A stretch of 64,000 nt of DNA from Poseidonibacter parvus (GTDB taxonomy: Bacteria > Campylobacterota > Campylobacteria > Campylobacterales > Arcobacteraceae), in NCBI RefSeq assembly GCF_001956695.1, contig NZ_CP019070.1:682001-746000 (forward strand), given 5' to 3'. The notes beneath the pieces are model-generated. The model had not been told where the DNA came from, ran no database searches, and worked only from the letters and a program-made list of their open reading frames with translations. Below, one piece after another: positions 1 to 64,000 of the stretch (positions within the stretch are counted from its first letter, which is position 1; every line of letters begins with the position of its first letter). The position numbers were made by a program, and so were the translations under genes.

Positions 1-912
1 AACAAAACCAGTTGCATAAACAACAGATTTTCTTGCTTCCTTAGCATTACCAACAGTAAAAAATCTCATAAGAACGTGAGGTAAACCAGCAGTTCCTAAC
101 ATAAGAGCCATACCTAAAGAAATAGCAGAAATAGGGTCAGAAATAAATCCACCAGGAGCAAGAATTGATTCACCTGCTGAATGATTTTCAACAGCTTGAA
201 CTGCTAAAGATTCAAAAGAGAAATCAAAGTGATATAAAACCATAATTGCCATGAATGATACACCTGAAAGTAATAAACAAGCTTTGATAATTTGTACCCA
301 AGTAGTTGCTAGCATTCCACCAAATGTAACATATACAATCATTAATGCACCAACCATGAATACAGCATATTCATATTCCATACCAAATAATACTTGAATT
401 AATTTACCAGCTCCAACCATTTGAGCAATTAAATATAAAATTACAACGGCAATAGAACCAAACGCAGCAAGAGTTCTAATTTCTTTTTGGCCTAATCTAT
501 AAGCAGCAATATCAGCAAAAGTAAATTTACCTAAGTTTCTTAACTTTTCTGCCATAAAGAATAAAATAACTGGCCAACCAACTAGGAATGAAACTGCATA
601 GATAACACCATCATAACCTTTTAAGTAAATAAGACCTGAAACTCCTAAGAATGCAGCAGCAGACATGTAATCTCCAGCAATTGCTAAACCATTTTGAAAA
701 CCTGTAATTCCACCACCAGCAGTATAAAAATCACTTGCAGATTTAGTTTTACTAGCAGCCCAGTAAGTAATACCAAGTGTACCAGCAATAAAAATTAAGA
801 ACATAATAATCGCAGGAATATTAAGATCTCTTTGAACCGCTTCAAATTCAGCATCACCAGCAGCAAACGCTGTTAGTGCAAAAATTGTAATTAGTGTTAA
901 TATTTTAAGCAT
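1..912 (-). CDS. actP: Acetate/cation symporter ActP-like, copy 1 (partial, C-terminal part outside the window)
   Basis: Inner-membrane sodium:solute symporter (SSS family) expected to import acetate or related monocarboxylates with a cation. Only the first 304 codons are in the window. The N-terminus is hydrophobic and signal-like, ending in an AAG-type region, followed by the DFYTAGGG and [10 protein letters not shown] segments typical of ActP. By eye it is very similar to the complete copy at 1586-3238, so the pair arose by duplication. Its ATG overlaps the stop of the upstream DUF485 gene (TAATG), which implies translational coupling. Substrate is inferred from family; other short-chain acids are possible. 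Confidence 0.85.
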
Positions 913-1226
913 TAAATTAAATCCTTTACATCTTTTTTAATTTCATTTGTTAAGTCTTCAAACTCACCATTTGCTCTTTTTACATAAATAAGAGTTGTAA
1001 TAAAACTAATAACTAAGATTGCTAAAGCAATTGGAAAAGCTATTGTAGTAACTCCATCACCAATTTTTGTTGCTAATACTTCTTTGTTAAATGCAATTAC
1101 CATGATAAATGTATAAAACATTACTAATACAAAAACACCTAATTTTATACCGAAACTAGTTCTTTTAGATACTAATTCTTGATACTTTGGATTAGATTCA
1201 ATTCGTTCAACTAAGTCCTTGTTCAT
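912..1226 (-). CDS. DUF485 (YjcH-like) small membrane protein, copy 1
   Basis: A 104-residue protein with two predicted membrane helices (about residues 27-47 and 58-82) and the conserved ending [19 protein letters not shown]485 proteins are the usual partner encoded directly before ActP; their exact role is unknown, perhaps stabilising or regulating the symporter. It shares 74 of 104 residues with the second copy at 3238-3552, mostly in the C-terminal helix and tail. The start follows a purine-rich site (AAGGAAG) and the stop overlaps the actP start. Confidence 0.88.
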
Positions 1227-1257
1227 TCTGCTTCCTTGTCATATAATATAACTAAAT

Positions 1258-1263
1258 ATTATA
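1258..1263 (-). promoter_or_regulatory. Possible -10 element for the DUF485-ActP copy 1 operon
   Basis: Reads TATAAT on the minus strand, 31 bp upstream of the DUF485 start at 1226. No good -35 hexamer is placed at 16-18 bp; a TTGATT lies 19 bp away. Weak -35 elements are usual in Campylobacterota. Chance occurrence is quite possible in such AT-rich DNA. Confidence 0.35.
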
Positions 1264-1303
1264 CTTATATTTAAATTTTGATAATCAATGCTAATGATTG
1301 TAG

Positions 1304-1318
1304 TAGCATTAAAATAGC
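1304..1318 (-). promoter_or_regulatory. TAGC direct repeat pair, 11-bp period (putative response-regulator site)
   Basis: Two TAGCA copies start at 1304 and 1315, exactly one helical turn apart. The same spacing occurs upstream of the other two symporter operons (3616-3630; 8554-8568; 8604-8618). OmpR-family regulators bind such phased direct repeats, and an OmpR-type regulator is encoded at 8654-9316. Function is inferred. Confidence 0.4.
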
Positions 1319-1541
1319 AAATCTTAATTTATTATACATAGATAAGATCATAAAAAGTTCAAAAATCATAAAAAGTTATGTAGAAATAATGTACATTTTG
1401 TAAAAAAGTAACAAAAATAAGCATAATAAATTATTAAATTTAATAGTAAAATTTAATATCAATTTAAGGTATGTTAAAAAGCTATATTATAATATTAAAA
1501 ATTATATATTTTGAGTAGTATAGTAATATAAAGAGATAAAT

Positions 1542-1572
1542 TGTTACTAAAGAGATAAACTCTTTAGTAACA
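1542..1572 (-). terminator. Hairpin downstream of actP copy 2
   Basis: A perfect 13-bp inverted repeat (TGTTACTAAAGAG with its complement) around a 5-nt loop, 14 bp past the actP copy 2 stop. The T-run is better on the plus side (ATTATTTTTCT) than on the minus side, so termination strength for the minus transcript is uncertain. Confidence 0.6.
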
Positions 1573-1585
1573 TTATTTTTCTAAT

Positions 1586-3238
1586 CTAGTGATCAACAGC
1601 ACCATCAGCGCCGAAACCAGTTTCCGCTCTAACTTTTTGTGCTTCGAAAGCATGAATTTCATCTTTTGCTCTTTGCGATTTATCAGTAATTGAGAAGAAC
1701 CAAATACTTATAAATGCAACAGCAACAGAGAATAGTGCAGGGTGTTTATAAGGGAAGATAGCTTCTTCATTTCCTAATACAGAGACCCAAACAACAGGAC
1801 CTAATATCACAAGTACAACAGCAGTGATAAGACCCATAAGTCCACCAATAAATGCACCTCTTGTAGTTAATTTAGACCAATAAATTGATAAGAAAAGAAT
1901 TGGGAAATTTGCAGATGCTGCAATAGCAAATGCAAGTCCTACCATAAATGCAATATTTTGATGTTCAAAAGCAATACCTAATGCAACACCAACAACACCA
2001 ATAATAATAACAGATCTTTTTGAAACTGCCATTTCTTTTGCTTCATCAGCTTTACCTTTACAAATTACATTAGCATAAATATCATGAGATATTGCAGATG
2101 CACCAGCTAGTGTAAGTCCTGAAACAACAGCTAAAATAGTAGCAAATGCAACAGCTGAAATAAATCCTAAGAATATATCTCCACCAACAAAATGTGATAA
2201 GTGAATTGCAGCCATATTATTTCCACCAAATAGTTTTCCATCAACAAAATACTGTGCACCTGCATCAGAATTTAAGAAAACAATTGCTCCTAATCCGATA
2301 ATTGCAATTACTAAATAGAAGTAACCAATAAAACCAGTTGCATAAACAACAGATTTTCTTGCTTCCTTTGCATTACCAACTGTAAAGAATCTCATTAAAA
2401 CATGAGGTAAACCAGCAGTTCCTAACATTAATGCAAGACCAAGTGAAATAGCAGAAATAGGATCAGAAATAAAACCACCTGGTGCCATAATATCTTGACC
2501 TAAGGTATGTGTTTCAACAGCTTTTGTAGCTAATAATGTAAAATCAAAATCAAATTGTTGTAAAATCAAGAATGCCATAAATGTTACACCTGATAATAAT
2601 AAAACTGCTTTAATAATTTGTACCCAAGTAGTTGCAAGCATACCACCAAAAGTAACATAAATAATCATCATAACACCAACAAGCATTACAGCATATTCAT
2701 ATTCTAAACCAAATAATACTTGAATTAATTTTCCAGAACCAACCATTTGTGCGATTAAATATAATGTAACAACTGATAAAGAACCAAATGCTGCTAATAC
2801 TCTAATTTCTTTTTGACCAAGTCTAAAAGCTGCAATATCGGCAAAAGTAAATTTACCTAAGTTTCTTAATTTTTCAGCCATTAAGAATAAAATTACAGGC
2901 CATCCAACTAAGAATCCAACTGCATAAACTAAACCATCATAACCTTTTAAGTAAACTAAACCAGAAAGTCCAAGGAATGATGCAGCTGACATATAATCAC
3001 CAGCAATTGCCATACCATTTTGGAATCCAGTTATTCCTCCACCTGCTGTATAAAAGTCACTTGCAGATTTTGTTTTGCTAGCTGCCCAATAAGTAACACC
3101 TAAAGTTGCTCCAATAAATACAAAGAACATTACAATCGCAGGAATATTAATATCTCTTTGAACCGCTTCAAATTCTGCATCACCAGCTGCGAATGCAGCA
3201 ATTGCAAAAATAGAAATTAGTGCTAAAATTCTAAACAT
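1586..3238 (-). CDS. actP: Acetate/cation symporter ActP-like, copy 2
   Basis: A complete 550-residue SSS-family transporter, the normal length for ActP. It has a cleavable-looking hydrophobic N-terminus (residues 1-18), about 13 membrane helices, the DFYTAGGG segment near residue 62 and [16 protein letters not shown] in the middle, both characteristic of acetate permeases. It is expected to import acetate with Na+ or H+. It lies directly after a DUF485 gene with start and stop sharing one base. It is a paralogue of the truncated copy at the left edge and more distantly of the 626-residue symporter at 6330-8210. Substrate could also be propionate, pyruvate or another monocarboxylate. Confidence 0.9.
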
Positions 3239-3552
3239 TATAATGCATCCTTTATATCTTCTCTTATTTCATTTGTTAAATCTTCAAATTCACCATTTGC
3301 TCTTTTTACATAAATTAATGTAGTAATAAAACTAATAACAATAATAGCTGCTGCAATTGGAAATGCTACTGTCATTACACCATCACCTAATTTTGTACCT
3401 AATAAAGTTGGTTCAAATGCTATAGTTAAAATGTATGCATAAAACATAACTAATACAAAAATTGCAAGTTTGATTGAAAAACTTGACCTTTTTTTAATTA
3501 GTTCTTGATACTTTGGGTTGTTTTTGATTCGTTGTACTAACTCATCATTCAT
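3238..3552 (-). CDS. DUF485 (YjcH-like) small membrane protein, copy 2
   Basis: A 104-residue two-helix membrane protein, 71 percent identical to copy 1 at 912-1226. The strongest conservation is in the second helix and the tail that follows ([18 protein letters not shown]). It begins after a strong TAGGAGG ribosome-binding site and its TAA overlaps the ATG of actP copy 2. Its place immediately before ActP is the standard arrangement; biochemical role unknown. Confidence 0.88.
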
Positions 3553-3615
3553 TTCTGCCTCCTACGGTTTATTAAATGAAGAAAATTAATATATTCTAAT
3601 TGAAAAATTAAAACA

Positions 3616-3630
3616 TAGCAATAGTCTAGC
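3616..3630 (-). promoter_or_regulatory. TAGC direct repeat pair, 11-bp period, upstream of DUF485-ActP copy 2
   Basis: TAGC occurs at 3616-3619 and 3627-3630, each followed by A, 64 bp upstream of the DUF485 copy 2 start. A TATATT box on the minus strand at 3588-3593 lies about two helical turns closer to the gene. Same motif and spacing as before the other two symporter operons; proposed operator, inferred. Confidence 0.4.
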
Positions 3631-3741
3631 ATTTTAAAAATGAGCCTAATTATAGTAGTATAAAATTATGTTAAAGAGGTGTTTAGGGTATTTAAGTTTA
3701 ATTTAAATTTAAATAATAATAAGTGTAACTTTTAGAAGCGC

Positions 3742-3778
3742 CAAGGAGTAAAAGAATAATTTATTCTTTTACTCCTTG
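3742..3778 (-). terminator. Long perfect hairpin after the exonuclease gene
   Basis: An 18-bp perfect inverted repeat (CAAGGAGTAAAAGAATAA and its complement) around a single base, beginning 5 bp after the exonuclease stop. It is far longer than chance allows and sits where a terminator for the minus-strand DUF294-exonuclease transcript is expected, though no long T-run follows it on that strand. Confidence 0.7.
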
Positions 3779-3783
3779 ATATT

Positions 3784-4416
3784 TTAGCTTGTGTAAAATG
3801 TTGTTTTTGCTGGAGTTAAGTTTCTAAGTTTTAAAAACATCATTGATGTCATAATTGCATCATTTAAAGCATCATGTTTTCCTAAAGATGGAATATCTAG
3901 TTCTTTCATAATAGTATCAAATTTTAAATCAATAAATTCATATTCACTAGTTTTTTTCTTTGATTTAAAAAACATTGATGATACTTCAATACTTTCATTT
4001 GGTAAGTTTATTCCAATATATTGTTTAGTGTATTTTGAGATCATTGCTATATCAAATTTTATGTAATAGCCAACTATTGGACGAGAGCCAATAAAATCTA
4101 ATAATTTTAGTATTGCTTTTTTAGGACTTACTGCATTTTCTAAATCTATAGGACGTATATGATGAATTTTAATAGATTCAGCACTAATATTTTTTGAAGG
4201 CTTAACAAAAATATTAAACGTTTCTCTCATAATTACCTTATTATCTTTTATATGAACTGCACCAATAGAAAGTATTTCGTCTTTTCTTGGGCTTAACCCT
4301 GTTGTCTCACAATCTAGACATACATATTCATTATTTAAAGGTTCATCAAATAAGAAGTCATATTTCTTATCTTTTAATTTTTTTCTATTCCAATTTTTTA
4401 AAAACTTGTTAAACAT
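3784..4416 (-). CDS. DEDDh-family 3'-5' exonuclease (DnaQ/PolC epsilon-like)
   Basis: A 210-residue soluble protein with the DEDDh exonuclease signature: LDCETTGL near residue 35 (metal-binding D and E), VGYYIKFDIAMI near residue 117 (third acid) and KHDALNDAIMT near residue 180 (His and last Asp). It probably removes nucleotides from DNA or RNA 3' ends. Lacking a polymerase or RNase T context, the substrate cannot be read from sequence. Its ATG overlaps the stop of the upstream DUF294 gene (TAATG). The exonuclease/DUF294/symporter neighbourhood recurs in other proteobacteria, which hints at a signalling or regulatory role rather than replication proofreading. Confidence 0.85.
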   Translation of the reverse strand: MFNKFLKNWNRKKLKDKKYDFLFDEPLNNEYVCLDCETTGLSPRKDEILSIGAVHIKDNKVIMRETFNIFVKPSKNISAESIKIHHIRPIDLENAVSPKKAILKLLDFIGSRPIVGYYIKFDIAMISKYTKQYIGINLPNESIEVSSMFFKSKKKTSEYEFIDLKFDTIMKELDIPSLGKHDALNDAIMTSMMFLKLRNLTPAKTTFYTS

Positions 4417-6233
4417 TATGAAATCTTATCTGTTTTAAAAGAGTAGGCTATAAACTTTTTAAAATCAATTACAATTTTGAAAGAATCTTTTAATAAATCT
4501 CGTTCAATTTTACCAAGGTTATGAGTATCTATTTCATTGTTTATTTCTTTATTTTCAAGTATTTTAACTAGTTGAGACTTTAATCTTAAAGTATTTACAA
4601 CATCAAAAGCTTCAAGTAATTCGGCAGCTTTTTCTTTTTCTAAAACTTTTCTTTGCTCTAATATTTTGATTCTTTTTACTGTTGTAGTTTCTCTAATTTT
4701 TTCTCTTAATGCTAATGATCTAATACCTTGAACAATTGGGAAAACTGCAGTTTTTTTAATATCTATATAATGTACTTTTGTCATAAAATTTGCAACCGTA
4801 CTAGGTGTGTCAAAAGCTAAAGTAGCTTTTGCAAAATATGCCATAAAAACATCTTTGTCATGTAGTTTATCAAATAAATCATCTTTTAAATTAATTAAAA
4901 GTTGCTTGTCTCCTGCAACTGCAAAAGAATCAAAGAAAATAGCTAAATCCATATAATTTTGCATATCAGGAGCATCGATCCATCTTTTTGTCTCTTCTTT
5001 ATATTCACTAACAGTTTTACACCAAAATGGATTAGAAACCATAATATTACCTTCACAAGGAGGATAACCAAAATCTATAAGATGTGCTGTCAGTTTTTCC
5101 ATATAAGGTCGATATAAATTTACGTCAACGCCATCTTTAATAACTAATGCATTGTCTTGGTCAGTTTTTATGATTTGCTCATTTCTTCCTTCACTTCCCA
5201 TAACAATCAAACATGCATCTTTTTTAAGTTCAGTTGGAACAACTAAGTTATATAGTTTTTGGTAAACTTTTGTATTTAGTTGTCCAATCAAATTTGAGAT
5301 ATGGTTTACTTTCACACCTTTTGCTTGTAAACTTTTAATAATATTAATTAAATCATTACTTGAATTTTTTAATTCTTCAATTGTTTTAGCTTTCTTGATT
5401 TTTGTATCAACAACATATGTATTATTAGCAAAATGTGATAGAACATCAATTTGTTCTAAAACACCAATCATTTTACCTTCATTATTTGTTACACCAATTC
5501 TTTTGATATTTCTTTTGATTAAAACTGTAAGTGCTTCAAATAAGTAGTCATCATTACAAATAGTCATTAATGGGAATACCGCAATATCAGATACTGGTAT
5601 ATCAAGAGTTCTTTTCTCTAATAATACTTTAACTTTTAGAAGTGAATCTGTAATTATCCCATAAGTTTCATCTTCTTTTTTTACAATAATTGTTGATGTT
5701 TTAAAGTTCATTGATTTTTCAATAGCATCTATTAATTTTGTATTCTCATCAACTATACAAGCTTCATGTATAATTGTATCTTCAACTTTTGCAATCATAA
5801 AAGATGATAATTCAGATGTATACTCTTTGTCTTTTAATGTTTGAATTTTATTTACAAGGTTTTTTAAAAAAAAATCTTTAAATTTTTGATTTTCTTCAAT
5901 TAGCTTTAAAAATGTTTTCTTTTCTAATTCGTAACAAATTAAATCTTCATGAACTTTAAAAGTATGTTTTGTTTCATTATATATTAAAGAGTTAGCATCA
6001 AAGGAATCTTCTTGATGATAATCCATAACAACTTCATCATCACTATATTCATAAACTGAACCTTTTATAATAATAAAGAAATGATTAGATATTTTACTTG
6101 GACAAATTAATGTTGAATCTTTTGGATAATAAGCTATATCCATATGTTTAATACAATCGTTGATTTGATTTTGATTTAAAACTTCGAAAGGATGTATATT
6201 TGAAAGAAAGTCTTCTTGATCTCTTAAGCTCAT
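4416..6233 (-). CDS. cNMP-binding/CBS/DUF294 putative nucleotidyltransferase
   Basis: A 605-residue soluble protein with an N-terminal cyclic-nucleotide-binding-like domain (about residues 15-130), a pair of CBS domains (about 150-270), a DUF294 nucleotidyltransferase domain with VMGSEGRNEQ followed by KTDQDNAL (the GS and DxD-type metal residues, about 340-370), and the DUF294 C-terminal helical domain. The family resembles the uridylyltransferase part of GlnD and is thought to modify or sense a signal, but no target is established. It lies between a symporter operon and an exonuclease gene with which it is coupled. A role in controlling transport activity is an inference from context. Confidence 0.85.
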   Translation of the reverse strand: MSLRDQEDFLSNIHPFEVLNQNQINDCIKHMDIAYYPKDSTLICPSKISNHFFIIIKGSVYEYSDDEVVMDYHQEDSFDANSLIYNETKHTFKVHEDLICYELEKKTFLKLIEENQKFKDFFLKNLVNKIQTLKDKEYTSELSSFMIAKVEDTIIHEACIVDENTKLIDAIEKSMNFKTSTIIVKKEDETYGIITDSLLKVKVLLEKRTLDIPVSDIAVFPLMTICNDDYLFEALTVLIKRNIKRIGVTNNEGKMIGVLEQIDVLSHFANNTYVVDTKIKKAKTIEELKNSSNDLINIIKSLQAKGVKVNHISNLIGQLNTKVYQKLYNLVVPTELKKDACLIVMGSEGRNEQIIKTDQDNALVIKDGVDVNLYRPYMEKLTAHLIDFGYPPCEGNIMVSNPFWCKTVSEYKEETKRWIDAPDMQNYMDLAIFFDSFAVAGDKQLLINLKDDLFDKLHDKDVFMAYFAKATLAFDTPSTVANFMTKVHYIDIKKTAVFPIVQGIRSLALREKIRETTTVKRIKILEQRKVLEKEKAAELLEAFDVVNTLRLKSQLVKILENKEINNEIDTHNLGKIERDLLKDSFKIVIDFKKFIAYSFKTDKIS

Positions 6234-6292
6234 TAAGTTTCCTTGAATTAGTATTTTTTTATATTAATTAATTTTAACATAAAAAAATACTA

Positions 6293-6316
6293 AAAGTATG
6301 CCCAAGGGCATACTTT
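6293..6316 (-). terminator. Rho-independent terminator of the DUF4212-symporter operon
   Basis: An 11-bp perfect stem (AAAGTATGCCC and complement) with a 2-base centre lies 14 bp after the symporter stop. On the minus strand it is followed by TTAGTATTTTTTT, a fitting T-run. It separates the symporter operon from the DUF294 gene. Confidence 0.8.
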
Positions 6317-6329
6317 ATAGTAAGTCTAA

Positions 6330-8210
6330 CTAGTGATCAACAGCCTCACCAGCTCCAGAAGGAATTCTGATTGACTCTACAAGATCTTGAATCTCTTGTG
6401 GAGGCTCAGGAGTCATTCTAGAAATAACTAACGCCACTACTAAGTGAAGTATTGTTCCAATCGTACCGAAGCTCGCTGGAGAAATTCCTAAGAAGTAATC
6501 TTCAGGTTTTCCGCCACCCCAGATGAAATAGAACGCATAACCAACAGTTGCAACAAGACCAGTAATAATACCAGCAATCGCACCCTCTTTGTTCATTCTC
6601 TTATCAAATACACCAAGGATAATTGTTGGGAAGAATGCAGCTGCAGCAATACCAAATGCTAAAGCAACAACTTGTGCAACAAATCCTGGAGGGTTAATCC
6701 CTAAGTACCCCGCAACACAAATAGCAGCTACTGCTGATATTCTTGCATAAGTTAACTCTGTTTTTTCATTTAATGTTGATTTACCAGTTTCTTTGTCTTT
6801 GTAAACAACTTGTCCCATAAGGTCATGAGAAATTGCTGATGCAATTACAAGTAATAACCCTGCTGCTGTTGATAATGCTGCTGCTAAACCACCAGCTGCA
6901 ATAAATGCAATTACCCAGTTAGGTAAGTTTGCAATTTCAGGATTCGCAAGTACCATGATATCTCTATCAACGTATAACTCATTTGCAATTCCGTTACCTT
7001 TAGCAAGTTCTGCAGCATCTGCAGCACCTTTACCATTAGTTACAAGTCTATGTCCATCTTCGCCTCTTTTATCACCATCAAATGCTGGTTTACCTTTAGC
7101 TCCATCGAATGCTTTACCTGTAGCATATTGAATTTTACCATCGCCATTTCTATCATGCCATGCAATTAATCCACCATTTTCCCAAGTTTTAAACCAGTTC
7201 CCATTGTTACCTTCAATCTCACCATTTACAAACGCTTTATATTCAGTGTTTTGTAAGTTTTTGATTAAGTTAACTCTTGAGAATGCAGCAACAGAAGAAA
7301 TAGTTGTATACATAATCGCAATAAAGATTAACGCCCATCCAGCAGATATTCTAGCATCTTTAACAGTTGGTACTGTAAAGAATCTAACAATAACGTGAGG
7401 AAGTCCAGCAGTACCAAGCATTAACGCTGTAGTTAACATAAATGTATTCCATAAGTTACCTGGTTGTGTATATTCAGTAAATCCTAAATCAGAAATAGAC
7501 TGATCAAGTGCATGTAACAGATATGTTCCTTCAGGAATTACAGAAACTCCAGAATCAAATGCAAATGTAGTTTGACCAAACACACCTAATTGAGGAATGA
7601 ATGTATCAGTAACTTGTAATGATAAGAAAATTGCAGGAATCATGTATGCAAAAATCATAACAACATATTGAGCAACTTGTGTATATGTAATACCTTTCAT
7701 TCCACCTAAAACAGAATAGAAGAATACAACACCCATACCGATTAATACACCAGTATTTACATCAACTTGTAAGAATCTAGAGAATACAATTCCAACACCT
7801 CTCATTTGTCCAGCAACATATGTGAACGAAACGAAGATAACTGAAATAACTGCAACTAATCTAGCTGTGTCAGAGTAGTATCTGTCACCAACAAAATCAG
7901 GAACTGTAAACTTACCAAATTTTCTTAAGTAAGGAGCAAGTAACATTGCAAGTAGAACGTATCCACCAGTCCAACCCATTAAGAAAGCACCACCATCAGA
8001 ACCTTTAAAAGAAATAAGACCTGCTAGTGAAATAAATGAAGCTGCTGACATCCAGTCTGCTGCTGTCGCCATACCATTTGCAATTGGATGAACACCACCA
8101 CCTGCAACATAGAAATCTTTAGTTGAACCAGCTTTTGCCCATAAAGCAATACCAATATAAACTGCGAATGAAATACCTACAAATAGGTAAATTAATGATT
8201 GTAATTCCAT
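6330..8210 (-). CDS. Sodium/monocarboxylate symporter, VC_2705-type, partner of DUF4212
   Basis: A 626-residue SSS-family transporter, longer than ActP. N-terminal helices and the GGGVHPIANGMATAADWMSAASF region match the VC_2705 subfamily that pairs with DUF4212 proteins; [16 protein letters not shown] is at about 265-280. The extra length is a hydrophilic insert at about residues 317-425 between two membrane helices. It contains D353-R-N-G-D-G-K-I360, which looks like an EF-hand calcium loop, and further Asp/Gly-rich sequence. A GGAG site precedes the ATG. Acetate or another carboxylate is the likely substrate. Distantly paralogous to the two ActP copies. Confidence 0.87.
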   Translation of the reverse strand: MELQSLIYLFVGISFAVYIGIALWAKAGSTKDFYVAGGGVHPIANGMATAADWMSAASFISLAGLISFKGSDGGAFLMGWTGGYVLLAMLLAPYLRKFGKFTVPDFVGDRYYSDTARLVAVISVIFVSFTYVAGQMRGVGIVFSRFLQVDVNTGVLIGMGVVFFYSVLGGMKGITYTQVAQYVVMIFAYMIPAIFLSLQVTDTFIPQLGVFGQTTFAFDSGVSVIPEGTYLLHALDQSISDLGFTEYTQPGNLWNTFMLTTALMLGTAGLPHVIVRFFTVPTVKDARISAGWALIFIAIMYTTISSVAAFSRVNLIKNLQNTEYKAFVNGEIEGNNGNWFKTWENGGLIAWHDRNGDGKIQYATGKAFDGAKGKPAFDGDKRGEDGHRLVTNGKGAADAAELAKGNGIANELYVDRDIMVLANPEIANLPNWVIAFIAAGGLAAALSTAAGLLLVIASAISHDLMGQVVYKDKETGKSTLNEKTELTYARISAVAAICVAGYLGINPPGFVAQVVALAFGIAAAAFFPTIILGVFDKRMNKEGAIAGIITGLVATVGYAFYFIWGGGKPEDYFLGISPASFGTIGTILHLVVALVISRMTPEPPQEIQDLVESIRIPSGAGEAVDH

Positions 8211-8222
8211 TTTTTGAATCTC

Positions 8223-8477
8223 CTATTCGTGAACGCCGTATTTCTCGTCAATTCCTGTCATTACTTTAACGTAAACAAAAATTAATACTACGAATACATA
8301 AATTGCACCTTGTTGTGCAAACCAAAATCCTAATTTAACACCACTAATCTCAATAGCGTTAAGTTCGTTAATAAATAAAATACCACAACCGAAAGAAACA
8401 ATAAACCAAACTACAAGTAGTTTAAGAATCATTGAAATGTTTTCTTTCCAGTATGCTTGTGCCTTTTCTGGACTCAT
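8223..8477 (-). CDS. DUF4212 small subunit of sodium/substrate symporter
   Basis: An 84-residue protein beginning MSPEKAQAYWKENI, the usual DUF4212 start, with two membrane helices (about 16-40 and 49-72). I choose the ATG at 8477 because TAAGGAG lies 6 bp upstream; an in-frame ATG at 8501 would add eight residues without a comparable site. DUF4212 proteins accompany the large symporter encoded 12 bp downstream and are considered a small subunit. Confidence 0.87.
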   Translation of the reverse strand: MSPEKAQAYWKENISMILKLLVVWFIVSFGCGILFINELNAIEISGVKLGFWFAQQGAIYVFVVLIFVYVKVMTGIDEKYGVHE

Positions 8478-8536
8478 CCTGCTCTCCTTATTTTTTATCA
8501 TTAAATAAATGAATCATTTAATAATTTAACATTGAA

Positions 8537-8542
8537 AGTATA
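8537..8542 (-). promoter_or_regulatory. Probable -10 element for the DUF4212-symporter operon
   Basis: TATACT on the minus strand, 60 bp before the DUF4212 start. The expected -35 position has no TTGACA-like hexamer and instead overlaps the proximal TAGC repeat pair at 8554-8568, as in promoters activated by a response regulator. Confidence 0.4.
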
Positions 8543-8550
8543 ATAAGTGT

Positions 8551-8618
8551 AGATAGCAAAAAGATAGCAATTAAAATTTTTTTTGAAAAGTTTTTTTTGA
8601 AGGTAGCGTTAAGGTAGC
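8551..8618 (-). promoter_or_regulatory. Two pairs of phased direct repeats upstream of DUF4212-symporter
   Basis: AGATAGC occurs at 8551 and 8562, and AGGTAGC at 8601 and 8612: two pairs, each with an 11-bp period. On the transcribed strand this reads GCTAYCT-N4-GCTAYCT. An 8-bp inverted repeat TAGCGTTA/TAACGCTA (8604-8611, 8622-8629) overlaps the distal pair. The layout fits binding of two dimers of an OmpR-family regulator, and such a regulator is encoded by the adjacent gene. Binding is inferred. Confidence 0.5.
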
Positions 8619-8632
8619 AAATAACGCTAGTA

Positions 8633-8651
8633 AAGCCCAAATAATGGGCTT
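8633..8651 (-). terminator. Short hairpin after the response-regulator gene
   Basis: AAGCCCA and its complement form a 7-bp stem with a 5-nt loop immediately after the regulator stop at 8654. The following bases on the minus strand are only weakly T-rich, so readthrough is possible. Confidence 0.45.
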
Positions 8652-8653
8652 AG

Positions 8654-9316
8654 TTAAACAGAGTAATATCTGTCAATTTTGTAACCTAAACCTCTAATAT
8701 TCTTTATGAAATCTTCTTTTAGTGCTTTTTTTAGCCTTGAGATTTCTGCTCTTATAGTAGGATTATCAATATTCTCTCCATCCCAGATGTCAATTCTAAA
8801 TCGCTCGAAGTCTACTATCATATTTATATTAAGTGCTAGAATATGAATTATCTCTAATTGCTTCTTTGTTAGGTTCTGTGGTTCTCCATTAAAATATAAG
8901 GTTTGAGTATCTTTTGCATAAGAGTAATTTTCTGAGAATCTTATGTGAGAAGTATTGCTTTGATCTTTTTTTAATAATTGGTTTATTTTTATACCTAGTT
9001 CTTCTAGATGAAAAGGTTTTTTTATATATTCTCTACAACCTAAGTCATATGCTTTAGAAATATCTTCAATATCAATTTGCGCAGATATATAAATTGTCGG
9101 AATATATATCTTTTTTTCATTAAGTTCAGACAAAATTGTAAAGCCATCTTTAGTAGGAACGTTTATATCCATAATTAGAAGGTCAAAAGAGGTATCAACA
9201 CTGTCAATAACATCTTGTCCATCAGTAAAACTTTCAACCATATGCCCAATATTTCTTAAATACTCACATATTGAGTTATTTAACATTAATTCATCTTCAA
9301 GTAATAGTATTTTCAT
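8654..9316 (-). CDS. OmpR-family response regulator
   Basis: A 220-residue two-component regulator. The receiver domain (1-120) has the acidic pair E7/D8, phospho-acceptor D50 in LLIMDINVP and the KKPF lysine near 101. The C-terminal winged-helix DNA-binding domain (about 130-218) ends RGLGYKID as in OmpR relatives. Its start lies inside the 3' end of the upstream histidine kinase gene (20-bp overlap), so the two are co-translated. Neighbouring symporter operons have phased direct repeats that fit this regulator class; carboxylate uptake is the likely target (inference). Confidence 0.93.
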   Translation of the reverse strand: MKILLLEDELMLNNSICEYLRNIGHMVESFTDGQDVIDSVDTSFDLLIMDINVPTKDGFTILSELNEKKIYIPTIYISAQIDIEDISKAYDLGCREYIKKPFHLEELGIKINQLLKKDQSNTSHIRFSENYSYAKDTQTLYFNGEPQNLTKKQLEIIHILALNINMIVDFERFRIDIWDGENIDNPTIRAEISRLKKALKEDFIKNIRGLGYKIDRYYSV

Positions 9317-10880
9317 TTATTTTAAACCTATAAGTAAATTTTGTTTCTTTATCGTTTGAATCTAATCTTATTATAACTAAATTCTTGTCACAGATTTCTT
9401 TTACAATTTTTAAGCCCAGACCAAATCCACCACGGGCAGAATTTTCTCTATAAAAATCATCAAAAATTTTATTTTGATATTCAATTTTTTTAGAATGTGT
9501 TGTAATTGAAAATTCAACTTCATTATCATTTATATAATCAAGTCTTACAAAAATAGGTGATTTTGCATATGAATATTTTATGGCATTTGATATATTATTA
9601 TCTATAACTCTTTGAAATTCTGTAATATTAAATTTTATATAAATATCTTCTTGTATATTACTAACAAAATATAAAGAGTTTGATTTTGCAATTTCTCCAA
9701 AAAAATCTAATCTATGCATAACGATATTTGAAAGATTTAAATACTCTTTTTCATATATAACTCTATCTTTTTTTATTAAATATGATAGGTCATCATAAAT
9801 ATATTGAATTATTTTTGCTCCTGATTCTATATGGGTAATATATTTGTTTTCAGGAACTTTCATTTTTAGTAAATCAATATTTGTTTGAATTATTGATAAA
9901 GGAGTGTTGATTTCATGTACGGAGTTTTTTATAAAAGTTTTTTGTGATTCAATAAGCTTTGTAAGCTCTTTTGTCTTTTCATCTACTTTATATTCTAGAT
10001 TTTTATTTAAGTCTTCTAGCATATGAGTTTTTAATTTTATATTATTCATTGCATCTGTTGCATAATTTGCAATAACTTTAAACTCTCCAAAAATAATTCT
10101 ATTTTGATTTATTGGTTCATCATTTTTTTGTGATTCTTTAAAATATTTACCAATTTCTTTTACATCATTTAAAATAAGTATAGTTGCATTTTTATAAATG
10201 AATATAGAATAAAGTACTAACATTATTGTTAGTGATGTTATTTGTAAAGTATAATCAGATATTTTTTGATTGTACTCATAGTTTTTTGCAAGTACAAGTT
10301 TATTTATCTTATCTAAATATACACCTTTGCCAATAGTCCAGTTCCATTCTTTATATGAGTTTGCATACGATATTTTTTTTGCATTATCTTCTATATCTGG
10401 TTTATACCAAACATAATCAATATAACCTCCCTCATTTTTTTTTGAAATATTAATTAATTCTTCTATAACTTTTTTTCCATTTACATCGGTAAGTTTAATT
10501 AAATTTTCTCCAATTTTAGTATTTTCAATTGGATGATATAAAGAGGTTCCATCAAATTCATATATAAATAAATAGTCATTTATATTATCACTTACTCTTA
10601 GTTTTGTTAATGCTTCTAATACTTCTTTTTGTATTTGTTTAGTACTTTTATTTTTTTTATGTTTAGTATGGTAATAATCTATAAAATTAATTACAGAGTT
10701 AACATCATTTTTTATTAAAGCTTGTTGATTAGTTGAATAATCAGTTTTTAATGTAAGAATTTTTTCTTGTAACTCTTCATGAGCATTGTTAATTATTATA
10801 AAAGTAAAAAAAGAAATTAATATAATAATAAAAAGTATACTGTAAAGAATTAGATGATATAGACTTTTGGCTTTGAACAT
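9297..10880 (-). CDS. Membrane sensor histidine kinase with periplasmic Cache domain
   Basis: A 527-residue kinase. Transmembrane helix 1 spans about residues 9-31 and helix 2 about 209-229. They enclose a periplasmic single-Cache-type domain with the WNWTIGKGVYLD segment near 179-190, found in small-molecule sensors. A coiled stretch leads to the H-box with H322 in KNSVHEINTPLS. The ATPase part has an N-box (ISNAIKYSYAKS) and a G-box (GGFGLGLKIV). The ligand is unknown; carboxylates are a common Cache ligand. It is the first gene of an operon with the OmpR-type regulator. Confidence 0.9.
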   Translation of the reverse strand: MFKAKSLYHLILYSILFIIILISFFTFIIINNAHEELQEKILTLKTDYSTNQQALIKNDVNSVINFIDYYHTKHKKNKSTKQIQKEVLEALTKLRVSDNINDYLFIYEFDGTSLYHPIENTKIGENLIKLTDVNGKKVIEELINISKKNEGGYIDYVWYKPDIEDNAKKISYANSYKEWNWTIGKGVYLDKINKLVLAKNYEYNQKISDYTLQITSLTIMLVLYSIFIYKNATILILNDVKEIGKYFKESQKNDEPINQNRIIFGEFKVIANYATDAMNNIKLKTHMLEDLNKNLEYKVDEKTKELTKLIESQKTFIKNSVHEINTPLSIIQTNIDLLKMKVPENKYITHIESGAKIIQYIYDDLSYLIKKDRVIYEKEYLNLSNIVMHRLDFFGEIAKSNSLYFVSNIQEDIYIKFNITEFQRVIDNNISNAIKYSYAKSPIFVRLDYINDNEVEFSITTHSKKIEYQNKIFDDFYRENSARGGFGLGLKIVKEICDKNLVIIRLDSNDKETKFTYRFKINENTIT

Positions 10881-10990
10881 TGAGTTTATCCTAGGTAAAT
10901 TTAATGAAGTTGTATATTAAGGATATCTTTTTTTTGATAAAGAGTTACTTTGAAAATATGATTTGTAGATTAGTTTATTGTAAGATTTTA

Positions 10991-11066
10991 TGGTGACCCG
11001 TGATGGATTCGAACCATCGGCCACCTCCTTAAAAGGGAGATGCTCTACCAGCTGAGCTAACGGGTC
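10991..11066 (-). tRNA. tRNA-Lys (UUU), array copy 5 in transcription order
   Basis: 76 nt with encoded CCA. Acceptor GACCCGT pairs with ACGGGTC, T-arm TTCGAAT loop, anticodon loop CTTTTAA. Last gene of the 17-tRNA array on the minus strand. Confidence 0.97.
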
Positions 11067-11080
11067 ACATAAATAAAAAG

Positions 11081-11157
11081 TGGCGCGGTAGAAGGGACTC
11101 GAACCCTCGACCTCCTACGTGACAGGCAGGCGTTCTAACCAACTAAACTACTACCGC
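11081..11157 (-). tRNA. tRNA-Asp (GUC), repeat unit 1
   Basis: 77 nt with encoded CCA and G discriminator. Acceptor GCGGTAG pairs with CTACCGC; anticodon loop CTGTCAC. Confidence 0.97.
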
Positions 11158-11251
11158 GCTTAAAAATACTAAATACAAAAATTGTAAATAGATGTCACAA
11201 TTAAAATAAGATTTGAAAATCAATGCCACTGCATTTTGTGATTCTTAAAAA

Positions 11252-11327
11252 TGGTGGTCGATGCAAGACTCGAACTTGCGACGTCTACCTTGTAAGGGTA
11301 GCGCTCTACCAACTGAGCTAATCGACC
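11252..11327 (-). tRNA. tRNA-Val (UAC), repeat unit 1
   Basis: 76 nt with encoded CCA. Acceptor GGTCGAT pairs with ATCGACC; anticodon loop CTTACAA. A 94-nt spacer separates it from the Asp gene. Confidence 0.97.
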
Positions 11328-11340
11328 ATATAAATGTTAG

Positions 11341-11415
11341 TGGTGATCCCTAGGGGATTCGAACCCCTATGGTTGGAATGAAAATCCAAAATCCTAACCA
11401 TTAGATGAAGGGACC
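11341..11415 (-). tRNA. tRNA-Glu (UUC), repeat unit 1
   Basis: 75 nt with encoded CCA. Acceptor GGTCCCT pairs with AGGGATC (one G-U pair); anticodon loop TTTTCAT. Confidence 0.97.
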
Positions 11416-11437
11416 ATAATCAAATAACATTTATAAA

Positions 11438-11513
11438 TGGTGACCCGTGATGGATTCGAACCATCGGCCACCTCCTTAAAAGGGAGATGCTCTACCAGCT
11501 GAGCTAACGGGTC
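11438..11513 (-). tRNA. tRNA-Lys (UUU), repeat unit 2
   Basis: Identical to the Lys gene at 10991-11066, displaced by exactly 447 bp; CCA encoded. Confidence 0.97.
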
Positions 11514-11527
11514 ACATAAATAAAAAG

Positions 11528-11604
11528 TGGCGCGGTAGAAGGGACTCGAACCCTCGACCTCCTACGTGACAGGCAGGCGTTCTAACCAACTAAACTACTA
11601 CCGC
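11528..11604 (-). tRNA. tRNA-Asp (GUC), repeat unit 2
   Basis: Identical to the Asp gene at 11081-11157, displaced by 447 bp. Confidence 0.97.
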
Positions 11605-11698
11605 GCTTAAAAATACTAAATACAAAAATTGTAAATAGATGTCACAATTAAAATAAGATTTAAAAATCAATGCCACTGCATTTTGTGATTCTTAAAAA

Positions 11699-11774
11699 TG
11701 GTGGTCGATGCAAGACTCGAACTTGCGACGTCTACCTTGTAAGGGTAGCGCTCTACCAACTGAGCTAATCGACC
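11699..11774 (-). tRNA. tRNA-Val (UAC), repeat unit 2
   Basis: Identical to the Val gene at 11252-11327, displaced by 447 bp. Confidence 0.97.
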
Positions 11775-11787
11775 ATATAAATGTTAG

Positions 11788-11862
11788 TGGTGATCCCTAG
11801 GGGATTCGAACCCCTATGGTTGGAATGAAAATCCAAAATCCTAACCATTAGATGAAGGGACC
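11788..11862 (-). tRNA. tRNA-Glu (UUC), repeat unit 2
   Basis: Identical to the Glu gene at 11341-11415, displaced by 447 bp. Confidence 0.97.
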
Positions 11863-11884
11863 ATAATCAAATAACATTTATAAA

Positions 11885-11960
11885 TGGTGACCCGTGATGG
11901 ATTCGAACCATCGGCCACCTCCTTAAAAGGGAGATGCTCTACCAGCTGAGCTAACGGGTC
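11885..11960 (-). tRNA. tRNA-Lys (UUU), repeat unit 3
   Basis: Third identical Lys gene, 894 bp from the first. Confidence 0.97.
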
Positions 11961-11974
11961 ACATAAATAAAAAG

Positions 11975-12051
11975 TGGCGCGGTAGAAGGGACTCGAACCC
12001 TCGACCTCCTACGTGACAGGCAGGCGTTCTAACCAACTAAACTACTACCGC
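11975..12051 (-). tRNA. tRNA-Asp (GUC), repeat unit 3
   Basis: Third identical Asp gene, 894 bp from the first. Confidence 0.97.
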
Positions 12052-12145
12052 GCTTAAAAATACTAAATACAAAAATTGTAAATAGATGTCACAATTAAAA
12101 TAAGATTTGAAAATCAATGCCACTGCATTTTGTGATTCTTAAAAA

Positions 12146-12221
12146 TGGTGGTCGATGCAAGACTCGAACTTGCGACGTCTACCTTGTAAGGGTAGCGCTC
12201 TACCAACTGAGCTAATCGACC
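12146..12221 (-). tRNA. tRNA-Val (UAC), repeat unit 3
   Basis: Third identical Val gene, 894 bp from the first. Confidence 0.97.
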
Positions 12222-12234
12222 ATATAAATGTTAG

Positions 12235-12309
12235 TGGTGATCCCTAGGGGATTCGAACCCCTATGGTTGGAATGAAAATCCAAAATCCTAACCATTAGAT
12301 GAAGGGACC
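12235..12309 (-). tRNA. tRNA-Glu (UUC), repeat unit 3
   Basis: Third identical Glu gene, 894 bp from the first. Confidence 0.97.
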
Positions 12310-12331
12310 ATAATCAAATAACATTTATAAA

Positions 12332-12407
12332 TGGTGACCCGTGATGGATTCGAACCATCGGCCACCTCCTTAAAAGGGAGATGCTCTACCAGCTGAGCTA
12401 ACGGGTC
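12332..12407 (-). tRNA. tRNA-Lys (UUU), repeat unit 4
   Basis: Fourth identical Lys gene, 1341 bp from the first. Confidence 0.97.
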
Positions 12408-12421
12408 ACATAAATAAAAAG

Positions 12422-12498
12422 TGGCGCGGTAGAAGGGACTCGAACCCTCGACCTCCTACGTGACAGGCAGGCGTTCTAACCAACTAAACTACTACCGC
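12422..12498 (-). tRNA. tRNA-Asp (GUC), repeat unit 4
   Basis: Fourth identical Asp gene, 1341 bp from the first. Confidence 0.97.
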
Positions 12499-12592
12499 GC
12501 TTAAAAATACTAAATACAAAAATTGTAAATAGATGTCACAATTAAAATAAGATTTAAAAATCAATGCCACTGCATTTTGTGATTCTTAAAAA

Positions 12593-12668
12593 TGGTGGTC
12601 GATGCAAGACTCGAACTTGCGACGTCTACCTTGTAAGGGTAGCGCTCTACCAACTGAGCTAATCGACC
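12593..12668 (-). tRNA. tRNA-Val (UAC), repeat unit 4
   Basis: Fourth identical Val gene, 1341 bp from the first. Confidence 0.97.
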
Positions 12669-12681
12669 ATATAAATGTTAG

Positions 12682-12756
12682 TGGTGATCCCTAGGGGATT
12701 CGAACCCCTATGGTTGGAATGAAAATCCAAAATCCTAACCATTAGATGAAGGGACC
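12682..12756 (-). tRNA. tRNA-Glu (UUC), repeat unit 4
   Basis: Fourth identical Glu gene, 1341 bp from the first. Confidence 0.97.
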
Positions 12757-12778
12757 ATAATCAAATAACATTTATAAA

Positions 12779-12854
12779 TGGTGACCCGTGATGGATTCGA
12801 ACCATCGGCCACCTCCTTAAAAGGGAGATGCTCTACCAGCTGAGCTAACGGGTC
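12779..12854 (-). tRNA. tRNA-Lys (UUU), first transcribed gene of the array
   Basis: Fifth identical Lys gene, 1788 bp from the leftmost one. It is nearest to the consensus promoter at 12893-12921 and therefore transcribed first. Upstream of it the repeat homology ends. Confidence 0.97.
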
Positions 12855-12892
12855 ACTATTATCTTAAGAATATTTTCTTAAAATGGAGTGGA

Positions 12893-12921
12893 ATTATAAT
12901 AGATTTCTTTTTATTTGTCAA
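12893..12921 (-). promoter_or_regulatory. Perfect consensus sigma-70 promoter for the tRNA array
   Basis: On the minus strand TTGACA (12916-12921) and TATAAT (12893-12898) are separated by exactly 17 bp. Transcription would begin near 12886, about 32 bp before the first tRNA-Lys. The -35 box lies in the last codons of the upstream CinA-type gene (12911-13417). A full consensus -35 is rare in this lineage and fits a very strong stable-RNA promoter. Confidence 0.85.
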
Positions 12922-13417
12922 TAGTTTTTTTAATAAATTCATAAATTTTTGCAAGGGCTGTTTTTGCTGCTTGAATTTGTACTTCTTCTCTATTGCCATT
13001 AAAGTGATAAATATCAATTATTTTTTCTTCTTTAAAGCCCATTATACCGATAACAACAGTACCTATTGGTTTATTAATTGAGCCTCCACCTGGACCTGCA
13101 ATTCCTGATACTGCAATAGCATAATTTGAATCAAGTTTTTTTGTAATTCCATCAAGCATTTGACTTACAACTTCTTCACTTACAGCTCCATATTTTTCAA
13201 GTGTAGAATTCTTTACATTTAATTGTTTATTTTTTATATTATTTGAATAGCTTACAATTGCCCCATTAAAAATATCTGATGAATTTGGCACTTTTGTAAT
13301 CATATATGAAATAAGACCACCTGTACAAGATTCTGCTGTTGTAATTGATTGTTTATTAATTCTAAGTATATCTTGAAGTTCTTGCATTTGTATGTCATTG
13401 AAAATTTCATCATACAT
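12911..13417 (-). CDS. CinA C-terminal domain nicotinamide-nucleotide amidohydrolase (PncC-like)
   Basis: A 168-residue protein equal to the stand-alone CinA C-terminal domain. It has TAESCTGGLISYMITKVPNSS (residues about 27-47; catalytic Ser region) and the glycine-rich VSGIAGPGGGS near 103-113. PncC enzymes deamidate nicotinamide mononucleotide in the pyridine-nucleotide salvage pathway. The N-terminal MoCF-like domain of full CinA is absent, as in E. coli PncC (YgaD). Its last codons double as the -35 region of the tRNA-array promoter, which may tie array expression to the sequence of this gene end. Confidence 0.88.
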   Translation of the reverse strand: MYDEIFNDIQMQELQDILRINKQSITTAESCTGGLISYMITKVPNSSDIFNGAIVSYSNNIKNKQLNVKNSTLEKYGAVSEEVVSQMLDGITKKLDSNYAIAVSGIAGPGGGSINKPIGTVVIGIMGFKEEKIIDIYHFNGNREEVQIQAAKTALAKIYEFIKKTIDK

Positions 13418-13511
13418 AAGTATTACCTTTATATATTATTAATATATTATGATATACAAAATTAAATTAAAAAAGATTTATTTATGGAAGTTTTGGATTA
13501 AAAATTAAGTT

Positions 13512-13543
13512 AATAAAATAAGAGATAAAACTCTTATTTTATT
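13512..13543. terminator. Hairpin terminator after mqo (bidirectional form)
   Basis: AATAAAATAAGAG and its complement form a 13-bp stem with a 6-nt loop, beginning 9 bp after the mqo stop. T-rich tracts flank it on both strands. Confidence 0.75.
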
Positions 13544-13552
13544 TTTTAGAAA

Positions 13553-14917
13553 TTAAACAGGTTCTGGATCTGTTAAGTCTGCTAAGAATTGTTCTTCATC
13601 AAATTCTAAATTTAAGTAGTCACATACTTCTTTAATATCTCTTTGTGCATTTCCTAAACAAGAAGTTGCACCTGGAGATGGAGTCATATTAAAGATAATA
13701 CCATTACCTTCACTTAATGATGCTTCTCCTAACATTAGTTTTTGTTCATCTTTATTAAGAACTTGAGGTCTAACACCACCAAATCCTTTTGCATATTCAA
13801 TATCATCTTTTGTTAATGATGGAACAATTTTTTGTGCATCTTTAACAAATAAACCTTTATTAATTCCTGGAACTTCAAATAAGAAGTTTTTAAATACATA
13901 GTTTCTAATTTCTGAATCTTTTAATAAGTCCCAGAATATTTTTAAGATATTTCCATCAATATTCATAGTTTTTAAACATTGACCAACAGAACTTAATCCT
14001 TTATATCTTTCTAATACACCAAGTGCTAATGCAGTTGGTCCGAATCTTGTTTTACCATCTTCTAAAATATCTGGATCACCATGTAATGCAGCAAATGGTA
14101 ATTTATCATTTTGTACCATGTAAACTTTTCCATTTAAAAATTCACCACTAGTAATATAAAACGATCCAGCCATTGATAAAGAACCCATATGTTTACCATA
14201 ACCCATTTTATGAGCTAAGTATAATGAGTGAGCACCAGCGTTTACAACAACAAAATCAGCTGTATATACAGTACCATTTACAGTTGTTAATTTGTATTTA
14301 TCTCCAACTTTTTCTATATCTTCAACTTCAGAGTTATAGAAAATATCTGTTGTTTTTGATTCATCAGCTTCTTGACCAGCTTTTGCTAATTCTTCAGTCA
14401 TAGCACCATAATCAACAGTAGTGTACTCATCTCTAGCACCCATTGCTACGATTTCTTCTGGTCTGTCTTTAGTTTGCTCTTTGTCGGCATAAACTAATTT
14501 AGGTTCTAATTCTCTTAATTGTTCTTTATCCCATAATTCTAAGTAAGGGAATAATTCTTTGAATTCATTGTATCTATTTGTAATAAATTCAACTTCTTCT
14601 TTTCCAACACCTAAAGCCATTTTTTGATGTTTAAACATGATTTTTTCTTCTAGTCCATATTGTAAACAGAACTTTTCAATCATTTTTGCAGTTCTTTTTG
14701 TGATTTTCGCTTTGTCTAAAGTATAGTTCGTTTCGATATCACCAACGTGAATTGTTTGAGAGTTACTACTACCTTTTGAATTTAAAGTAGCTAAAGCTTC
14801 ATACTTTTCTAACATACAAATATTTTTTGCAGTAGAATATTTTGCTAGTTCGTAAAATAATGCTGCTCCTGAGATTCCCCCACCAACTATTACAACTTCA
14901 TAATGTTTTTCGTTCAT
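13553..14917 (-). CDS. mqo: Malate:quinone oxidoreductase
   Basis: A 454-residue FAD enzyme that oxidises malate to oxaloacetate and passes electrons to the quinone pool; in Campylobacterota it serves the citric-acid cycle in place of or beside NAD-dependent malate dehydrogenase. The dinucleotide-binding VVIVGGGISGAA is at the N-terminus. Length and sequence style match the short Helicobacter-type Mqo rather than the longer E. coli type. I place the start at the ATG at 14917 because AGGAAG lies 5 bp before it; an in-frame GTG at 14923 would leave no spacing. Monocistronic, with its own terminator. Confidence 0.85.
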   Translation of the reverse strand: MNEKHYEVVIVGGGISGAALFYELAKYSTAKNICMLEKYEALATLNSKGSSNSQTIHVGDIETNYTLDKAKITKRTAKMIEKFCLQYGLEEKIMFKHQKMALGVGKEEVEFITNRYNEFKELFPYLELWDKEQLRELEPKLVYADKEQTKDRPEEIVAMGARDEYTTVDYGAMTEELAKAGQEADESKTTDIFYNSEVEDIEKVGDKYKLTTVNGTVYTADFVVVNAGAHSLYLAHKMGYGKHMGSLSMAGSFYITSGEFLNGKVYMVQNDKLPFAALHGDPDILEDGKTRFGPTALALGVLERYKGLSSVGQCLKTMNIDGNILKIFWDLLKDSEIRNYVFKNFLFEVPGINKGLFVKDAQKIVPSLTKDDIEYAKGFGGVRPQVLNKDEQKLMLGEASLSEGNGIIFNMTPSPGATSCLGNAQRDIKEVCDYLNLEFDEEQFLADLTDPEPV

Positions 14918-15113
14918 GTACACTTCCTATGTATTGTTTAATTATCTCAAAAATATTAACACATAAATGTTTTGGACTAGCTAAATGAAATTAGAAAACA
15001 CTTTATAAATCAATAAAATATAGAGATTGGTAACACCTTGTAAAATTTATACACAGTGTAATGATTTTATTTCAAACTATATATAGATTATATAAAATTT
15101 AATTTATTTTAGT

Positions 15114-15119
15114 TATAAT
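15114..15119 (+). promoter_or_regulatory. Probable -10 element upstream of ileS
   Basis: TATAAT 50 bp before the chosen ileS start, in very AT-rich DNA, with no recognisable -35. Start of transcription would be near 15126. Confidence 0.4.
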
Positions 15120-15169
15120 CTACGATTTAATGAAAAACAACAAATATGATAATTGAAGGTATTTTGAAA

Positions 15170-17899
15170 ATGGATTATAAAGAGAGTTTACTACTACCAA
15201 AAACTGCGTTTCCAATGAGGGGAAATCTTCCTCAAAACGAACCAAAAAAGTATAAACAATGGGATGACCAAAAAGTTTATGACAAGATGAAGAAAAATAG
15301 AGAAAGTGCTCCTTCTTTTACACTTCATGATGGACCACCTTATGCAAATGGTCATATTCATATTGGTCATGCTTTAAACAAAGTTTTAAAAGATATTATA
15401 AATAAATTTCACTATTTTGATGGAAAATCAATTAGATATGTTCCAGGTTGGGATTGTCATGGTTTACCAATTGAACAAAAAGTTGAAGAAAAAATTGGAA
15501 GTACAAAAAAGAAAGAACTGCCAAAATCAAAATTAAGACAATTATGTAGAGACCATGCAACTAGATTTGTTGATATTCAAAAAGATGAATTCAAAAAATT
15601 AGGTGTTATTGCTGATTGGGAAAACCCATATTTAACAATGGACTTTAAGTTTGAAGCAAATATTTTTAGAGAACTTTGTGCTATTGCAAAACAAGGTTTA
15701 TTAATTCAAAGATCTAAGCCAGTTTACTGGTCATGGGCCGCACAAACTGCTCTTGCTGAAGCTGAAGTTGAACATGAAGATAAAGTCTCTCCATCAATTT
15801 ATGTTGCATTTAAACATGAAACTTTAGATGCAAGTGTAATTATTTGGACTACAACTCCTTGGACACTTCCTGCAAATACTGGTATTTCACTAAATGGTGA
15901 AGAAGAATATGTATTAACTGATGATAAATTTATTGTTGCTAAAAAATTATATAACTCATTAATTGAAAATGAAGTAATTTCTGGAAAAGTTGTTAAAGAT
16001 ATTAATCCAAATGATTTAGAAAATACTTATGCGATTAATCCGTTAAATGATAGAAAATCTAAAATTATTTTAGGTGAACACGTAATGATGGATTCAGGTT
16101 CAGGTGCTGTTCACACTGCGCCAGGTCATGGTGAGGATGATTATAAAGTAGGTTTAAAATACGATTTAGATGTAATTATGCCTGTTGATGCTTTTGGAAA
16201 GTATGACCAAACAATCGTAAGAGAAAAACTTTTTAGAGATACTGATAAATACTTAGGTATTAATGTATTCAAAGCAAATGAACCAATTTTAGAAGAATTG
16301 GGTGATGCTTTATTAAAAAGAATTGATATTACTCACTCGTATCCACATTGTTGGAGAACTCATACACCAATTATTTTTAGAGCAACTAAACAATGGTTTA
16401 TCTCTATTGATGATGAGTATGGAAAAGAGAAAAAAACATTAAGAGAAAATGCTTTAAAAGTTGTTGAAGATTTAACTTTCTATCCTGAATGGGGAAGAAA
16501 TAGATTAAAAGCTATGCTTGACGGACGTCCTGATTGGTGTATCTCAAGACAAAGAGATTGGGGTGTTCCAATTGCATTCTTTAGAAATAAATTAACTGAT
16601 GAAATTATTTTTGATGAAGAAGTTATGACTCATACTGCTAAAATTTTTGAAGAAAAAGGTTGTGATGCTTGGTATGATTTAGAAATTCACGAGTTATTAC
16701 CTGAAAATTCAAAATATAATGCAAGTGAATTAGAAAAAACTACTGATATTTTAGACGTATGGTTTGATTCAGGTTCTACTCAAAATGCAGTTTTAAGATC
16801 AGGGAATTATGATGCAGGAACTTTCCCTGCTGATATGTATTTAGAAGGAAGTGATCAACATAGAGGTTGGTTCCAATCTTCACTTTTAACTACTTTAGCT
16901 TCATCTGAGATTGCACCTTATAAGTCAATTTTAACTCATGGCTTTACTGTTGATGAAAAGGGTGAAAAAATGTCTAAGTCAAAAGGAAATGTTGTTGCAC
17001 CTGATAAGGTAATGAAACAGTATGGTTCTGAGATTTTAAGACTATGGGTTGCTATGAGTGATTATCAAAGTGATTTAAAAATTTCTGATAATATTTTAAA
17101 ACAAAATGCTGAGCTTTATAGAAAAATTAGAAATACAGCTAGGTTTTTACTTGCAAATGTTTCTGATTTAGAAGAAATTATTTCTGTTGATAAAATGGGT
17201 CCTTTAGATAAATGGGTTTTATCTCGAGCGAAATCAGTATTTAATGAAATTGAAGAAGCATTTAAAGTTTATGAATTCTCAAAAGGTTTAAATAAATTAA
17301 ACAATTTCTTAGTTGTTGATTTATCTGGAATTTATTTAGATGTATGTAAAGATAGATTATATTGTGATGATAAAAATGATATTCATAGACTTGCATCTCA
17401 AAGTGCGATGGCATTAATTGCTAAAAAGTTAATCTCTACACTTGCTTGTATTTTAACTTATACAATGGATGAATTACTTTCTTTTGCACCAGCATTTTTA
17501 AAAGAAGATTGTAATGATATTTTTGATTATAAAAAAGTTGAATTACCAGAAGTTGAAGTTAATATTAATGCAGAAGTGTTATTATTAGCTAAAGAGAAGT
17601 TCTCTGAAATCAAAGATTCTTTAAGTAAAGAAAAAGTGATTAAATCAACACTAGAATTAGATTTATATACTAATAATTCTGATATTTTAGTTTTAGATAA
17701 TACTGAAGCCTCAGATTGGTTCTTAGTTTCTTCTGTTTCAAATGAAAAACTTCAATCAGAAGTTCTAGGTTCTTTTGAGATTGATGGAACAAACTTTGAA
17801 GTTTATAAAGCTTCAATGCATAAGTGTCCAAGATGTTGGAAATTTACATCAACAAAAGAAGATTCTCTTTGTTCAAGATGTGAAGAAGTGATGAATTAG
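15170..17899 (+). CDS. ileS: Isoleucyl-tRNA synthetase
   Basis: A 909-residue class I aminoacyl-tRNA synthetase. It has the HIGH motif (HIHIGHALNK), the KMSKS loop (KMSKSKGNVVAP), an inserted CP1 editing domain, the WDCHGLPIE segment and a C-terminal zinc knuckle (CPRCWKF ... CSRCEEVMN), all typical of bacterial IleRS. I prefer the ATG at 15170 (MDYKESLLLPKT) since this matches the family start; an ATG at 15146 would add eight residues. A GAAGG lies 10 bp upstream. First gene of a plus-strand run reaching murE. Confidence 0.95.
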   Translation: MDYKESLLLPKTAFPMRGNLPQNEPKKYKQWDDQKVYDKMKKNRESAPSFTLHDGPPYANGHIHIGHALNKVLKDIINKFHYFDGKSIRYVPGWDCHGLPIEQKVEEKIGSTKKKELPKSKLRQLCRDHATRFVDIQKDEFKKLGVIADWENPYLTMDFKFEANIFRELCAIAKQGLLIQRSKPVYWSWAAQTALAEAEVEHEDKVSPSIYVAFKHETLDASVIIWTTTPWTLPANTGISLNGEEEYVLTDDKFIVAKKLYNSLIENEVISGKVVKDINPNDLENTYAINPLNDRKSKIILGEHVMMDSGSGAVHTAPGHGEDDYKVGLKYDLDVIMPVDAFGKYDQTIVREKLFRDTDKYLGINVFKANEPILEELGDALLKRIDITHSYPHCWRTHTPIIFRATKQWFISIDDEYGKEKKTLRENALKVVEDLTFYPEWGRNRLKAMLDGRPDWCISRQRDWGVPIAFFRNKLTDEIIFDEEVMTHTAKIFEEKGCDAWYDLEIHELLPENSKYNASELEKTTDILDVWFDSGSTQNAVLRSGNYDAGTFPADMYLEGSDQHRGWFQSSLLTTLASSEIAPYKSILTHGFTVDEKGEKMSKSKGNVVAPDKVMKQYGSEILRLWVAMSDYQSDLKISDNILKQNAELYRKIRNTARFLLANVSDLEEIISVDKMGPLDKWVLSRAKSVFNEIEEAFKVYEFSKGLNKLNNFLVVDLSGIYLDVCKDRLYCDDKNDIHRLASQSAMALIAKKLISTLACILTYTMDELLSFAPAFLKEDCNDIFDYKKVELPEVEVNINAEVLLLAKEKFSEIKDSLSKEKVIKSTLELDLYTNNSDILVLDNTEASDWFLVSSVSNEKLQSEVLGSFEIDGTNFEVYKASMHKCPRCWKFTSTKEDSLCSRCEEVMN

Positions 17900-17910
17900 G
17901 AAATAATATT

Positions 17911-18024
17911 ATGTTTCAAGATGAAGTAACATTAACATTTATATTTCAAACAATAGGAGCTATTTTAGCTCTTACTGCACTTGGAATATTTTTAGTGAAA
18001 AAAAAAGCAAAAGAGGAAAAATAA
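17911..18024 (+). CDS. 37-residue single-span membrane protein
   Basis: An ATG at 17911 opens a 37-codon frame ending in TAA at 18024. The product starts MFQDEVTLTF, has a hydrophobic helix (about residues 9-29, rich in Ile, Leu and Ala) and a Lys/Glu-rich tail, KKKAKEEK. A TAGGAAATAAT sequence precedes it. It fills the gap between ileS and nfu precisely and its tail follows the positive-inside pattern (N-out, C-in). I know no family for it. It could be a small subunit or membrane-associated regulator; whether it is translated is not proven. Confidence 0.6.
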   Translation: MFQDEVTLTFIFQTIGAILALTALGIFLVKKKAKEEK

Positions 18025-18025
18025 A

Positions 18026-18304
18026 ATGATGCCATTTTCAGATGAAGACTTACAAGCTCCAGTAAGTTCAATTATAAAAACAAAAATTGCTCCAATGTTA
18101 GCACGAGATGGTGGTGCTATTGAATTACTAACAATTAAAGATGCAAGAGTATTTATCCAATTACAAGGTTCTTGTGTTGGTTGTAGTGCAAGTAGTAGTA
18201 CTTTAAAGTATATTGTAGAAAAAGAATTAAAAACTGCAATTCATCCAGACTTAGATATTGTAAATGTACCTCAAGGAATGGAAGATAAATTAGAGGAGCT
18301 TTAA
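18026..18304 (+). CDS. NifU C-terminal-domain Fe-S scaffold protein (Nfu)
   Basis: A 92-residue protein corresponding to the NifU C-terminal domain, which carries a transient [4Fe-4S] cluster on a CxxC pair to apo-proteins. The motif LQGSCVGCSASSST is at about residues 50-63. The start may be the first or second of two adjacent ATGs (18026, 18029); a GAGG is 9 bp before the first. The gene order Nfu-hypothetical-murE is also found in Campylobacter and Helicobacter. Confidence 0.88.
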   Translation: MMPFSDEDLQAPVSSIIKTKIAPMLARDGGAIELLTIKDARVFIQLQGSCVGCSASSSTLKYIVEKELKTAIHPDLDIVNVPQGMEDKLEEL

Positions 18305-18897
18305 TGATAAATGAAAGTAGATTATTAAATGAAGCTAATAGCTTTTTCTTACAAAGAAATTTTGAAAAAGCATTATTTATTTATGCTCAATTATCATCAA
18401 CTTTTAAAGACAATAAAGAATACCCAATTTATGCATTATTTTGTGATATTGCAAGTGAAGATGAAGAAAAAGCCTTGTCTTTATATGACTATTTTTCTGT
18501 AGTAAAAGAAGATAGTTTGGAAGAAGCTATAACTTATGTTGAAGACATTGTGGATGCTTATGATGGTGATATTGACAAAATGATGGAAATGCTTAAAGAT
18601 TTAAGTCTTTCTACTGTTGATGCTTTAGATGCTATAAAATATGAAGATTTTAAGAAACTAATAAGCGCAAGAGGTTCTTTTCGAATTGCTTTTGAAGATA
18701 TAATGTTTTCTACAAAAGTAGCAATTGAAAATAAAGATGATTTTTTTGATTTTGTTACTAAATTAATTGATAATGATTTTAATAGTACGGCTTATACTTA
18801 CTTAGATGGGTTTAATGAGTATTTTGCTTATGATGATGAAATTGAAAAACTATATAAAAGATTAGAAGAGAAGAACTTTGCAGCTAACAATCAATAA
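18304..18897 (+). CDS. Conserved hypothetical protein, helical repeat-like
   Basis: A 197-residue acidic, soluble protein without signal peptide or membrane helix. The N-terminal 50 residues (ANSFFLQRNFEKALFIYAQL) have the look of a tetratricopeptide-type helical pair, and the rest is predicted helical. It starts with TAATG overlap to Nfu and overlaps the murE start by 20 bp. The same position between Nfu and murE is occupied by an uncharacterised protein in related genera. Function unknown. Confidence 0.75.
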   Translation: MINESRLLNEANSFFLQRNFEKALFIYAQLSSTFKDNKEYPIYALFCDIASEDEEKALSLYDYFSVVKEDSLEEAITYVEDIVDAYDGDIDKMMEMLKDLSLSTVDALDAIKYEDFKKLISARGSFRIAFEDIMFSTKVAIENKDDFFDFVTKLIDNDFNSTAYTYLDGFNEYFAYDDEIEKLYKRLEEKNFAANNQ

Positions 18898-20161
18898 TAA
18901 AATATTTACAGATAATTCAAATGAAGCGAATGAAAATGTTGCTTTTGTACTTTCATCTTTTAATGAAAGATTTAAACAAAGTGCTATAGATAATGGTTGT
19001 AAGGAAATTATTGCTTCAAGTGATTTAAAAAACTATCTTGATATGTCAAGTATCAAAATAATTGGAATTACTGGAACTAATGGTAAGACTACAACAGCAG
19101 CTGCTATTTATTCTATTCTTTTAGATTTAGGATACAAAGTTGCGCTTCAAGGTACTCGTGGTTTTTTTATCAATGATGAAAGAGTTGAAGATTACTCACT
19201 AACTACTCCAATGCAACTTGGAAATTTTGCACATATACAAAAAGCTATGCAGAATAAATGTGACTTTTTTATTATGGAAGTAAGTTCTCATGCAATAGTT
19301 CAAAAAAGAATTGAAGGTTTGAGTTTTGAGCTTAAAATTCATACTAATATTACAAGAGATCATTTAGATTATCACAAAACTATTGAAGAGTATATCAATA
19401 TTAAAAATTCATTTTTTTCTGATGAGTGTAAAAAACTTATTAATAAAGATGACAAAATTGTAAAATATAATGTAAAAAATGGTTTTGCATATTCACTTGA
19501 TGACCCATCAACTTATAAAGTCGGAGCATATTCTTTTAAAAATGGTATGCATGTGATGTTTTCATATTTTAATGAAATGCACTCTTTTTCATCATCAATG
19601 ATGGGAATATTTAACGTTTATAATTTAATGGCTGCTTTAAGTGCTGTTCATATTACAACTCAAAAGCCTTTAGACGAGATTTGTGAAGCTGTTGAAAACT
19701 TTGCAGGGGTAAGTGGACGAATGGAAGTTATTAGTGATAATCCTTTAGTAATTGTTGATTTTGCTCATACTCCTGATGGGATGAAAGAAGTTTTACAAAG
19801 TTTTGCTCATAAAGATATTATTTGTGTATTTGGTGCAGGTGGAGATAGAGATCAAGATAAGCGTCCTTTAATGGGGCAAATTGCAGCAAATTATGCAAAA
19901 CATATTATTGTAACTAGCGATAACCCAAGATTTGAAGACCCTGATTTAATTATTGAAGATATTTTAAAGGGCATTAAAAATCATCAAAGTGTAAATATTG
20001 ATGTTAATAGAAAAGCAGCTATTAAAAAAGCTATTGAAATGGCTGATGAAAACTCAGTTGTTCTAGTTTTAGGAAAAGGCGATGAAATGAGTCAAATTAT
20101 TTATGATAAGAAACTTCCTTTTTCTGATAAAGAAGAGATTTTAAAACAATTAAATCACTAG
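18878..20161 (+). CDS. murE: UDP-MurNAc-L-Ala-D-Glu:meso-diaminopimelate ligase
   Basis: A 427-residue Mur ligase that adds meso-diaminopimelate to the peptidoglycan precursor in the cytoplasm. The ATP-binding GTNGKTT is at residues 66-72 and the diaminopimelate-specificity motif DNPR at 348-351. It is shorter than E. coli MurE (about 495), as usual in this phylum, through a reduced N-terminal domain. The start is TTG at 18878, inside the end of the preceding gene. The 3' end carries T TTA AAA (20140-20146), a shift-prone heptamer in frame, just before a downstream frame that lacks a start codon. Confidence 0.93.
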   Translation: MQLTINNKIFTDNSNEANENVAFVLSSFNERFKQSAIDNGCKEIIASSDLKNYLDMSSIKIIGITGTNGKTTTAAAIYSILLDLGYKVALQGTRGFFINDERVEDYSLTTPMQLGNFAHIQKAMQNKCDFFIMEVSSHAIVQKRIEGLSFELKIHTNITRDHLDYHKTIEEYINIKNSFFSDECKKLINKDDKIVKYNVKNGFAYSLDDPSTYKVGAYSFKNGMHVMFSYFNEMHSFSSSMMGIFNVYNLMAALSAVHITTQKPLDEICEAVENFAGVSGRMEVISDNPLVIVDFAHTPDGMKEVLQSFAHKDIICVFGAGGDRDQDKRPLMGQIAANYAKHIIVTSDNPRFEDPDLIIEDILKGIKNHQSVNIDVNRKAAIKKAIEMADENSVVLVLGKGDEMSQIIYDKKLPFSDKEEILKQLNH

Positions 20162-20185
20162 ATTTTAAATATACAATTCCTAGTG
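20140..20185 (+). other. Candidate -1 frameshift site at the murE end
   Basis: The heptamer T TTA AAA (20140-20146) lies in the murE frame, 12 bp before its stop codon. CACTAG (20156-20161) and CTAGTG (20180-20185) can form a 6-bp stem 9 nt downstream. A purine-rich AGAAGAG lies just upstream. A -1 shift would enter the open frame of the 2H phosphoesterase. All elements are individually weak and AT-rich DNA yields such heptamers by chance, so this is a hypothesis. Re-initiation at a non-AUG codon is the main alternative. Confidence 0.3.
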
Positions 20186-20754
20186 AACTTCGCGATTTTA
20201 CTTCATGGCACAAAGGAATTAAGCATTTTGGATTTTGGGCTATTGAAGTTTCAAATTCAAGATGTGCAGAAAAAATTCTACAATTTCAAAATCACTTAAG
20301 TAATAAATTACATGCAAATTATTTAAGACAAGCTCATATTACACTAAGTGCAGCAGGTTTACTTCATGATGAACATTTTAATCAAGACTTACTTTTGAAA
20401 CAAATTCAAAAAATAAAAGAAAGTAAAATAAACTCTTTTCCTTTAAAATTATCAAATTTTGACAGTTTTGCTACTTGTCCTTATTTACAAATAAAAGATG
20501 ATTCAAAAATATTAGATGAGATAAGAAATTCTTTAAATTCAATATCAAAGGAGAATAGTGCAAGTACTTATACTCCTCATGTAACTTTAGGCTTATATAA
20601 TAAAATTTATGAAATATCTGATGTATTCAAGGATATATCATTGGCTAGTTTTAATGATATTGAATTTGATGTTAATGAAATTGTTTTTGCTCAATATGAA
20701 ACAAAAGATGTTCAAGGTCCTTATAAAGTCTTACATCGAATTTGCTTAGAATAA
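20149..20754 (+). CDS. 2H phosphoesterase (2'-5' RNA ligase family) lacking an ordinary start codon
   Basis: The frame is open from the stop at 20128 to TAA at 20754. It holds both signature motifs of the 2H superfamily, HITL (20335-20346) and HVTL (20578-20589), which bind a cyclic phosphate. The homologous-looking region begins by about 20190 (LRDFTSWHKGIKHFGFWAIEV), but the first ATG, GTG or TTG in frame is TTG at 20395, after the first catalytic motif. Starting there would give a dead 119-residue fragment. I give ATT at 20149 as a nominal start (201 residues); frameshifting from murE is the other possibility. Substrate unknown; relatives act on 2'-5' or 2',3'-cyclic RNA linkages. Confidence 0.7.
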   Translation: MKSLDFKYTIPSELRDFTSWHKGIKHFGFWAIEVSNSRCAEKILQFQNHLSNKLHANYLRQAHITLSAAGLLHDEHFNQDLLLKQIQKIKESKINSFPLKLSNFDSFATCPYLQIKDDSKILDEIRNSLNSISKENSASTYTPHVTLGLYNKIYEISDVFKDISLASFNDIEFDVNEIVFAQYETKDVQGPYKVLHRICLE

Positions 20755-20761
20755 TAGGTTA

Positions 20762-21667
20762 TTACTCTTTATTTTTTAAATAAATATATAAGATTAAAAA
20801 TAAAACAGCAAAAAATAGTGGATAAAAGAATAAGTAGTCTTTTAAAATAATTTTATTTTGGTCAATTTTAGATTTTTCAAGTTTATTAATATCATCATAA
20901 ATATCAATTAAATCTTCTTTTGAATATGCTGTATAAGATTTTGCATTTGAGTTTGTTGATATTTGATTTAATACATATTTATTAGAGTTTCCAATTCCTA
21001 TTGTATAAGCTTTGATATTATATTTTTTAAGAAGTTTTATAACTACTTTTAATGGAATTTTGCTTGCAGTATCTTCTCCATCACTTAATACTATTATTAC
21101 ATTTGATTTTGCTTTTTTATCTTTTAATATATTTACACTTCTCGCAATTGAATCAATTAATGCTGTTTGTTTTCCTGCCATTCCTACTTCTAAATAATCT
21201 ATGATTTCTCTTTGTGCATTTTTATCAAAACTTAATGGACTTGCCATCATTACAGAATCTCCAAAAATTAATAAACCAATATTATCAGAGGGCCTTTTTT
21301 TTATAAAATCTTTTACAATATCTTTTACTACATCAAATCTATTTTTACTAGTATCTTCTTTATCTAAATCATTATAATTCATCGAACCACTTGCATCTAA
21401 GTCTAATAATATATTTATTCCATCATTTTTTATTAGTTGGGTGTCTTGATTTTTTACAGGAGAAGCTAGTGCTATTATAGAAAGTGTGATAATAGAAAAC
21501 TTTAATAAATTCATGATTAAAGAAGATTTTTCATTTGATTTTTGAAATATATTTAAATGAGGAATTAAATATGATGGAGTTTTTGCTTTACAATAAATAG
21601 AGCAAAAAATAAATACTAAAATCAATAATAAAAGATACGGAAATTCAAAAGAAAGATTATTAAACAT
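20762..21667 (-). CDS. VWA-domain membrane protein (BatA-like)
   Basis: A 301-residue protein with two N-terminal membrane helices (about 8-26 and 48-66), a von Willebrand A domain whose MIDAS motif is DASGSMN near residue 92, and a C-terminal helix (about 280-297). The family includes the Bacteroides aerotolerance protein BatA. I start at ATG 21667, 6 bp after AGGGA; a TTG at 21670 is one codon earlier. It overlaps the end of the DUF4381 gene. It is last in a MoxR-DUF58-DUF4381-VWA operon, a set believed to act together on protein maturation or envelope stress; the client is unknown. Confidence 0.85.
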   Translation of the reverse strand: MFNNLSFEFPYLLLLILVFIFCSIYCKAKTPSYLIPHLNIFQKSNEKSSLIMNLLKFSIITLSIIALASPVKNQDTQLIKNDGINILLDLDASGSMNYNDLDKEDTSKNRFDVVKDIVKDFIKKRPSDNIGLLIFGDSVMMASPLSFDKNAQREIIDYLEVGMAGKQTALIDSIARSVNILKDKKAKSNVIIVLSDGEDTASKIPLKVVIKLLKKYNIKAYTIGIGNSNKYVLNQISTNSNAKSYTAYSKEDLIDIYDDINKLEKSKIDQNKIILKDYLFFYPLFFAVLFLILYIYLKNKE

Positions 21668-22055
21668 CAATTATCCCTAAAATTGTATTTAGTTTATTTT
21701 TAATGCTATTACTTATTTGAGGTACTTCTTTTTTGTATTTATACTCTTCTAACTCATTTATTAACTCATTTGCTAATATCTTTTCTCTATCATTCTTGAT
21801 TAAAAGTCGTAAATATTTTGTAATAGTGTAAGCATCTTCTTTTGAGTTTTTAAACTCTATATTTTGTAAAATATCAAAATAAATCTTTCTTTGATTTACT
21901 TTTTTATTTTTAAAATATTTTATAATGGCTAAAACTATTATCAAAGAAAGTAAAAAGCCTAAAAATATTAATCCATAATAAATAAATATAGAGTTATCAG
22001 GAATTTCTACAATATCTTTTATATCATGTATTTTTGAAGTAATATCTTCATTCAT
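21660..22055 (-). CDS. DUF4381-like membrane protein
   Basis: A 131-residue protein with one strong membrane helix (about 25-47) following a short IKDIVEIPDNS segment that recalls the DUF4381 pattern of a short periplasmic stretch before the helix, then a charged, helical cytoplasmic domain. Its start overlaps the DUF58 stop (TAATG) and its end overlaps the VWA gene. DUF4381 proteins are found only in such MoxR/DUF58/VWA operons; function unknown. The assignment rests on position and architecture more than on strong motifs. Confidence 0.65.
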   Translation of the reverse strand: MNEDITSKIHDIKDIVEIPDNSIFIYYGLIFLGFLLSLIIVLAIIKYFKNKKVNQRKIYFDILQNIEFKNSKEDAYTITKYLRLLIKNDREKILANELINELEEYKYKKEVPQISNSIKNKLNTILGIIDV

Positions 22056-22888
22056 TACTTTAATAGTCCTATTAGTTTTTTTGTTGCATCTTCATGTGTA
22101 TAAATTTTTACAAATCTTATTGCATTATCTTGTAAATGAGAAAAAAGTTTATGGTCATTTTCTTTTACTTTGTTTACATAGTTTTTAATTGTATTTGAAT
22201 TTAAAACACCTTCAAAGTTTTGATTTGTAGATGGGTCATTGAAGTTTACATTTCCAAGTTCACTTGGGTTCTCTTCAAATTTATCTCTTACAATAATTGC
22301 AAATATTTCATGTTTTTTTGATAATAGTTTTAAATCCAATTTTTCAATATCAAAAAAATCTCCAATTAAAAAAATTATTGATTTATGATGGATTTTCTTA
22401 AATAAATCATTTGTAATAAATTCATAATCAATGTTTTTTCCAATTACATCATAGTTAAAAAGCTGTTCTGCCATAAAATTTACATTAAATATTTTTTTAG
22501 ATTTTTTAGTACAAAGTTCACAGGTTTCATTTGCAATATATGAAGCAAAAGGGTCACCTTGTTTTACACAAATAAATCCTAACATTGAAGCAATTTGAGT
22601 TATTACTTCTTGCTTAAATTTTTTTGTTCCAAAATAAGTAGAACCGTTTAAAAAAGATACAATTTTTATATTTAATTCTTTTTGTGCATGAAAAACTTTT
22701 ACATAAGGTTTTTGCATTTTTGCAGAAATAACCCAATCAATATTTTTTACATCTTCTCCATACTCATACTCTTTTAGTTCACAAAAATCATATCCTTCTC
22801 CTTTTAAAAAAGAAATATTGTTTCCTATGATTTCTGAAAAAACTTGTTTTTTAGTTTTTATGAGTATTTTTTTTAAAGCTTGATTCAT
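22055..22888 (-). CDS. DUF58 domain protein
   Basis: A 277-residue soluble protein with the DUF58 signature GEDVKNIDWVISAKMQKPYVKVF near residues 44-66 (Asp-Trp and Arg/Lys positions conserved) and a degenerate VWA-like fold in the second half. It lies 3 bp downstream of the MoxR ATPase, its usual partner, and the two are thought to work as a chaperone-adaptor pair. No membrane helix is seen, unlike some longer DUF58 proteins. Confidence 0.86.
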   Translation of the reverse strand: MNQALKKILIKTKKQVFSEIIGNNISFLKGEGYDFCELKEYEYGEDVKNIDWVISAKMQKPYVKVFHAQKELNIKIVSFLNGSTYFGTKKFKQEVITQIASMLGFICVKQGDPFASYIANETCELCTKKSKKIFNVNFMAEQLFNYDVIGKNIDYEFITNDLFKKIHHKSIIFLIGDFFDIEKLDLKLLSKKHEIFAIIVRDKFEENPSELGNVNFNDPSTNQNFEGVLNSNTIKNYVNKVKENDHKLFSHLQDNAIRFVKIYTHEDATKKLIGLLK

Positions 22889-22891
22889 AGC

Positions 22892-23845
22892 TTATGGAAT
22901 ACTAACTTTTTCAATAATTTTTTGAATAATTGAATCAACTGTTATTTCTTTTGCTTGTGCTTCATAAGTTAAAATTATTCTATGTCTTAAAACATTTTTT
23001 ATAACCATTGTAATATCTAAAGGGGATACAAAATCATTTCCACGAATAAAAGCATTTGCTTTTACAGCTTTAAACATATCAATTGTAGCTCTTGGGCTTG
23101 CTCCAAAATGTATTAAATCGCTTAATTCTTCTAAGTCATACTCTTTTGGATTTCTAGATGCATCAATGATATCAACTATATATTCTTCAAGTTCTTTATC
23201 TATATGAATATTTAAAACTTCATCTTTTAATGTTTGTAAGGTTTGTTTATCAATTATTTTTGAAATTTCTTCAAAAGAGTTCATAGTAACTTTTTTTGCT
23301 ATTTCATACTCTTCTTCTTTGTTATTATAATCTACAACAATTTTAAACATAAATCTATCAAGTTGGGCTTCTGGTAGTGTATAAGCACCTTCTTGTTCAA
23401 TTGGGTTTTGAGTAGCAAGAACTAAAAAAGGAGTATCAACTTTAAAAGTATCATCAGCAATTGTAACTTGGCGCTCTTGCATAACTTCAAGAAGTGCTGA
23501 TTGAACCTTTGCAGGTGCTCTATTAATTTCGTCTGCTAATAAAAGGTTCGTAAAAATAGGGCCTCTTTTTATTTTAAACTCTGCTGTTTTCATATCATAA
23601 ATTTGAGCACCAATAATATCACTTGGCAATAAATCAGGTGTAAACTGAACTCTCTTAAAATCTAAATCAATAGAATCAGCTACTGCTTTTACTGCTGTTG
23701 TTTTAGCAAGTCCTGGTACACCTTCTAATAATATATGTCCAGAAGTAAGTAATCCTATAAGAATAGAATTTATCATTTCTTCTTGGCCTATTACACCTTT
23801 GTGAATCTCTTTTTTTAAGTTTGATAGTTTGTCATGAAGACTCAA
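22892..23845 (-). CDS. MoxR-family AAA+ ATPase
   Basis: A 317-residue AAA+ protein. Walker A is [10 protein letters not shown] near residues 39-48, Walker [12 protein letters not shown] near 101-111, followed by sensor 1 ([23 protein letters not shown]), all typical of MoxR proteins. These ATPases act as chaperones that activate or assemble partner complexes. First gene of a four-gene minus-strand operon; divergent from the NYN gene at 23964 with 118 bp between. Confidence 0.92.
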
Positions 23846-23963
23846 ATTTCTTCCTTGATTTTTTATAATTTTCTATTTTAGCTAATTACATATAAATAAA
23901 ATTTAAATCACTTAACCTAAAGCTTTATATTGTAAAATTATTAAAACCTAAAAAGGATTTATA

Positions 23964-24677
23964 GTGTCTGAAAAGAAAAGTGATAAATTAGCTGTATTAA
24001 TTGATGCTGATAATGCTCAAGCTTCAGTAATTGCAGAATTATTAGCAGAAGTTTCAAAATTTGGAACAGCAAGTATTAAAAGAGCATATGGAGATTGGAC
24101 AACACCAAACTTAAAAAAATGGAAAGATTATTTGCATAAACATGCGATTCAACCTATTCAGCAGTTTTCTTATACAACTGGAAAAAATGCAACAGATGCA
24201 TCTTTGATTATTGACGCAATGGATATTTTACATGAAAGTGATTTAGATGGCTTTTGTTTAATTTCTTCAGATAGTGACTTTACAAGACTTGCAACAAGAA
24301 TAAGAGAAGCTGGATTAGTTGTATATGGTTTTGGAGAGAAAAAAACTCCTGAAGCTTTTATTGCTGCATGTGATAAATTTGTATTTACAGAGATTTTAAG
24401 AGAAAAAGATGTTCCTACTCAAAAATCTGAATCAAATACTTCAAGTTTAAGACCTATTATTGTTTCAGCAATTAATGCAGTTTCAAAAGATGATGGATGG
24501 GCAAGGTTATCAAATGTAGGTAATTATATAAATAAAAATAATCCATCTTTTGATTCACGAAATTATGGATATGAAAAACTTGGAAAATTAATATTTGATT
24601 TAAACTATATATTAGTTGATGAGCGTGAGTTTAATGATGATTCTTCAAATGTACATATATATGTAAAACTTCGGTAA
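23964..24677 (+). CDS. NYN-domain (LabA/DUF88) protein with C-terminal OST-HTH/LOTUS-like domain
   Basis: A 237-residue protein. The N-terminal NYN/PIN-like nuclease domain has the acidic residues of the family: LIDADNAQ (residues 12-19), NATDASLIIDAMD (about 74-86) and LISSDSDFTRL (about 98-108). Residues about 160-237 resemble an OST-HTH/LOTUS domain, an RNA-binding module often fused to NYN. It is therefore likely to act on RNA. The start is GTG at 23964, 8 bp after AAAGGA. Monocistronic. Confidence 0.85.
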   Translation: MSEKKSDKLAVLIDADNAQASVIAELLAEVSKFGTASIKRAYGDWTTPNLKKWKDYLHKHAIQPIQQFSYTTGKNATDASLIIDAMDILHESDLDGFCLISSDSDFTRLATRIREAGLVVYGFGEKKTPEAFIAACDKFVFTEILREKDVPTQKSESNTSSLRPIIVSAINAVSKDDGWARLSNVGNYINKNNPSFDSRNYGYEKLGKLIFDLNYILVDEREFNDDSSNVHIYVKLR

Positions 24678-24722
24678 ATTGATTGCTTAAACTAACTTTA
24701 AAATTTCTTTGGATAAAATCAC

Positions 24723-24818
24723 GGTTCTAATTTCGTATTAGAAACCTCACATGTATCAATCCTGGTATGGGTTGTGACTAGTTTATCTAGGCATTAAGGG
24801 ATACAGAGGCTAAACCCA
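24723..24818 (+). ncRNA. Structured 5' leader of rpsB (candidate ribosomal-protein leader)
   Basis: Before rpsB the DNA becomes less AT-rich and folds well. GGTTCTAAT (24723-24731) pairs with ATTAGAAACC (24737-24746, one bulge) around loop TTCGT. TGGGTT (24768-24773) pairs with AACCCA (24813-24818), enclosing a CTAG-TTTAT-CTAG hairpin (24778-24790). S2 leaders that bind S2 and repress translation are known in other bacteria; this one may be a lineage-specific equivalent. A TAAAAT -10-like box is at 24714-24719. Confidence 0.45.
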
Positions 24819-24844
24819 AATTAAAAATATACAAGGAAATTGTC

Positions 24845-25630
24845 ATGGTTACAATGAAAGACTTATTAGAATGTGGTGTACACTTCGGACACCAAACAAG
24901 AAGATGGAATCCAAAAATGAAAAAATTCATTTTCGGTGTAAGAAAAAATATTTATATTATTGACTTACAAAAAACACTTAGATACTTTAGATACACTTAT
25001 AATGTAGTAAGAGATAGAGCTGCTGAAGGTCAAACAATGATCTTTGTTGGTACTAAAAAACAAGCTTCTGAAGCTGTTAAAAGAGCTGCAGAAAATTGTA
25101 ATATGCCATACGTTAACCACAGATGGTTAGGTGGAATGTTAACTAACTACGGAACAATTAAAAAATCAATTAGAAAATTAGAAATCATCAAAAAGATGAG
25201 AGAAGAAGGTCAATTAGACTTACTTACTAAAAAAGAAGCATTAATGCTTACTAGAAAAGAAACTAAGTTAGAATTATACCTTGGTGGAATTAAAGAAATG
25301 CACACTATTCCAGACATGATGTTTGTTCTTGATGCAGTTAAAGAAAAAATTGCTATTCAAGAAGCTAGAAGATTAGGAATTACTGTTGTTGCTCCTTTAG
25401 ATACAAACTGTGATCCAGATGTTGTTGATTTACCAATTCCAGGTAATGATGATGCAATTAGATCAATTCAATTATTCTGTAACGAAATGGCTGCAGCAAT
25501 GAATGAAGGTAAAGCATCTAGAGAAGAAGAAGTTGAAGAAGAAGCTCCTGTTTCTACTGAAGAAGCTGCAGAAGTTGTTGCTGAAGCAGTTGCAGAAGGT
25601 GAAACTGAAGCAAAGACTGAGGAAGCATAA
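24845..25630 (+). CDS. rpsB: 30S ribosomal protein S2
   Basis: A 261-residue S2 protein of usual size, starting [31 protein letters not shown], which is diagnostic. The last 40 residues are a Glu/Ala-rich tail. It needs S1 for its place on the small subunit. AAGGAAATTGTC precedes the ATG. It is followed after 2 bp by tsf, the standard rpsB-tsf operon. Confidence 0.98.
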
Positions 25631-25632
25631 TT

Positions 25633-26676
25633 ATGGCAGGTGCTACTCCAAAATTAATTAAAGAATTAAGAGAAAAATCTGGTGCAGGAATGCTTGATTG
25701 TAAAACAGCTCTTAACGAATGTGAAGGTAATATTGACGACGCAATCAAATATTTAAGAGAAGCAGGTTTATCTAAAGCTGCTAAAAAATCTTCAAATGTT
25801 GCAGCTGAAGGTATCATTACTATTTTAGTAAATGATACTAATACAAAAGCAACAATGACTGAAGTTAACTCTCAAACAGATTTCGTTGCTAAAAATGAGC
25901 AATTCCTTAACTTAACTAATGGAATTACTGCACATGCACAAGCAAATGATATCAACGATGCTGAAGCTTTAGCTGCTTCAACAATCGAAGGTCAAGATTT
26001 CCCAACTTTCTTAAATGAGAAAATCGCTGTAATTGGTGAAAATCTTGTTGCAAGAAAAGTTACTAATGTTGAAGGTACTGTTGTTAATGGTTACGTTCAC
26101 TTAGGTAAAGTTGGTGTTATTTTAGCTGCAACTTGTGATGACGCTGCTAAAGAAAAAACTGTTGATTTATTAAAAAAAGTTGCAATGCATGCAGCTTCAA
26201 TGAAACCAACTGTAATTTCTTATAAAGATTTAGATGCTGAGTTTATTGCTTCTGAAAATAAAGCAATTATTGCAGATATTGAAAAATTAAATATTGAGTT
26301 ACATAGACTTGGTAAACCAGAGAAAAATATTCCTGAATATGTTTCAAGAGTTCAATTAACTGATGAAGCAATTGCAACTGCAGAAGCTGCTATGAAAGAA
26401 GAATTATTAGCTCAAGGTAAACCAGAGAAAATTATTGGAAACATCGTTAAAGGTAAAATTGCTAGATGGATTGAAGATAACTCTCAATTAGATACTGCTC
26501 ACGCATTATTATCTCAAAAATACGTTATGGATGATTCAATGACTGTTGAAGAAGCTATTAAAGCTGTTGATGCATCAATTGAATTAACTTCATATGTAAG
26601 ATATGAATTAGGTGATGGTATTGAGAAAAAAGAAGAAGATTTTGCTGCAGAAGTTGCTGCACAAATGGGAAAATAG
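25633..26676 (+). CDS. tsf: Elongation factor Ts
   Basis: A 347-residue EF-Ts, which exchanges GDP for GTP on EF-Tu. The N-terminal domain (LIKELREKSGAGMLDCKTAL) and the TDFVAKNEQF segment contacting EF-Tu near residue 82 are clear. The sequence is long relative to E. coli EF-Ts (283) with an extended C-terminal half, as in other Campylobacterota. Co-transcribed with rpsB. Confidence 0.97.
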   Translation: MAGATPKLIKELREKSGAGMLDCKTALNECEGNIDDAIKYLREAGLSKAAKKSSNVAAEGIITILVNDTNTKATMTEVNSQTDFVAKNEQFLNLTNGITAHAQANDINDAEALAASTIEGQDFPTFLNEKIAVIGENLVARKVTNVEGTVVNGYVHLGKVGVILAATCDDAAKEKTVDLLKKVAMHAASMKPTVISYKDLDAEFIASENKAIIADIEKLNIELHRLGKPEKNIPEYVSRVQLTDEAIATAEAAMKEELLAQGKPEKIIGNIVKGKIARWIEDNSQLDTAHALLSQKYVMDDSMTVEEAIKAVDASIELTSYVRYELGDGIEKKEEDFAAEVAAQMGK

Positions 26677-26713
26677 TAAATATCAATAAAATTGATAAAT
26701 AAGGATATCATGA

Positions 26714-26747
26714 CATGAGTGAATTAAAACAAAATGAGTCACTCATG
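26714..26747 (+). promoter_or_regulatory. Inverted repeat covering the start of the LolD-like gene
   Basis: CATGAGTGA (26714-26722) and TCACTCATG (26739-26747) are perfect 9-bp complements 16 nt apart. The first arm includes the ATG at 26715. In mRNA the hairpin would hide the start codon while the upstream AAGGATAT site stays free. Coding constraint applies to both arms, so the repeat may be accidental. Confidence 0.3.
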
Positions 26748-27398
26748 ACTGGTAACCTTTTACTACAAGCAAACAATATATCTCACAAGTTCGATTATGA
26801 ACTTTTTAATAACATAACATTATCTTTACAAAAAAAACAATCAATTGCAATAATAGGAATGAGTGGAAGTGGTAAATCAACACTTTTAAATATTCTTTCA
26901 TCACTATTAAAACCTGTAGAAGGTGAAGTATTATTCAATGATAAAGAAATATATTCTTTAAAACAAAAAGAACTTTTAAATATTAGAAGGAACGATTTTG
27001 GTATAATTTTTCAAGCTCATTATCTTTTTAGAGGATTTTCTGCTAGTGAAAACTTAGATATATCTACACTTTTAAGCGGTGAAGAATTAGATATGCAATT
27101 ATTAAGTGACTTAAAAATTAATCATGTTTTATCTCAAGGTGTTGGAGAGTTAAGTGGTGGACAACAACAAAGACTTTCAATTGCTAGAATAATGACAAAA
27201 AAACCAAAAATTATATTTGCAGATGAACCAACTGGTAACTTGGATAAAGATACTGCTAATATTGTAATGGGTACACTATTTAATTATATTAAAAACAATG
27301 ATGCTGGTTTAATACTTGTAACACATGAAAGTGATTTAGCTTATCAATGTGACAAGGTTTATAAACTAGAAGATTTAGTATTACAGGAGTTGAAATGA
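26715..27398 (+). CDS. ABC transporter ATP-binding protein, LolD-like
   Basis: A 227-residue ABC ATPase. Walker A is GMSGSGKST near residue 48, signature LSGGQQQRLS near 138, and Walker B IIFADEPTGN near 160. It groups by appearance with LolD/MacB-type exporters (lipoprotein release, cell-division FtsE or macrolide type). No permease gene adjoins it. It overlaps the next gene by ATGA. Substrate cannot be told from sequence; LolD is a reasonable guess because LolCE is often unlinked in this phylum. Confidence 0.75.
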   Translation: MSELKQNESLMTGNLLLQANNISHKFDYELFNNITLSLQKKQSIAIIGMSGSGKSTLLNILSSLLKPVEGEVLFNDKEIYSLKQKELLNIRRNDFGIIFQAHYLFRGFSASENLDISTLLSGEELDMQLLSDLKINHVLSQGVGELSGGQQQRLSIARIMTKKPKIIFADEPTGNLDKDTANIVMGTLFNYIKNNDAGLILVTHESDLAYQCDKVYKLEDLVLQELK

Positions 27399-28213
27399 AT
27401 TTATTATTGATATGTGAAACGCTAATAATAGAGCAAATTTTTTCACTTGTATGTAAAAAGTTAAACATTGAGTTAACAATACAAAAATCAAATGATGTTA
27501 ATGAAAAATTTGATTTAATCGTAATAGATCAAAACTTTATTGACGATAAGTTTAATATAATTAAGCAGTTTTCAAAAAGGCTTGGTGCAATATCAAGTGA
27601 GGAATTACCTTTTGATAAATCAAGAGATTTTATAATTCCTAGACCTTTTTTACCTACAAAATTACAAGAAATATTAAAAGAACAAATAGAGTTTATTTCA
27701 AAAGAAGAAATTACAACTACATCAAACAATAATAGCACTTATGTTCAAGATTTAGATGAATATGAAGAAGATGAAGAAGTAACAGTTCCTATTATTACTG
27801 ATTATGTTGAATCTTTAGCTGAAGATGTTTATTTAGATATTGAAGATGAGAATGATGAAAGTATTGTAAATTTAGCTTCATTAAATAATGGTGGTATTCT
27901 AGATAATAATGAATTATCAAAAATTAACGATATTTTAAAAGAAGAAGTTATTCATAATGAAGTTGTTATGAACAAAAAAGATTGGAAAGATATTTCAGAT
28001 ATTATAGATGATGCTCTTGATGAAGTAAAAGAGTATGAGTTTGATTTAAAAGATGAGTCAGTTTCTTCTGCTAATCTTTTAAAATTAATACTTACAGATT
28101 ATAATATTAATGAATTAAAACCCTTACTTGAAAAACTAAACCAAGAAACTATTGATAAGCTTTCACAAGGTGAGAGTATTGATATTAGGCTTATGTTAAA
28201 GGATGAGAATTGA
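27395..28213 (+). CDS. Acidic protein with degenerate receiver-like N-terminus, upstream of gmk
   Basis: A 272-residue, strongly acidic soluble protein. Residues 1-95 resemble a response-regulator receiver that has lost activity: a FDLIVIDQNF strand at the phospho-acceptor position and IIPRPFLPTKL where the conserved K-P-F would be. The middle (about 105-160) is Asp/Glu-rich and likely disordered; the C-terminal third is helical. Helicobacter also has a Glu-rich protein directly before gmk. It starts in the ATGA overlap with the ABC gene and ends overlapping the gmk TTG. Function unknown. Confidence 0.65.
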   Translation: MNLLLICETLIIEQIFSLVCKKLNIELTIQKSNDVNEKFDLIVIDQNFIDDKFNIIKQFSKRLGAISSEELPFDKSRDFIIPRPFLPTKLQEILKEQIEFISKEEITTTSNNNSTYVQDLDEYEEDEEVTVPIITDYVESLAEDVYLDIEDENDESIVNLASLNNGGILDNNELSKINDILKEEVIHNEVVMNKKDWKDISDIIDDALDEVKEYEFDLKDESVSSANLLKLILTDYNINELKPLLEKLNQETIDKLSQGESIDIRLMLKDEN

Positions 28214-28827
28214 TTAATGAAAAAAAAGGTGCAATATTAATTTTATCGGGACCTAGTGGCTGTGGTAAGTCTACTTTATTAAAAGAAGTATATAAAGATA
28301 TAAATGATTATTATTTTTCTATTTCAACAACTACAAGAGCTCCTAGAGTAGGTGAGGTTGATGGAGTTGATTACTTTTTTGTTACTAAAAAAGAGTTTGA
28401 AGAAGATATAAAAGATGATAATTTTTTAGAATATGCACTTGTTCATGGAAACTATTATGGAACATCTTTAAAACCTATTAATAAAGCTTTAGATGAAAAG
28501 AAGTTAGTTATCTTTGATATTGATGTTCAAGGTCATGAATTAGTTAGAAATAAACTTGATAGTATTGTAACATCTGTATTTATTACAACACCTTCTTTAA
28601 AAGTTTTAGAAGATAGATTAAACAGTAGAAACACTGATGATAAAGAAGTAATTGAAAATAGAGTTAAAAATGCTAAAGCTGAAGTAGAATATTTTAGAGA
28701 TTATGATTACTTAATTATAAATGATAATTTAGAAGAAGCTTCAAAACAGCTAGTTTCAATTGCAAATATTGCTAGAATTAAAACTAAGCTTTTTTCAAAA
28801 GAATCAATAGTATCATCTTGGCTATAA
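28210..28827 (+). CDS. gmk: Guanylate kinase
   Basis: A 205-residue kinase that phosphorylates GMP to GDP. The P-loop GPSGCGKST is at about 14-22, the GMP-binding STTTRAPRVGEVDGVDYFF at about 39-57. The start is TTG at 28210, 8 bp after AAAGGATGAG, and overlaps the TGA of the preceding gene; the nearby ATG at 28217 is out of frame. No other in-frame start precedes the P-loop. Confidence 0.94.
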   Translation: MINEKKGAILILSGPSGCGKSTLLKEVYKDINDYYFSISTTTRAPRVGEVDGVDYFFVTKKEFEEDIKDDNFLEYALVHGNYYGTSLKPINKALDEKKLVIFDIDVQGHELVRNKLDSIVTSVFITTPSLKVLEDRLNSRNTDDKEVIENRVKNAKAEVEYFRDYDYLIINDNLEEASKQLVSIANIARIKTKLFSKESIVSSWL

Positions 28828-28830
28828 AAG

Positions 28831-30453
28831 CTATTTGATACTTTCGTATCCAACTGGTTTCTCAAAGTAATAACCTTGACAGTAATCTATACCTAACTCT
28901 TTAATCTTCTTGTAAATTTCTTCACTTGATACATATTCAGCAACTGTTTTTACTTTAAACTCTTTTGAGAAGTTAGCAATAGTACTTACAATAATTTCTA
29001 AATCTTTTGAAGTAGTAATATTTTCAATTAATGAGCCATCAATCTTTACAAAATCAATATCAAGTAGAGTTAATAAGTTAAAGTTAGAGTATCCAGCTCC
29101 AAAATCATCAACTCCAACAGTACAATTAAACTTTCTTACATTTGAAATAAATTTTGTTACTTGATTAAAATCAGAGATTTCTTCTGATTCTAAAATTTCA
29201 AACTCTAATAAATCAGTATATTCTTTGTTTTTTTCTAAAATTTCATAAATAAATGCTGTTGTTTCATCATTAGCTATATCATCAAAAGAGATATTTACAG
29301 AAACTCTTTTCTTTTTATTTTTAATTAATTCAAAAGAATCATTGATAATTATCTTAATAATATTAGGATAAAGTTTTGTTCTTTTTGCAACATCTAAAAA
29401 GTTTATTGGTGCAATTTCTTTACCTTCTTTAGTTATATATCTAATTAATGCTTCATATTTATATACTTCTTCTGTCCTTGTATCAACAATACATTGAAAG
29501 TATGCTTTAAATAGATTATCTCTAAATCCTACTTTAACTTGTTTAACCCATTTTATATTTTCTTCGAAGGATTGTTGTATATTAAAAGATTCATTATAAA
29601 TCATAATTCTTTGAAGCTTAGCTCTTGCATAATTTATAACTCTTTGTGAGTATTTATATGCTCTTTCACCATCACCTTTTGCAATACCTATTGTAATATT
29701 GATATCAATTTCATCATCATTTATAAATAAAGAATCTTTTTCAATTTTATCCGCAAATGCTACACATAAATTATAAAAAACACTTGTATCTAATTCTTCA
29801 TCTAAAGATAAAATAGCAAATTTATCTGCATCCATTCTATAAATAGAAAATTTACTATCTTTAAAAAAGTTCTTAAGTGTATTTGCAAGTTCATATAAAA
29901 TGATATCACCATTCTTTTCACCAAAAAGATCGTTAATTGTAGAAAACTCATCAATATCTAATAATGCCATTAATTGAATGTTTTTATTTTCAAGATCTTT
30001 TTTTAGTTTATTTCTATTTGGTAAATGTGTTAGGTTATCTATATATAAATCTTTTAGTTCATGATATAGCAAAGACTGAGACATTACTTGTAAAAGTTTT
30101 GATATATCAATAGGTTTTAAAACATATTTATCAATACCTATATCAATAGCTTCAAGTAAGTATTCTTTATTTGAAAAAGCAGTGGCAACAATAATTGGAA
30201 TATTTAAATTTATTTTTTTAATCTCTTTTACCATTTCTAAACCATTTAGAAGTGGCATATTTACATCTGTAATAATTAAATCAATTTCATTTTCATGTTC
30301 TTTAAATAGCTCTAAACCTTCTTGGCCATTTTTTGCTACATATTGTTTTTTAGTAAAGCCTTTTAAGATTTGATGAGTTACTTCTCTTAAATCTTTTTCA
30401 TCTTCTGCGTATAATATGGTAATATTTTTTAGTATAGATATATTATTTATCAT
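28831..30453 (-). CDS. Response regulator with degenerate GGDEF and EAL domains
   Basis: A 540-residue soluble protein: receiver (1-120, phospho-acceptor D63 in IITDVNMP), GGDEF-like domain (about 140-290) and EAL domain (about 300-535). The GGDEF signature is replaced by MDADKF, so cyclase activity is unlikely. The EAL domain keeps YEALIRY and DFGAGYSN and probably hydrolyses c-di-GMP. Phosphorylation by an unlinked kinase would set its activity. It converges on gmk with 3 bp between stops. Confidence 0.9.
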   Translation of the reverse strand: MINNISILKNITILYAEDEKDLREVTHQILKGFTKKQYVAKNGQEGLELFKEHENEIDLIITDVNMPLLNGLEMVKEIKKINLNIPIIVATAFSNKEYLLEAIDIGIDKYVLKPIDISKLLQVMSQSLLYHELKDLYIDNLTHLPNRNKLKKDLENKNIQLMALLDIDEFSTINDLFGEKNGDIILYELANTLKNFFKDSKFSIYRMDADKFAILSLDEELDTSVFYNLCVAFADKIEKDSLFINDDEIDINITIGIAKGDGERAYKYSQRVINYARAKLQRIMIYNESFNIQQSFEENIKWVKQVKVGFRDNLFKAYFQCIVDTRTEEVYKYEALIRYITKEGKEIAPINFLDVAKRTKLYPNIIKIIINDSFELIKNKKKRVSVNISFDDIANDETTAFIYEILEKNKEYTDLLEFEILESEEISDFNQVTKFISNVRKFNCTVGVDDFGAGYSNFNLLTLLDIDFVKIDGSLIENITTSKDLEIIVSTIANFSKEFKVKTVAEYVSSEEIYKKIKELGIDYCQGYYFEKPVGYESIK

Positions 30454-30553
30454 TAAGAATCACTCCAATGTTATTAAGGTATAATATCATAAATAAACAT
30501 AATAAGTAAGTAAAAATTGATTAAATAATAAAATCTACATTAGGAATTTATAC

Positions 30554-32992
30554 GTGTCCCAAGTAAAGTGTAATCATTGTCACTTAAGTTTTGATGATGA
30601 AATAATGATAAAAGAAAATGATTTAAATTTCTGTTGTAAAGGCTGCCAAGGAGTTTATCATTTACTCAAAAGTGATGGCTTAGACTCTTTTTATGATAAA
30701 TTAGGAAATAAGACAATCACTCCTCCTTTAAATTTAAAAAATGATGACCTTTCAAAATTTGATACTCCTAGTTTTATGAACACATATGTACAAATAACAA
30801 AAGATGGGTTTAATGAAGTTGATTTAATTATTGAAGGTATTCATTGTGCTGCTTGTGTTTGGCTAAATGAAAAAATACTTCATGATACAAAAGGCTTACT
30901 TGAAGCAAATATAAATTTTACAACTAATAAAGCAAAAATCACCTGGGATAGTGATGAATTAAAACTATCAGATATAATTTTGCGTATTAGGTCTATTGGC
31001 TACAATGCTTACGCTTATGATTCTTCAATAGCAGATGAAAATGCTATAAAAGCAAAACGAGAATATTTTATTAAAATGATGGTTGCTGTAATTGCAAGTA
31101 TGAATATTATGATGCTTAGTGTTGCAAAATATACTGGATTTTTTACTGGAATTACACCTGAAGTAATGCATATGATTCATATTGGCGAGTTTTTATTATC
31201 TACACCAGTGCTTTTTTATTCTGGTTGGGTATTTTTTAAAGGTGCTTATTTTGGATTAAAAAACAAAATATTAAATATGGATTTCTTAGTTAGTTCAGGG
31301 GCAACTTTAACTTATATTTATTCATTATTTATTCTTTTTGGAGCTAAGGGTGAAAGCTACTTTGATTCGGTTGCTATGATTATCACCTTTGTTTTAGTTG
31401 GTAAATACCTTGAAGTAATTGGTAAAAAATCTGCAGTTGATACTCTTGATAAAATCAAATCATCTCTACCTTTAGAAGCTACTATTATAGAAGGCGATAA
31501 TAAAAAACTTGTAGCATTAAATAGTATTAATATTGGTGATATTGTTGAAATCAAAACAGGAGAAAAAGTTCCTGTTGATGGAGTGATTGTAAAAGGTGAG
31601 GGGTCTTTTGATGAGGCTAGTTTAACAGGAGAGTCTATACCTATTTATAAAAAAATAGGTGATAGTGTTTATAGTGGAACAATAAATACAAATAATCTTA
31701 TTCATTTTGAAGTAACAAAAGATTTTAAAAATTCTACTTTTTCTTCAATTGTAACACTACTTGAAGACTCATTAAATTCAAAACCACAAATACAAGACAA
31801 GGCAAATGAAGTATCACGTGGTTTTACAGTTACTATTTTAACTTTATCAATTTTGACTTTTTTAGTTTGGTATTTCTTTGGACTTGATTTAGGTTTTGAT
31901 TATGAAGGAACTAATCATTTTGAAAAATCATTTATTGTTGCAATTTCTGTAATTGTAATAGCTTGTCCTTGTGCTCTTGCACTTGCTACACCAATTGCTA
32001 GTTTAATAGGAATCTCTGAGTTAGCAAAAAAAGGTTTGCTGTTCAAAGAAGCTAAGTTCATTGAATCTTTAGCAAAAGCAAATACTGTAGTATTTGATAA
32101 AACTGGAACTCTAACAAAAGGAGAACTTTCCGTTTCTAAAGCTACAATATTTAATGATAGTAAAGAAAATATGGATTTACTCTATTCATTACTTGATTCT
32201 TCAACTCATCCAATTAGTAAATCTTTAAAAAAATATTTAGAAGATAAATATGATTTAAATAGTAAAAAATTAAATGATATTAGAAATATTGATGCACGAG
32301 GAATGAGTGCTATTTATGAAGATAAAAATGGTAATAACACTACTTTACTTGGTGGAAATTTACAATTAATAAAAGATGAAAATATAAACTTTGATTTAGA
32401 AGTTGAAAATAGTGTATATATTTTTGCAATAAATAATCAAGTTATTGCTAGTTTTGAACTAATTGATGAGGTTAAAGATTATGCAAGTGATTTAATCTCT
32501 TATTTAAGTTCAAATAATATTGATGTAATAATGCTAACAGGTGATAATGAAAAAGTTGCATTAAGTGTTGCTAAACAATTAGATATTAAAGATTATCATG
32601 CTTTTCAAACACCAGTTTCAAAAGCTAACTTTATAAAAAAATTAAAAGAAGAAGATAAAATAGTTATTATGGTGGGTGATGGAGTAAATGATAGTATTGC
32701 TTTATCAAATGCTGATGTTGCAATTGCAATGGGAACATCTGCTGATATATCTATGGAAGTTTCTGATATTGTTTTATTAAACTCATCTTTAACTTCACTA
32801 AAAGATGCTTTTGAAATATCAAGTAGAACATATAAATTTATAAAGCAAAATCTAGGTATTTCTTTATTATATAATTTAGTTACAATACCATTTGCAATGT
32901 TTGGATATGTAATACCTTTAGTTGCAGCTTTATCTATGAGTTTAAGCTCACTAATTGTTGTATTAAATTCACTTAGAATTAAAATAAAATAG
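30554..32992 (+). CDS. ccoI: Copper-type P1B ATPase for cbb3 oxidase assembly (CcoI/FixI)
   Basis: An 812-residue heavy-metal P-type ATPase that exports copper for the cbb3 oxidase. The N-terminus has a Cys-rich metal-binding motif (C6, C9, C27, C28, C31), then an HMA domain with GIHCAAC (C98, C101), eight membrane helices, the transmembrane CPC (IACPCALALATP), the phosphorylation motif DKTGTLT and the hinge MVGDGVNDSIAL. The Cys-rich extension and the following ccoS gene mark it as CcoI rather than general CopA. Start GTG at 30554. The oxidase genes ccoNOQP are not in the window. Confidence 0.88.
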   Translation: MSQVKCNHCHLSFDDEIMIKENDLNFCCKGCQGVYHLLKSDGLDSFYDKLGNKTITPPLNLKNDDLSKFDTPSFMNTYVQITKDGFNEVDLIIEGIHCAACVWLNEKILHDTKGLLEANINFTTNKAKITWDSDELKLSDIILRIRSIGYNAYAYDSSIADENAIKAKREYFIKMMVAVIASMNIMMLSVAKYTGFFTGITPEVMHMIHIGEFLLSTPVLFYSGWVFFKGAYFGLKNKILNMDFLVSSGATLTYIYSLFILFGAKGESYFDSVAMIITFVLVGKYLEVIGKKSAVDTLDKIKSSLPLEATIIEGDNKKLVALNSINIGDIVEIKTGEKVPVDGVIVKGEGSFDEASLTGESIPIYKKIGDSVYSGTINTNNLIHFEVTKDFKNSTFSSIVTLLEDSLNSKPQIQDKANEVSRGFTVTILTLSILTFLVWYFFGLDLGFDYEGTNHFEKSFIVAISVIVIACPCALALATPIASLIGISELAKKGLLFKEAKFIESLAKANTVVFDKTGTLTKGELSVSKATIFNDSKENMDLLYSLLDSSTHPISKSLKKYLEDKYDLNSKKLNDIRNIDARGMSAIYEDKNGNNTTLLGGNLQLIKDENINFDLEVENSVYIFAINNQVIASFELIDEVKDYASDLISYLSSNNIDVIMLTGDNEKVALSVAKQLDIKDYHAFQTPVSKANFIKKLKEEDKIVIMVGDGVNDSIALSNADVAIAMGTSADISMEVSDIVLLNSSLTSLKDAFEISSRTYKFIKQNLGISLLYNLVTIPFAMFGYVIPLVAALSMSLSSLIVVLNSLRIKIK

Positions 32993-33000
32993 GAATATAA

Positions 33001-33237
33001 ATGATAAATGACACACTTTTTTTTATGCTAATTGTAGGAATAATAATTTCAGCAGCACTTTTACTTATCTTCGTTTGGGCAGCAAAAACTGGACAATTTG
33101 ATGATTCAAATAAATTAATAGATGGAATGTTGTTTGATAGTACAGAAGATTTAAATGATGCTATTGAAAAAGAAAAAAAGATCAAAGAAGCTAAAGAGAA
33201 TAAGTTAAATAAAGAAAAAGCTAAAGAAGCAGAATAA
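33001..33237 (+). CDS. ccoS: cbb3-type cytochrome oxidase assembly protein CcoS
   Basis: A 78-residue protein with one N-terminal membrane helix (about 6-28), the WAAKTGQFDD motif that defines CcoS just after it, and a charged Lys/Glu-rich tail longer than usual. CcoS is needed for insertion of cofactors into cbb3 oxidase subunit CcoN. It follows ccoI after 8 bp, the standard order. Confidence 0.9.
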   Translation: MINDTLFFMLIVGIIISAALLLIFVWAAKTGQFDDSNKLIDGMLFDSTEDLNDAIEKEKKIKEAKENKLNKEKAKEAE

Positions 33238-33258
33238 AGAGATAAATCTCTTTATTCT
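33231..33258. terminator. Bidirectional hairpin between ccoS and cytochrome c553
   Basis: AGAATAAAGAGAT and its complement form a perfect 13-bp stem with a 2-base centre. It overlaps the ccoS stop and lies 8 bp from the convergent cytochrome gene stop, so it can serve both strands. Confidence 0.7.
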
Positions 33259-33266
33259 ATTGGTAA

Positions 33267-33554
33267 TTACTTACCGATATACTCTGCTAATTCAGCGATG
33301 TCAGCATCAGTAAGTTTCATAACATTACCTTTCATAACACCTTTCATTTTTCCACCATAAGAACCATCTTTATAACCTTTTAAAGCTGTTGCTACTTCTG
33401 CTTTAGTTAAGTTTGCTGGAATTTGTGTTGGAGTTGCTGCGAATGCTTTTTCACCTTTTGCACCATGACATGCAACACAAGAACTATAAGACGCTGGAGC
33501 CGCTGCGAATGCAACTGCTGCTGCTAAAATTGAACCTAATACGATTTTTTTCAT
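33267..33554 (-). CDS. Periplasmic cytochrome c553
   Basis: A 95-residue precursor with a Sec signal peptide (about residues 1-19, cleaved after AFA or AAA) and one haem-c site CVACH at 26-30. A methionine-rich stretch (GKMKGVMKGNVMKL) supplies the axial ligand. Such small class I cytochromes carry electrons from the bc1 complex to cbb3 oxidase in Campylobacter and Helicobacter, which fits the neighbouring ccoIS genes. It has its own promoter region and a good TAAGGAG site. Confidence 0.9.
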   Translation of the reverse strand: MKKIVLGSILAAAVAFAAAPASYSSCVACHGAKGEKAFAATPTQIPANLTKAEVATALKGYKDGSYGGKMKGVMKGNVMKLTDADIAELAEYIGK

Positions 33555-33748
33555 TTTTTCTCCTTAAATTTTAAAGCTACATTTTAGCTTTTTATTTATT
33601 TTCCTTAGCTTAATAATTAAAACTACAAGTTAAGTATTAGTATAAGTGTTACCTATAATTGTATATTAATTGTGTATAAATAAAAAATATTTTTGCAAAT
33701 ATAAAGGCATATTTTTATATAGTATATTTTTAATATAAAGGTATTTTA

Positions 33749-34351
33749 TTGAACAAAGAATTGATTTTAAATATAAAGAATCTAAACTTCTCATACAAAG
33801 AAAATAATCCAATATACAAAGATTTTTCTTTGTCTTTAAAACAAGGTGAACTTGTTACTATTTTTGGAAAAAGTGGAAGTGGTAAAACAACTCTTTTCGA
33901 ACTTATAATTGGAACATTAAAAGCAAAAAGTGGAACTATTGAAAAAGAAAATCTAAGTTTGATATTTCAAGATCCATATAATTCTTTTCACCCAAGTTAT
34001 CCAATTATAGAACAAATTAAAGATGTTGTACAAAGAGATTTTAAAGATGAATTAAAAAGTTTTTTAAAAGAATTAAATTTAGATTATGAGTTACTTTTAA
34101 AAAAGCCACATGAGTTAAGTGGTGGTCAATTACAAAGATGTTCAATTTTAAGAGCTCTTTTAATGAAACCAAAATTATTACTTGTAGATGAGCCAACATC
34201 TGCATTAGATAATATCATTGCATATGATGTGATGAAACTTCTTATAAAATATTTAGATACGTGTGCAATATTACTTATTACACATGATGAACAAATGGCA
34301 AAATGGTGTAGTGATAAAATAATAAGGTTAGATGAAAATGAAAACAAATAA
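33749..34351 (+). CDS. Orphan ABC transporter ATP-binding protein, nickel/oligopeptide type
   Basis: A 200-residue ABC ATPase: Walker A GKSGSGKTT near 40, QDPYNSFHP (the Q-loop style of Dpp/Opp/Nik ATPases) near 75, signature LSGGQLQRC near 126, Walker B LLLVDEPTSAL near 149. Short for the family (usually 250-330) because the C-terminal extension is missing. No permease or binding protein is adjacent. Start TTG at 33749 after AAAGG. It overlaps hemH by 20 bp, which suggests co-translation. Substrate unknown; a nickel, haem or peptide system is possible. Confidence 0.75.
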   Translation: MNKELILNIKNLNFSYKENNPIYKDFSLSLKQGELVTIFGKSGSGKTTLFELIIGTLKAKSGTIEKENLSLIFQDPYNSFHPSYPIIEQIKDVVQRDFKDELKSFLKELNLDYELLLKKPHELSGGQLQRCSILRALLMKPKLLLVDEPTSALDNIIAYDVMKLLIKYLDTCAILLITHDEQMAKWCSDKIIRLDENENK

Positions 34352-35264
34352 AGCATTAGTTTTACTTAATATGGGTGGAGCTAGAAGTAAAGATGAATTA
34401 AAAACTTTTTTAACAAATATGTTTAATGATAGAAATATATTAACTATTAAATGTGGTTTTTTTAGAGGTTTAGTTGCTTCAATGATTGTAAAAAGTAGAT
34501 TAAATTCTGCATGGAAGAATTATGAAGAAATAGGAAGTGAAACTCCTTTACATAAGTTAACTGAAAAATTAGTAGATAAATTAAATGCTAATCTTGAAGG
34601 ATACAAAACTTATCAAGTTATGAGATATACTGCTCCTTTTGCAAGTGATGTAATAAAACAAATGGAAGAAGATGGTATTGATGATATTACAATACTACCT
34701 TTATATCCTCAATTTTCAACTACAACAACAAAATCATCTCTTGAAGATTTTGAATTATATTCAGATGATAAATTTACTACAAAAATAATTAAAACTTTTT
34801 ATAAAAATGAAAAGTTTAATAATTGTATAGTAAATGAAATTATGAGTCAAACTGATACTCCAAAAGAGTATAACTTAATTTTTTCAGCTCATGGTTTACC
34901 TCAAAAAATAGTTGATGCAGGTGATCCTTATGAAAAACAAATGAATGAACATGTCGAGATTCTAAGTAATATGTTAAAAGAAAAAGGTTATGAGTTTAAT
35001 TCTGTATCTTTAGCGTATCAATCAAAAGTAGGTCCTTTAAAATGGCTAGAACCAAGTTTGGATGATGCTTTAGTTGATTTCAAAGATAAGAATGTGATTA
35101 TTTATCCTTTAGCTTTTATTGTTGATAATTCAGAAACAGATTTTGAACTTGATTTAGAGTATAGAGAAATAGCAGAAGAAATAGGTGTTGGTGATTATAA
35201 AGTTTGTAAGTGCGTTAATGATAGTGATGAATTTATAGAAGCAATAAAAGATATTATTAAATAA
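34332..35264 (+). CDS. hemH: Ferrochelatase
   Basis: A 310-residue ferrochelatase, which inserts Fe2+ into porphyrin as the last step of haem synthesis. It has the N-terminal VLLNMGGARS, the catalytic His in IFSAHGLPQKIVDAGDPY (about 193-210) and the acidic FIVDNSETDFELDLEYR segment. Two ATGs (34332 and 34338) could serve as start; AAGG lies close before the first. It overlaps the ABC gene upstream. Confidence 0.94.
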   Translation: MKMKTNKALVLLNMGGARSKDELKTFLTNMFNDRNILTIKCGFFRGLVASMIVKSRLNSAWKNYEEIGSETPLHKLTEKLVDKLNANLEGYKTYQVMRYTAPFASDVIKQMEEDGIDDITILPLYPQFSTTTTKSSLEDFELYSDDKFTTKIIKTFYKNEKFNNCIVNEIMSQTDTPKEYNLIFSAHGLPQKIVDAGDPYEKQMNEHVEILSNMLKEKGYEFNSVSLAYQSKVGPLKWLEPSLDDALVDFKDKNVIIYPLAFIVDNSETDFELDLEYREIAEEIGVGDYKVCKCVNDSDEFIEAIKDIIK

Positions 35265-35272
35265 GGGTTTTT

Positions 35273-35818
35273 ATGAATAAAGATATATTACTAAAAATTG
35301 CAAATGATGCAATTGCATGTAAGTTTGACGAAAGTTTTAAAATTGATAAAGAGCAACTTATAAAAGAATATCCTTTTTTAGATGAACCTGCAGCTTGTTT
35401 TGTGACACTTAATTTAAATGGAGAATTAAGAGGATGTATTGGAAGCTTAGAAGCTTATGACATGTTAATTGATGATTTAATTTCAAATGCATATAATGCA
35501 GCTTTTTTAGATCCTAGATTTTTAGAATTATCAGAAGAAGAGTTTGCAAAAATAGACTTAGAAATATCTATTTTAACTCCTGCGATTAAATTAGAATACA
35601 AAGACAAAGCTGATTTAAAATCAAAAATAAAAGTAGGGCTTCATGGTGTTGTATTAATGGATGAAGAAGAGCGTTCTACTTTTTTACCACAAGTTTGGGA
35701 ACAATATCAAAATTTTGAAGAATTTTTTGAAAAACTAATTATCAAAGGAAATTTTGATAAAGATTGTTTAGACAAAAATATTAATGTTTTAGTTTATGAA
35801 GTTATAAAAGTAAAATAA
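35273..35818 (+). CDS. AMMECR1-domain protein (AmmeMemoRadiSam system protein A)
   Basis: A 181-residue protein with the AMMECR1 motif LRGCIGSL near residues 50-57 and NAAFLDPRF near 73-81. AMMECR1 proteins co-occur with MEMO-type and radical-SAM proteins in many prokaryotes; the chemistry is not established. It is followed immediately by the MEMO gene (ATG directly after TAA), so the two are expressed together. No radical-SAM member is in the window. Confidence 0.9.
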   Translation: MNKDILLKIANDAIACKFDESFKIDKEQLIKEYPFLDEPAACFVTLNLNGELRGCIGSLEAYDMLIDDLISNAYNAAFLDPRFLELSEEEFAKIDLEISILTPAIKLEYKDKADLKSKIKVGLHGVVLMDEEERSTFLPQVWEQYQNFEEFFEKLIIKGNFDKDCLDKNINVLVYEVIKVK

Positions 35819-36610
35819 ATGAGTATTAGAAAAACAGTAGTTTCTGGTAGTTTTTATCCAAATGATAAAGATGAACTAGAAAAGTTAATAAAAAGTTTTT
35901 CTAATAATATTAATAAAAATGAAGATAATGGATTTAAACATATAAATGCAATTGTAAATCCACATGCAGGGTATATATACAGTGGAAAGCTTTGTAATCT
36001 ATCTTTTAATACTGCTTCAAAACAAAACCCTAAAAGAATAATAGTAATAGGACCTTCTCATAATACTTACTTTGAAGGTTCAAGTATTTGTCTTGATAAT
36101 TTTTATGAAACGCCTTTGGGAAATATTGAAATTGATTTAGAATATTCAAAAGCTTTAATGCAAAGATATGATTTTTTAACTACAAATGAAGAGTGTGCTT
36201 TTGAACACTCAAGTGAAACACAAGCTCCATTTATTAAATACTATTTTCCAAATGCAAAAATTATTGAAATAGTTTATGGAAATCAAGACTCTAATACTCT
36301 TAGTTTATTACTTGATGAGCTAATAAAAGATGAAAATAACTTACTTGTAATCAGTACAGATTTAAGCCATTTTCACCCATTGCAAATTGCAAAAAAAATT
36401 GATGAAAATTGTATAAGTGCAATAAATGAAAAAGATTTAAGTAAATTGGAAAATTGTGAAGCTTGTGGAAAAACAGGAATAAAAGCCTTACTTGAATCAT
36501 CTAGTAAAAATAGTTTAAATACTAAAGTTTTAGATTATTCTACAAGTTGTGATGTTAATAATGATAAAACAAGAGTTGTAGGTTATTTATCAGCTATTGT
36601 AGGAAGTTAA
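35819..36610 (+). CDS. MEMO-family protein (AmmeMemoRadiSam system protein B)
   Basis: A 263-residue protein of the MEMO family, related in fold to class III extradiol dioxygenases. Probable metal-site histidines are in VNPHAGYIYSG (about 42-52), IGPSHNTYF (about 76-84) and STDLSHFHP (about 177-185). Human MEMO1 binds iron or copper; bacterial function is unresolved. Starts on the base after the AMMECR1 stop and ends on the base before the DUF218 start, so three genes form a tight unit. Confidence 0.9.
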   Translation: MSIRKTVVSGSFYPNDKDELEKLIKSFSNNINKNEDNGFKHINAIVNPHAGYIYSGKLCNLSFNTASKQNPKRIIVIGPSHNTYFEGSSICLDNFYETPLGNIEIDLEYSKALMQRYDFLTTNEECAFEHSSETQAPFIKYYFPNAKIIEIVYGNQDSNTLSLLLDELIKDENNLLVISTDLSHFHPLQIAKKIDENCISAINEKDLSKLENCEACGKTGIKALLESSSKNSLNTKVLDYSTSCDVNNDKTRVVGYLSAIVGS

Positions 36611-37354
36611 ATGTTTTTACTTAAAAAGATTATTTCTGCTTTTTTATTACCTATTCCTATTGGTCTTTTTTTACTATTTATTGCTTTTTATTTTTTAATT
36701 ACTAATTCATACAAGAAAGCAAAAGTATTTTCTTTTTTTGCACTTCTTTGGTTTACACTTTTATCTTCACAAATAGTTTCAAATGCAATTATAAATCCTT
36801 TAGAAAACTCGCACAAAGCACTTTTAGAAATTCCAAAAGTTCAATATGTTTTAGTTTTAGGTTCCGGTCATATTACAAATGAAAACCTAAGTATTACTTC
36901 ACAATTAAATCAAGTTGCAGTTGTTAGATTAAATGAAGGAATAAGAATTTTTAAAAAACTTGATAATGCTAAATTAATTGTATCAGGATACAAAGGCTTT
37001 GATAAAAATTATCATTCAACTATGAGTAAATCTCTTGCTGTTGATTTAGGAATAAAAGATAAAAATATCATAAAGATGGATAAACCAAAAGATACAAGAG
37101 AAGAAGCAATACAAGCTAAAAAAATAATAGGGAGTAAACCTTTTATTTTAGTTACAAGTGCATCACATATGAAAAGGTCAATGCTATTATTTAAAAAGCT
37201 TGGATTAAATCCCATTGCCGCTGCTACATATCATTTAGGAGAGGATAAAAAAGATTATAGTTCTATCTTTGCTAGTGAGAATTTATATAAGGTAAAAGTA
37301 GCTTTTCATGAATATCTAGGATTAGCATGGGCTTATATTAAAGGATATATTTGA
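36611..37354 (+). CDS. DUF218 (ElyC/SanA/YdcF-family) membrane protein
   Basis: A 247-residue protein with two N-terminal membrane helices (about 9-31 and 38-58) and a periplasmic DUF218 domain: YVLVLGSGH near 77, LIVSGYKG near 120, TREEA near 154 and ILVTSASHMKRSM near 175. ElyC and SanA act in envelope integrity and in the undecaprenyl-phosphate lipid-carrier cycle. The ATG follows directly on the MEMO stop. Confidence 0.85.
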   Translation: MFLLKKIISAFLLPIPIGLFLLFIAFYFLITNSYKKAKVFSFFALLWFTLLSSQIVSNAIINPLENSHKALLEIPKVQYVLVLGSGHITNENLSITSQLNQVAVVRLNEGIRIFKKLDNAKLIVSGYKGFDKNYHSTMSKSLAVDLGIKDKNIIKMDKPKDTREEAIQAKKIIGSKPFILVTSASHMKRSMLLFKKLGLNPIAAATYHLGEDKKDYSSIFASENLYKVKVAFHEYLGLAWAYIKGYI

Positions 37355-37376
37355 TACAATTGCGACTTTGTTGCAA
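37355..37376 (+). promoter_or_regulatory. Promoter and possible operator of znuCB
   Basis: TACAAT (37355-37360) is a likely -10 box. Overlapping its end is a near-perfect inverted repeat, TTGCGAC-TTT-GTTGCAA (37360-37376; 6 of 7 positions pair), right where transcription would start and 13 bp before the znuC TTG. The position fits a repressor site, such as a Zur- or other metal-dependent operator. The sequence does not match the E. coli Zur box, so the regulator is unknown. Confidence 0.4.
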
Positions 37377-37389
37377 ATAAAGGTAAATA

Positions 37390-38136
37390 TTGGAAATTTT
37401 AAATATAAAAGACTTATCATACGCGTATAAAGAGAATTATAAAGTACTAGAAGATATAAATCTAACAATTAATAATGATGATTTTCTAGCAATTATTGGA
37501 CCAAATGGTGGCGGAAAATCAACACTTCTTAAACTAATTTTGGGTTTATTAAAACCTCAAAATGGAAAAATATCAAAAAATATCAAAAATGAATTAATCG
37601 GTTATGTTCCTCAAAATACAAACTTAAATATTGATTTTCCTATAACTGCACTTGAAGTAGTTTTAATGGGACATATCGGAAATAAAAAGAAGCTTTTTGG
37701 ATATAGCAAAGAAGATATTTCTTGTGCTATGCACTCATTAGAAAAAGTAGGAATGAGTGATTTTTCAAATAGACGAATTGGTGATTTAAGTGGAGGTCAA
37801 AGGCAAAGAGTTTTTATTGCACGTGCATTATGTGCAAATCCAAAAGTAATGCTTTTAGATGAACCAACGGCTAGTATTGATGTAAAAGGTCAAAAAGAAG
37901 TTTATGAATTACTAAAAGAGTTAAATAAATCAATTTGTATAGTAGTAGTAAGTCATGATATTTCTGTTTTATTAAACTATGCAAATAATGTTGCTCATGT
38001 AAATAAAAATCTTGTTTATCATAATTTAGAAAGTATACAAAAAGATATACATACTGTTGATGACCACTTGTGTGAAGTTGAGCTTTTAAAAGCTTTAGGA
38101 AAAACACAAGTTTGTTGTGATCATAAACTTCAGTAG
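37390..38136 (+). CDS. znuC: Metal ABC transporter ATP-binding protein (ZnuC-like)
   Basis: A 248-residue ATPase of the zinc/manganese cluster: Walker A GPNGGGKST near 38, signature LSGGQRQRVF near 136, Walker B VMLLDEPTAS near 157. The C-terminal tail has His and Cys residues (VDDHLCEVE, VCCDHKLQ) common in zinc-uptake ATPases. Start TTG at 37390 after AAAGG. The permease gene follows after 8 bp; no binding-protein gene (znuA) is in this window. Confidence 0.83.
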   Translation: MEILNIKDLSYAYKENYKVLEDINLTINNDDFLAIIGPNGGGKSTLLKLILGLLKPQNGKISKNIKNELIGYVPQNTNLNIDFPITALEVVLMGHIGNKKKLFGYSKEDISCAMHSLEKVGMSDFSNRRIGDLSGGQRQRVFIARALCANPKVMLLDEPTASIDVKGQKEVYELLKELNKSICIVVVSHDISVLLNYANNVAHVNKNLVYHNLESIQKDIHTVDDHLCEVELLKALGKTQVCCDHKLQ

Positions 38137-38144
38137 GAAATGAA

Positions 38145-38942
38145 ATGTTAGAAATATTAGAATACGATTTTATTCAAAATGCATTATTAGCTGGTTTATT
38201 AATTTCTATAGCAGCTGGAATAATTGGTTCACTTGTTGTTGTAAACAAAATCACTTTTTTAACAGGTGGAATTGCACATAGCTCTTATGGTGGAATTGGG
38301 ATTGCAATTTATCTAGGTTTACCTGTGTTATTTGGTGCAACTGTTTTTGCTTTAATTACTGCTGTTATAATTGCGATATTGACTTTAAACAATAGAAATA
38401 GAGCAGATGCAATTATAGGAATGATGTGGGCTTTTGGTATGGCTATTGGTATTATTTTTGTAGATTTAACACCTGGTTATAATGTGGATTTGATGTCCTA
38501 TTTATTTGGTTCAATAATCGCAGTTTCAAGCGATGATATCATTTATATGACAGTTTTAGATGTATTTATTGTTCTTATTGTAATGTTTTTTTATAAAGAA
38601 ATATTAGCTGTATCTTATGATAGTGAGTTTGCAAAATTAAGAGGAATTAATACAAAATTCTTTTATACACTAATTTTAGTATTAGCTTCATTATGTGTTG
38701 TTGCAGCTATTAAAGCTGTTGGGCTTATTTTAGTGATTGCTTTACTTACTATTCCTACCTATTTAGCAGAAGCATTTTCAAATAAACTATCTCAAATGAT
38801 GATAATAAGTTCAATTTTTGCAAGTATTTTTACACTTAGTGGTTTAGTGATTTCATATCTTTATGATATATCCTCAGGTGCAAGTATTATCATCTCAGCT
38901 GTAGTAATACTTACACTTGTAAAACTTATAAAAAGAAAATAA
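38145..38942 (+). CDS. znuB: Metal ABC transporter permease (ZnuB-like)
   Basis: A 265-residue permease with about eight membrane helices, of the ZnuB/MntB/TroC class, including the FLTGGIAHSSYGGIG segment near residue 39 and GLILVIALLTIPTYLAE near 187. It forms the channel for zinc (or manganese) import with ZnuC. The gene ends in a strong hairpin that overlaps its last codons. Confidence 0.85.
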   Translation: MLEILEYDFIQNALLAGLLISIAAGIIGSLVVVNKITFLTGGIAHSSYGGIGIAIYLGLPVLFGATVFALITAVIIAILTLNNRNRADAIIGMMWAFGMAIGIIFVDLTPGYNVDLMSYLFGSIIAVSSDDIIYMTVLDVFIVLIVMFFYKEILAVSYDSEFAKLRGINTKFFYTLILVLASLCVVAAIKAVGLILVIALLTIPTYLAEAFSNKLSQMMIISSIFASIFTLSGLVISYLYDISSGASIIISAVVILTLVKLIKRK

Positions 38943-38967
38943 GTAGCTTTAATAGCTACTTATTTTC
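38935..38967. terminator. Bidirectional terminator between znuB and the protease-propeller gene
   Basis: GAAAATAAGTAGCT and its complement make a perfect 14-bp stem with a 5-nt loop. One arm overlaps the znuB stop; the other ends 7 bp from the stop of the convergent gene. T- and A-rich flanks suit termination from both sides. Confidence 0.8.
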
Positions 38968-38973
38968 TACTAA

Positions 38974-41046
38974 CTAATTTTTCTTTGGCATCTTTTCTAA
39001 AGTAATTTCTCTTTGTATTTTTTTATCTCCAACAGTTTTTGCAAACCATTTATAAACTCTTGCAGACCATTTATTTTTTGAATTACCCTCTGTTATATAA
39101 ATACTTTGTAAATGCCAACCTGGTTTTGATTTACTATTATCATGTCTAATCATAACTTTTTTAATTTCGCCAAAATATTTATCTACAGGAATATTTTGAA
39201 TTGTACGAGAACCTCTTTCAAAATCATCACTTATTGTATCAATATGATACTCGGGACTTTCCCAATTATCACCTTTTAAAGTAATAAATACTTTTGCACT
39301 TGTACCTGCATTTTTTTCATTACTTGTATTTATTTCAATATTGTAATACTTTAACTCTTTGCTAGGTACTAAATCATTTTCAAAAGCTCCATTATTTTTC
39401 ATATTAATAACTCTTACTCTACCACTGTATTTATCTAATAAGAATAGTTTTAATTTTGTATTTCTTGCTTTAAAGTATTGAATATTACTCCATTGTTCCA
39501 TTGGTACTAATCCCATAACAAATTTGTTTCTAAAATAATTGTCATCAATTAGTTTTCCAATTTTTGCATCATTTTTAAGGTTGTTGATTTTATGAATATG
39601 CATAATTCCATTTCTACTTACACCTTTACTTATAATTAAGTAAGATTTTTTCTCAGAAGCTTTAAATATATTCATTCTAACCCATCCTGTAGACCAATCT
39701 TGCGTATCTATCTGTTCAAAATTAAATTTTTTATTTTTTAAGTAAAATTTACATTGAGAATATATTGTTCTTTTACCTGTATTATTAATTCCATAAATAT
39801 AAACAGCATTTTCAGTTTCAATTACTTGAATATCTGTACCTACAATAGATTTAGAATTCTTTAAAAAATTTGCTTCTTCAATTACTTTCTCTCCAAGTGT
39901 TCCATTGCTATTCATAACTCTAATATGTACTGTCCCATCATCTCTGTTTAAGATTACATAAGTTTTATTTTTAAAATAAAAAAACTCTATTTTATTCCAA
40001 CCCGAACGCCAGTCATGTTTTTCTATGACTTTATCAATTGTTCCATTATCATTAACTTTGTTTATATGAACAAGTCCATTTGTATAACCATCACCTTTTC
40101 CTGCTTTCATTAAAAAAAGATAAGTTTTCCCTTTAACTGTATAGAAATTTATATTACTCCAACCCTTAGTCCAATCATATGTTTGTATGTTTCTTCCAAT
40201 ACTTCCATCTGCTTTTATATTATGAATATGAACAAGTCCATTACTTGGTTTTAATAAAAATAAGTATTGTTTACCTTTTACTTCATATATCTTACTATTC
40301 CAACCTTTTGACCACTTATCAGCATATAAAACAGAATCACTTTTTAAACTAATTACTGTTCCTGAAACATAACTTGATGCATATTGTCTTCCCCAAAAAC
40401 TACTCCATCCTAATATTTTTAAATCAATAAATTTAGCGTAACAATCTTCTCCTGAAGTTAAGTCTAAATACCAAACACATGTCTTTTCAACATCAATATC
40501 ACCATTAGTTTTATATTTACAATCCATTCCTACAATTGTTACCCAATGATTACCTTTACTAATTAGTGCAACTACAGGAATAGCTCTTCTTAAGTGATGT
40601 CTAACTTTTTGTATAATAGAACTATTTGTGCCTTTATTATGTCTTATAGTGTCGTTTTCAATATCTTTTCTAGAAGTTAAATTTTTTTTAGTAAGTTTAT
40701 CAAGCCCCACTGCTAATTGTGCAGGAGTTGTAAAATAATCATCTCCTGGATTAAAAATTATACCTCCTAAAAGAAGTTTGTTTGCATACTTTCTAAAATC
40801 ACTTGGTCCTGATGTAACTTTGACATATTTTTTAATTCTACTTCTTGGTATTGCATTAACAAAATAACCCATAAAACTATGTGCAGCATCAATTCCACAT
40901 CCTACATATGAGCCTGCTTTTGCATTTACTGAATAAGGTGCGCCATTTACGTAAAGTCTTAGTCTTTCATAGTTGTTTTCTTCATCGTTTGTAATTTTGA
41001 CTTGTCTTGTTTTGTTATATTTTAGGGCATAGAATTCTGTTGACAT
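38974..41046 (-). CDS. Papain/C39-like peptidase domain, WxxGW propeller-like repeats and PLAT domain protein
   Basis: A 690-residue protein I cannot assign to a known family as a whole. Residues 1-230 look like a papain-fold (C39-like) domain, with candidate catalytic C50 (YVGCGIDAAH), H167 (GNHWVTIVGMD) and D195 (WYLDLTSG). Residues about 240-560 hold five or six repeats of about 50 residues with W-x-x-G-W near the start and G-x-V-H-I near the middle (KWSKGWN 245, DWTKGWS 291, DWRSGWN 346, DWSTGWV 450), like a beta-propeller. Residues about 566-685 resemble a PLAT/LH2 lipid- or protein-binding domain (AKVFITLKGDN, PGWHLQSIYI). No signal peptide is seen. Single gene with its own terminator; an effector or toxin role is speculation. 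Confidence 0.75.
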   Translation of the reverse strand: MSTEFYALKYNKTRQVKITNDEENNYERLRLYVNGAPYSVNAKAGSYVGCGIDAAHSFMGYFVNAIPRSRIKKYVKVTSGPSDFRKYANKLLLGGIIFNPGDDYFTTPAQLAVGLDKLTKKNLTSRKDIENDTIRHNKGTNSSIIQKVRHHLRRAIPVVALISKGNHWVTIVGMDCKYKTNGDIDVEKTCVWYLDLTSGEDCYAKFIDLKILGWSSFWGRQYASSYVSGTVISLKSDSVLYADKWSKGWNSKIYEVKGKQYLFLLKPSNGLVHIHNIKADGSIGRNIQTYDWTKGWSNINFYTVKGKTYLFLMKAGKGDGYTNGLVHINKVNDNGTIDKVIEKHDWRSGWNKIEFFYFKNKTYVILNRDDGTVHIRVMNSNGTLGEKVIEEANFLKNSKSIVGTDIQVIETENAVYIYGINNTGKRTIYSQCKFYLKNKKFNFEQIDTQDWSTGWVRMNIFKASEKKSYLIISKGVSRNGIMHIHKINNLKNDAKIGKLIDDNYFRNKFVMGLVPMEQWSNIQYFKARNTKLKLFLLDKYSGRVRVINMKNNGAFENDLVPSKELKYYNIEINTSNEKNAGTSAKVFITLKGDNWESPEYHIDTISDDFERGSRTIQNIPVDKYFGEIKKVMIRHDNSKSKPGWHLQSIYITEGNSKNKWSARVYKWFAKTVGDKKIQREITLEKMPKKN

Positions 41047-41087
41047 GATATTTCCTTATGATTTGGACTGTTGTTTAAAACACCTAT

Positions 41088-41119
41088 AGTATAAGCTAAA
41101 CTAATAGTTTAGCTATACT
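41088..41119. promoter_or_regulatory. Strong hairpin or operator upstream of the protease-propeller gene
   Basis: AGTATAAGCTAAACT and AGTTTAGCTATACT pair over 14 bp with one bulged A and a 3-nt loop. It sits 42 bp before the start of the minus-strand gene and 119 bp before the plus-strand cvfB-like gene. It may be a regulator site in this divergent promoter region or a leader hairpin. No T-run follows, so it is unlikely to be a terminator. Confidence 0.45.
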
Positions 41120-41199
41120 GTTTCCTTATTCTAATTTTACTCTTATATATCTTAATATGTTATATAATTATTAAATAGCTTAAGAAAGTTTTATTTAGC

Positions 41200-41205
41200 T
41201 ATAAT
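41200..41205 (+). promoter_or_regulatory. Probable -10 element of the cvfB-like gene
   Basis: TATAAT 33 bp before the cvfB-like start, giving a transcription start near 41212 and a short leader. No clear -35. Confidence 0.45.
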
Positions 41206-41237
41206 GGACAAAATTAAACAAAACGGAATTACTAAAA

Positions 41238-42086
41238 ATGACAGAAAATCAAGAACAGTTAATAAATGAACATATATATGTTGGTGAAATAAATAAACTA
41301 GCAGTATATAGAAAAAGCGAACCGGGAATTTACTTAATTAGTGAAGACAAAGAAGAAGTACTTCTTCCAAATGCTTATGTAACAAATGAAATGGAACTAG
41401 GTTCTTTTTTAGATGTATTTATCTATACAGATAGTGAAGATAGATTAGTTGCAACTACACTTGACCCATACCTATATGTAAATGAATTTGCATATTTAGA
41501 AATTGTAGATACTGCTGCTTTTGGAGCTTTTGTTGATATAGGGCTACCAAAAGATATTCTAGTTCCTAAAAATAAACAAAGAAGTATTTTTCATAAAGGT
41601 CATAAAAAAGTTTTAAAAATGATTCTTGATGAAAAAACTGATAGACTTATTGCTACAGAAAAATATACTTTAGAGCAAAATATAAAAGACTTAAGTGAAA
41701 AAGATGAGGTGGAAATCCTTGTTTATTCAAAAACTCCACTTGGATATAAAGTAATTGTAAATGACTTATACGATGGAATGATTTTCCATACTGAAATATT
41801 TGAAAATATTTATTTTGGTGATAGAAAAAGAGCTTATATTAAAAAAATAAGAGATGATAATAAATTAGATATTTCACTTCAAGAAATTGGTAAAAAAGTA
41901 AAAGACGATAAAGTTTTTGAGATTTTAAAGAAAAATGGTGGAAAACTTGATTTTACTTATAAAAGTGATGCAGAAGATATCAAAAAAGTTTTTGGTATTA
42001 GTAAAAAAGCTTTTAAAGCAACGCTTACAAAACTGTTAAATGAAGAGAAAATTGTCCTAGAAAGTAATTGTATTAGAGTTAAATAG
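41238..42086 (+). CDS. S1-domain RNA-binding protein, CvfB-like
   Basis: A 282-residue protein with tandem S1-type beta-barrels, the clearest being FAYLEIVDTAAFGAFVDIG (about residues 84-102), and a C-terminal winged-helix region (about 225-280; FGISKKAFKATLTKLLNE). This is the architecture of Staphylococcus CvfB, an RNA-binding regulator. It probably binds RNA; targets unknown. Monocistronic. Confidence 0.83.
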   Translation: MTENQEQLINEHIYVGEINKLAVYRKSEPGIYLISEDKEEVLLPNAYVTNEMELGSFLDVFIYTDSEDRLVATTLDPYLYVNEFAYLEIVDTAAFGAFVDIGLPKDILVPKNKQRSIFHKGHKKVLKMILDEKTDRLIATEKYTLEQNIKDLSEKDEVEILVYSKTPLGYKVIVNDLYDGMIFHTEIFENIYFGDRKRAYIKKIRDDNKLDISLQEIGKKVKDDKVFEILKKNGGKLDFTYKSDAEDIKKVFGISKKAFKATLTKLLNEEKIVLESNCIRVK

Positions 42087-42177
42087 TAATAGTTACAACT
42101 TGATTGCGCACAATTAAGACAAAATTTATCCGAATTTATTATAATGTCAAGAAATATTAAAAATAAAAGGAAATTAT

Positions 42178-42714
42178 ATGGCAACAACAAAATTAAAAGG
42201 TAATGAAGTAGAGTTAAGTGGAGCAGAAGTAAATGTTGGTGATAAAGCACCTGTAGTTACTGTTGTAGCAAAAGATTTATCTGATGTTCAAGTTGGTGGA
42301 GAAAATGGTAAATCACAAGTAGTTGTAGTTGTTCCATCTTTAGATACACCTGTTTGTGCAGCTGAAACTAGAAAATTCAATGAAGAAGCTGCAAAAATGG
42401 AAAATGCAGAAGTAATTGTAGTTTCTATGGACTTACCATTTGCAATGGGAAGATTTTGTACAACTGAAGGAATTGAAAACTTAACTGTTGGTTCTGATTT
42501 TAGAGCAAAAGCATTTGCTAAATCTTATGGTGTATTAGTTGCATCTGGAGCATTAGCTGGAGTTACTTGTAGAGCAATTTTTGTTATCAATGCATCTGGA
42601 GTAATTACATACAAAGAAATTTGTCCAGAAATTACTGAAGAGCCAAATTATGATGCAGCATTAGCAGCATTAAGTGATGCTACTTCAACTTCTTGTTGTG
42701 GAACTTGTCAATAA
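42178..42714 (+). CDS. tpx: Thiol peroxidase (Tpx) with Cys-rich C-terminal tail
   Basis: A 178-residue atypical 2-Cys peroxiredoxin that reduces peroxides with thioredoxin. Peroxidatic C60 lies in SLDTPVCAAETRKF and resolving C94 in GRFCTTEG, the usual Tpx spacing. The first 166 residues correspond to the normal enzyme. A tail ending TSCCGTCQ (C173, C174, C177) is unusual and could bind metal or take part in thiol exchange. Followed by a strong terminator. Confidence 0.92.
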   Translation: MATTKLKGNEVELSGAEVNVGDKAPVVTVVAKDLSDVQVGGENGKSQVVVVVPSLDTPVCAAETRKFNEEAAKMENAEVIVVSMDLPFAMGRFCTTEGIENLTVGSDFRAKAFAKSYGVLVASGALAGVTCRAIFVINASGVITYKEICPEITEEPNYDAALAALSDATSTSCCGTCQ

Positions 42715-42758
42715 TCAAGGTTTAAAAAATCACGATTTGATATACTTCTAAAAATCAC

Positions 42759-42785
42759 AAAAGGTCACTTTCCTGTGACCTTTTT
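42759..42785 (+). terminator. Rho-independent terminator after tpx
   Basis: AAAAGGTCAC and GTGACCTTTT pair over 10 bp around a 6-nt loop and end in a T-run. Textbook form, 45 bp after the tpx stop. Confidence 0.9.
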
Positions 42786-42800
42786 ATTTTAGGAGACAAT

Positions 42801-43994
42801 ATGTTAGCAACTTGGTATAAGAAGTTTTCTTCTCAACCTCACCAGCCATTTTTTACAAATGGTATTATATTTTTTATTCTTTTTATGATGCTTTTTATAG
42901 CAACATTCTCAAATGTTTTAATCTTAGATGATGCAATTTTAACTTATCATGCTTATACAATGATTTTTGTTGTATTTATTCAATTTTTCTTAGGTTTTCT
43001 TTTTGTTGTATTCCCAAGATTTTTATCGCAAGCAGAAATCTTACCTAAAGTTTATATGCAACAATTTTTATTATATTTTGCTAGTAGTGTAGGAATACTT
43101 TTATCTCTTATTTTTGTTCCTAGTATTACTTTTATTTTTCAAATTTTAATGCTTATTGCTCAAATACTTAGTTTTAATTTACTATATTCTATTCATAAAA
43201 AAAGTATAGTACCAATTAAAGAAGATACAAAATGGATTTTAATAGCTTTTTTAACAGGAGTTGTAATGCATGCACTTTTTATAATAAGTACTATTGATTT
43301 TAAATATTCATTAACAGTTTCTACTTTTGCTATAAATTGTGGTTTTTATTTGTTTTTATTTATGATTATATTTACTGTTTCTCAAAGAATGATTCCTTTT
43401 TTTACAAAAACAAAAGTACCTACTTATGTAATTAATAAATCTAAAAACTTATTACCTATAGTTTATGGTTTATTAATTTTAAAAATCTTTTTTCTATCAC
43501 TTGGAAATCCTGCTTTTAATCTTTTAGCTGATGTGCCATTATTAGTTGTATTTGTAAGAGAGCTTATAAAATGGAATTTACCAACATTTAAAGTTACTGC
43601 AATAATGTGGGTTTTATTTATATCTCTTTATTGGATTCCTTTTGCACTTTTAATATCAGTTATTGAATCTTTAGCTTACTTATATGATCCTAGTATTATT
43701 TTTGAAAAAGCTGTAATTCATACACTAGCACTTGGTTACTTTGTGACGGTATTAGTTGGTTTTGGAACAAGAGTTGTTTTAGGGCATTCTGGAACTACTC
43801 CTTATGCTGGAAAGTTTGCCATAACAATATTTATAGCAATTCAAATAATTGCATTTTTAAGAATATTCACTTCTTTTTCTTTAAATTTTGATTTAAATTA
43901 TATATTTTTACTAAATTTAACGGCTCTTTTATTGGTTGCTGGATTGATTATTTGGTCAAGCAAATACCTTACTATTCTTTTAAAAGGTAAATAA
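42801..43994 (+). CDS. NnrS-family membrane protein
   Basis: A 397-residue protein with about 11-12 membrane helices. The N-terminal QPHQPFFTNGI followed by a helix, and later conserved His residues (HAYTMIF, HTLALGYFVTVLVGFGTRV, LGHSG), match the NnrS family, haem- and copper-containing proteins linked to nitric-oxide stress and denitrification. The ATG follows AGGAGA. No nitrite or NO reductase gene is near. Substrate and role are inferred from the family. Confidence 0.78.
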   Translation: MLATWYKKFSSQPHQPFFTNGIIFFILFMMLFIATFSNVLILDDAILTYHAYTMIFVVFIQFFLGFLFVVFPRFLSQAEILPKVYMQQFLLYFASSVGILLSLIFVPSITFIFQILMLIAQILSFNLLYSIHKKSIVPIKEDTKWILIAFLTGVVMHALFIISTIDFKYSLTVSTFAINCGFYLFLFMIIFTVSQRMIPFFTKTKVPTYVINKSKNLLPIVYGLLILKIFFLSLGNPAFNLLADVPLLVVFVRELIKWNLPTFKVTAIMWVLFISLYWIPFALLISVIESLAYLYDPSIIFEKAVIHTLALGYFVTVLVGFGTRVVLGHSGTTPYAGKFAITIFIAIQIIAFLRIFTSFSLNFDLNYIFLLNLTALLLVAGLIIWSSKYLTILLKGK

Positions 43995-44074
43995 TCTAAG
44001 AAAAGTTCTTTCTAAACATACCCTTTACACTAATGATATATAATAAATAATATAAAAAAGTTAAAGGGTAAATT

Positions 44075-45034
44075 ATGAATATAATAAAAAAACCAAGCTG
44101 GGATATTCCTTCAAGTGAAGTTACACCAGAAGAACTATTTAATAAAAGAAGAACTTTCCTAAAATTAGGAGCTGCTTCTCTAGTTGCTTCTGGAGCTTTA
44201 ATCGAAGCTTTAGCAAAAGACAATATTCCTGTACCTAATTTAAAATATCTAAAAGATAAAAATATCAATAATTTAAAACTAAATACCTATGAACAAATTA
44301 CAACATACAATAACTTTTATGAATTTACAACTTCAAAAAAAGGTGTAAAAGATTTAGCACATACTTTAAAAACTGATGATTGGGAAATTGAAATTGATGG
44401 TTTAGTTGAAAAACCATTTAAAATACAATTAGCTGATTTAAGTAAAAACTTTACACTTGAAGAGAGAATCTATAGATTTAGATGTGTTGAAGGTTGGTCA
44501 ATGGTTGTTCCTTGGAATGGCTTTTCACTAGCTTCATTTATTAAGTTTGCAAAACCACTATCAAGTGCAAAGTATATTAGATTTGAGACAAAATATGATG
44601 ATGAAATGTTTCCAGACCAAGCTCGTGGTGTATTTGCAAGTATTGATTATCCTTATGTTGAAGCTTTAAGAATGGATGAGGCTATGAATGAATTATCATT
44701 TTTAGCAACAGGACTTTATGGTTCAACTTTGCCTAATCAAAATGGTGCACCACTGCGTTTAGTTGTACCTTGGAAATATGGTTTTAAATCAATTAAATCA
44801 ATTTCTAAAATATCTTTTGTAGATAAAGAACCTTTAAATACTTGGCAAAGATCAAATAAAAGAGAATACGGATTTTATGCAAATGTAAATCCAAATGTTG
44901 ATCATCCAAGATGGTCACAAAAGAAAGAGAGAGTTTTAGGAAAATTCTTAAAACAAAAAACCCTAATGTATAATGGTTATGAAAAAGAAGTTGCTCATAT
45001 GTATAAGGGAATGGATTTAAGAAAGTTTATCTAA
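44075..45034 (+). CDS. msrP: Periplasmic methionine-sulfoxide reductase, molybdopterin subunit MsrP
   Basis: A 319-residue YedY-family enzyme that repairs oxidised methionines in periplasmic proteins. A twin-arginine signal RRTFLK is at residues 25-30 followed by a hydrophobic stretch. The molybdenum-ligating Cys is C137 (YRFRCVEGWSMVVPW). Its stop overlaps the ATG of msrQ by one base. It receives electrons from the quinone pool through MsrQ. Confidence 0.93.
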   Translation: MNIIKKPSWDIPSSEVTPEELFNKRRTFLKLGAASLVASGALIEALAKDNIPVPNLKYLKDKNINNLKLNTYEQITTYNNFYEFTTSKKGVKDLAHTLKTDDWEIEIDGLVEKPFKIQLADLSKNFTLEERIYRFRCVEGWSMVVPWNGFSLASFIKFAKPLSSAKYIRFETKYDDEMFPDQARGVFASIDYPYVEALRMDEAMNELSFLATGLYGSTLPNQNGAPLRLVVPWKYGFKSIKSISKISFVDKEPLNTWQRSNKREYGFYANVNPNVDHPRWSQKKERVLGKFLKQKTLMYNGYEKEVAHMYKGMDLRKFI

Positions 45035-45597
45035 TGAAACGATTTTTAATATACTTAATAATGCTTTCTCCTTTAGTATTATTAAGTGCACAAATTCTAA
45101 TTTTTGAAAATGTAGTTGATCCTATTAAATATATTTATACTTTTACAGGAGTAACTTCAACGATTATACTTTTTGTGTCTATTCTTATTTCACTATTTAA
45201 AAAGCAAATAAATTTTATGAAATATAGAAAACTAATAGGACTTTTTGGATTCTTTTATGCTTTTTTACATTTAATTAATTTTGTAGTTTTTGATGCAGAT
45301 TTAGATATATTTTTTATAATTGATGAAACACTTGATAAGCCATTTATTTATCTTGGAATGATTGCATTTTTTATACTTCTATTTATGGCAATTACTTCTA
45401 CAAAAAATTTGTTTAAAAAGTATAGTAAGTACCATCAATTAGTTTATTTAGCCTTGATTTTAATTACAATACATTTTGTAATGGCACAAAAGTCTATAAC
45501 TATACTTCAACTAATTTATATCGTAATGATTTTTATAATTGCTTACTGTAAACTTTTACAAAAAATAGTAGAAAAGAATAAAAAATTAACAAGTTAA
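45034..45597 (+). CDS. msrQ: MsrQ, haem-binding membrane subunit
   Basis: A 187-residue membrane protein with about six helices, of the ferric-reductase-like YedZ family. Haem-ligand histidines are likely in FYAFLHLINF (helix 3) and YLALILITIHFVMA, with YHQLVY between. It passes electrons from quinol to MsrP. Start overlaps the msrP stop. Slightly shorter than E. coli MsrQ (211). Confidence 0.88.
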   Translation: MKRFLIYLIMLSPLVLLSAQILIFENVVDPIKYIYTFTGVTSTIILFVSILISLFKKQINFMKYRKLIGLFGFFYAFLHLINFVVFDADLDIFFIIDETLDKPFIYLGMIAFFILLFMAITSTKNLFKKYSKYHQLVYLALILITIHFVMAQKSITILQLIYIVMIFIIAYCKLLQKIVEKNKKLTS

Positions 45598-45641
45598 CTA
45601 TTCATTAATTTTTTATTATATTTTAGTTAATAGTGACTGTG

Positions 45642-45647
45642 TATAAT
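45642..45647 (+). promoter_or_regulatory. Consensus -10 element in the gap after msrQ
   Basis: TATAAT 45 bp past the msrQ stop. It faces a structured stretch ending in a terminator rather than a gene, which suggests a small RNA transcript. No good -35 hexamer. Confidence 0.4.
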
Positions 45648-45653
45648 TTTCTC

Positions 45654-45779
45654 ATAGATAAGTTGACGCAGCGACTTATTTATTCAAATAAATTTTTAAG
45701 ATAGATTTCTTAAATAAAAATAATTTTTTATGTTTCCTTGTGTAAAAGGTGTCATGACTCATGGCACCTTTTCTTTTTT
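45654..45779 (+). ncRNA. Candidate small RNA between msrQ and the helicase gene
   Basis: A unit of about 126 nt with a promoter-like TATAAT at 45642, a GC-richer 8-bp hairpin (ATAAGTTG with CGACTTAT, loop ACGCAG, 45658-45679), an AT-rich single-stranded middle and a strong terminator hairpin at the end. No open frame of note. It could instead be only the 3' UTR and terminator of msrPQ. Transcription is unproven. Confidence 0.35.
45744..45779 (+). terminator. Rho-independent terminator downstream of msrQ or the candidate small RNA
   Basis: AAAAGGTGTCATG and CATGGCACCTTTT form a 13-bp stem (one G-U pair) with a 3-nt loop, followed by CTTTTTT. Confidence 0.88.
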
Positions 45780-45865
45780 ATAAATACTTCAATAATTAAA
45801 TCAACAATAAGTCTTTTATGCTACTATTTCAAATATAAATACTACTATAAAGAATCAACTAATAA

Positions 45866-47917
45866 ATGCCATTATCTAACCTAAATAAAGAACAATTAAG
45901 TGCTGCAACTTGTCCAAAGGGATATAACCTGATTATTGCAAGTGCTGGTACAGGAAAAACTTCTACAATTGTAGGAAGAATCGCAAACTTAATTAATAAT
46001 GGAACAAAACCTGAAGAAATATTACTTTTAACTTTTACTAATAAAGCAGCAGCTGAAATGGTACAAAGAGTTGCAAAGTTTTTTGGAAAAGATATTGCAA
46101 AGCAAATTATGGCAGGAACCTTTCACTCGGTTTCTTATAAATTATTAAAACAACTAGAAATTAATATCAGTTTAAAACAACCAAATGAATTAAAAACACT
46201 ATTTAAATCAGTTTATGAGAAAAGAGTATTTTACGATAGAGATGATGAAGCTAATCCATATGACGGTGGATATTTATATGATATGTATTCACTTTATCTT
46301 AACTCAAATACAGGTGAAGATTTTGGAACATGGATAAAAGACAAAAATCCATCACATGAAATATATACTTTAATTTATGAAGATGTTGTTGATGAGTTTA
46401 ATGCTTTAAAGATCAAATATGGCTATGCAAACTTTGATGACTTATTAACAATTATGTTAGAAACTTTAAAAACACAAGACTTTGATTTTAAAGAAGTTTT
46501 AGTAGATGAATATCAAGATACAAATCCACTACAAGGTAGATTACTTGATGGTTTTAAACCAAACTCACTGTTTTGTGTTGGTGATTATGACCAAAGTATT
46601 TATGCTTTTAATGGCTCTGATATTGGAATTATTTCAACTTTTTCAGATAGATATGATAATGCTACAGTTTTTACATTAAGAAAAAATTACCGCTCTACTA
46701 AACCTATTTTGGATTTAGCAACAAAAGTAATTGAACATAATGAAAGAATTTATGATAAAAACTTAGAAGTTATTAGAACAGATGAAACTATAAAACCAAA
46801 ACTTTTAGCTTTTAATGAATTATTCGCACAATATCAATATATCTCTGAACTTATTTCAAAAAGCCAAACACCTCATAATGATATTGCGATAATTTATAGA
46901 AATAACTCAAGTGCAGACGGAATAGAAGCAAACCTACGTGAATATGAAATTCCAGCAAAAAGAAAAGGTGGAATGTCATTCTTTGATTCTGTTGAAGTGA
47001 AGTTTATTTTAGATGTTTTAGTTATGCAAATGTCACACAATGATATGATGGCATTTATCCACGTTTTAGAACATGGTAAAGGAATTGGAAAAGCAATTGC
47101 AAAAGATGTTTTTGATGCACTTATAAAATTAGGTGATGGAGATATTTTAAGAGGTTTATTTCATCCAAATCCTGATATCAATAATCCATATGATACTAAT
47201 AAAGTTAAAAACAGACAACTTGGTTTATTTGATGATTTTTTAGAGTTAGGTTCTGTTTCAAAGTTTAAAGATTGTGGTTTTGAAGAAGCATTTTTATCAA
47301 ATCCAATCTTAAAACATCCCAAATTAAGTGTTGATGGTGGTAAATATATTTATGACTTTTATTTATTAATGAAGCATTTAAGAAGAACAAAAAACCCTGA
47401 ATCATTAGTTTCTAGTATCAATTCTTCAATGATGTATTCAAAATTAAAAGATTTTTTATCAACTAAAAGAGCAACTGCAAAAGATGGAACAGTAAATCCT
47501 ATGCAAAAAACAAAATCACTTGCTAAGATAAATCGTAAATGTATGCTTTTAAAAAACTTATCAAGAAACTTTTCAGAGTTATCAAAGTTTATTAATTCAA
47601 TGATTTTAGGTGGTTCTGAGATGAGTGAGGGCGATGGAGTTAATTTATTATCAGTTCATGCAAGTAAAGGCTTAGAGTTTAAAGAAGTTTATGTAATTGA
47701 TTTAATGGATGGTAGATTTCCAAATAGAAAACTTATGAGTAAAGGCGGAAGCTTAGAAGAAGAAAGACGTCTTTTTTATGTTGCTGTTACACGTGCTAAA
47801 GATGTACTTTATTTATCTTATGCAAAGTTTGATAAAATAAAAAAGATGTCTTTTATTGCATCTCCTTTTTTAAGAGAAGCTGGGTTAATTAAAGAGGATG
47901 AAAAAACTTCTATTTAA
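45866..47917 (+). CDS. UvrD/Rep-type ATP-dependent DNA helicase
   Basis: A 683-residue superfamily 1 helicase with the full motif set: Walker A ASAGTGKTSTI near 26, motif Ia LLTFTNKAAAEM, motif II VDEYQDTNPLQ near 213, motif III VGDYDQSIYAFNG, motif IV LRKNYRST, motif V SVHASKGLEF near 591 and motif VI YVAVTRAKD. It unwinds DNA 3' to 5' in repair or replication restart. Closest by look to Rep/UvrD/PcrA; exact orthology not decided. It has no neighbours in an operon. Confidence 0.92.
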   Translation: MPLSNLNKEQLSAATCPKGYNLIIASAGTGKTSTIVGRIANLINNGTKPEEILLLTFTNKAAAEMVQRVAKFFGKDIAKQIMAGTFHSVSYKLLKQLEINISLKQPNELKTLFKSVYEKRVFYDRDDEANPYDGGYLYDMYSLYLNSNTGEDFGTWIKDKNPSHEIYTLIYEDVVDEFNALKIKYGYANFDDLLTIMLETLKTQDFDFKEVLVDEYQDTNPLQGRLLDGFKPNSLFCVGDYDQSIYAFNGSDIGIISTFSDRYDNATVFTLRKNYRSTKPILDLATKVIEHNERIYDKNLEVIRTDETIKPKLLAFNELFAQYQYISELISKSQTPHNDIAIIYRNNSSADGIEANLREYEIPAKRKGGMSFFDSVEVKFILDVLVMQMSHNDMMAFIHVLEHGKGIGKAIAKDVFDALIKLGDGDILRGLFHPNPDINNPYDTNKVKNRQLGLFDDFLELGSVSKFKDCGFEEAFLSNPILKHPKLSVDGGKYIYDFYLLMKHLRRTKNPESLVSSINSSMMYSKLKDFLSTKRATAKDGTVNPMQKTKSLAKINRKCMLLKNLSRNFSELSKFINSMILGGSEMSEGDGVNLLSVHASKGLEFKEVYVIDLMDGRFPNRKLMSKGGSLEEERRLFYVAVTRAKDVLYLSYAKFDKIKKMSFIASPFLREAGLIKEDEKTSI

Positions 47918-47924
47918 ATATCAC

Positions 47925-49412
47925 TTAACAAAAGTTAAGTCTAGATCTTACGACATTTTTTCCAGATTCTTTCGCATTATATAAATGAGTGTCTGCTTGT
48001 TGTAGCATTTCATCTATATTGTTACAATTACTATTATCACTAACTCCAAAACTAGCTGTGATCTTAACTCTTTCTTGATCTATAACTAATTTTATTTCTT
48101 CAATACTCTTTTTTAGTTTTTCAGCTTTTATTATTGTATCTTCAAGATTTGTATTTTTAACGATTAAAGCAAACTCTTCACCACCTAATCTACCAAAAAT
48201 AGTTTTTTCTGTTATAAGATTTCTAATTTTATCTGCAAAAAGAATTAGTACTTTATCACCCACACTATGACCATATTTATCATTAAATTTTTTAAAGTTA
48301 TCAATATCAATCATAATTACTGATAATATTTCATCATTCTTTTTTGCAAAATTGAAATGATTCTGTGCATGAGTAAAAAAACTTCTTCTATTCATTGTTT
48401 TTGTTAAAAAATCTGTATGTGCTATTTTATATAGTTTTTTATTTGCTTTTTCAAGTTCTTGAACTTTTGTCTTTAATTCTTTAGCTTCTTCTTGTATTTT
48501 TAAAGCTATTGATTCTTGTTGTAATTTTAATTCTCTTCTATATGAAGTACTAATATATAGTAAAATAAAAATTGCGATACTTGCTAAACCTAAAAATATT
48601 ATTAATGATATTTCTTTTGTATGATTAATATTTTTTATTATACTTTTTACTCTAATGGTAAATATTAAATCTTTATGATTATTGTAAAAAGATATCTCAT
48701 TGTAATTTAAATTATTTTTTATTTCTTTATGAATTATAGTTTTGAATGAAGAAGTTTCTTTATTGTTTAACTTACTAGTTTGAGGTTTTATTTTTGAATT
48801 TGATATGAATTTAATATTATTAAAACTATGAGAAAGATTGGTTAACTTTTTTATATCTATTTTTGAACCTGTATACAAAAATCCATTTGAAATATTTTCA
48901 TAATCTGTTTTATAAACAGGTGTTTTAGATAAATAATATGCTTCACTTTTATAAATAATAACTTTATTAATTGTATTTAATTCTTTTGAATCATTTGTAA
49001 TAAATACTTCAAAGTTTTTTATATCATCTATTTGTGTTCCTCTCTTATATGTAGAAAATTTTATTTTATTTTCTTTATTCGTTAAAATATAATAAGATAA
49101 ACCTACATCTTCTAAGGTATAAGAACCTTTTCTAAAATTTTTAAAAATGTAATTTTGGTTTTTATTTTCAAGAAAGTTATAGACTTCATCTGAAGTGGAA
49201 AATGATAAGGCTAATTTATGATTAAATTCAAGCTGAGATTGAATTTTATATATAAGATTAGAAATATCTTTAGTATTGATTTCTTTTTCAATATCTTGAT
49301 ATTTATTTGTTATTAATATAAAAGAAGAAAATGTGAAAAGAATAAATAAACTTAATAAGATAGTTGTAATTGTTTTATTTTTGTCTATAAAGTTTATATT
49401 CATATATATCAT
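47925..49412 (-). CDS. Membrane diguanylate cyclase with periplasmic sensor domain
   Basis: A 495-residue protein. Helices at about 13-33 and 272-294 enclose a periplasmic sensor region of about 240 residues that I cannot assign to a family. A coiled-coil (about 300-335) leads into a GGDEF domain with intact GGEEF (about 410-414) and the FKKFNDKYGHSVGD segment. It should make c-di-GMP. Convergent with the helicase gene with 7 bp between stops. Confidence 0.9.
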   Translation of the reverse strand: MIYMNINFIDKNKTITTILLSLFILFTFSSFILITNKYQDIEKEINTKDISNLIYKIQSQLEFNHKLALSFSTSDEVYNFLENKNQNYIFKNFRKGSYTLEDVGLSYYILTNKENKIKFSTYKRGTQIDDIKNFEVFITNDSKELNTINKVIIYKSEAYYLSKTPVYKTDYENISNGFLYTGSKIDIKKLTNLSHSFNNIKFISNSKIKPQTSKLNNKETSSFKTIIHKEIKNNLNYNEISFYNNHKDLIFTIRVKSIIKNINHTKEISLIIFLGLASIAIFILLYISTSYRRELKLQQESIALKIQEEAKELKTKVQELEKANKKLYKIAHTDFLTKTMNRRSFFTHAQNHFNFAKKNDEILSVIMIDIDNFKKFNDKYGHSVGDKVLILFADKIRNLITEKTIFGRLGGEEFALIVKNTNLEDTIIKAEKLKKSIEEIKLVIDQERVKITASFGVSDNSNCNNIDEMLQQADTHLYNAKESGKNVVRSRLNFC

Positions 49413-49513
49413 CCTATATAATTTAAATATTATTTATTTCTATTTAGTTGATTATTATATCTTATTATTGCTTTATGTAAATAGATAATTTGTATTATTA
49501 AATATACTTTAGA

Positions 49514-49519
49514 TATAAT
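49514..49519 (+). promoter_or_regulatory. Probable -10 element of valS
   Basis: TATAAT followed by CGCG, 31 bp before the valS ATG; TATAGGATT supplies the ribosome-binding site. No clear -35. Confidence 0.45.
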
Positions 49520-49549
49520 CGCGAATAATAAAGCAATATAGGATTTTTA

Positions 49550-52165
49550 ATGAGTGAAAAATACGAACCATCAAAAGTAGAAGATAATTACTATAAAATC
49601 TGGGAAGATAGAGGTTATTTTGAAATTGAAGGAAATAAAGATATCCAAGAAGAGGGTAAGAACTTCTCTATCATGATGCCACCACCAAATGTAACAGGAA
49701 GTTTACATATTGGTCACGCACTTACATTTACATTACAAGATATCATTACTAGATATAAAAGAATGGATGGTTTTAAAACACTTTGGCAACCAGGAACAGA
49801 CCATGCAGGAATTGCAACACAAAATGTTGTTGAAAAACAATTACTTGCTGAAGGTACTACAAAAGAAGAATTGGGACGTGAAAAGTTTTTAGAGCGTGCA
49901 TGGCTTCAAAAAGAAACATCTGGTGGGAATATTGTTCATCAAATGAGAAAATTAGGAGTTACTCCTGCTTGGAAACGTGAGCGATTTACTATGGATGAAG
50001 GTTTAAAAGAAGCTGTAAAAGAAGCTTTTGTATCTTTATACAATGATGGTCATATCTCTCAAAATAACTATATGGTTAACTGGTGTACACACGATGGTGC
50101 ATTATCTGATATTGAAGTTGAACATGAAGAAGTAAATGGTAAGTTTTATACTATGATTTATAAGTTTGCTGATGGTAGTGGAGAGCTTGAAGTTGCTACT
50201 ACTAGACCTGAAACATATTTTGGAGATACTGCTATTATGGTTCATCCTGATGATTCTAGATATTCTTCAATTGTAGGGAAAGAAGTATTATTACCTTTAA
50301 CAGATAGAACAATCAAAGTTATTACTGATTCTCATGTTGATATGGAATTTGGAACTGGTGTTGTAAAAGTTACTCCTGCTCATGATCAAAATGATTATGA
50401 AGTAGGAAAAAGACACGACTTAGAATTTATTAAAGTATTTGATGAAAAAGGAATTTTAAATGATTACTGTGGAGAGTTTGCTGGACTAGAAAGATTAGAA
50501 GCAAGACCTGTTATTGTAAAAGCACTTGAAAATGCAGGATATATTGTAAAAATTGAAGACCATGTTCATCAAGTAGGGCATTGTTATAGATGTAAAAATA
50601 TTGTTGAACCATTTATTTCTCAACAATGGTTCTTGTCTGAAAAAATGGCAAAATCTTCAATTGATAAAACAAAAGCTCATAATAACTTCCATCCACAACA
50701 TTGGATTAATTCATATACAGCTTGGATGGATGAGTTAAGACCATGGTGTATTTCTAGACAATTATGGTGGGGACATAGAATTCCTGTGTTTACTTGTGAC
50801 TCTTGTAATCATCAATGGGCTGATAAATCTGATGAGCCAGAAAAGTGTCCAAAGTGTGGAGAAAAACACTATACTCAAGACCCAGATGTTTTAGATACTT
50901 GGTTCTCATCTGCTTTATGGGCAATGAGTCCTTTAGGTTGGGGAAATAATGGAAAATTAGAAGAGTTATATAATGAAGTTCAAGATATGAAAGACTTCTA
51001 TCCAAATTCACTTTTAATTACTGGTTTTGATATTATGTTCTTCTGGGTTGCTAGAATGATGATGATGGGTGATCATTTCCAAGGTGAATTACCATTTAAA
51101 GATATTTATATGCATGCTTTAGTTAGAGATGAAACAGGTGCAAAAATGTCTAAATCAAAAGGAAATGTAATTGATCCACTTGATATGGTTGAAGAGCATT
51201 CTGCTGATATTATTAGATTTACACTTGCATATTTAGCTATTCAAGGTAGAGATATTAAACTTGGAGAAAAGAATTTAGAGCAATTTAGAAACTTTACAAA
51301 TAAACTTTATAATGCAACTAATTTCTTACAATTAAATATAGATACTTTCCCTGATTTAAAAGATATTGAAATTAAAACTGCACTTGGTTTATATATGCAA
51401 AGTAGACTAAGTAAGTCTGTTGATGAATTAAGAGATAACTTAGAAACTTTCAAATTCAATGAAGCTGCAAGTACTCTTTATAAATTTGTATGGAATGAGT
51501 TTTGTAACTGGGGTATTGAATATTCAAAAGGTTCAAAAGATTCTATTTTAGAACTTGGTGCAATTTTCAAAGAAACACTAAAAATGATATCACCATTTAT
51601 GCCATTTATTGCAGATTATTTGTATCATAAATTATCAGGAACTACTCTTGAAGAGGGTGACTCTTTAATGATTAATAATTTCCCTAAAGATATTGCAAAA
51701 AATCAAGATATGGAAGATATGTTTGCAGTAATTGAAGAAGCTATTATCTCTGTAAGACGTGCTAAAGTTGTAATTGATATGGGTAACTCAAAGATTGCAA
51801 AAGCTTATATCAAACTAGATAAGCAAATTGATATTGAAGTTGCACGTCCATTTATTGAAAAACTTGGAAAAGTTGAAAATATAGAGTTTGTAGATGCAAA
51901 AGTTGAAAACTCAATTACAGATGTATCAAATAATTTAGAAGTATACTTACCAACTTCAGAAATTGATATGAGTCCAATTATTGATAAATTAACTAAGCAA
52001 CAAGCAAAAACTCAAAAAGAGTTTGATAAGCTAAATGGAATGTTATCAAATGAAAGATTTGTAGCAAATGCACCTGAAGCTGTTATTGCTGAAAATAGAA
52101 AAGCATTAGAAGATGCAAAAAATAAATTAGAAAAAATAGAAAATGAATTAAAGACTATTTCATAA
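49550..52165 (+). CDS. valS: Valyl-tRNA synthetase
   Basis: An 871-residue class I synthetase. HIGH appears as GSLHIGHAL (about 48-56), KMSKS as KMSKSKGNVIDP, and the editing domain carries the GTGVVKVTPAHD segment. A zinc-knuckle-like CDSCNHQW ... CPKCGEKHY is near residue 420. The C-terminal coiled-coil arm (about 805-871) that contacts tRNA is present. The 3' end forms a hairpin with the following bases. Confidence 0.96.
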   Translation: MSEKYEPSKVEDNYYKIWEDRGYFEIEGNKDIQEEGKNFSIMMPPPNVTGSLHIGHALTFTLQDIITRYKRMDGFKTLWQPGTDHAGIATQNVVEKQLLAEGTTKEELGREKFLERAWLQKETSGGNIVHQMRKLGVTPAWKRERFTMDEGLKEAVKEAFVSLYNDGHISQNNYMVNWCTHDGALSDIEVEHEEVNGKFYTMIYKFADGSGELEVATTRPETYFGDTAIMVHPDDSRYSSIVGKEVLLPLTDRTIKVITDSHVDMEFGTGVVKVTPAHDQNDYEVGKRHDLEFIKVFDEKGILNDYCGEFAGLERLEARPVIVKALENAGYIVKIEDHVHQVGHCYRCKNIVEPFISQQWFLSEKMAKSSIDKTKAHNNFHPQHWINSYTAWMDELRPWCISRQLWWGHRIPVFTCDSCNHQWADKSDEPEKCPKCGEKHYTQDPDVLDTWFSSALWAMSPLGWGNNGKLEELYNEVQDMKDFYPNSLLITGFDIMFFWVARMMMMGDHFQGELPFKDIYMHALVRDETGAKMSKSKGNVIDPLDMVEEHSADIIRFTLAYLAIQGRDIKLGEKNLEQFRNFTNKLYNATNFLQLNIDTFPDLKDIEIKTALGLYMQSRLSKSVDELRDNLETFKFNEAASTLYKFVWNEFCNWGIEYSKGSKDSILELGAIFKETLKMISPFMPFIADYLYHKLSGTTLEEGDSLMINNFPKDIAKNQDMEDMFAVIEEAIISVRRAKVVIDMGNSKIAKAYIKLDKQIDIEVARPFIEKLGKVENIEFVDAKVENSITDVSNNLEVYLPTSEIDMSPIIDKLTKQQAKTQKEFDKLNGMLSNERFVANAPEAVIAENRKALEDAKNKLEKIENELKTIS

Positions 52166-52175
52166 AATAGTCTTT
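52150..52175 (+). terminator. Hairpin overlapping the valS stop
   Basis: AAAGACTATTT and its complement form an 11-bp stem with loop CATA, ending TTTT. It may partly terminate the valS transcript before the lipoprotein gene 24 bp downstream. Confidence 0.6.
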
Positions 52176-52189
52176 TAAAGGAGTACAAA

Positions 52190-52951
52190 ATGGCAAGAAA
52201 TCTAATAAAATATTCTTTTTCCCTTATCTTTGTACTTCTTTTTTATGGATGTAGTTTTAGCCAAGATAGTATAAAAAGTGTTGCTCAAAGTAATGCAGCT
52301 TCTGAAATTACAAACTATAAAAATGAAACAATCACTTCTTTACTAAAATATAAAAAGAAACTAGATTTAAGAAATCCAAGCTCATATAATAAGTCTTTAT
52401 CAAAAAATATTCTTCATCAAATTCAAACAAATCAAGACTACATAAATATATTGCAAGATGGAAAAGAGTTACAAACATATAATGAATATTTACATTATGC
52501 TTTTTTGAATGAGCAAGTAGAAAATAGAAATGATTTCTTAATTTTAGGACTTTATAAATTAATACACAAAGCTTACAACTTAGGCGGAAATCATAAATTC
52601 ACAGCTTTTCAATATAATAAAATTGAATTGTCAAAATTATATAAATATTTACAAGTTATAAGATGGAAAATTAGAACTAACAAAGATAATAAAGGTAGAT
52701 ATCTTTTTAATACCTGGCAAAATAATTGGCAATTAGAACTTCTAAAAAAAGATGATAGTGATTTAAATATTATAAAAAATTTAGAGTATATTAAAGCTAA
52801 TAAAGAGAGTATTTATAAGCATTCAAACTTTTCTTTTGAAATCTTATTTTCAAGAATACTTTTAAATGTAGAATATACTTTAAGAAAAATAAATATTGAA
52901 CCTTATGCTATGAGTACTTCTGCTATTAAAAGCTTTATTTTTATCTTATAA
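52190..52951 (+). CDS. Hypothetical lipoprotein
   Basis: A 253-residue protein with a lipoprotein signal: hydrophobic stretch at about 9-19 and lipobox FYGC with the lipidated Cys at residue 21. The remainder is helical, polar and Lys/Asn-rich with no motif I recognise. AAAGGAG precedes the ATG. It may share a transcript with valS if the intervening hairpin is leaky. Function unknown. Confidence 0.75.
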   Translation: MARNLIKYSFSLIFVLLFYGCSFSQDSIKSVAQSNAASEITNYKNETITSLLKYKKKLDLRNPSSYNKSLSKNILHQIQTNQDYINILQDGKELQTYNEYLHYAFLNEQVENRNDFLILGLYKLIHKAYNLGGNHKFTAFQYNKIELSKLYKYLQVIRWKIRTNKDNKGRYLFNTWQNNWQLELLKKDDSDLNIIKNLEYIKANKESIYKHSNFSFEILFSRILLNVEYTLRKINIEPYAMSTSAIKSFIFIL

Positions 52952-52978
52952 AGTAAAGTATTTCTACTTTACTTTTTT
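52951..52978. terminator. Bidirectional terminator between lipoprotein and RND genes
   Basis: AAGTAAAGTA and its complement form a perfect 10-bp stem with loop TTTC, followed by TTTT on the plus strand. It overlaps the lipoprotein stop and the end of the convergent RND gene. Confidence 0.8.
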
Positions 52979-55900
52979 ATGATTTTCTTAGTTTATGAGA
53001 GATTGTATATAAAACTGGTAAATAAACTAAGTTTAGAATAGTTCCCCAAGCAAGTCCAAATCCTAAAGCAATTGCAATTGGTTGGAAGATAACTGCTTGT
53101 CCTGTTGGGAAGAAGATTAATGAACTCATACCAATTAAAGTTGTAATTGTTGTAATAATAATAGGTCTAAATCTTTTCGTAGCTTTTTGGAATATTTCTT
53201 CTAGCGTTTTCGCTTTTTTAAGATAAGTCATCATAATAATACCATCATTAATAACAACTCCAGCAAGTCCAAGTGCTCCAATCATTGAAGGCATTGATAA
53301 GTTAAGTCCCATTACTTTATGTCCTATTAATACTCCTAAAATAGAGAAGGGAATAATACTCATAACTATAAATGTTTCTCTAAATGAATTAAATAAATAA
53401 AGCATAGAAAGCATGATTAAAATAATAGCAAGAGCAGAAGCTAGAAGCATATCTCTTTTTAATTCTTCTTTCTTTTGAGCTTCCCCTTTAAATACAAGTT
53501 TTATCCCATCTTCTTTTATTTGATTTAATAATGGTTGTAGTTTTTCAATTACTTCTGTTGAAGTTATAATATCAGGGTCAACATTTGCAAAGAAATAAAA
53601 GTTTTTCTCACCTTGGTCTTTTAAAAGCTGCTCAAAAGCTCTTATTGTATTCAGTTCAACAACTTGCTCTAAGGCTACAAAAGAACCATCATTTAGAGGA
53701 ATTTGTGTATTTTTAAAAGCTTCAAAATCATCTTTATTTTTAGATTTGATTTTAATATCAAGCATTTCTTTATCATCAAATGAAACACCTTTTTTCTTTA
53801 ATAAGTAAAGATTTGAAAGATATGAACCTATAAAGGATTCAGTAACTCCATGAGATTCACCATATTGATTCACTTTTAATTTAATCTCATCAATACCAAA
53901 TTTTAAAGAGTTTGATGCAGATTTTATACCATCTAATTTATTAATCTCATCAGTTAAATCTGCTATGGCTTTGATTACTTTTTGATTATCATGTGAAACC
54001 AAACCAATTTTTACATCTGCTTTAATAGGTCCAACTTTACGCTCTAATACACCTATTTCTTCAAGTTGATATTTTTCTTTATAATTTTGTTTATCTAAGA
54101 ACTTTTTTAATTTTGTAGCAATCTGTCTTGATTTTAAAGTTCTTGTTCTTCCTTCATCATCATAGTAAAAACTTAAATATGGAGTAACATATCTATCTAA
54201 GAGATTTGAAGCTTTTAGCTTTTGTAGTTCCACTGTCATATACATAGTATAAGGAAATCTTTCTGTATTATTTCCTGTATCTTTTCTATATCCTGCAACT
54301 GAATCAATACTTCTTATAAAGAATTCATCTTTTTGTAGCATTAAATCTTTTTCAATTTCTTGCACTATTTTAAACGATTGTTCAAGTGTTGTATTTGCGT
54401 CTGCTTTCATTGATATTTTTACATCTGTTGCATCAAACTTTGGAAACATTTGGAATTTAGATGTTTTAATAGCTGTATATGTTGCAAAAGGCACAAGTAT
54501 AACAAAAATGATAAGGAATGTTTTTTTCCAATTCATAAAGAAATGAATAATTGCATTATAAACTTTATTAGCTTTTTCCCATGAGGTAACTTTTGCACCA
54601 TTTTTTAAAGCATGTGCTGCATGAATTGGAAGGAAAATAAATGATTCAATAAGAGAAGCTACAACTAATGCACTAAGTGCAATTGGTATAAGCTTCATAA
54701 CTTCACCCATTGTTCCACTAATCATTAATACAGGAAGAAAGGAAAATAGTGTTGTAAGTGATGCTACAGTTACAGGCTTAACCATTTCACTAGCACCTTT
54801 TACTGCTGCATCTTTTGGAGCCATTCCTTCTTCGATATGTTGTTGGATATTTTCACTTACAACAATAGCATCATCAACAACAATACCAATTGCAATTAAA
54901 ACTCCAACAAGTGAAATCATATTTATAGAATAGCCACTAAGGTACATATAAATAGCTGCAATTACAAAAGATGTTGGAATACCAAGTGCGATAATTGCAG
55001 ACATTCTAAAGTTGATTAAAATCATTACTAAAATAGTAATTAAGATTATTCCTAATAAGATATTTGATACAACAATATTTAACCTATCAGTAATTCTTTC
55101 ACTATTATCATCAGCAATTGTAGTCGTTATATCTGGGTTCTTTTTGTTTATTGAAGGAAGCAAATCTTTTATCTTCTGAGCAAGTACTATTGCATCAGCA
55201 GTATCTGACTGTTCAACTGCAAGAGAGATTGCATTTTGTCCATTAAAAGAGTAAAGAGTTGAAGAGTCTTCATACTTTTTAGAGATTTGTGCAATATCTT
55301 TTACATAAATATTTGTATTTGAAACCTTGATTAAAGTATTTCCAAAATCTACTGCATTTTTAGCACCATTGTATGTGGAAATATAGTAATGCTTTTTAGG
55401 GTCTTCAATTTTTCCAACTGGAAAGATATATGATAAAGTAGAAATTGCAGAGAATACTTCACTTTTATTAAGCCCTAATGCATCAATTTTTTTATCATCA
55501 ATTAAGACTTCAAAGTACTTATCTGAATCTCCAAATATCGTAACATCATTAATCCCAGTAATTCCTAGAATTTGGCTTTTAATAGAATCTGCAAAGGGTT
55601 TTAAATCATCTGTCGAATATTTTTCTGATGTAAGTGTAATATCTATAAGTGCTCTTGAACGATCTAAAACATTTACAGTAGGCTCATCCATATCAGAAGG
55701 AAGGTTAGATTGAACAAGTGCAATAGCATCTTTTACTTTATCTGCTTCATTATATTTATTTTTACCTTTTTTAAGTTCTAAAACAATAGTAAATGAACCT
55801 GGGCTTATGATTGTTGACATTGTATCAACACTATCAATATTTTTTACATTATCTTCAATTTCAACAACAGCCATTTTATCTAGTATATCAACTGAAGCTC

Positions 55901-56063
55901 CACTATAAGAGCCTTTAATTGAAATCATATCAAGTTCAAAACTTGGAAAAATTTCTTTTGGTGTTTTTGTATAAGACCAAAGTCCAATAGCAAATACTAA
56001 TATAAATAGAGTATAATTAACTCTTGAATTTTCTACAAAAAATCTTAAAATTTTATCAAACAT
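52977..56063 (-). CDS. RND-family efflux transporter, inner-membrane pump
   Basis: A 1028-residue pump of the AcrB/HAE or HME-like family: one N-terminal helix, a periplasmic domain, five to six helices with the VGVLIAIGIVVDDAIVVSENI motif (the proton-relay Asp pair, about 387-407), a second periplasmic domain and a matching second helix bundle. RND pumps expel drugs, metals or bile-like compounds. Unlike usual loci, no periplasmic adaptor or outer-membrane channel gene lies beside it in the window. It could also belong to the broader MMPL/HAE group; substrate unknown. Confidence 0.87.
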   Translation of the reverse strand: MFDKILRFFVENSRVNYTLFILVFAIGLWSYTKTPKEIFPSFELDMISIKGSYSGASVDILDKMAVVEIEDNVKNIDSVDTMSTIISPGSFTIVLELKKGKNKYNEADKVKDAIALVQSNLPSDMDEPTVNVLDRSRALIDITLTSEKYSTDDLKPFADSIKSQILGITGINDVTIFGDSDKYFEVLIDDKKIDALGLNKSEVFSAISTLSYIFPVGKIEDPKKHYYISTYNGAKNAVDFGNTLIKVSNTNIYVKDIAQISKKYEDSSTLYSFNGQNAISLAVEQSDTADAIVLAQKIKDLLPSINKKNPDITTTIADDNSERITDRLNIVVSNILLGIILITILVMILINFRMSAIIALGIPTSFVIAAIYMYLSGYSINMISLVGVLIAIGIVVDDAIVVSENIQQHIEEGMAPKDAAVKGASEMVKPVTVASLTTLFSFLPVLMISGTMGEVMKLIPIALSALVVASLIESFIFLPIHAAHALKNGAKVTSWEKANKVYNAIIHFFMNWKKTFLIIFVILVPFATYTAIKTSKFQMFPKFDATDVKISMKADANTTLEQSFKIVQEIEKDLMLQKDEFFIRSIDSVAGYRKDTGNNTERFPYTMYMTVELQKLKASNLLDRYVTPYLSFYYDDEGRTRTLKSRQIATKLKKFLDKQNYKEKYQLEEIGVLERKVGPIKADVKIGLVSHDNQKVIKAIADLTDEINKLDGIKSASNSLKFGIDEIKLKVNQYGESHGVTESFIGSYLSNLYLLKKKGVSFDDKEMLDIKIKSKNKDDFEAFKNTQIPLNDGSFVALEQVVELNTIRAFEQLLKDQGEKNFYFFANVDPDIITSTEVIEKLQPLLNQIKEDGIKLVFKGEAQKKEELKRDMLLASALAIILIMLSMLYLFNSFRETFIVMSIIPFSILGVLIGHKVMGLNLSMPSMIGALGLAGVVINDGIIMMTYLKKAKTLEEIFQKATKRFRPIIITTITTLIGMSSLIFFPTGQAVIFQPIAIALGFGLAWGTILNLVYLPVLYTISHKLRKS

Positions 56064-56220
56064 TATAATCCTTATTTAATACAAAGAATTATAATATATC
56101 TTTATTAACGTAGTATTAATATTATTGGTGGAAGTTATTAACTTGCAATAAATAATATCAATAAGTTAAATTAAATTTTTTTTGATAGAATAAAATAAAA
56201 AAATTAAAGAAGTACATAAT

Positions 56221-56577
56221 ATGATTGAAGAATCTTTAGAAGATAAAAAAAGAAAGCTAAAGTATCTAAAACAAATAGAAAATGATATTTTAATCAAATC
56301 AAATAAAAAATATAGTTTATATAAATCAACATTACTCTGTACTTTAATTGGTTTAGAAACTTTATTTATTGTTCTTGTTTGGACAATAGGATGGGATTTA
56401 GTACAACCTATAAGTTGGGTTATAACTTTTTTAATGCTTAATGGTAGTATTATTTGTTACTTAATAATAAGTGAAAAAAGCTGTAATTTATTTAAAATTC
56501 TTGATAATAAAAAAGAATCTATTTTAAATAATATTGAACATCAAGAAAATTTTAATAAAATAAAATCACAGAGTTAG
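56221..56577 (+). CDS. Hypothetical two-helix membrane protein
   Basis: A 118-residue protein: a charged N-terminal helix (SLEDKKRKLKYLKQIEND), two membrane helices (about 38-58 and 63-85) joined by a short tryptophan-containing loop, and a polar Lys/Asn-rich tail. No known motif. Ribosome-binding site is weak (AAGAAG). Single gene, convergent with the SnoaL-like gene. Confidence 0.65.
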   Translation: MIEESLEDKKRKLKYLKQIENDILIKSNKKYSLYKSTLLCTLIGLETLFIVLVWTIGWDLVQPISWVITFLMLNGSIICYLIISEKSCNLFKILDNKKESILNNIEHQENFNKIKSQS

Positions 56578-56611
56578 AATATACGATAAAAAGCTTTGAA
56601 GAAAAAATTAG

Positions 56612-56643
56612 TTAAATCGATAGTCTAGAAGCTATCGATTTAA
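56612..56643. terminator. Hairpin between convergent genes
   Basis: TTAAATCGATAG and CTATCGATTTAA form a perfect 12-bp stem around an 8-nt loop, 35 bp after one stop and 14 bp before the other. Likely bidirectional terminator, though no long T-run follows. Confidence 0.6.
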
Positions 56644-56656
56644 TTTAGTATTAATA

Positions 56657-57070
56657 TTATTGTTCATTTTTTAATTGTTTTACAAGAGTATTTAAATCAC
56701 CTAATACCCAAACACTTTTTATTTTCCCTTCTTCGAATTTAAAAAATGTTGCACCATTATAAATAAGTCTATTATTCGTTGCTTCATAATCTAATAATTT
56801 TCCAGAATGTTTTCCTGTGTATAAAGCTCTTACTGCAATAGTATCCTCACCTACAACAATATCAACAATACTATGAAATAAGTTAGGAATTGCAGTATGA
56901 ATCATATCCATGTATACTTCAAACTCTTTTTTTCCATTAGCCGATAAACCCAATGATCCATGAAACGAAATATTATCATCAAAAAGAGTGTTAATAAAGT
57001 CTTTGTTTTTTTTATTCCATAATTCTTCATAGTATAAATTCACTAAATCTTTATTTGTTAATTTTTTCAT
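56657..57070 (-). CDS. SnoaL-like/NTF2-fold polyketide-cyclase family protein
   Basis: A 137-residue protein with the NTF2-like pattern of the SnoaL group: an N-terminal helix (VNLYYEELWNKKNKDFINTLF), then FHGSLGLSANGKKEFEVYMD and strands ending KFEEGKIKSVWVLGDL. Such small alpha-beta barrels act as cyclases, isomerases or ligand binders; the substrate is not evident. It starts in an ATGA overlap with the 84-residue gene upstream. Confidence 0.75.
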   Translation of the reverse strand: MKKLTNKDLVNLYYEELWNKKNKDFINTLFDDNISFHGSLGLSANGKKEFEVYMDMIHTAIPNLFHSIVDIVVGEDTIAVRALYTGKHSGKLLDYEATNNRLIYNGATFFKFEEGKIKSVWVLGDLNTLVKQLKNEQ

Positions 57071-57321
57071 TCTTCAATCCTTTTAATTCTTATAACTTCA
57101 CTTTTATTTTTAATAAACTGTATATCTAGAAATGCATATTCATCACACTCATTATAATCAGATGTAAAATACTTTTCATAGCCTAGTTTTTGCAATTCAT
57201 AATCAATATTTTCTTCAGTTAATCTATTTTTAACTCTATCCATAATGTACAGGACATCATTTTCATCAATATTTGCACTTAATAATTCATATTTGATAGA
57301 TAAATCTAATTGAGCTAACAT
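57067..57321 (-). CDS. Hypothetical 84-residue protein
   Basis: A small acidic soluble protein with alternating helix and strand (LSIKYELLSANIDENDVLYIMDRV), no Cys, no membrane segment and no recognised motif. It is coupled to the SnoaL-like gene through an overlapping stop and start, so they probably form a two-gene operon. AAAGGAAAG precedes it. Confidence 0.6.
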   Translation of the reverse strand: MLAQLDLSIKYELLSANIDENDVLYIMDRVKNRLTEENIDYELQKLGYEKYFTSDYNECDEYAFLDIQFIKNKSEVIRIKRIEE

Positions 57322-57392
57322 TTTTTGGTTCTTTCCTTTTTATATTATATAGAATAAGAAAGTTTTACGGCTAAAAGTTAAATAAACTAAAT

Positions 57393-57641
57393 TTACTTAA
57401 AGTTATTATTATCTTCTTGTGAATTTTCTTCAAGGTCTTGTTCTTGATTTGTTTCTTTTTCAAATAGACATTTGTCTAATTCTTGTTCACATTTTTCTAT
57501 ACAATCATCATTATTTGTATTGTCACACTTTATAATACAAGATTCGAATTGTTCATCACAATCAATATTGTCGATATTTTTAGTATTTGCACTTAATAAT
57601 ATTGCGAAAGCAAATAGTGCAAGTGAGATTTTTTTTAACAT
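57393..57641 (-). CDS. Small secreted protein with twin CX3C motif
   Basis: An 82-residue precursor with a Sec signal peptide (about 1-18). The mature part has six Cys arranged symmetrically: C28-x6-C35-x3-C39-x7-C47-x3-C51-x6-C58. The paired CX3C and outer Cys could cross-link two antiparallel helices by three disulfides. The rest is very acidic (Asp, Glu, Asn, Gln). A TAGGAG site precedes the ATG. No family recognised; periplasmic or exported location is inferred. Confidence 0.65.
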   Translation of the reverse strand: MLKKISLALFAFAILLSANTKNIDNIDCDEQFESCIIKCDNTNNDDCIEKCEQELDKCLFEKETNQEQDLEENSQEDNNNFK

Positions 57642-58002
57642 TTAAACTCCTATATTTACTAAATTTAACTTATGTATAAGTTTCATTTGTTAGTATAAAA
57701 GTACTCAAGTTTAACAGAGTACAACAAAAATTTCAGATACTTGAATTTTAACGCACGGCCAAATGCAAAATAGAGTGTCTGAAAATACAGAAAACTTTCT
57801 TCTTATTCTAATGCGATATTATAAACTATAAAAAAAAGAAAAAACCTGAAAAAAATCTTAAGTTATTTGAAAATTATTTTAAGCCCAATTTAAAGGCATC
57901 TTTAGATATCTTTTTATAATAATAAATTTTAAGATATATCTATTTTATTTCTAAAAATATTAAAAAAAAATGTTTTTTTATAAAACATAAAAAGGTGAGT
58001 TA
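57642..58002. other. Intergenic region between the twin-CX3C gene and the ABC ATPase gene
   Basis: A 361-bp gap without a credible gene. It contains a long imperfect stem (57731-57784, separate entry) and, closer to the plus-strand gene, a TATAAT at 57915-57920. The rest is AT-rich homopolymer tracts. Confidence 0.5.
57731..57784. repeat. Long stem-loop of unknown role
   Basis: TTTCAGATACTT (57731-57742) pairs with GAGTGTCTGAAA (57773-57784) over 12 bp, including two G-U pairs if read on the plus strand. The 30-nt loop holds an unusually GC-rich patch, ACGCACGGCC. Could be a structured transcript or an operator for a divergent promoter region. Confidence 0.35.
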
Positions 58003-58800
58003 ATGAAAGAAAAAACTACAATACTAAATTTTGAAAATATTTATGTAAGCTATGAAGTAACACCAATACTTGAAAAAATAAATCTACAAATAAAAGAGGG
58101 TGAGCATTGGACAATTTTAGGCTCAAACGGAAGTGGTAAATCAACTTTAATAAAATTAATATCAAATGATTTATACCCTAATACTAAATACCCTTTTAAA
58201 AAAGAAGTCTTTGGAAAAGACAGATGGAGTATATTTGATTTAAAAAAGAATCTAGGAATCATTTCAAATGATTTACATAATTACTTTGAAAAGCATGGAA
58301 GTTTTCTTAGTGCTTATGAGGTAATATTAAGTGGTTATTTTAGTACTATTGGGGTTTTTAAGCATCAGGATTTCACTATTGAACAACATAAAAAAGCTTT
58401 AGAAGTTTTAGATTTTTTAGAAATTCCTCAAATTAAAGATAAAAAAGTTCATCAAATGAGTACTGGACAATTAAGAAGATGTATTATTGGACGAGCTTTA
58501 ATTCACGAACCAAAAGCATTTATTTTAGATGAGCCAACTGTAGGACTTGATATTAAAGCTCAAAATAGCTTTATTAAGTTTATCAGAAAGTTATCTTCAA
58601 CTGCATCAATTATTTTAGTTACTCACCATATTGAAGAAATTTTTCCTGAAGTTTCACATATTGCTCTAATGTATAATAGAACGATTTTTAAACAAGGTGA
58701 AAAGAAGGATATTTTAACTTCAAAAAACCTTTCAGAGATTTTTGAAGTTGATATTAAACTTGAAGAAGAGAATCAAAAATATTATATAAAAAACAAGTAG
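58003..58800 (+). CDS. Orphan ABC transporter ATP-binding protein, ModF/YlmA-like
   Basis: A 265-residue ABC ATPase: Walker A GSNGSGKST near 41, signature MSTGQLRRCIIGRAL near 151 and Walker B AFILDEPTVGLD near 172. The style (EGEHWTILGSNGSGKST, GIISNDLHNYF) is that of ModF/YlmA-type stand-alone ATPases without a linked permease. Substrate unknown. Its stop codon abuts that of the convergent lapD gene. Confidence 0.75.
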   Translation: MKEKTTILNFENIYVSYEVTPILEKINLQIKEGEHWTILGSNGSGKSTLIKLISNDLYPNTKYPFKKEVFGKDRWSIFDLKKNLGIISNDLHNYFEKHGSFLSAYEVILSGYFSTIGVFKHQDFTIEQHKKALEVLDFLEIPQIKDKKVHQMSTGQLRRCIIGRALIHEPKAFILDEPTVGLDIKAQNSFIKFIRKLSSTASIILVTHHIEEIFPEVSHIALMYNRTIFKQGEKKDILTSKNLSEIFEVDIKLEEENQKYYIKNK

Positions 58801-58811
58801 TTATCTACTTG
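58794..58811. terminator. Short hairpin spanning the abutting stops of two convergent genes
   Basis: CAAGTAG-TTAT-CTACTTG: a 7-bp stem containing the TAG of the plus-strand gene in one arm, with the minus-strand stop in the loop. No T-run on either side, so at most weak termination. Confidence 0.35.
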
Positions 58812-61011
58812 CTGCATAAAGGCTAAAACTTTTAATAATGTCTAAGTCTTCTTCATCTTTTACATTTTCTGCAAAAACTTTTATATTCAATAAAGTTGAT
58901 AACTCTTGAATTGCTTCAACAAAATTTTGCTTAGAATTGTCATTGCAGATATTACAAGTATAATCTCTTGCTAATCTTATATAATCAAGGTTAAAATCTT
59001 TAATATTATCAAGTGGTATAAATTTACTCTCAAATCTTTTTATAATTATCTTTGCACCATATTTATGTATTTCATCTGCAAAAAATTTGAATTTATCCAT
59101 ATCTTTAGCAACTGCATATGCAGTAATAGAAAATACTAATTGCTTTGCAATTTTATTATTATTTTGAATTGTACGAGCTATCCAAGCAATAAAAGCAGTA
59201 TTGTTAATAGATTCTAATGAAAGGTTTATAGAAATATTATGATTTATTTTATTTTCTAAAATATGATTAATTACATTAGACACAATTTTTTTATCTAAGT
59301 CTATAATCTTTTCATATTTTTCTGCAATAGATACAAATGTTCCTATTGGGATATCCATTCCATCTTTATCACAAGCACTTGTAAATGCTTCTTGCATAAC
59401 AAGTTCATTTGAATGATTTAATAATGTAGCATCCCCTATATATTTAACATTAAATTTAGAGTTATCAATAATATCAAAAATTAAATCTCTCCATGATTCC
59501 ATATCTCTTGATAAATCATTTGAATCTCTAATATAAGCTTCATTTGCTCCAATTAGTGTTGCTTTTTGATAAGCTTCATTTGCAGCTTGTAGCATTTCAG
59601 GTGTTGTTCCTATTGGATTAAAAGGTGTTGCTCCTATATGAGCAATTTCTTTTTTCCCGAATTCAAGAGCTAATTTTCCTAAACTTTCTTGTAAAGATTT
59701 AGCGAATTTAATACTATCTTCATAAGAAAAACCTTCTCCAATCACTGCAAATTCTGAACCAAAAAATCTATAAGCAATAGTTTTTTTATCTTTAATTGAA
59801 GTATTCTTTAAAATACTTCCAAACTCTTTTATAAAAGCATTTACTTCTTTATTTGTATGTGATTTTGCGTAAGTTGCTAAGTCAAATATTTTAATTACAA
59901 AAACATAACCTGTTTTTTTGTGAATAAACATATTCTTCATATCAGTTTCAAAACTTTGTTTTAAACTTAGTCCACATAACTCATCCACTGAAAGTTTTTC
60001 TGAACTATTTTTTAAATTATTGTTTAGTTTATTTATAATAGCTTCAATTTTTGAAGACATATCATTCATAGCAATTGCAACATTTTTAATTTCTGTTGTC
60101 CATGGAAGTTTTTCTATTATTCCAAATTTACCAACAGCAATACTATTTGCAAGTTTTTCTATTCTTTTTAAAGGTTTTAGTAAGTATTGAACAAAAATAA
60201 ATAAAATTAACATTGAAAATAAAAAAGCAAGAATTGAATATATTATTCCACTTTTAGCTTGTTGATATAATTTTGCATAAGCATCACCTGGATTTGCACT
60301 TACATAAATAATTGCTGTTGTTTTCCATCCATCACTAATTTCACTACTTTTTTCCTCAAGTTTAATTGGAATCATATCAATAAACCAATTAGGTACATAA
60401 TAAAATTTTACAGCTCTTGTAGCTTTTGCTATAACTTTTTGAATTGTTAATTTTGAACTTGTATTAACTTTCATACCGTTTTCATTAATTGCAGTAAAAT
60501 TAAATGTAATTTTTCCTCCATTTGTATATTCAGCACTTGGAATATAAGAATATGTATCTTCTTCTATATCAATTTGCGATTCATCTATCTCTTCATTCTC
60601 TAGTTCAGACAACTCTTTAGAAAGTTCACTATCTGATGTTATTTTCTCTATTTTTCCAAAAGAATTATCAATAGTTAAATCTGAAATCTTCCATAAAGAA
60701 TCATCTAAATCTACGCTATTTCTAATTAGTTGTGTTTCACTTATTGTAAAAGATGCATCAACTAATCTTATTTCTTTATAAAAACCTCTATTTGAAATTG
60801 CAGTAATTATTGATTCAATCTCAGGGTCTTGTTTATCTTTTAATAATGATTTTAAACCCATTCCTAAAGATGTTGCAGTATCCTGTGCTTTAGTTATAGA
60901 TTCTATTTCTAAGTACTCTTTTGTATTTTTAACACTAATAATAAAATTACCAGTAAAAATCATAAAAAATATGAAAGCAATTATTATATAAAGTTGTTTT
61001 GATAAAGACAT
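58801..61011 (-). CDS. lapD: LapD-like c-di-GMP receptor (degenerate GGDEF-EAL)
   Basis: A 736-residue inner-membrane protein: helix at about 6-26, periplasmic LapD/MoxY-type domain, second helix near 250-270 with HAMP, degenerate GGDEF (RFFGSEF in place of GGDEF) and degenerate EAL (MQEAF in place of EAL). Loss of both catalytic motifs is typical of LapD, which binds c-di-GMP inside and then sequesters the protease LapG in the periplasm. The lapG gene is 11 bp upstream. An extra acidic stretch rich in Glu/Asp/Ile lies in the periplasmic domain (about 120-155). Confidence 0.87.
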   Translation of the reverse strand: MSLSKQLYIIIAFIFFMIFTGNFIISVKNTKEYLEIESITKAQDTATSLGMGLKSLLKDKQDPEIESIITAISNRGFYKEIRLVDASFTISETQLIRNSVDLDDSLWKISDLTIDNSFGKIEKITSDSELSKELSELENEEIDESQIDIEEDTYSYIPSAEYTNGGKITFNFTAINENGMKVNTSSKLTIQKVIAKATRAVKFYYVPNWFIDMIPIKLEEKSSEISDGWKTTAIIYVSANPGDAYAKLYQQAKSGIIYSILAFLFSMLILFIFVQYLLKPLKRIEKLANSIAVGKFGIIEKLPWTTEIKNVAIAMNDMSSKIEAIINKLNNNLKNSSEKLSVDELCGLSLKQSFETDMKNMFIHKKTGYVFVIKIFDLATYAKSHTNKEVNAFIKEFGSILKNTSIKDKKTIAYRFFGSEFAVIGEGFSYEDSIKFAKSLQESLGKLALEFGKKEIAHIGATPFNPIGTTPEMLQAANEAYQKATLIGANEAYIRDSNDLSRDMESWRDLIFDIIDNSKFNVKYIGDATLLNHSNELVMQEAFTSACDKDGMDIPIGTFVSIAEKYEKIIDLDKKIVSNVINHILENKINHNISINLSLESINNTAFIAWIARTIQNNNKIAKQLVFSITAYAVAKDMDKFKFFADEIHKYGAKIIIKRFESKFIPLDNIKDFNLDYIRLARDYTCNICNDNSKQNFVEAIQELSTLLNIKVFAENVKDEEDLDIIKSFSLYAASR

Positions 61012-61022
61012 TTTATTTCCTT

Positions 61023-61664
61023 TTAAATTCTACTCATTAAATCTTTCCAAGATCTAAGGTTATTTGTTCCTACTCTTACAGAACCTTTGTTTTTGGCTTG
61101 CCATAAACCACTTGCATTAAAACTATATACGGGTTTTAAATCTTTTCTTTTTGTTGCAAGTTTTAATTTTTTATTAATATTATCTAAAACAATTGGAGTT
61201 GAACCTGGTTTGTGTGTATATGTTAAAACCATATGTGCTTGTTCAAATTTACTTCTTACTCTTTTATATTTTACATATGTGATTCTAAGTTTATTATCAG
61301 GAACTCCGATTTTTCTAAGACTAAAATATTTAGCGATTGCATAATCCTCACAATCTCCAGCAGCTGTACCCATAAACTCAAACGGAGTTGCCCAATAATC
61401 TTTTCTTTTCCAATGTCTTTGATCTGTTTTATATCTAATCTTATTAAAAAAATCATTAACATTTTTTAATTTGTTTAGTATTTTTTCATTTTTTGAAGAT
61501 TGAAGCATTGTATCCCATAACTCTACACGAGATTTAGCTTTTGTACCGTATTTATTAGATATAGAATTTAGTTTAGAGTTTGAAATAAAAAAAGTTTTTG
61601 AAGCAATTGTAGAAATTGTAATAGCAGAGAGAATCAAAAAAGATATAAATAATATTTTTTTCAA
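61023..61664 (-). CDS. lapG: LapG-like periplasmic transglutaminase-type cysteine protease
   Basis: A 213-residue protein with an N-terminal signal or anchor helix (about 3-20) and a BTLCP-type protease domain with the catalytic triad C105 (AAGDCEDYA), H144 (EQAHMVLTY) and D161 (VLDNIN). LapG releases large surface adhesins by cutting near their N-terminus when c-di-GMP is low; LapD restrains it when c-di-GMP is high. Encoded directly before lapD. The adhesin substrate is not in this window. Confidence 0.9.
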   Translation of the reverse strand: MKKILFISFLILSAITISTIASKTFFISNSKLNSISNKYGTKAKSRVELWDTMLQSSKNEKILNKLKNVNDFFNKIRYKTDQRHWKRKDYWATPFEFMGTAAGDCEDYAIAKYFSLRKIGVPDNKLRITYVKYKRVRSKFEQAHMVLTYTHKPGSTPIVLDNINKKLKLATKRKDLKPVYSFNASGLWQAKNKGSVRVGTNNLRSWKDLMSRI

Positions 61665-61731
61665 TTTCTCTCCTCTTGTAGTTTTATTCTTATTTTATAA
61701 TAGTAAAGATTAAAACTAGGTATTTAAAAAG

Positions 61732-63045
61732 TTATATTAATGAACCTTTGATTTTATGTTCACTAATTTTATCATCATTATATTTGATTGCAATAATGTT
61801 TTCAGTGTTGTTTATGTACCACTCATCAATAGCATCATTATTTTCTAATACTGAAGTTTTTTCTAAGTCATACTTATCTAAAGGTAAATATAAAAACTTT
61901 TTCTTTGTAGGATTTGGCATAGTAATAATTAAAATAGCCCATAAAATACAAATAATAGTTATTGCAATAACTATAGAAGACATTCCCGCACTTTCAAAGA
62001 ATATTCCACCTACAAGTCCACCTAGGAATGTACCTAAGTAACCAAATGAATTAAAGATTCCTAGTACTAATCCTCTTTGGTGAACTTTTGCAAATTTTGT
62101 TGCAAGTGATTGCATGATTGGTTCGTGCATATTGAAACCAATAAAAAATACAACTACACCAATAATAAATACTAAAGTAGATGAAGAAAACCCTATAATT
62201 AAGTAAGAAATAGCAAATAATGCAATACCAATTACTAAAATCTCTTTGAACTTACCTTTCTTTTCTGCAATAATTGCAGCAGGTGCCATAGCGATAAATC
62301 CAAAAATCATTGCAGGAAGATAAACTTTCCAAAGGTCAGATAAAACCCACTCGTAGTTTTTCATTAAAACCATTGGAATGATCATAAAAGCAAATGTCAT
62401 TAAACCTTTTTGTAAAAAGTTTGTAATATTCATTTTGATTAAATTTTTATTTCCTAAAACAGAAGAAAGCTTTGCTTTTCCATTGTATGTATGAGTAATT
62501 TGTGGAGGATTTGGTACTAATTTAACAATTACAAAAATTGAAGCAAGTGCTAAAATCATTGTAATATAAAATAATACTTCAATCCCAAAAGCAGCACCAA
62601 GAGTCGGACCTGCTAACATAGAAACAGCAAATGAAATACCAATAAACATACCCATAGTAGCCATTGCTTTTGGTCTTTGTTCTTCTTTTACTAAATCAGA
62701 AATCATTGCAGTAATTACAGCTGCAATTGCTCCTGCACCTTGCAAGAATCTTCCAAGCAATAATGTATAAATATCTGTTGATATTGCACAAATAAGTGAA
62801 CCAATCGCAAAGAGTAAAAGACCAGTTATAATAGTTCCTTTTCTTCCTAATTTATCACTCATTACTCCAAATGGAATTTGAAAAATCATTTGAGTTAATG
62901 CATATCCTCCAACAACAATACCTACAAGAGTAGTTGTAGAGCCTTCTAAATTTATAGCGTATACTGAAATAACTGGTAGTACTAAAAATAGACCTAAAAA
63001 TCTTAGAGCAATAATTGCACTAAGTGGTAAAACTGATTTAATCAT
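61732..63045 (-). CDS. Major facilitator superfamily transporter
   Basis: A 437-residue MFS protein with 12 membrane helices. Motif A appears as GVMSDKLGRKGTI near 60-72 and the drug-exporter-like GAGAIAAVITAM near 102-113. A polar C-terminal tail of about 45 residues extends beyond the last helix, longer than usual. It resembles YajR/DHA1-type proton-coupled exporters, which may have an extra C-terminal domain. Substrate unknown. Divergent from rdgB. Confidence 0.85.
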   Translation of the reverse strand: MIKSVLPLSAIIALRFLGLFLVLPVISVYAINLEGSTTTLVGIVVGGYALTQMIFQIPFGVMSDKLGRKGTIITGLLLFAIGSLICAISTDIYTLLLGRFLQGAGAIAAVITAMISDLVKEEQRPKAMATMGMFIGISFAVSMLAGPTLGAAFGIEVLFYITMILALASIFVIVKLVPNPPQITHTYNGKAKLSSVLGNKNLIKMNITNFLQKGLMTFAFMIIPMVLMKNYEWVLSDLWKVYLPAMIFGFIAMAPAAIIAEKKGKFKEILVIGIALFAISYLIIGFSSSTLVFIIGVVVFFIGFNMHEPIMQSLATKFAKVHQRGLVLGIFNSFGYLGTFLGGLVGGIFFESAGMSSIVIAITIICILWAILIITMPNPTKKKFLYLPLDKYDLEKTSVLENNDAIDEWYINNTENIIAIKYNDDKISEHKIKGSLI

Positions 63046-63119
63046 CTGTAATCCTAAATATAATATAATTTAGAGCGATTATATATAATTAATTATAATA
63101 ATAGGTTGAAAGGATAAGA

Positions 63120-63719
63120 GTGAAAATAGTTTTAGCTTCTGGAAACAAAGGAAAAATAAAAGAATTTGAGAAATTAATGCCAAATGATGAAGTTGTAGCA
63201 TTTAAAGAAATTCTAGGTGATATTGAAATTATTGAAGATCAGAACAGTTTCAAAGGTAATGCAATTAAAAAAGCTCAAACTATATATGACAAACTACTTG
63301 AAAAAGGATTTAGTGATATCATAGTAATTTCTGATGATTCAGGAATTACAGTTCCTGCTTTAAATAATGAGCCAGGAATTTACTCAGCAAGATATGCAGG
63401 AGTTAATGCAAGTGATAAAGAAAATAATGCAAAATTAATCAAAAATTTGAATTTAAAAACTTTAGAAAAAACGCCTGCTTTTTATACTGCTTGTATTGCA
63501 ATTGTATATCAAGGTGAAGTTTATACAGTTCATGGATGGATGCATGGAAATGTTATAAATGAACAAAAAGGTGAGGGTGGTTTTGGTTATGATCCTATGT
63601 TTATAGCTAATGGATTTGATAAAACATTAGGAGAACTTGGTTATGAAGCAAAAAAAGATTTCTCACACAGAACAAAAGCTTTAAATCTTGCAAAAAAAGT
63701 ATTAGATGTAATTATCTAA
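63120..63719 (+). CDS. rdgB: Non-canonical purine NTP pyrophosphatase (RdgB/HAM1)
   Basis: A 199-residue enzyme that hydrolyses dITP and XTP to prevent their use in DNA. Motifs: [12 protein letters not shown] at the start, [25 protein letters not shown] (about 71-95), GGFGYDPMF near 153-161 and SHRTKAL near 182. Start GTG at 63120 after AAAGGA. Its 3' end overlaps the convergent gene by 8 bp. Confidence 0.94.
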
Positions 63720-63999
63720 ATATCTTTTCATGTAAAGATATATCAAACTCTTTTGATTTTACAAATAAATCTATTTCATAAGAGTTTGATTCTTTTTTAA
63801 TGATTGAATAAATTCCAAAATTAGTATCTTCAATTTCTAAATGTGTTAAGTTTTTTAACTCATCTAATTGCAAAGTATAAATATACTGTTTTAAAAATTC
63901 TTTATGATTACTTGCTTGTAAATATAAATATTGACTTTGTAAATTTGTATTTCTTAAAGACTTTGTTTCTAAAATAGAAATAGCTAAATATGAAAATAT
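63712..63999 (-). CDS. C-terminal part of an unidentified protein (start beyond the window)
   Basis: A frame open from the right edge to TAA at 63712-63714 gives at least 95 residues. It opens with a hydrophobic patch ([14 protein letters not shown]) and continues [17 protein letters not shown], then ordinary mixed sequence ending [10 protein letters not shown]. The start resembles the N-terminal helix of type IV pseudopilins, but too little is visible to decide. Its 3' end overlaps the rdgB end by 8 bp on the opposite strand. Confidence 0.6.
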
Positions 64000-64000
64000 T

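Follow-up and report, generated by a model that had tools for sequence, protein, structure and literature searches.

In the window, a 64,000-nucleotide stretch of DNA from the marine bacterium Poseidonibacter parvus (Arcobacteraceae), ARAGORN located 17 tRNA genes at positions 10991-12854 of the minus strand, transcribed in the order Lys-(Glu-Val-Asp-Lys)x4. Rfam returned 17 tRNA matches at positions agreeing with these genes, and TRF reported the array as a tandem repeat with a period of 447, 4.2 copies and a 99% match; both the gene order and the 447-bp periodicity given in the initial annotation are thereby confirmed. Transcription begins with a tRNA-Lys(UUU) gene at 12779-12854, followed by four Glu-Val-Asp-Lys units of 447 bp at 12332-12778 (unit 1), 11885-12331 (unit 2), 11438-11884 (unit 3) and 10991-11437 (unit 4), all on the minus strand. 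The tRNA genes are identical between the four units, and a base-by-base comparison showed that the near-identical units, with a period of exactly 447 bp, differ at one base only, which lies in the Val-Asp spacer (unit offset 224). On the plus strand this base reads G, A, G and A at 11215, 11662, 12109 and 12556, respectively. The nearest relatives have A on the plus strand (T in the RNA-sense strand) and therefore G looks derived, with units 1 and 3 carrying the ancestral base and units 2 and 4 the derived base. This alternation suggests, as its simplest explanation, the duplication of a two-unit block. The units had been annotated as identical, which holds for the tRNA genes and fails at this spacer base, and the near kilobase of homology ascribed to each unit fits two units, one being 447 bp. 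Chance is not at issue for a 1.8-kb tandem array of 99-100% identity. Since the repeat in the family is Lys-Glu-Val-Asp, the better reading of the array is (Lys-Glu-Val-Asp)x4 with an extra terminal Lys, the last gene of unit 4.

The conserved neighbours of the array are a cinA-like gene upstream (12911-13417, minus strand) and, in most family genomes compared, a histidine kinase gene downstream (9297-10880, minus strand). A promoter with 12 of 12 consensus positions (TTGACA-17-TATAAT; 12893-12921, minus strand) lies 38 bp upstream of the first tRNA-Lys. The same full sigma-70 consensus precedes all of the Arcobacteraceae arrays whose leaders were scanned, except two that match at 11 of 12. 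Inside the array the promoter scan found no promoter-like site on the minus strand, nor did the scan used for intrinsic terminators find a terminator-like site in the array region. Given the upstream promoter and no terminator-like site in the region, all 17 genes would most likely be transcribed as a single polycistronic precursor from one strong sigma-70-type promoter. The leader between the -10 box and the first tRNA (12855-12892, minus strand) holds the conserved TTCCACTCCATTTT and a TTAAG..CTTAA inverted repeat. Across the family, TTCCA(C/G)TCCA is conserved directly after the -10 box in array leaders, and in many genomes the first Lys is preceded by a short inverted repeat. In three other genomes (G033, G093 and G096; L099, L250 and L252) a GC hairpin followed by a T run, resembling an intrinsic terminator, was found in a Val-Asp spacer; in 3/3 it was the last such spacer, just before the final tRNA-Asp.

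The array lies in one closed contig of 2,866,429 bp and the genome has a total of 65 tRNA genes (Rfam). ARAGORN analysis of the Rfam-match stretches placed every genomic Lys (5), Asp (4) and Val (4) tRNA gene in the array, together with four of the five Glu genes; the fifth, at G000:1338171, is clearly different in sequence. Lys, Glu, Asp and Val codons make up 9.3%, 6.5%, 6.2% and 5.9% of the window's codons, respectively. The suggestion that the array serves common codons (AAA, GAA, GAU and GUA) is fair but modest in force, as Ile and Leu codons are commoner in the window, yet have no tRNA genes in the array. Elsewhere in this genome a Cys-Ser-Leu tRNA cluster occurs twice (G000:C1:1210000-1211800, L298, and 2684000-2685800, L299), the two copies sharing a 403-bp stretch of 99.75% identity, and three tandem tRNA-Asn genes lie at G000:C1:1948000-1948800 (L111).

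About 60 Arcobacteraceae genomes supplied arrays for comparison, and our counts rest on the 31 assembled in one or two contigs. All 31 hold two to five Lys/Glu/Val/Asp sets. Unit number differs among them: four plus a Lys in the window's genome, five in G009 ((Lys-Glu-Val-Asp)x5), which is the one further genome of the genus that is closed, three in G011, G020, G036 and G108, and two in the rest. Some family arrays have the within-unit order Lys-Val-Glu-Asp and a few have a displaced or extra Glu. Outside the family, single Lys-Glu-Val-Asp units were found in G039, G050 and G053, at two places in G050. Wherever flanks were compared the array adjoins cinA, near ileS, and in most family genomes a kinase/regulator pair lies on the opposite side. 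Unit number thus varies between relatives at the same locus, and by these comparisons the array, with its head-to-tail, near-identical units, is an extreme case of an amplification common to the whole family at the same locus. The amplification had been called unusual; it is extreme here, but for this operon and locus amplification is the rule in the family. A Lys after Asp is common to the species nearest to that of the window (G002, G007, G004 and G003, all drafts), where it could also mark the beginning of one more unit that the assembly has lost. Contigs of G001, G003, G004, G075 and G102 break off within the array or at its border, and that of Poseidonibacter ostreae ends within the first tRNA-Lys (L124, L123). 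Because draft contigs end there, draft tRNA counts in the family are unreliable at the array.

Spacers within an array were 98-100% identical in the window's genome and in G060, G061, G063, G065, G074, G078, G079, G083 and G097, and identity between the species compared was 17-89%. In G009, G020, G036 and G108 the last unit has diverged, and those upstream of it match each other wholly or almost wholly. This pattern is the one expected from unequal crossing-over or gene conversion when the end unit escapes. Homogenisation is not universal, because G018, G022, G026 and G034 each have two diverged units. The alternating base in the window and the spacer order A-A-B-B-C in G009 point to recent block duplications. 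With unit number differing between related genomes and units homogenised within many of them, gene-dosage amplification combined with recombinational lability, as first put forward for this locus, is still the best reading.

The four Val-Asp spacers (12499-12592, 12052-12145, 11605-11698 and 11158-11251 for copies 1 to 4, minus strand) appear to encode a conserved, apparently undescribed RNA with two hairpins and a GUGAC motif. In the predicted structure of the 94-bp spacer, a bulged hairpin with a loop of the AGUG type is followed by the motif GUGAC(A/U)U and then by another hairpin, which ends about 10 nt before tRNA-Asp; in copy 4 these lie at approximately 11249-11212, at 11198-11194 (GUGAC) and at approximately 11191-11169, respectively (minus strand). 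Among 14 distinct stem sequences, 9 of 12 pairs have changed on both sides with pairing kept. Of the cells, 94% were paired, compared to 80% in shuffles, with 0/500 shuffles as good and all slid versions far worse, although these statistics lean towards the proposed structure as the 14 sequences were excerpted and hand-aligned around the proposed stems. RNAalifold on a MAFFT alignment of 11 full spacers recovered the same two helices, with both-side changes in 7 of 11 pairs. The case for an RNA structure rests on this covariation, because the folding energies of single spacers are unexceptional (z -0.6 to -2.4). With the derived base, which two of the four copies carry, the predicted hairpin 1 is weaker (-6.4 instead of -10.5 kcal/mol). 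No Rfam family other than tRNA passed its gathering score, and none did so in the Val-Asp spacer; other weak matches fell far below their cut-offs, none lying mainly inside the spacer. We also considered a decayed tRNA and rejected it by eye, the covarying hairpins being unlike a cloverleaf.

The spacer element was found in 23/104 family genomes (model R2) and, among 150 sampled genomes of the order, in none but its own. With models R1 and R2, strong matches in the genomes searched fell only in the array, and every one whose surroundings were read was a Val-Asp spacer, including those of G114 and G124. A search with the short hairpin pattern returned matches elsewhere; those fetched lay inside open reading frames and are thus probably chance. 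The Val-Asp spacer measures 93-95 bp in the other members of the genus; in two further genera, g10 and g19, part of the genomes have one of 85-93 bp, and in genus g15 the element sits in spacers of 87 bp (G124) and 206 bp (G023). Between the Val and Asp genes of most other family members there are 4-40 bp. Since the element is absent or eroded in most family genomes, the spacer RNA is not needed for array function generally.

We give about even chances to the reading that the spacer encodes a new family of structured RNA. With four copies here, this RNA would be released from the tRNA precursor or act inside it, in processing, antitermination or regulation, and would travel with the amplified operon. 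It is improbable, in our judgement, that the element is instead an internal promoter or a protein-binding DNA palindrome: the element is AT-rich and stops 8-11 bp short of tRNA-Asp with a conserved TAT, and hairpin 2 is a palindrome, but stem sequences change while pairing is kept. Moreover, the promoter scan lists no spacer site, a looser scan gave hexamers and positions inconsistent between genomes, and in G062 and G069, where hairpin 2 is missing, GTGAC lies approximately 19 bp from Asp, too close for a -35 box. For the array itself, an assembly artefact, with one unit repeated by the assembler in a genome that truly has fewer, was weighed because draft relatives break or collapse there, marking the locus as hard to assemble. 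We regard this as very improbable: the genome is a closed single contig, the mistaken copying of one unit would not be expected to yield a base that alternates from unit to unit, and independent closed family genomes show two to five units. The 65 tRNA genes are also close to the 64 published for Arcobacter sp. LPB0137, a 2.87-Mb one-contig strain (PMC6131481), which is maybe the same genome and thus not independent. A plasmid-borne or mobile array was rejected, as a plasmid search gave scattered tRNA similarity with no match covering 80% of the query, and synteny is conserved.

We propose that an ancestral Campylobacterales Lys-Glu-Val-Asp operon was amplified in place, with unequal crossing-over giving rise to four units and a terminal Lys. 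One promoter and one 17-gene precursor would mean that each transcription event yields four to five copies of each tRNA. As the array is the sole source of Lys, Asp and Val tRNAs and nearly the sole source of Glu tRNA, selection should keep several units, and recombination would shift their number and homogenise the copies. The Val-Asp spacer RNA would most likely act in cis, affecting how the precursor is folded, processed or transcribed. It counts against this proposal that codon use in the window does not single out Lys, Glu, Val and Asp, and that most family members manage with two units. Unit number could also drift by crossing-over with no dosage benefit, and its variation between relatives is what such neutral turnover would produce; we consider this rather unlikely, given that every family genome examined in one or two contigs retains two or more sets, though deletion between near-identical repeats should be easy, and that the strong promoter is conserved throughout the family. 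As a whole, an operon amplified in place, with a single promoter, a dosage effect and a conserved spacer RNA, is an explanation that we hold to be probable.

No description of the array or its spacer RNA was found in the literature searched. The array reflects an ordinary mechanism, the in-place amplification of an essential tRNA operon, taken beyond its usual extent, and by analogy may work like the tandem dosage arrays of other bacteria. Like Escherichia coli glyV/X/Y and serTGA of Pseudomonas fluorescens SBW25, both within-genome tandem tRNA duplications (PMC4539685, PMC7661048), it consists of head-to-tail copies that raise tRNA gene dosage. However, the SBW25 duplications span 45-290 kb and newly evolved in the laboratory, whereas here a whole four-tRNA operon unit is present in 4-5 copies, fixed at the species level and recurrent across the family. 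The definition of a tRNA array unit by Tran et al., as cited in PMC5966550, asks for at least 20 tRNA genes at a density of at least two per kb; by that definition the 17 genes in 1.864 kb (9.1 per kb) are dense enough and too few, and the relative G009, with 20 genes, would pass. The present array differs from such units also in being chromosomal and syntenic, and in that three of its tRNAs have no other source in the genome. The tandem tRNA arrays of Entamoeba (PMC2652664) are alike in repeating units of up to five tRNA genes. They differ in belonging to a eukaryote, in being many and in having short tandem repeats as spacers, not a conserved hairpin RNA. The putative spacer RNA itself resembles 3'ETS-leuZ of E. 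coli and Salmonella (PMC5222698) in being encoded beside tRNAs in a polycistronic tRNA transcript, and differs from it in sequence and position.

In summary, the array is a known kind of thing and the spacer RNA is its new part, within the limits of the literature searched. Short-read genomes undercount tRNA genes at this locus. Together with relatives outside the family, these arrays form a natural copy-number series, from one to five units, of an essential tRNA operon that mostly lies at the same locus, and therefore the relation of tRNA gene dosage to growth is directly testable. Moreover, the conserved spacer RNA provides a concrete and testable new element in a tRNA operon.

Follow-up and report, generated by a model that had tools for sequence, protein, structure and literature searches.

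A modular Poseidonibacter protein with tandem repeats, a PLAT domain and a putative papain-fold front domain, encoded in a variable chromosomal slot

The window considered here, i.e. the whole stretch of 64,000 nucleotides that was analysed (positions 682,001 to 746,000 of contig NZ_CP019070.1 of Poseidonibacter parvus), belongs to a host genome (G000) that is a single contig of 2.87 Mb. On the reverse strand of this window, from an ATG start at position 41046 to a stop at 38974, lies a single open reading frame for a protein of 690 amino acids, with a GC content (0.275) equal to that of the window. The gene lies tail to tail with a znuB-like ABC permease gene, with which it has a terminator-like hairpin in common (Table 1); upstream, a divergent cvfB-like S1-domain gene comes first and a thiol peroxidase gene next. 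The neighbours are housekeeping genes (znuC/znuB-like ABC genes, cvfB-like S1 protein, thiol peroxidase; all named by inspection), and among the ORFs of the window neither an immunity gene nor a secretion gene adjoins the 690-residue ORF. The initial annotation, made from the sequence alone, had described a gene standing by itself between terminators amid housekeeping genes; the stand-alone position holds, as do the coordinates and, upon translation of the ORF, the positions it gave for C50, H167, and D195. The predicted protein has a pI of 9.63, among the highest in the window, where the products of similar pI are mostly membrane proteins (judged by inspection). It contains no hydrophobic signal or membrane segment (the highest 19-residue hydropathy mean is 1.18), which bears out the earlier remark that a signal peptide is lacking. 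Its basic character is seen in every domain, the propeller-like part and the PLAT domain both being strongly basic, and recurs in the orthologue described below.

A survey of 104 Arcobacteraceae and 397 Campylobacterota genomes found the gene in three, all of them Poseidonibacter, with two copies looking intact and one decayed; no full-length relative was found among phages, plasmids, and viral contigs. In Poseidonibacter ostreae the same site between znuB and cvfB carries an orthologue with 77% identity, recovered in two parts (residues 1-89 and 89-686) that lie at contig ends and that we left unjoined. The decayed copy, at the same site in G007 (L003 1120-1890), has a stop and large deletions, and its pieces match residues 294-312, 466-493, and 541-690. 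We compared the znuB-cvfB interval (38942-41238 of the window; loci L017, L018, L019, L020, L022, L023, and L024) across the genus: it holds the 690-residue gene in two genomes, its remnant in one, and other genes in two, while in five (G002, G003, G004, G008, and G009) it is nearly empty, znuB and cvfB being direct neighbours. The other occupants are, in G001, a gene for a 149-residue membrane protein (L022 978-1427) with no family over cut-off and, after znuB in G006, an unrelated gene (L019 275-1324) with the zinc-finger-like start CTHPNCNKKAIKSHTISRA, an in-frame stop, and no significant Pfam family, which has the appearance of an accessory or defence-type gene in decay; in G006, cvfB lies outside the stretch examined. 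Since empty, other-gene, intact, and decayed states all occur between znuB and cvfB, this is a slot with changing content. A second znuB paralogue, about 60% identical, occurs in G005, G003, and G009 (L025, L026).

The znuB and cvfB trees are alike in clustering the window genome with G007 and G002 and in placing G005 elsewhere, so that the pattern of the gene requires multiple losses or else repeated arrival. Between P. ostreae and the window genome, dS is 0.72 for the gene (residues 89 onward) and 0.92 and 0.76 for its flanks, and dN/dS is 0.20 for the gene and 0.09 and 0.07 for the flanks. Judged from these substitution rates, the gene is under purifying selection, weaker than that on its flanks, and appears to have been resident about as long as its neighbours and to be old in the genus. 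Because the gene matches its flanking genes in GC content and synonymous divergence, any acquisition is old; recent horizontal transfer finds no support in a GC of 0.275, the same as in the window, or in a dS so close to the 0.76-0.92 of the flanks. Of the earlier suggestion of an acquired gene there remains an accessory gene in a variable slot, sporadic and often lost, but not a recent arrival.

Table 1. Positions of the gene, its predicted parts, and associated features (window coordinates unless a genome contig is named)
Feature	Coordinates	Strand	Basis
Whole gene	38974..41046	-	690 aa, pI 9.6; ORF and 77% identical orthologue at the same site, dN/dS 0.20
N-terminal domain, residues 1-235, putative papain-fold enzyme (C50, H167, D195)	40342..41046	-	motifs by inspection; residues conserved
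Repeat 1, residues 237-287	40186..40338	-	pairwise self-comparison and repeat profile
Repeat 2, residues 288-341	40024..40185	-	pairwise self-comparison and repeat profile
Repeat 3, residues 342-389	39880..40023	-	pairwise self-comparison and repeat profile
Segment 4, residues 390-447	39706..39879	-	repeat-length, no detectable similarity to the repeats
Repeat 5, residues 448-500	39547..39705	-	pairwise self-comparison and repeat profile
Repeat 6, about residues 515-558, weaker copy	39373..39504	-	repeat profile and pairwise scores
PLAT/LH2 domain, residues 568-670	39037..39345	-	PF01477, E=3.2e-16; PDB PLAT of 5-lipoxygenase and polycystin-1, E 2e-4 to 8e-4
Terminator-like hairpin between znuB and the convergent 690-aa gene	38934..38968	.	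15-pair stem, then T-run; counterpart visible at the G007 pseudogene locus
HlyD-type adaptors	G000:C1 475188, 2039293, 2097050, 2672489		NCBIfam over cut-off

The PLAT-like C-terminal domain of the initial annotation is borne out by the Pfam profile (PF01477), which scores 60.5 bits where the cut-off is 23, and on this profile match the C-terminal 103 residues are with certainty assigned to the PLAT family. With phmmer the PDB yielded the PLAT regions of 5-lipoxygenase, allene oxide synthase-lipoxygenase, and polycystin-1. No second PLAT domain was found in the host genome. Matches to the PLAT region in two other genomes (G021 and G382) lie inside N-6 DNA methylase-like proteins and were set aside as chance, and the one Streptomyces clavuligerus plasmid match inspected is a short stand-alone PLAT protein rather than a relative.

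Ahead of the PLAT domain runs a tandem array of repeats. The segments 237-287, 288-341, 342-389, and 448-500 align among themselves at scores of 60 to 112, against shuffle means of about 23, and none of 500 shuffles reaches these scores. The sixth, weaker copy (about 514-558) scores 33 to 49 pairwise against shuffle means of 22-23 and is recovered by the repeat profile at E=2.7e-18, a value to be read with the fact that the model itself includes this copy. The array therefore comprises five similar copies of 45-55 amino acids and one unlike segment of the same length, i.e. within the range of four to eight tandem repeats of 40-60 residues. The strict WxxGW motif occurs four times (at 245, 292, 346, and 451), not in every copy, and the Trp residues of all four occurrences are conserved in the orthologue. 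Of the "five or six propeller-like repeats" with WxxGW proposed earlier, five copies stand out above shuffles, four of them with the strict WxxGW, and segment 390-447 is unlike the rest. The repeat is not named by Pfam, NCBIfam, or the other family libraries searched, and WxxGW is not known to mark Kelch, WD40, EPTP, or Asp-box repeats. Searched against the 397 Campylobacterota genomes, the repeat profile found its own five copies and no convincing copy elsewhere; against sialidase A it gave a weak match (E=0.008).

An AF2 model of the full-length protein from its single sequence reached a pLDDT of 39, too poor to use, and was set aside; it is strand-rich with pLDDT below 60. Many of the top Foldseek matches of this low-confidence model in the PDB are propellers (LGI1 EPTP, GH32, GH43, sialidases), and about 125 of its columns match lipoxygenase chains bearing PLAT. 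The middle part of some 320 residues, with its tandem strand-rich repeats of about 50 residues, is likely to be a six-bladed beta-propeller; this fold is favoured rather than proven, because the matches of a low-confidence model are weak evidence. The propeller of the initial annotation is accordingly plausible from the repeats and the propeller matches, but a model with pLDDT below 60 leaves the fold itself unproven.

The N-terminal 235 residues had been read as a C39/papain-like peptidase. C50 lies within SYVGCGIDAAHSF, H167 within GNHWVTIVGM, and D195 within VWYLDLTSG, an ordered Cys-His-Asp set that is kept in the sole orthologue, a weak indication at 77% identity. The five histidines of the domain are all kept there as well, and three of five cysteines (C190, C202, and C432) are lost while C50 is kept; conservation in the windows around C50, H167, and D195 is not above that of random triples (p=0.36). 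At the place of the oxyanion Gln, about six residues before C50, stands A44, the nearest preceding amide residue being N41. Neither Pfam, NCBIfam, nor the PDB gave a match to residues 1-235 at E up to 10, and in Pfam and NCBIfam this includes Peptidase_C39_2 (PF13529) and papain-like profiles (E<=10). Compared with Campylobacterota C39_2 proteins, the domain shows no profile-profile similarity in hhalign (probability below 1%), and in unfiltered HMMER it scores at the level of shuffled sequences. The N-terminal profile also matched weakly in 10 genomes (E 0.008-0.08); these matches are short, fall in differing parts of the domain, in part contain stops, and were dismissed as chance. With a single orthologue at 77% identity to work from, the tests applied to this domain have little power either way.

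Structure prediction for residues 1-237 with the one orthologue (two sequences) gave a pLDDT of 34, and this model too was put aside as too poor to use; its best Foldseek match had an E of 0.4, and no papain-like protein was among the matches listed, so that the fold search lends the peptidase reading no support. In both low-confidence models the His stands at the start of a strand and the Asp at the end of the next, which fits the papain/C39 topology; the Cys stands at the start of a helix in only one of the two. The peptidase proposal thus keeps its three residues, present and conserved, but has gained nothing from family libraries, PDB, profiles, or predicted structure. On the motifs, we consider the chances that residues 1-235 form a cysteine peptidase to be about evenly balanced.

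For export the host genome offers four type I secretion adaptors of the HlyD type that exceed the NCBIfam cut-off, none of them near the gene. The type VI sheath protein VipB (PF05943) is absent from this single-contig genome, the control being matched in E. coli, and the idea of a type VI effector was rejected for this host. No secretion signal is known for the protein.

Our preferred reading, held tentatively and with somewhat less than an even chance, is that of an accessory modular surface-targeting protein, exported or released on lysis, with a possible papain-fold hydrolase at its front. The repeats would fold into a six-bladed beta-propeller; the basic propeller and PLAT domain would dock the protein onto an extracellular surface of anionic lipid or glycan; and the N-terminal domain, which may be a cysteine hydrolase of papain fold (C50/H167/D195), would act on a surface protein, peptide, or amide. 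As the type VI sheath gene is missing, export without a signal peptide might proceed through one of the type I systems of the genome, by lysis, or in vesicles.

It is also conceivable, if rather unlikely, that the N-terminal domain is unrelated or enzymatically dead and that the protein serves purely as an adhesin or lectin, binding lipids or glycans through its repeats and PLAT domain. The lack of any enzyme family match, the C39 comparison at shuffle level, and the motif surroundings that are not specially conserved all agree with such a protein; on the other hand C50-G-x-x-A-A, G-N-H-W-V-x-I-V-G, and then D follow each other in the right order, and C50 was retained where three other cysteines were lost in the orthologue. 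A slot of changing single-gene cargo, with different genes or none in sister genomes and with this gene present, decayed, or absent among close relatives, would also suit an anti-competitor protein, bacteriocin-like or released on lysis, that attaches to the envelopes of other bacteria and cleaves a peptide or amide bond there; with no adjoining immunity gene and no type VI sheath gene in the host genome, we regard this as improbable. Least probable among these alternatives, and indeed hardly to be expected, is a cytoplasmic stand-alone defence gene acting on internal membranes or incoming phage material. The missing signal peptide and the variable slot, another occupant of which has a zinc-finger-like start, speak for it, but no PADLOC or PHROG match is worth the name, and lectin-like propellers and PLAT domains occur mostly in extracellular or membrane-facing proteins.

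The accessory surface-targeting protein that we prefer could, in a stronger and doubtful version, be an undescribed type of targeted bacterial hydrolase, residues 1-235 representing a new family of papain-fold cysteine hydrolases too distant for current profiles to detect, which a PLAT domain and a WxxGW propeller belonging to no named class would direct to membranes or glycans. We found no described family with the full architecture, and nothing relevant to it in the literature; beyond the Campylobacterota the searches covered phages, plasmids, viral contigs, the PDB, family libraries, and a wider genome scan with two peptide patterns (YDW[TS]KGW and W[NK]KIEFF), and with only these two patterns scanned little is shown about distant phyla. 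The arrangement that was unfamiliar to the initial annotation has not turned up as a described one, but the searches outside the Campylobacterota were weak. Should the front domain truly be a cysteine hydrolase, the protein would offer, in a genus reported in shellfish microbiomes, a compact case of catalysis directed to a surface through a propeller and a PLAT domain, and names could begin to be given to an enzyme family and a propeller repeat that both lack one; as an adhesin only, it would be a modest addition to the accessory surface proteins.

Among known systems, the C39 and C39_2 papain-fold peptidases resemble the N-terminal domain in the succession in which the Cys, His, and Asp motifs occur and in their local appearance, whereas the domain has no similarity to them above shuffles and no Gln at the usual oxyanion place. 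With beta-propellers (GH32 and GH43 enzymes, sialidases, LGI1 EPTP) the protein shares tandem strand-rich repeats of 45-55 amino acids, but its repeats have no family assignment, and the confidence of the model is too low for a claim on the fold. Known PLAT-domain proteins bear lipoxygenase, phospholipase, or channel parts. The C-terminal 103 residues agree, well over the cut-off, with the PLAT/LH2 family (PF01477; lipoxygenases, polycystin-1, the C-domain of Clostridium perfringens alpha-toxin), whereas none of the known PLAT proteins found here has the N-terminal part or the repeats of the 690-residue protein. A precedent for the layout as such is C. perfringens alpha-toxin, in which, as outlined in PMC4690130, a C-terminal membrane-binding domain adjoins a catalytic N-domain; the docking proposed here for the repeats and PLAT domain may be likened to the way in which that C-domain serves its catalytic partner.
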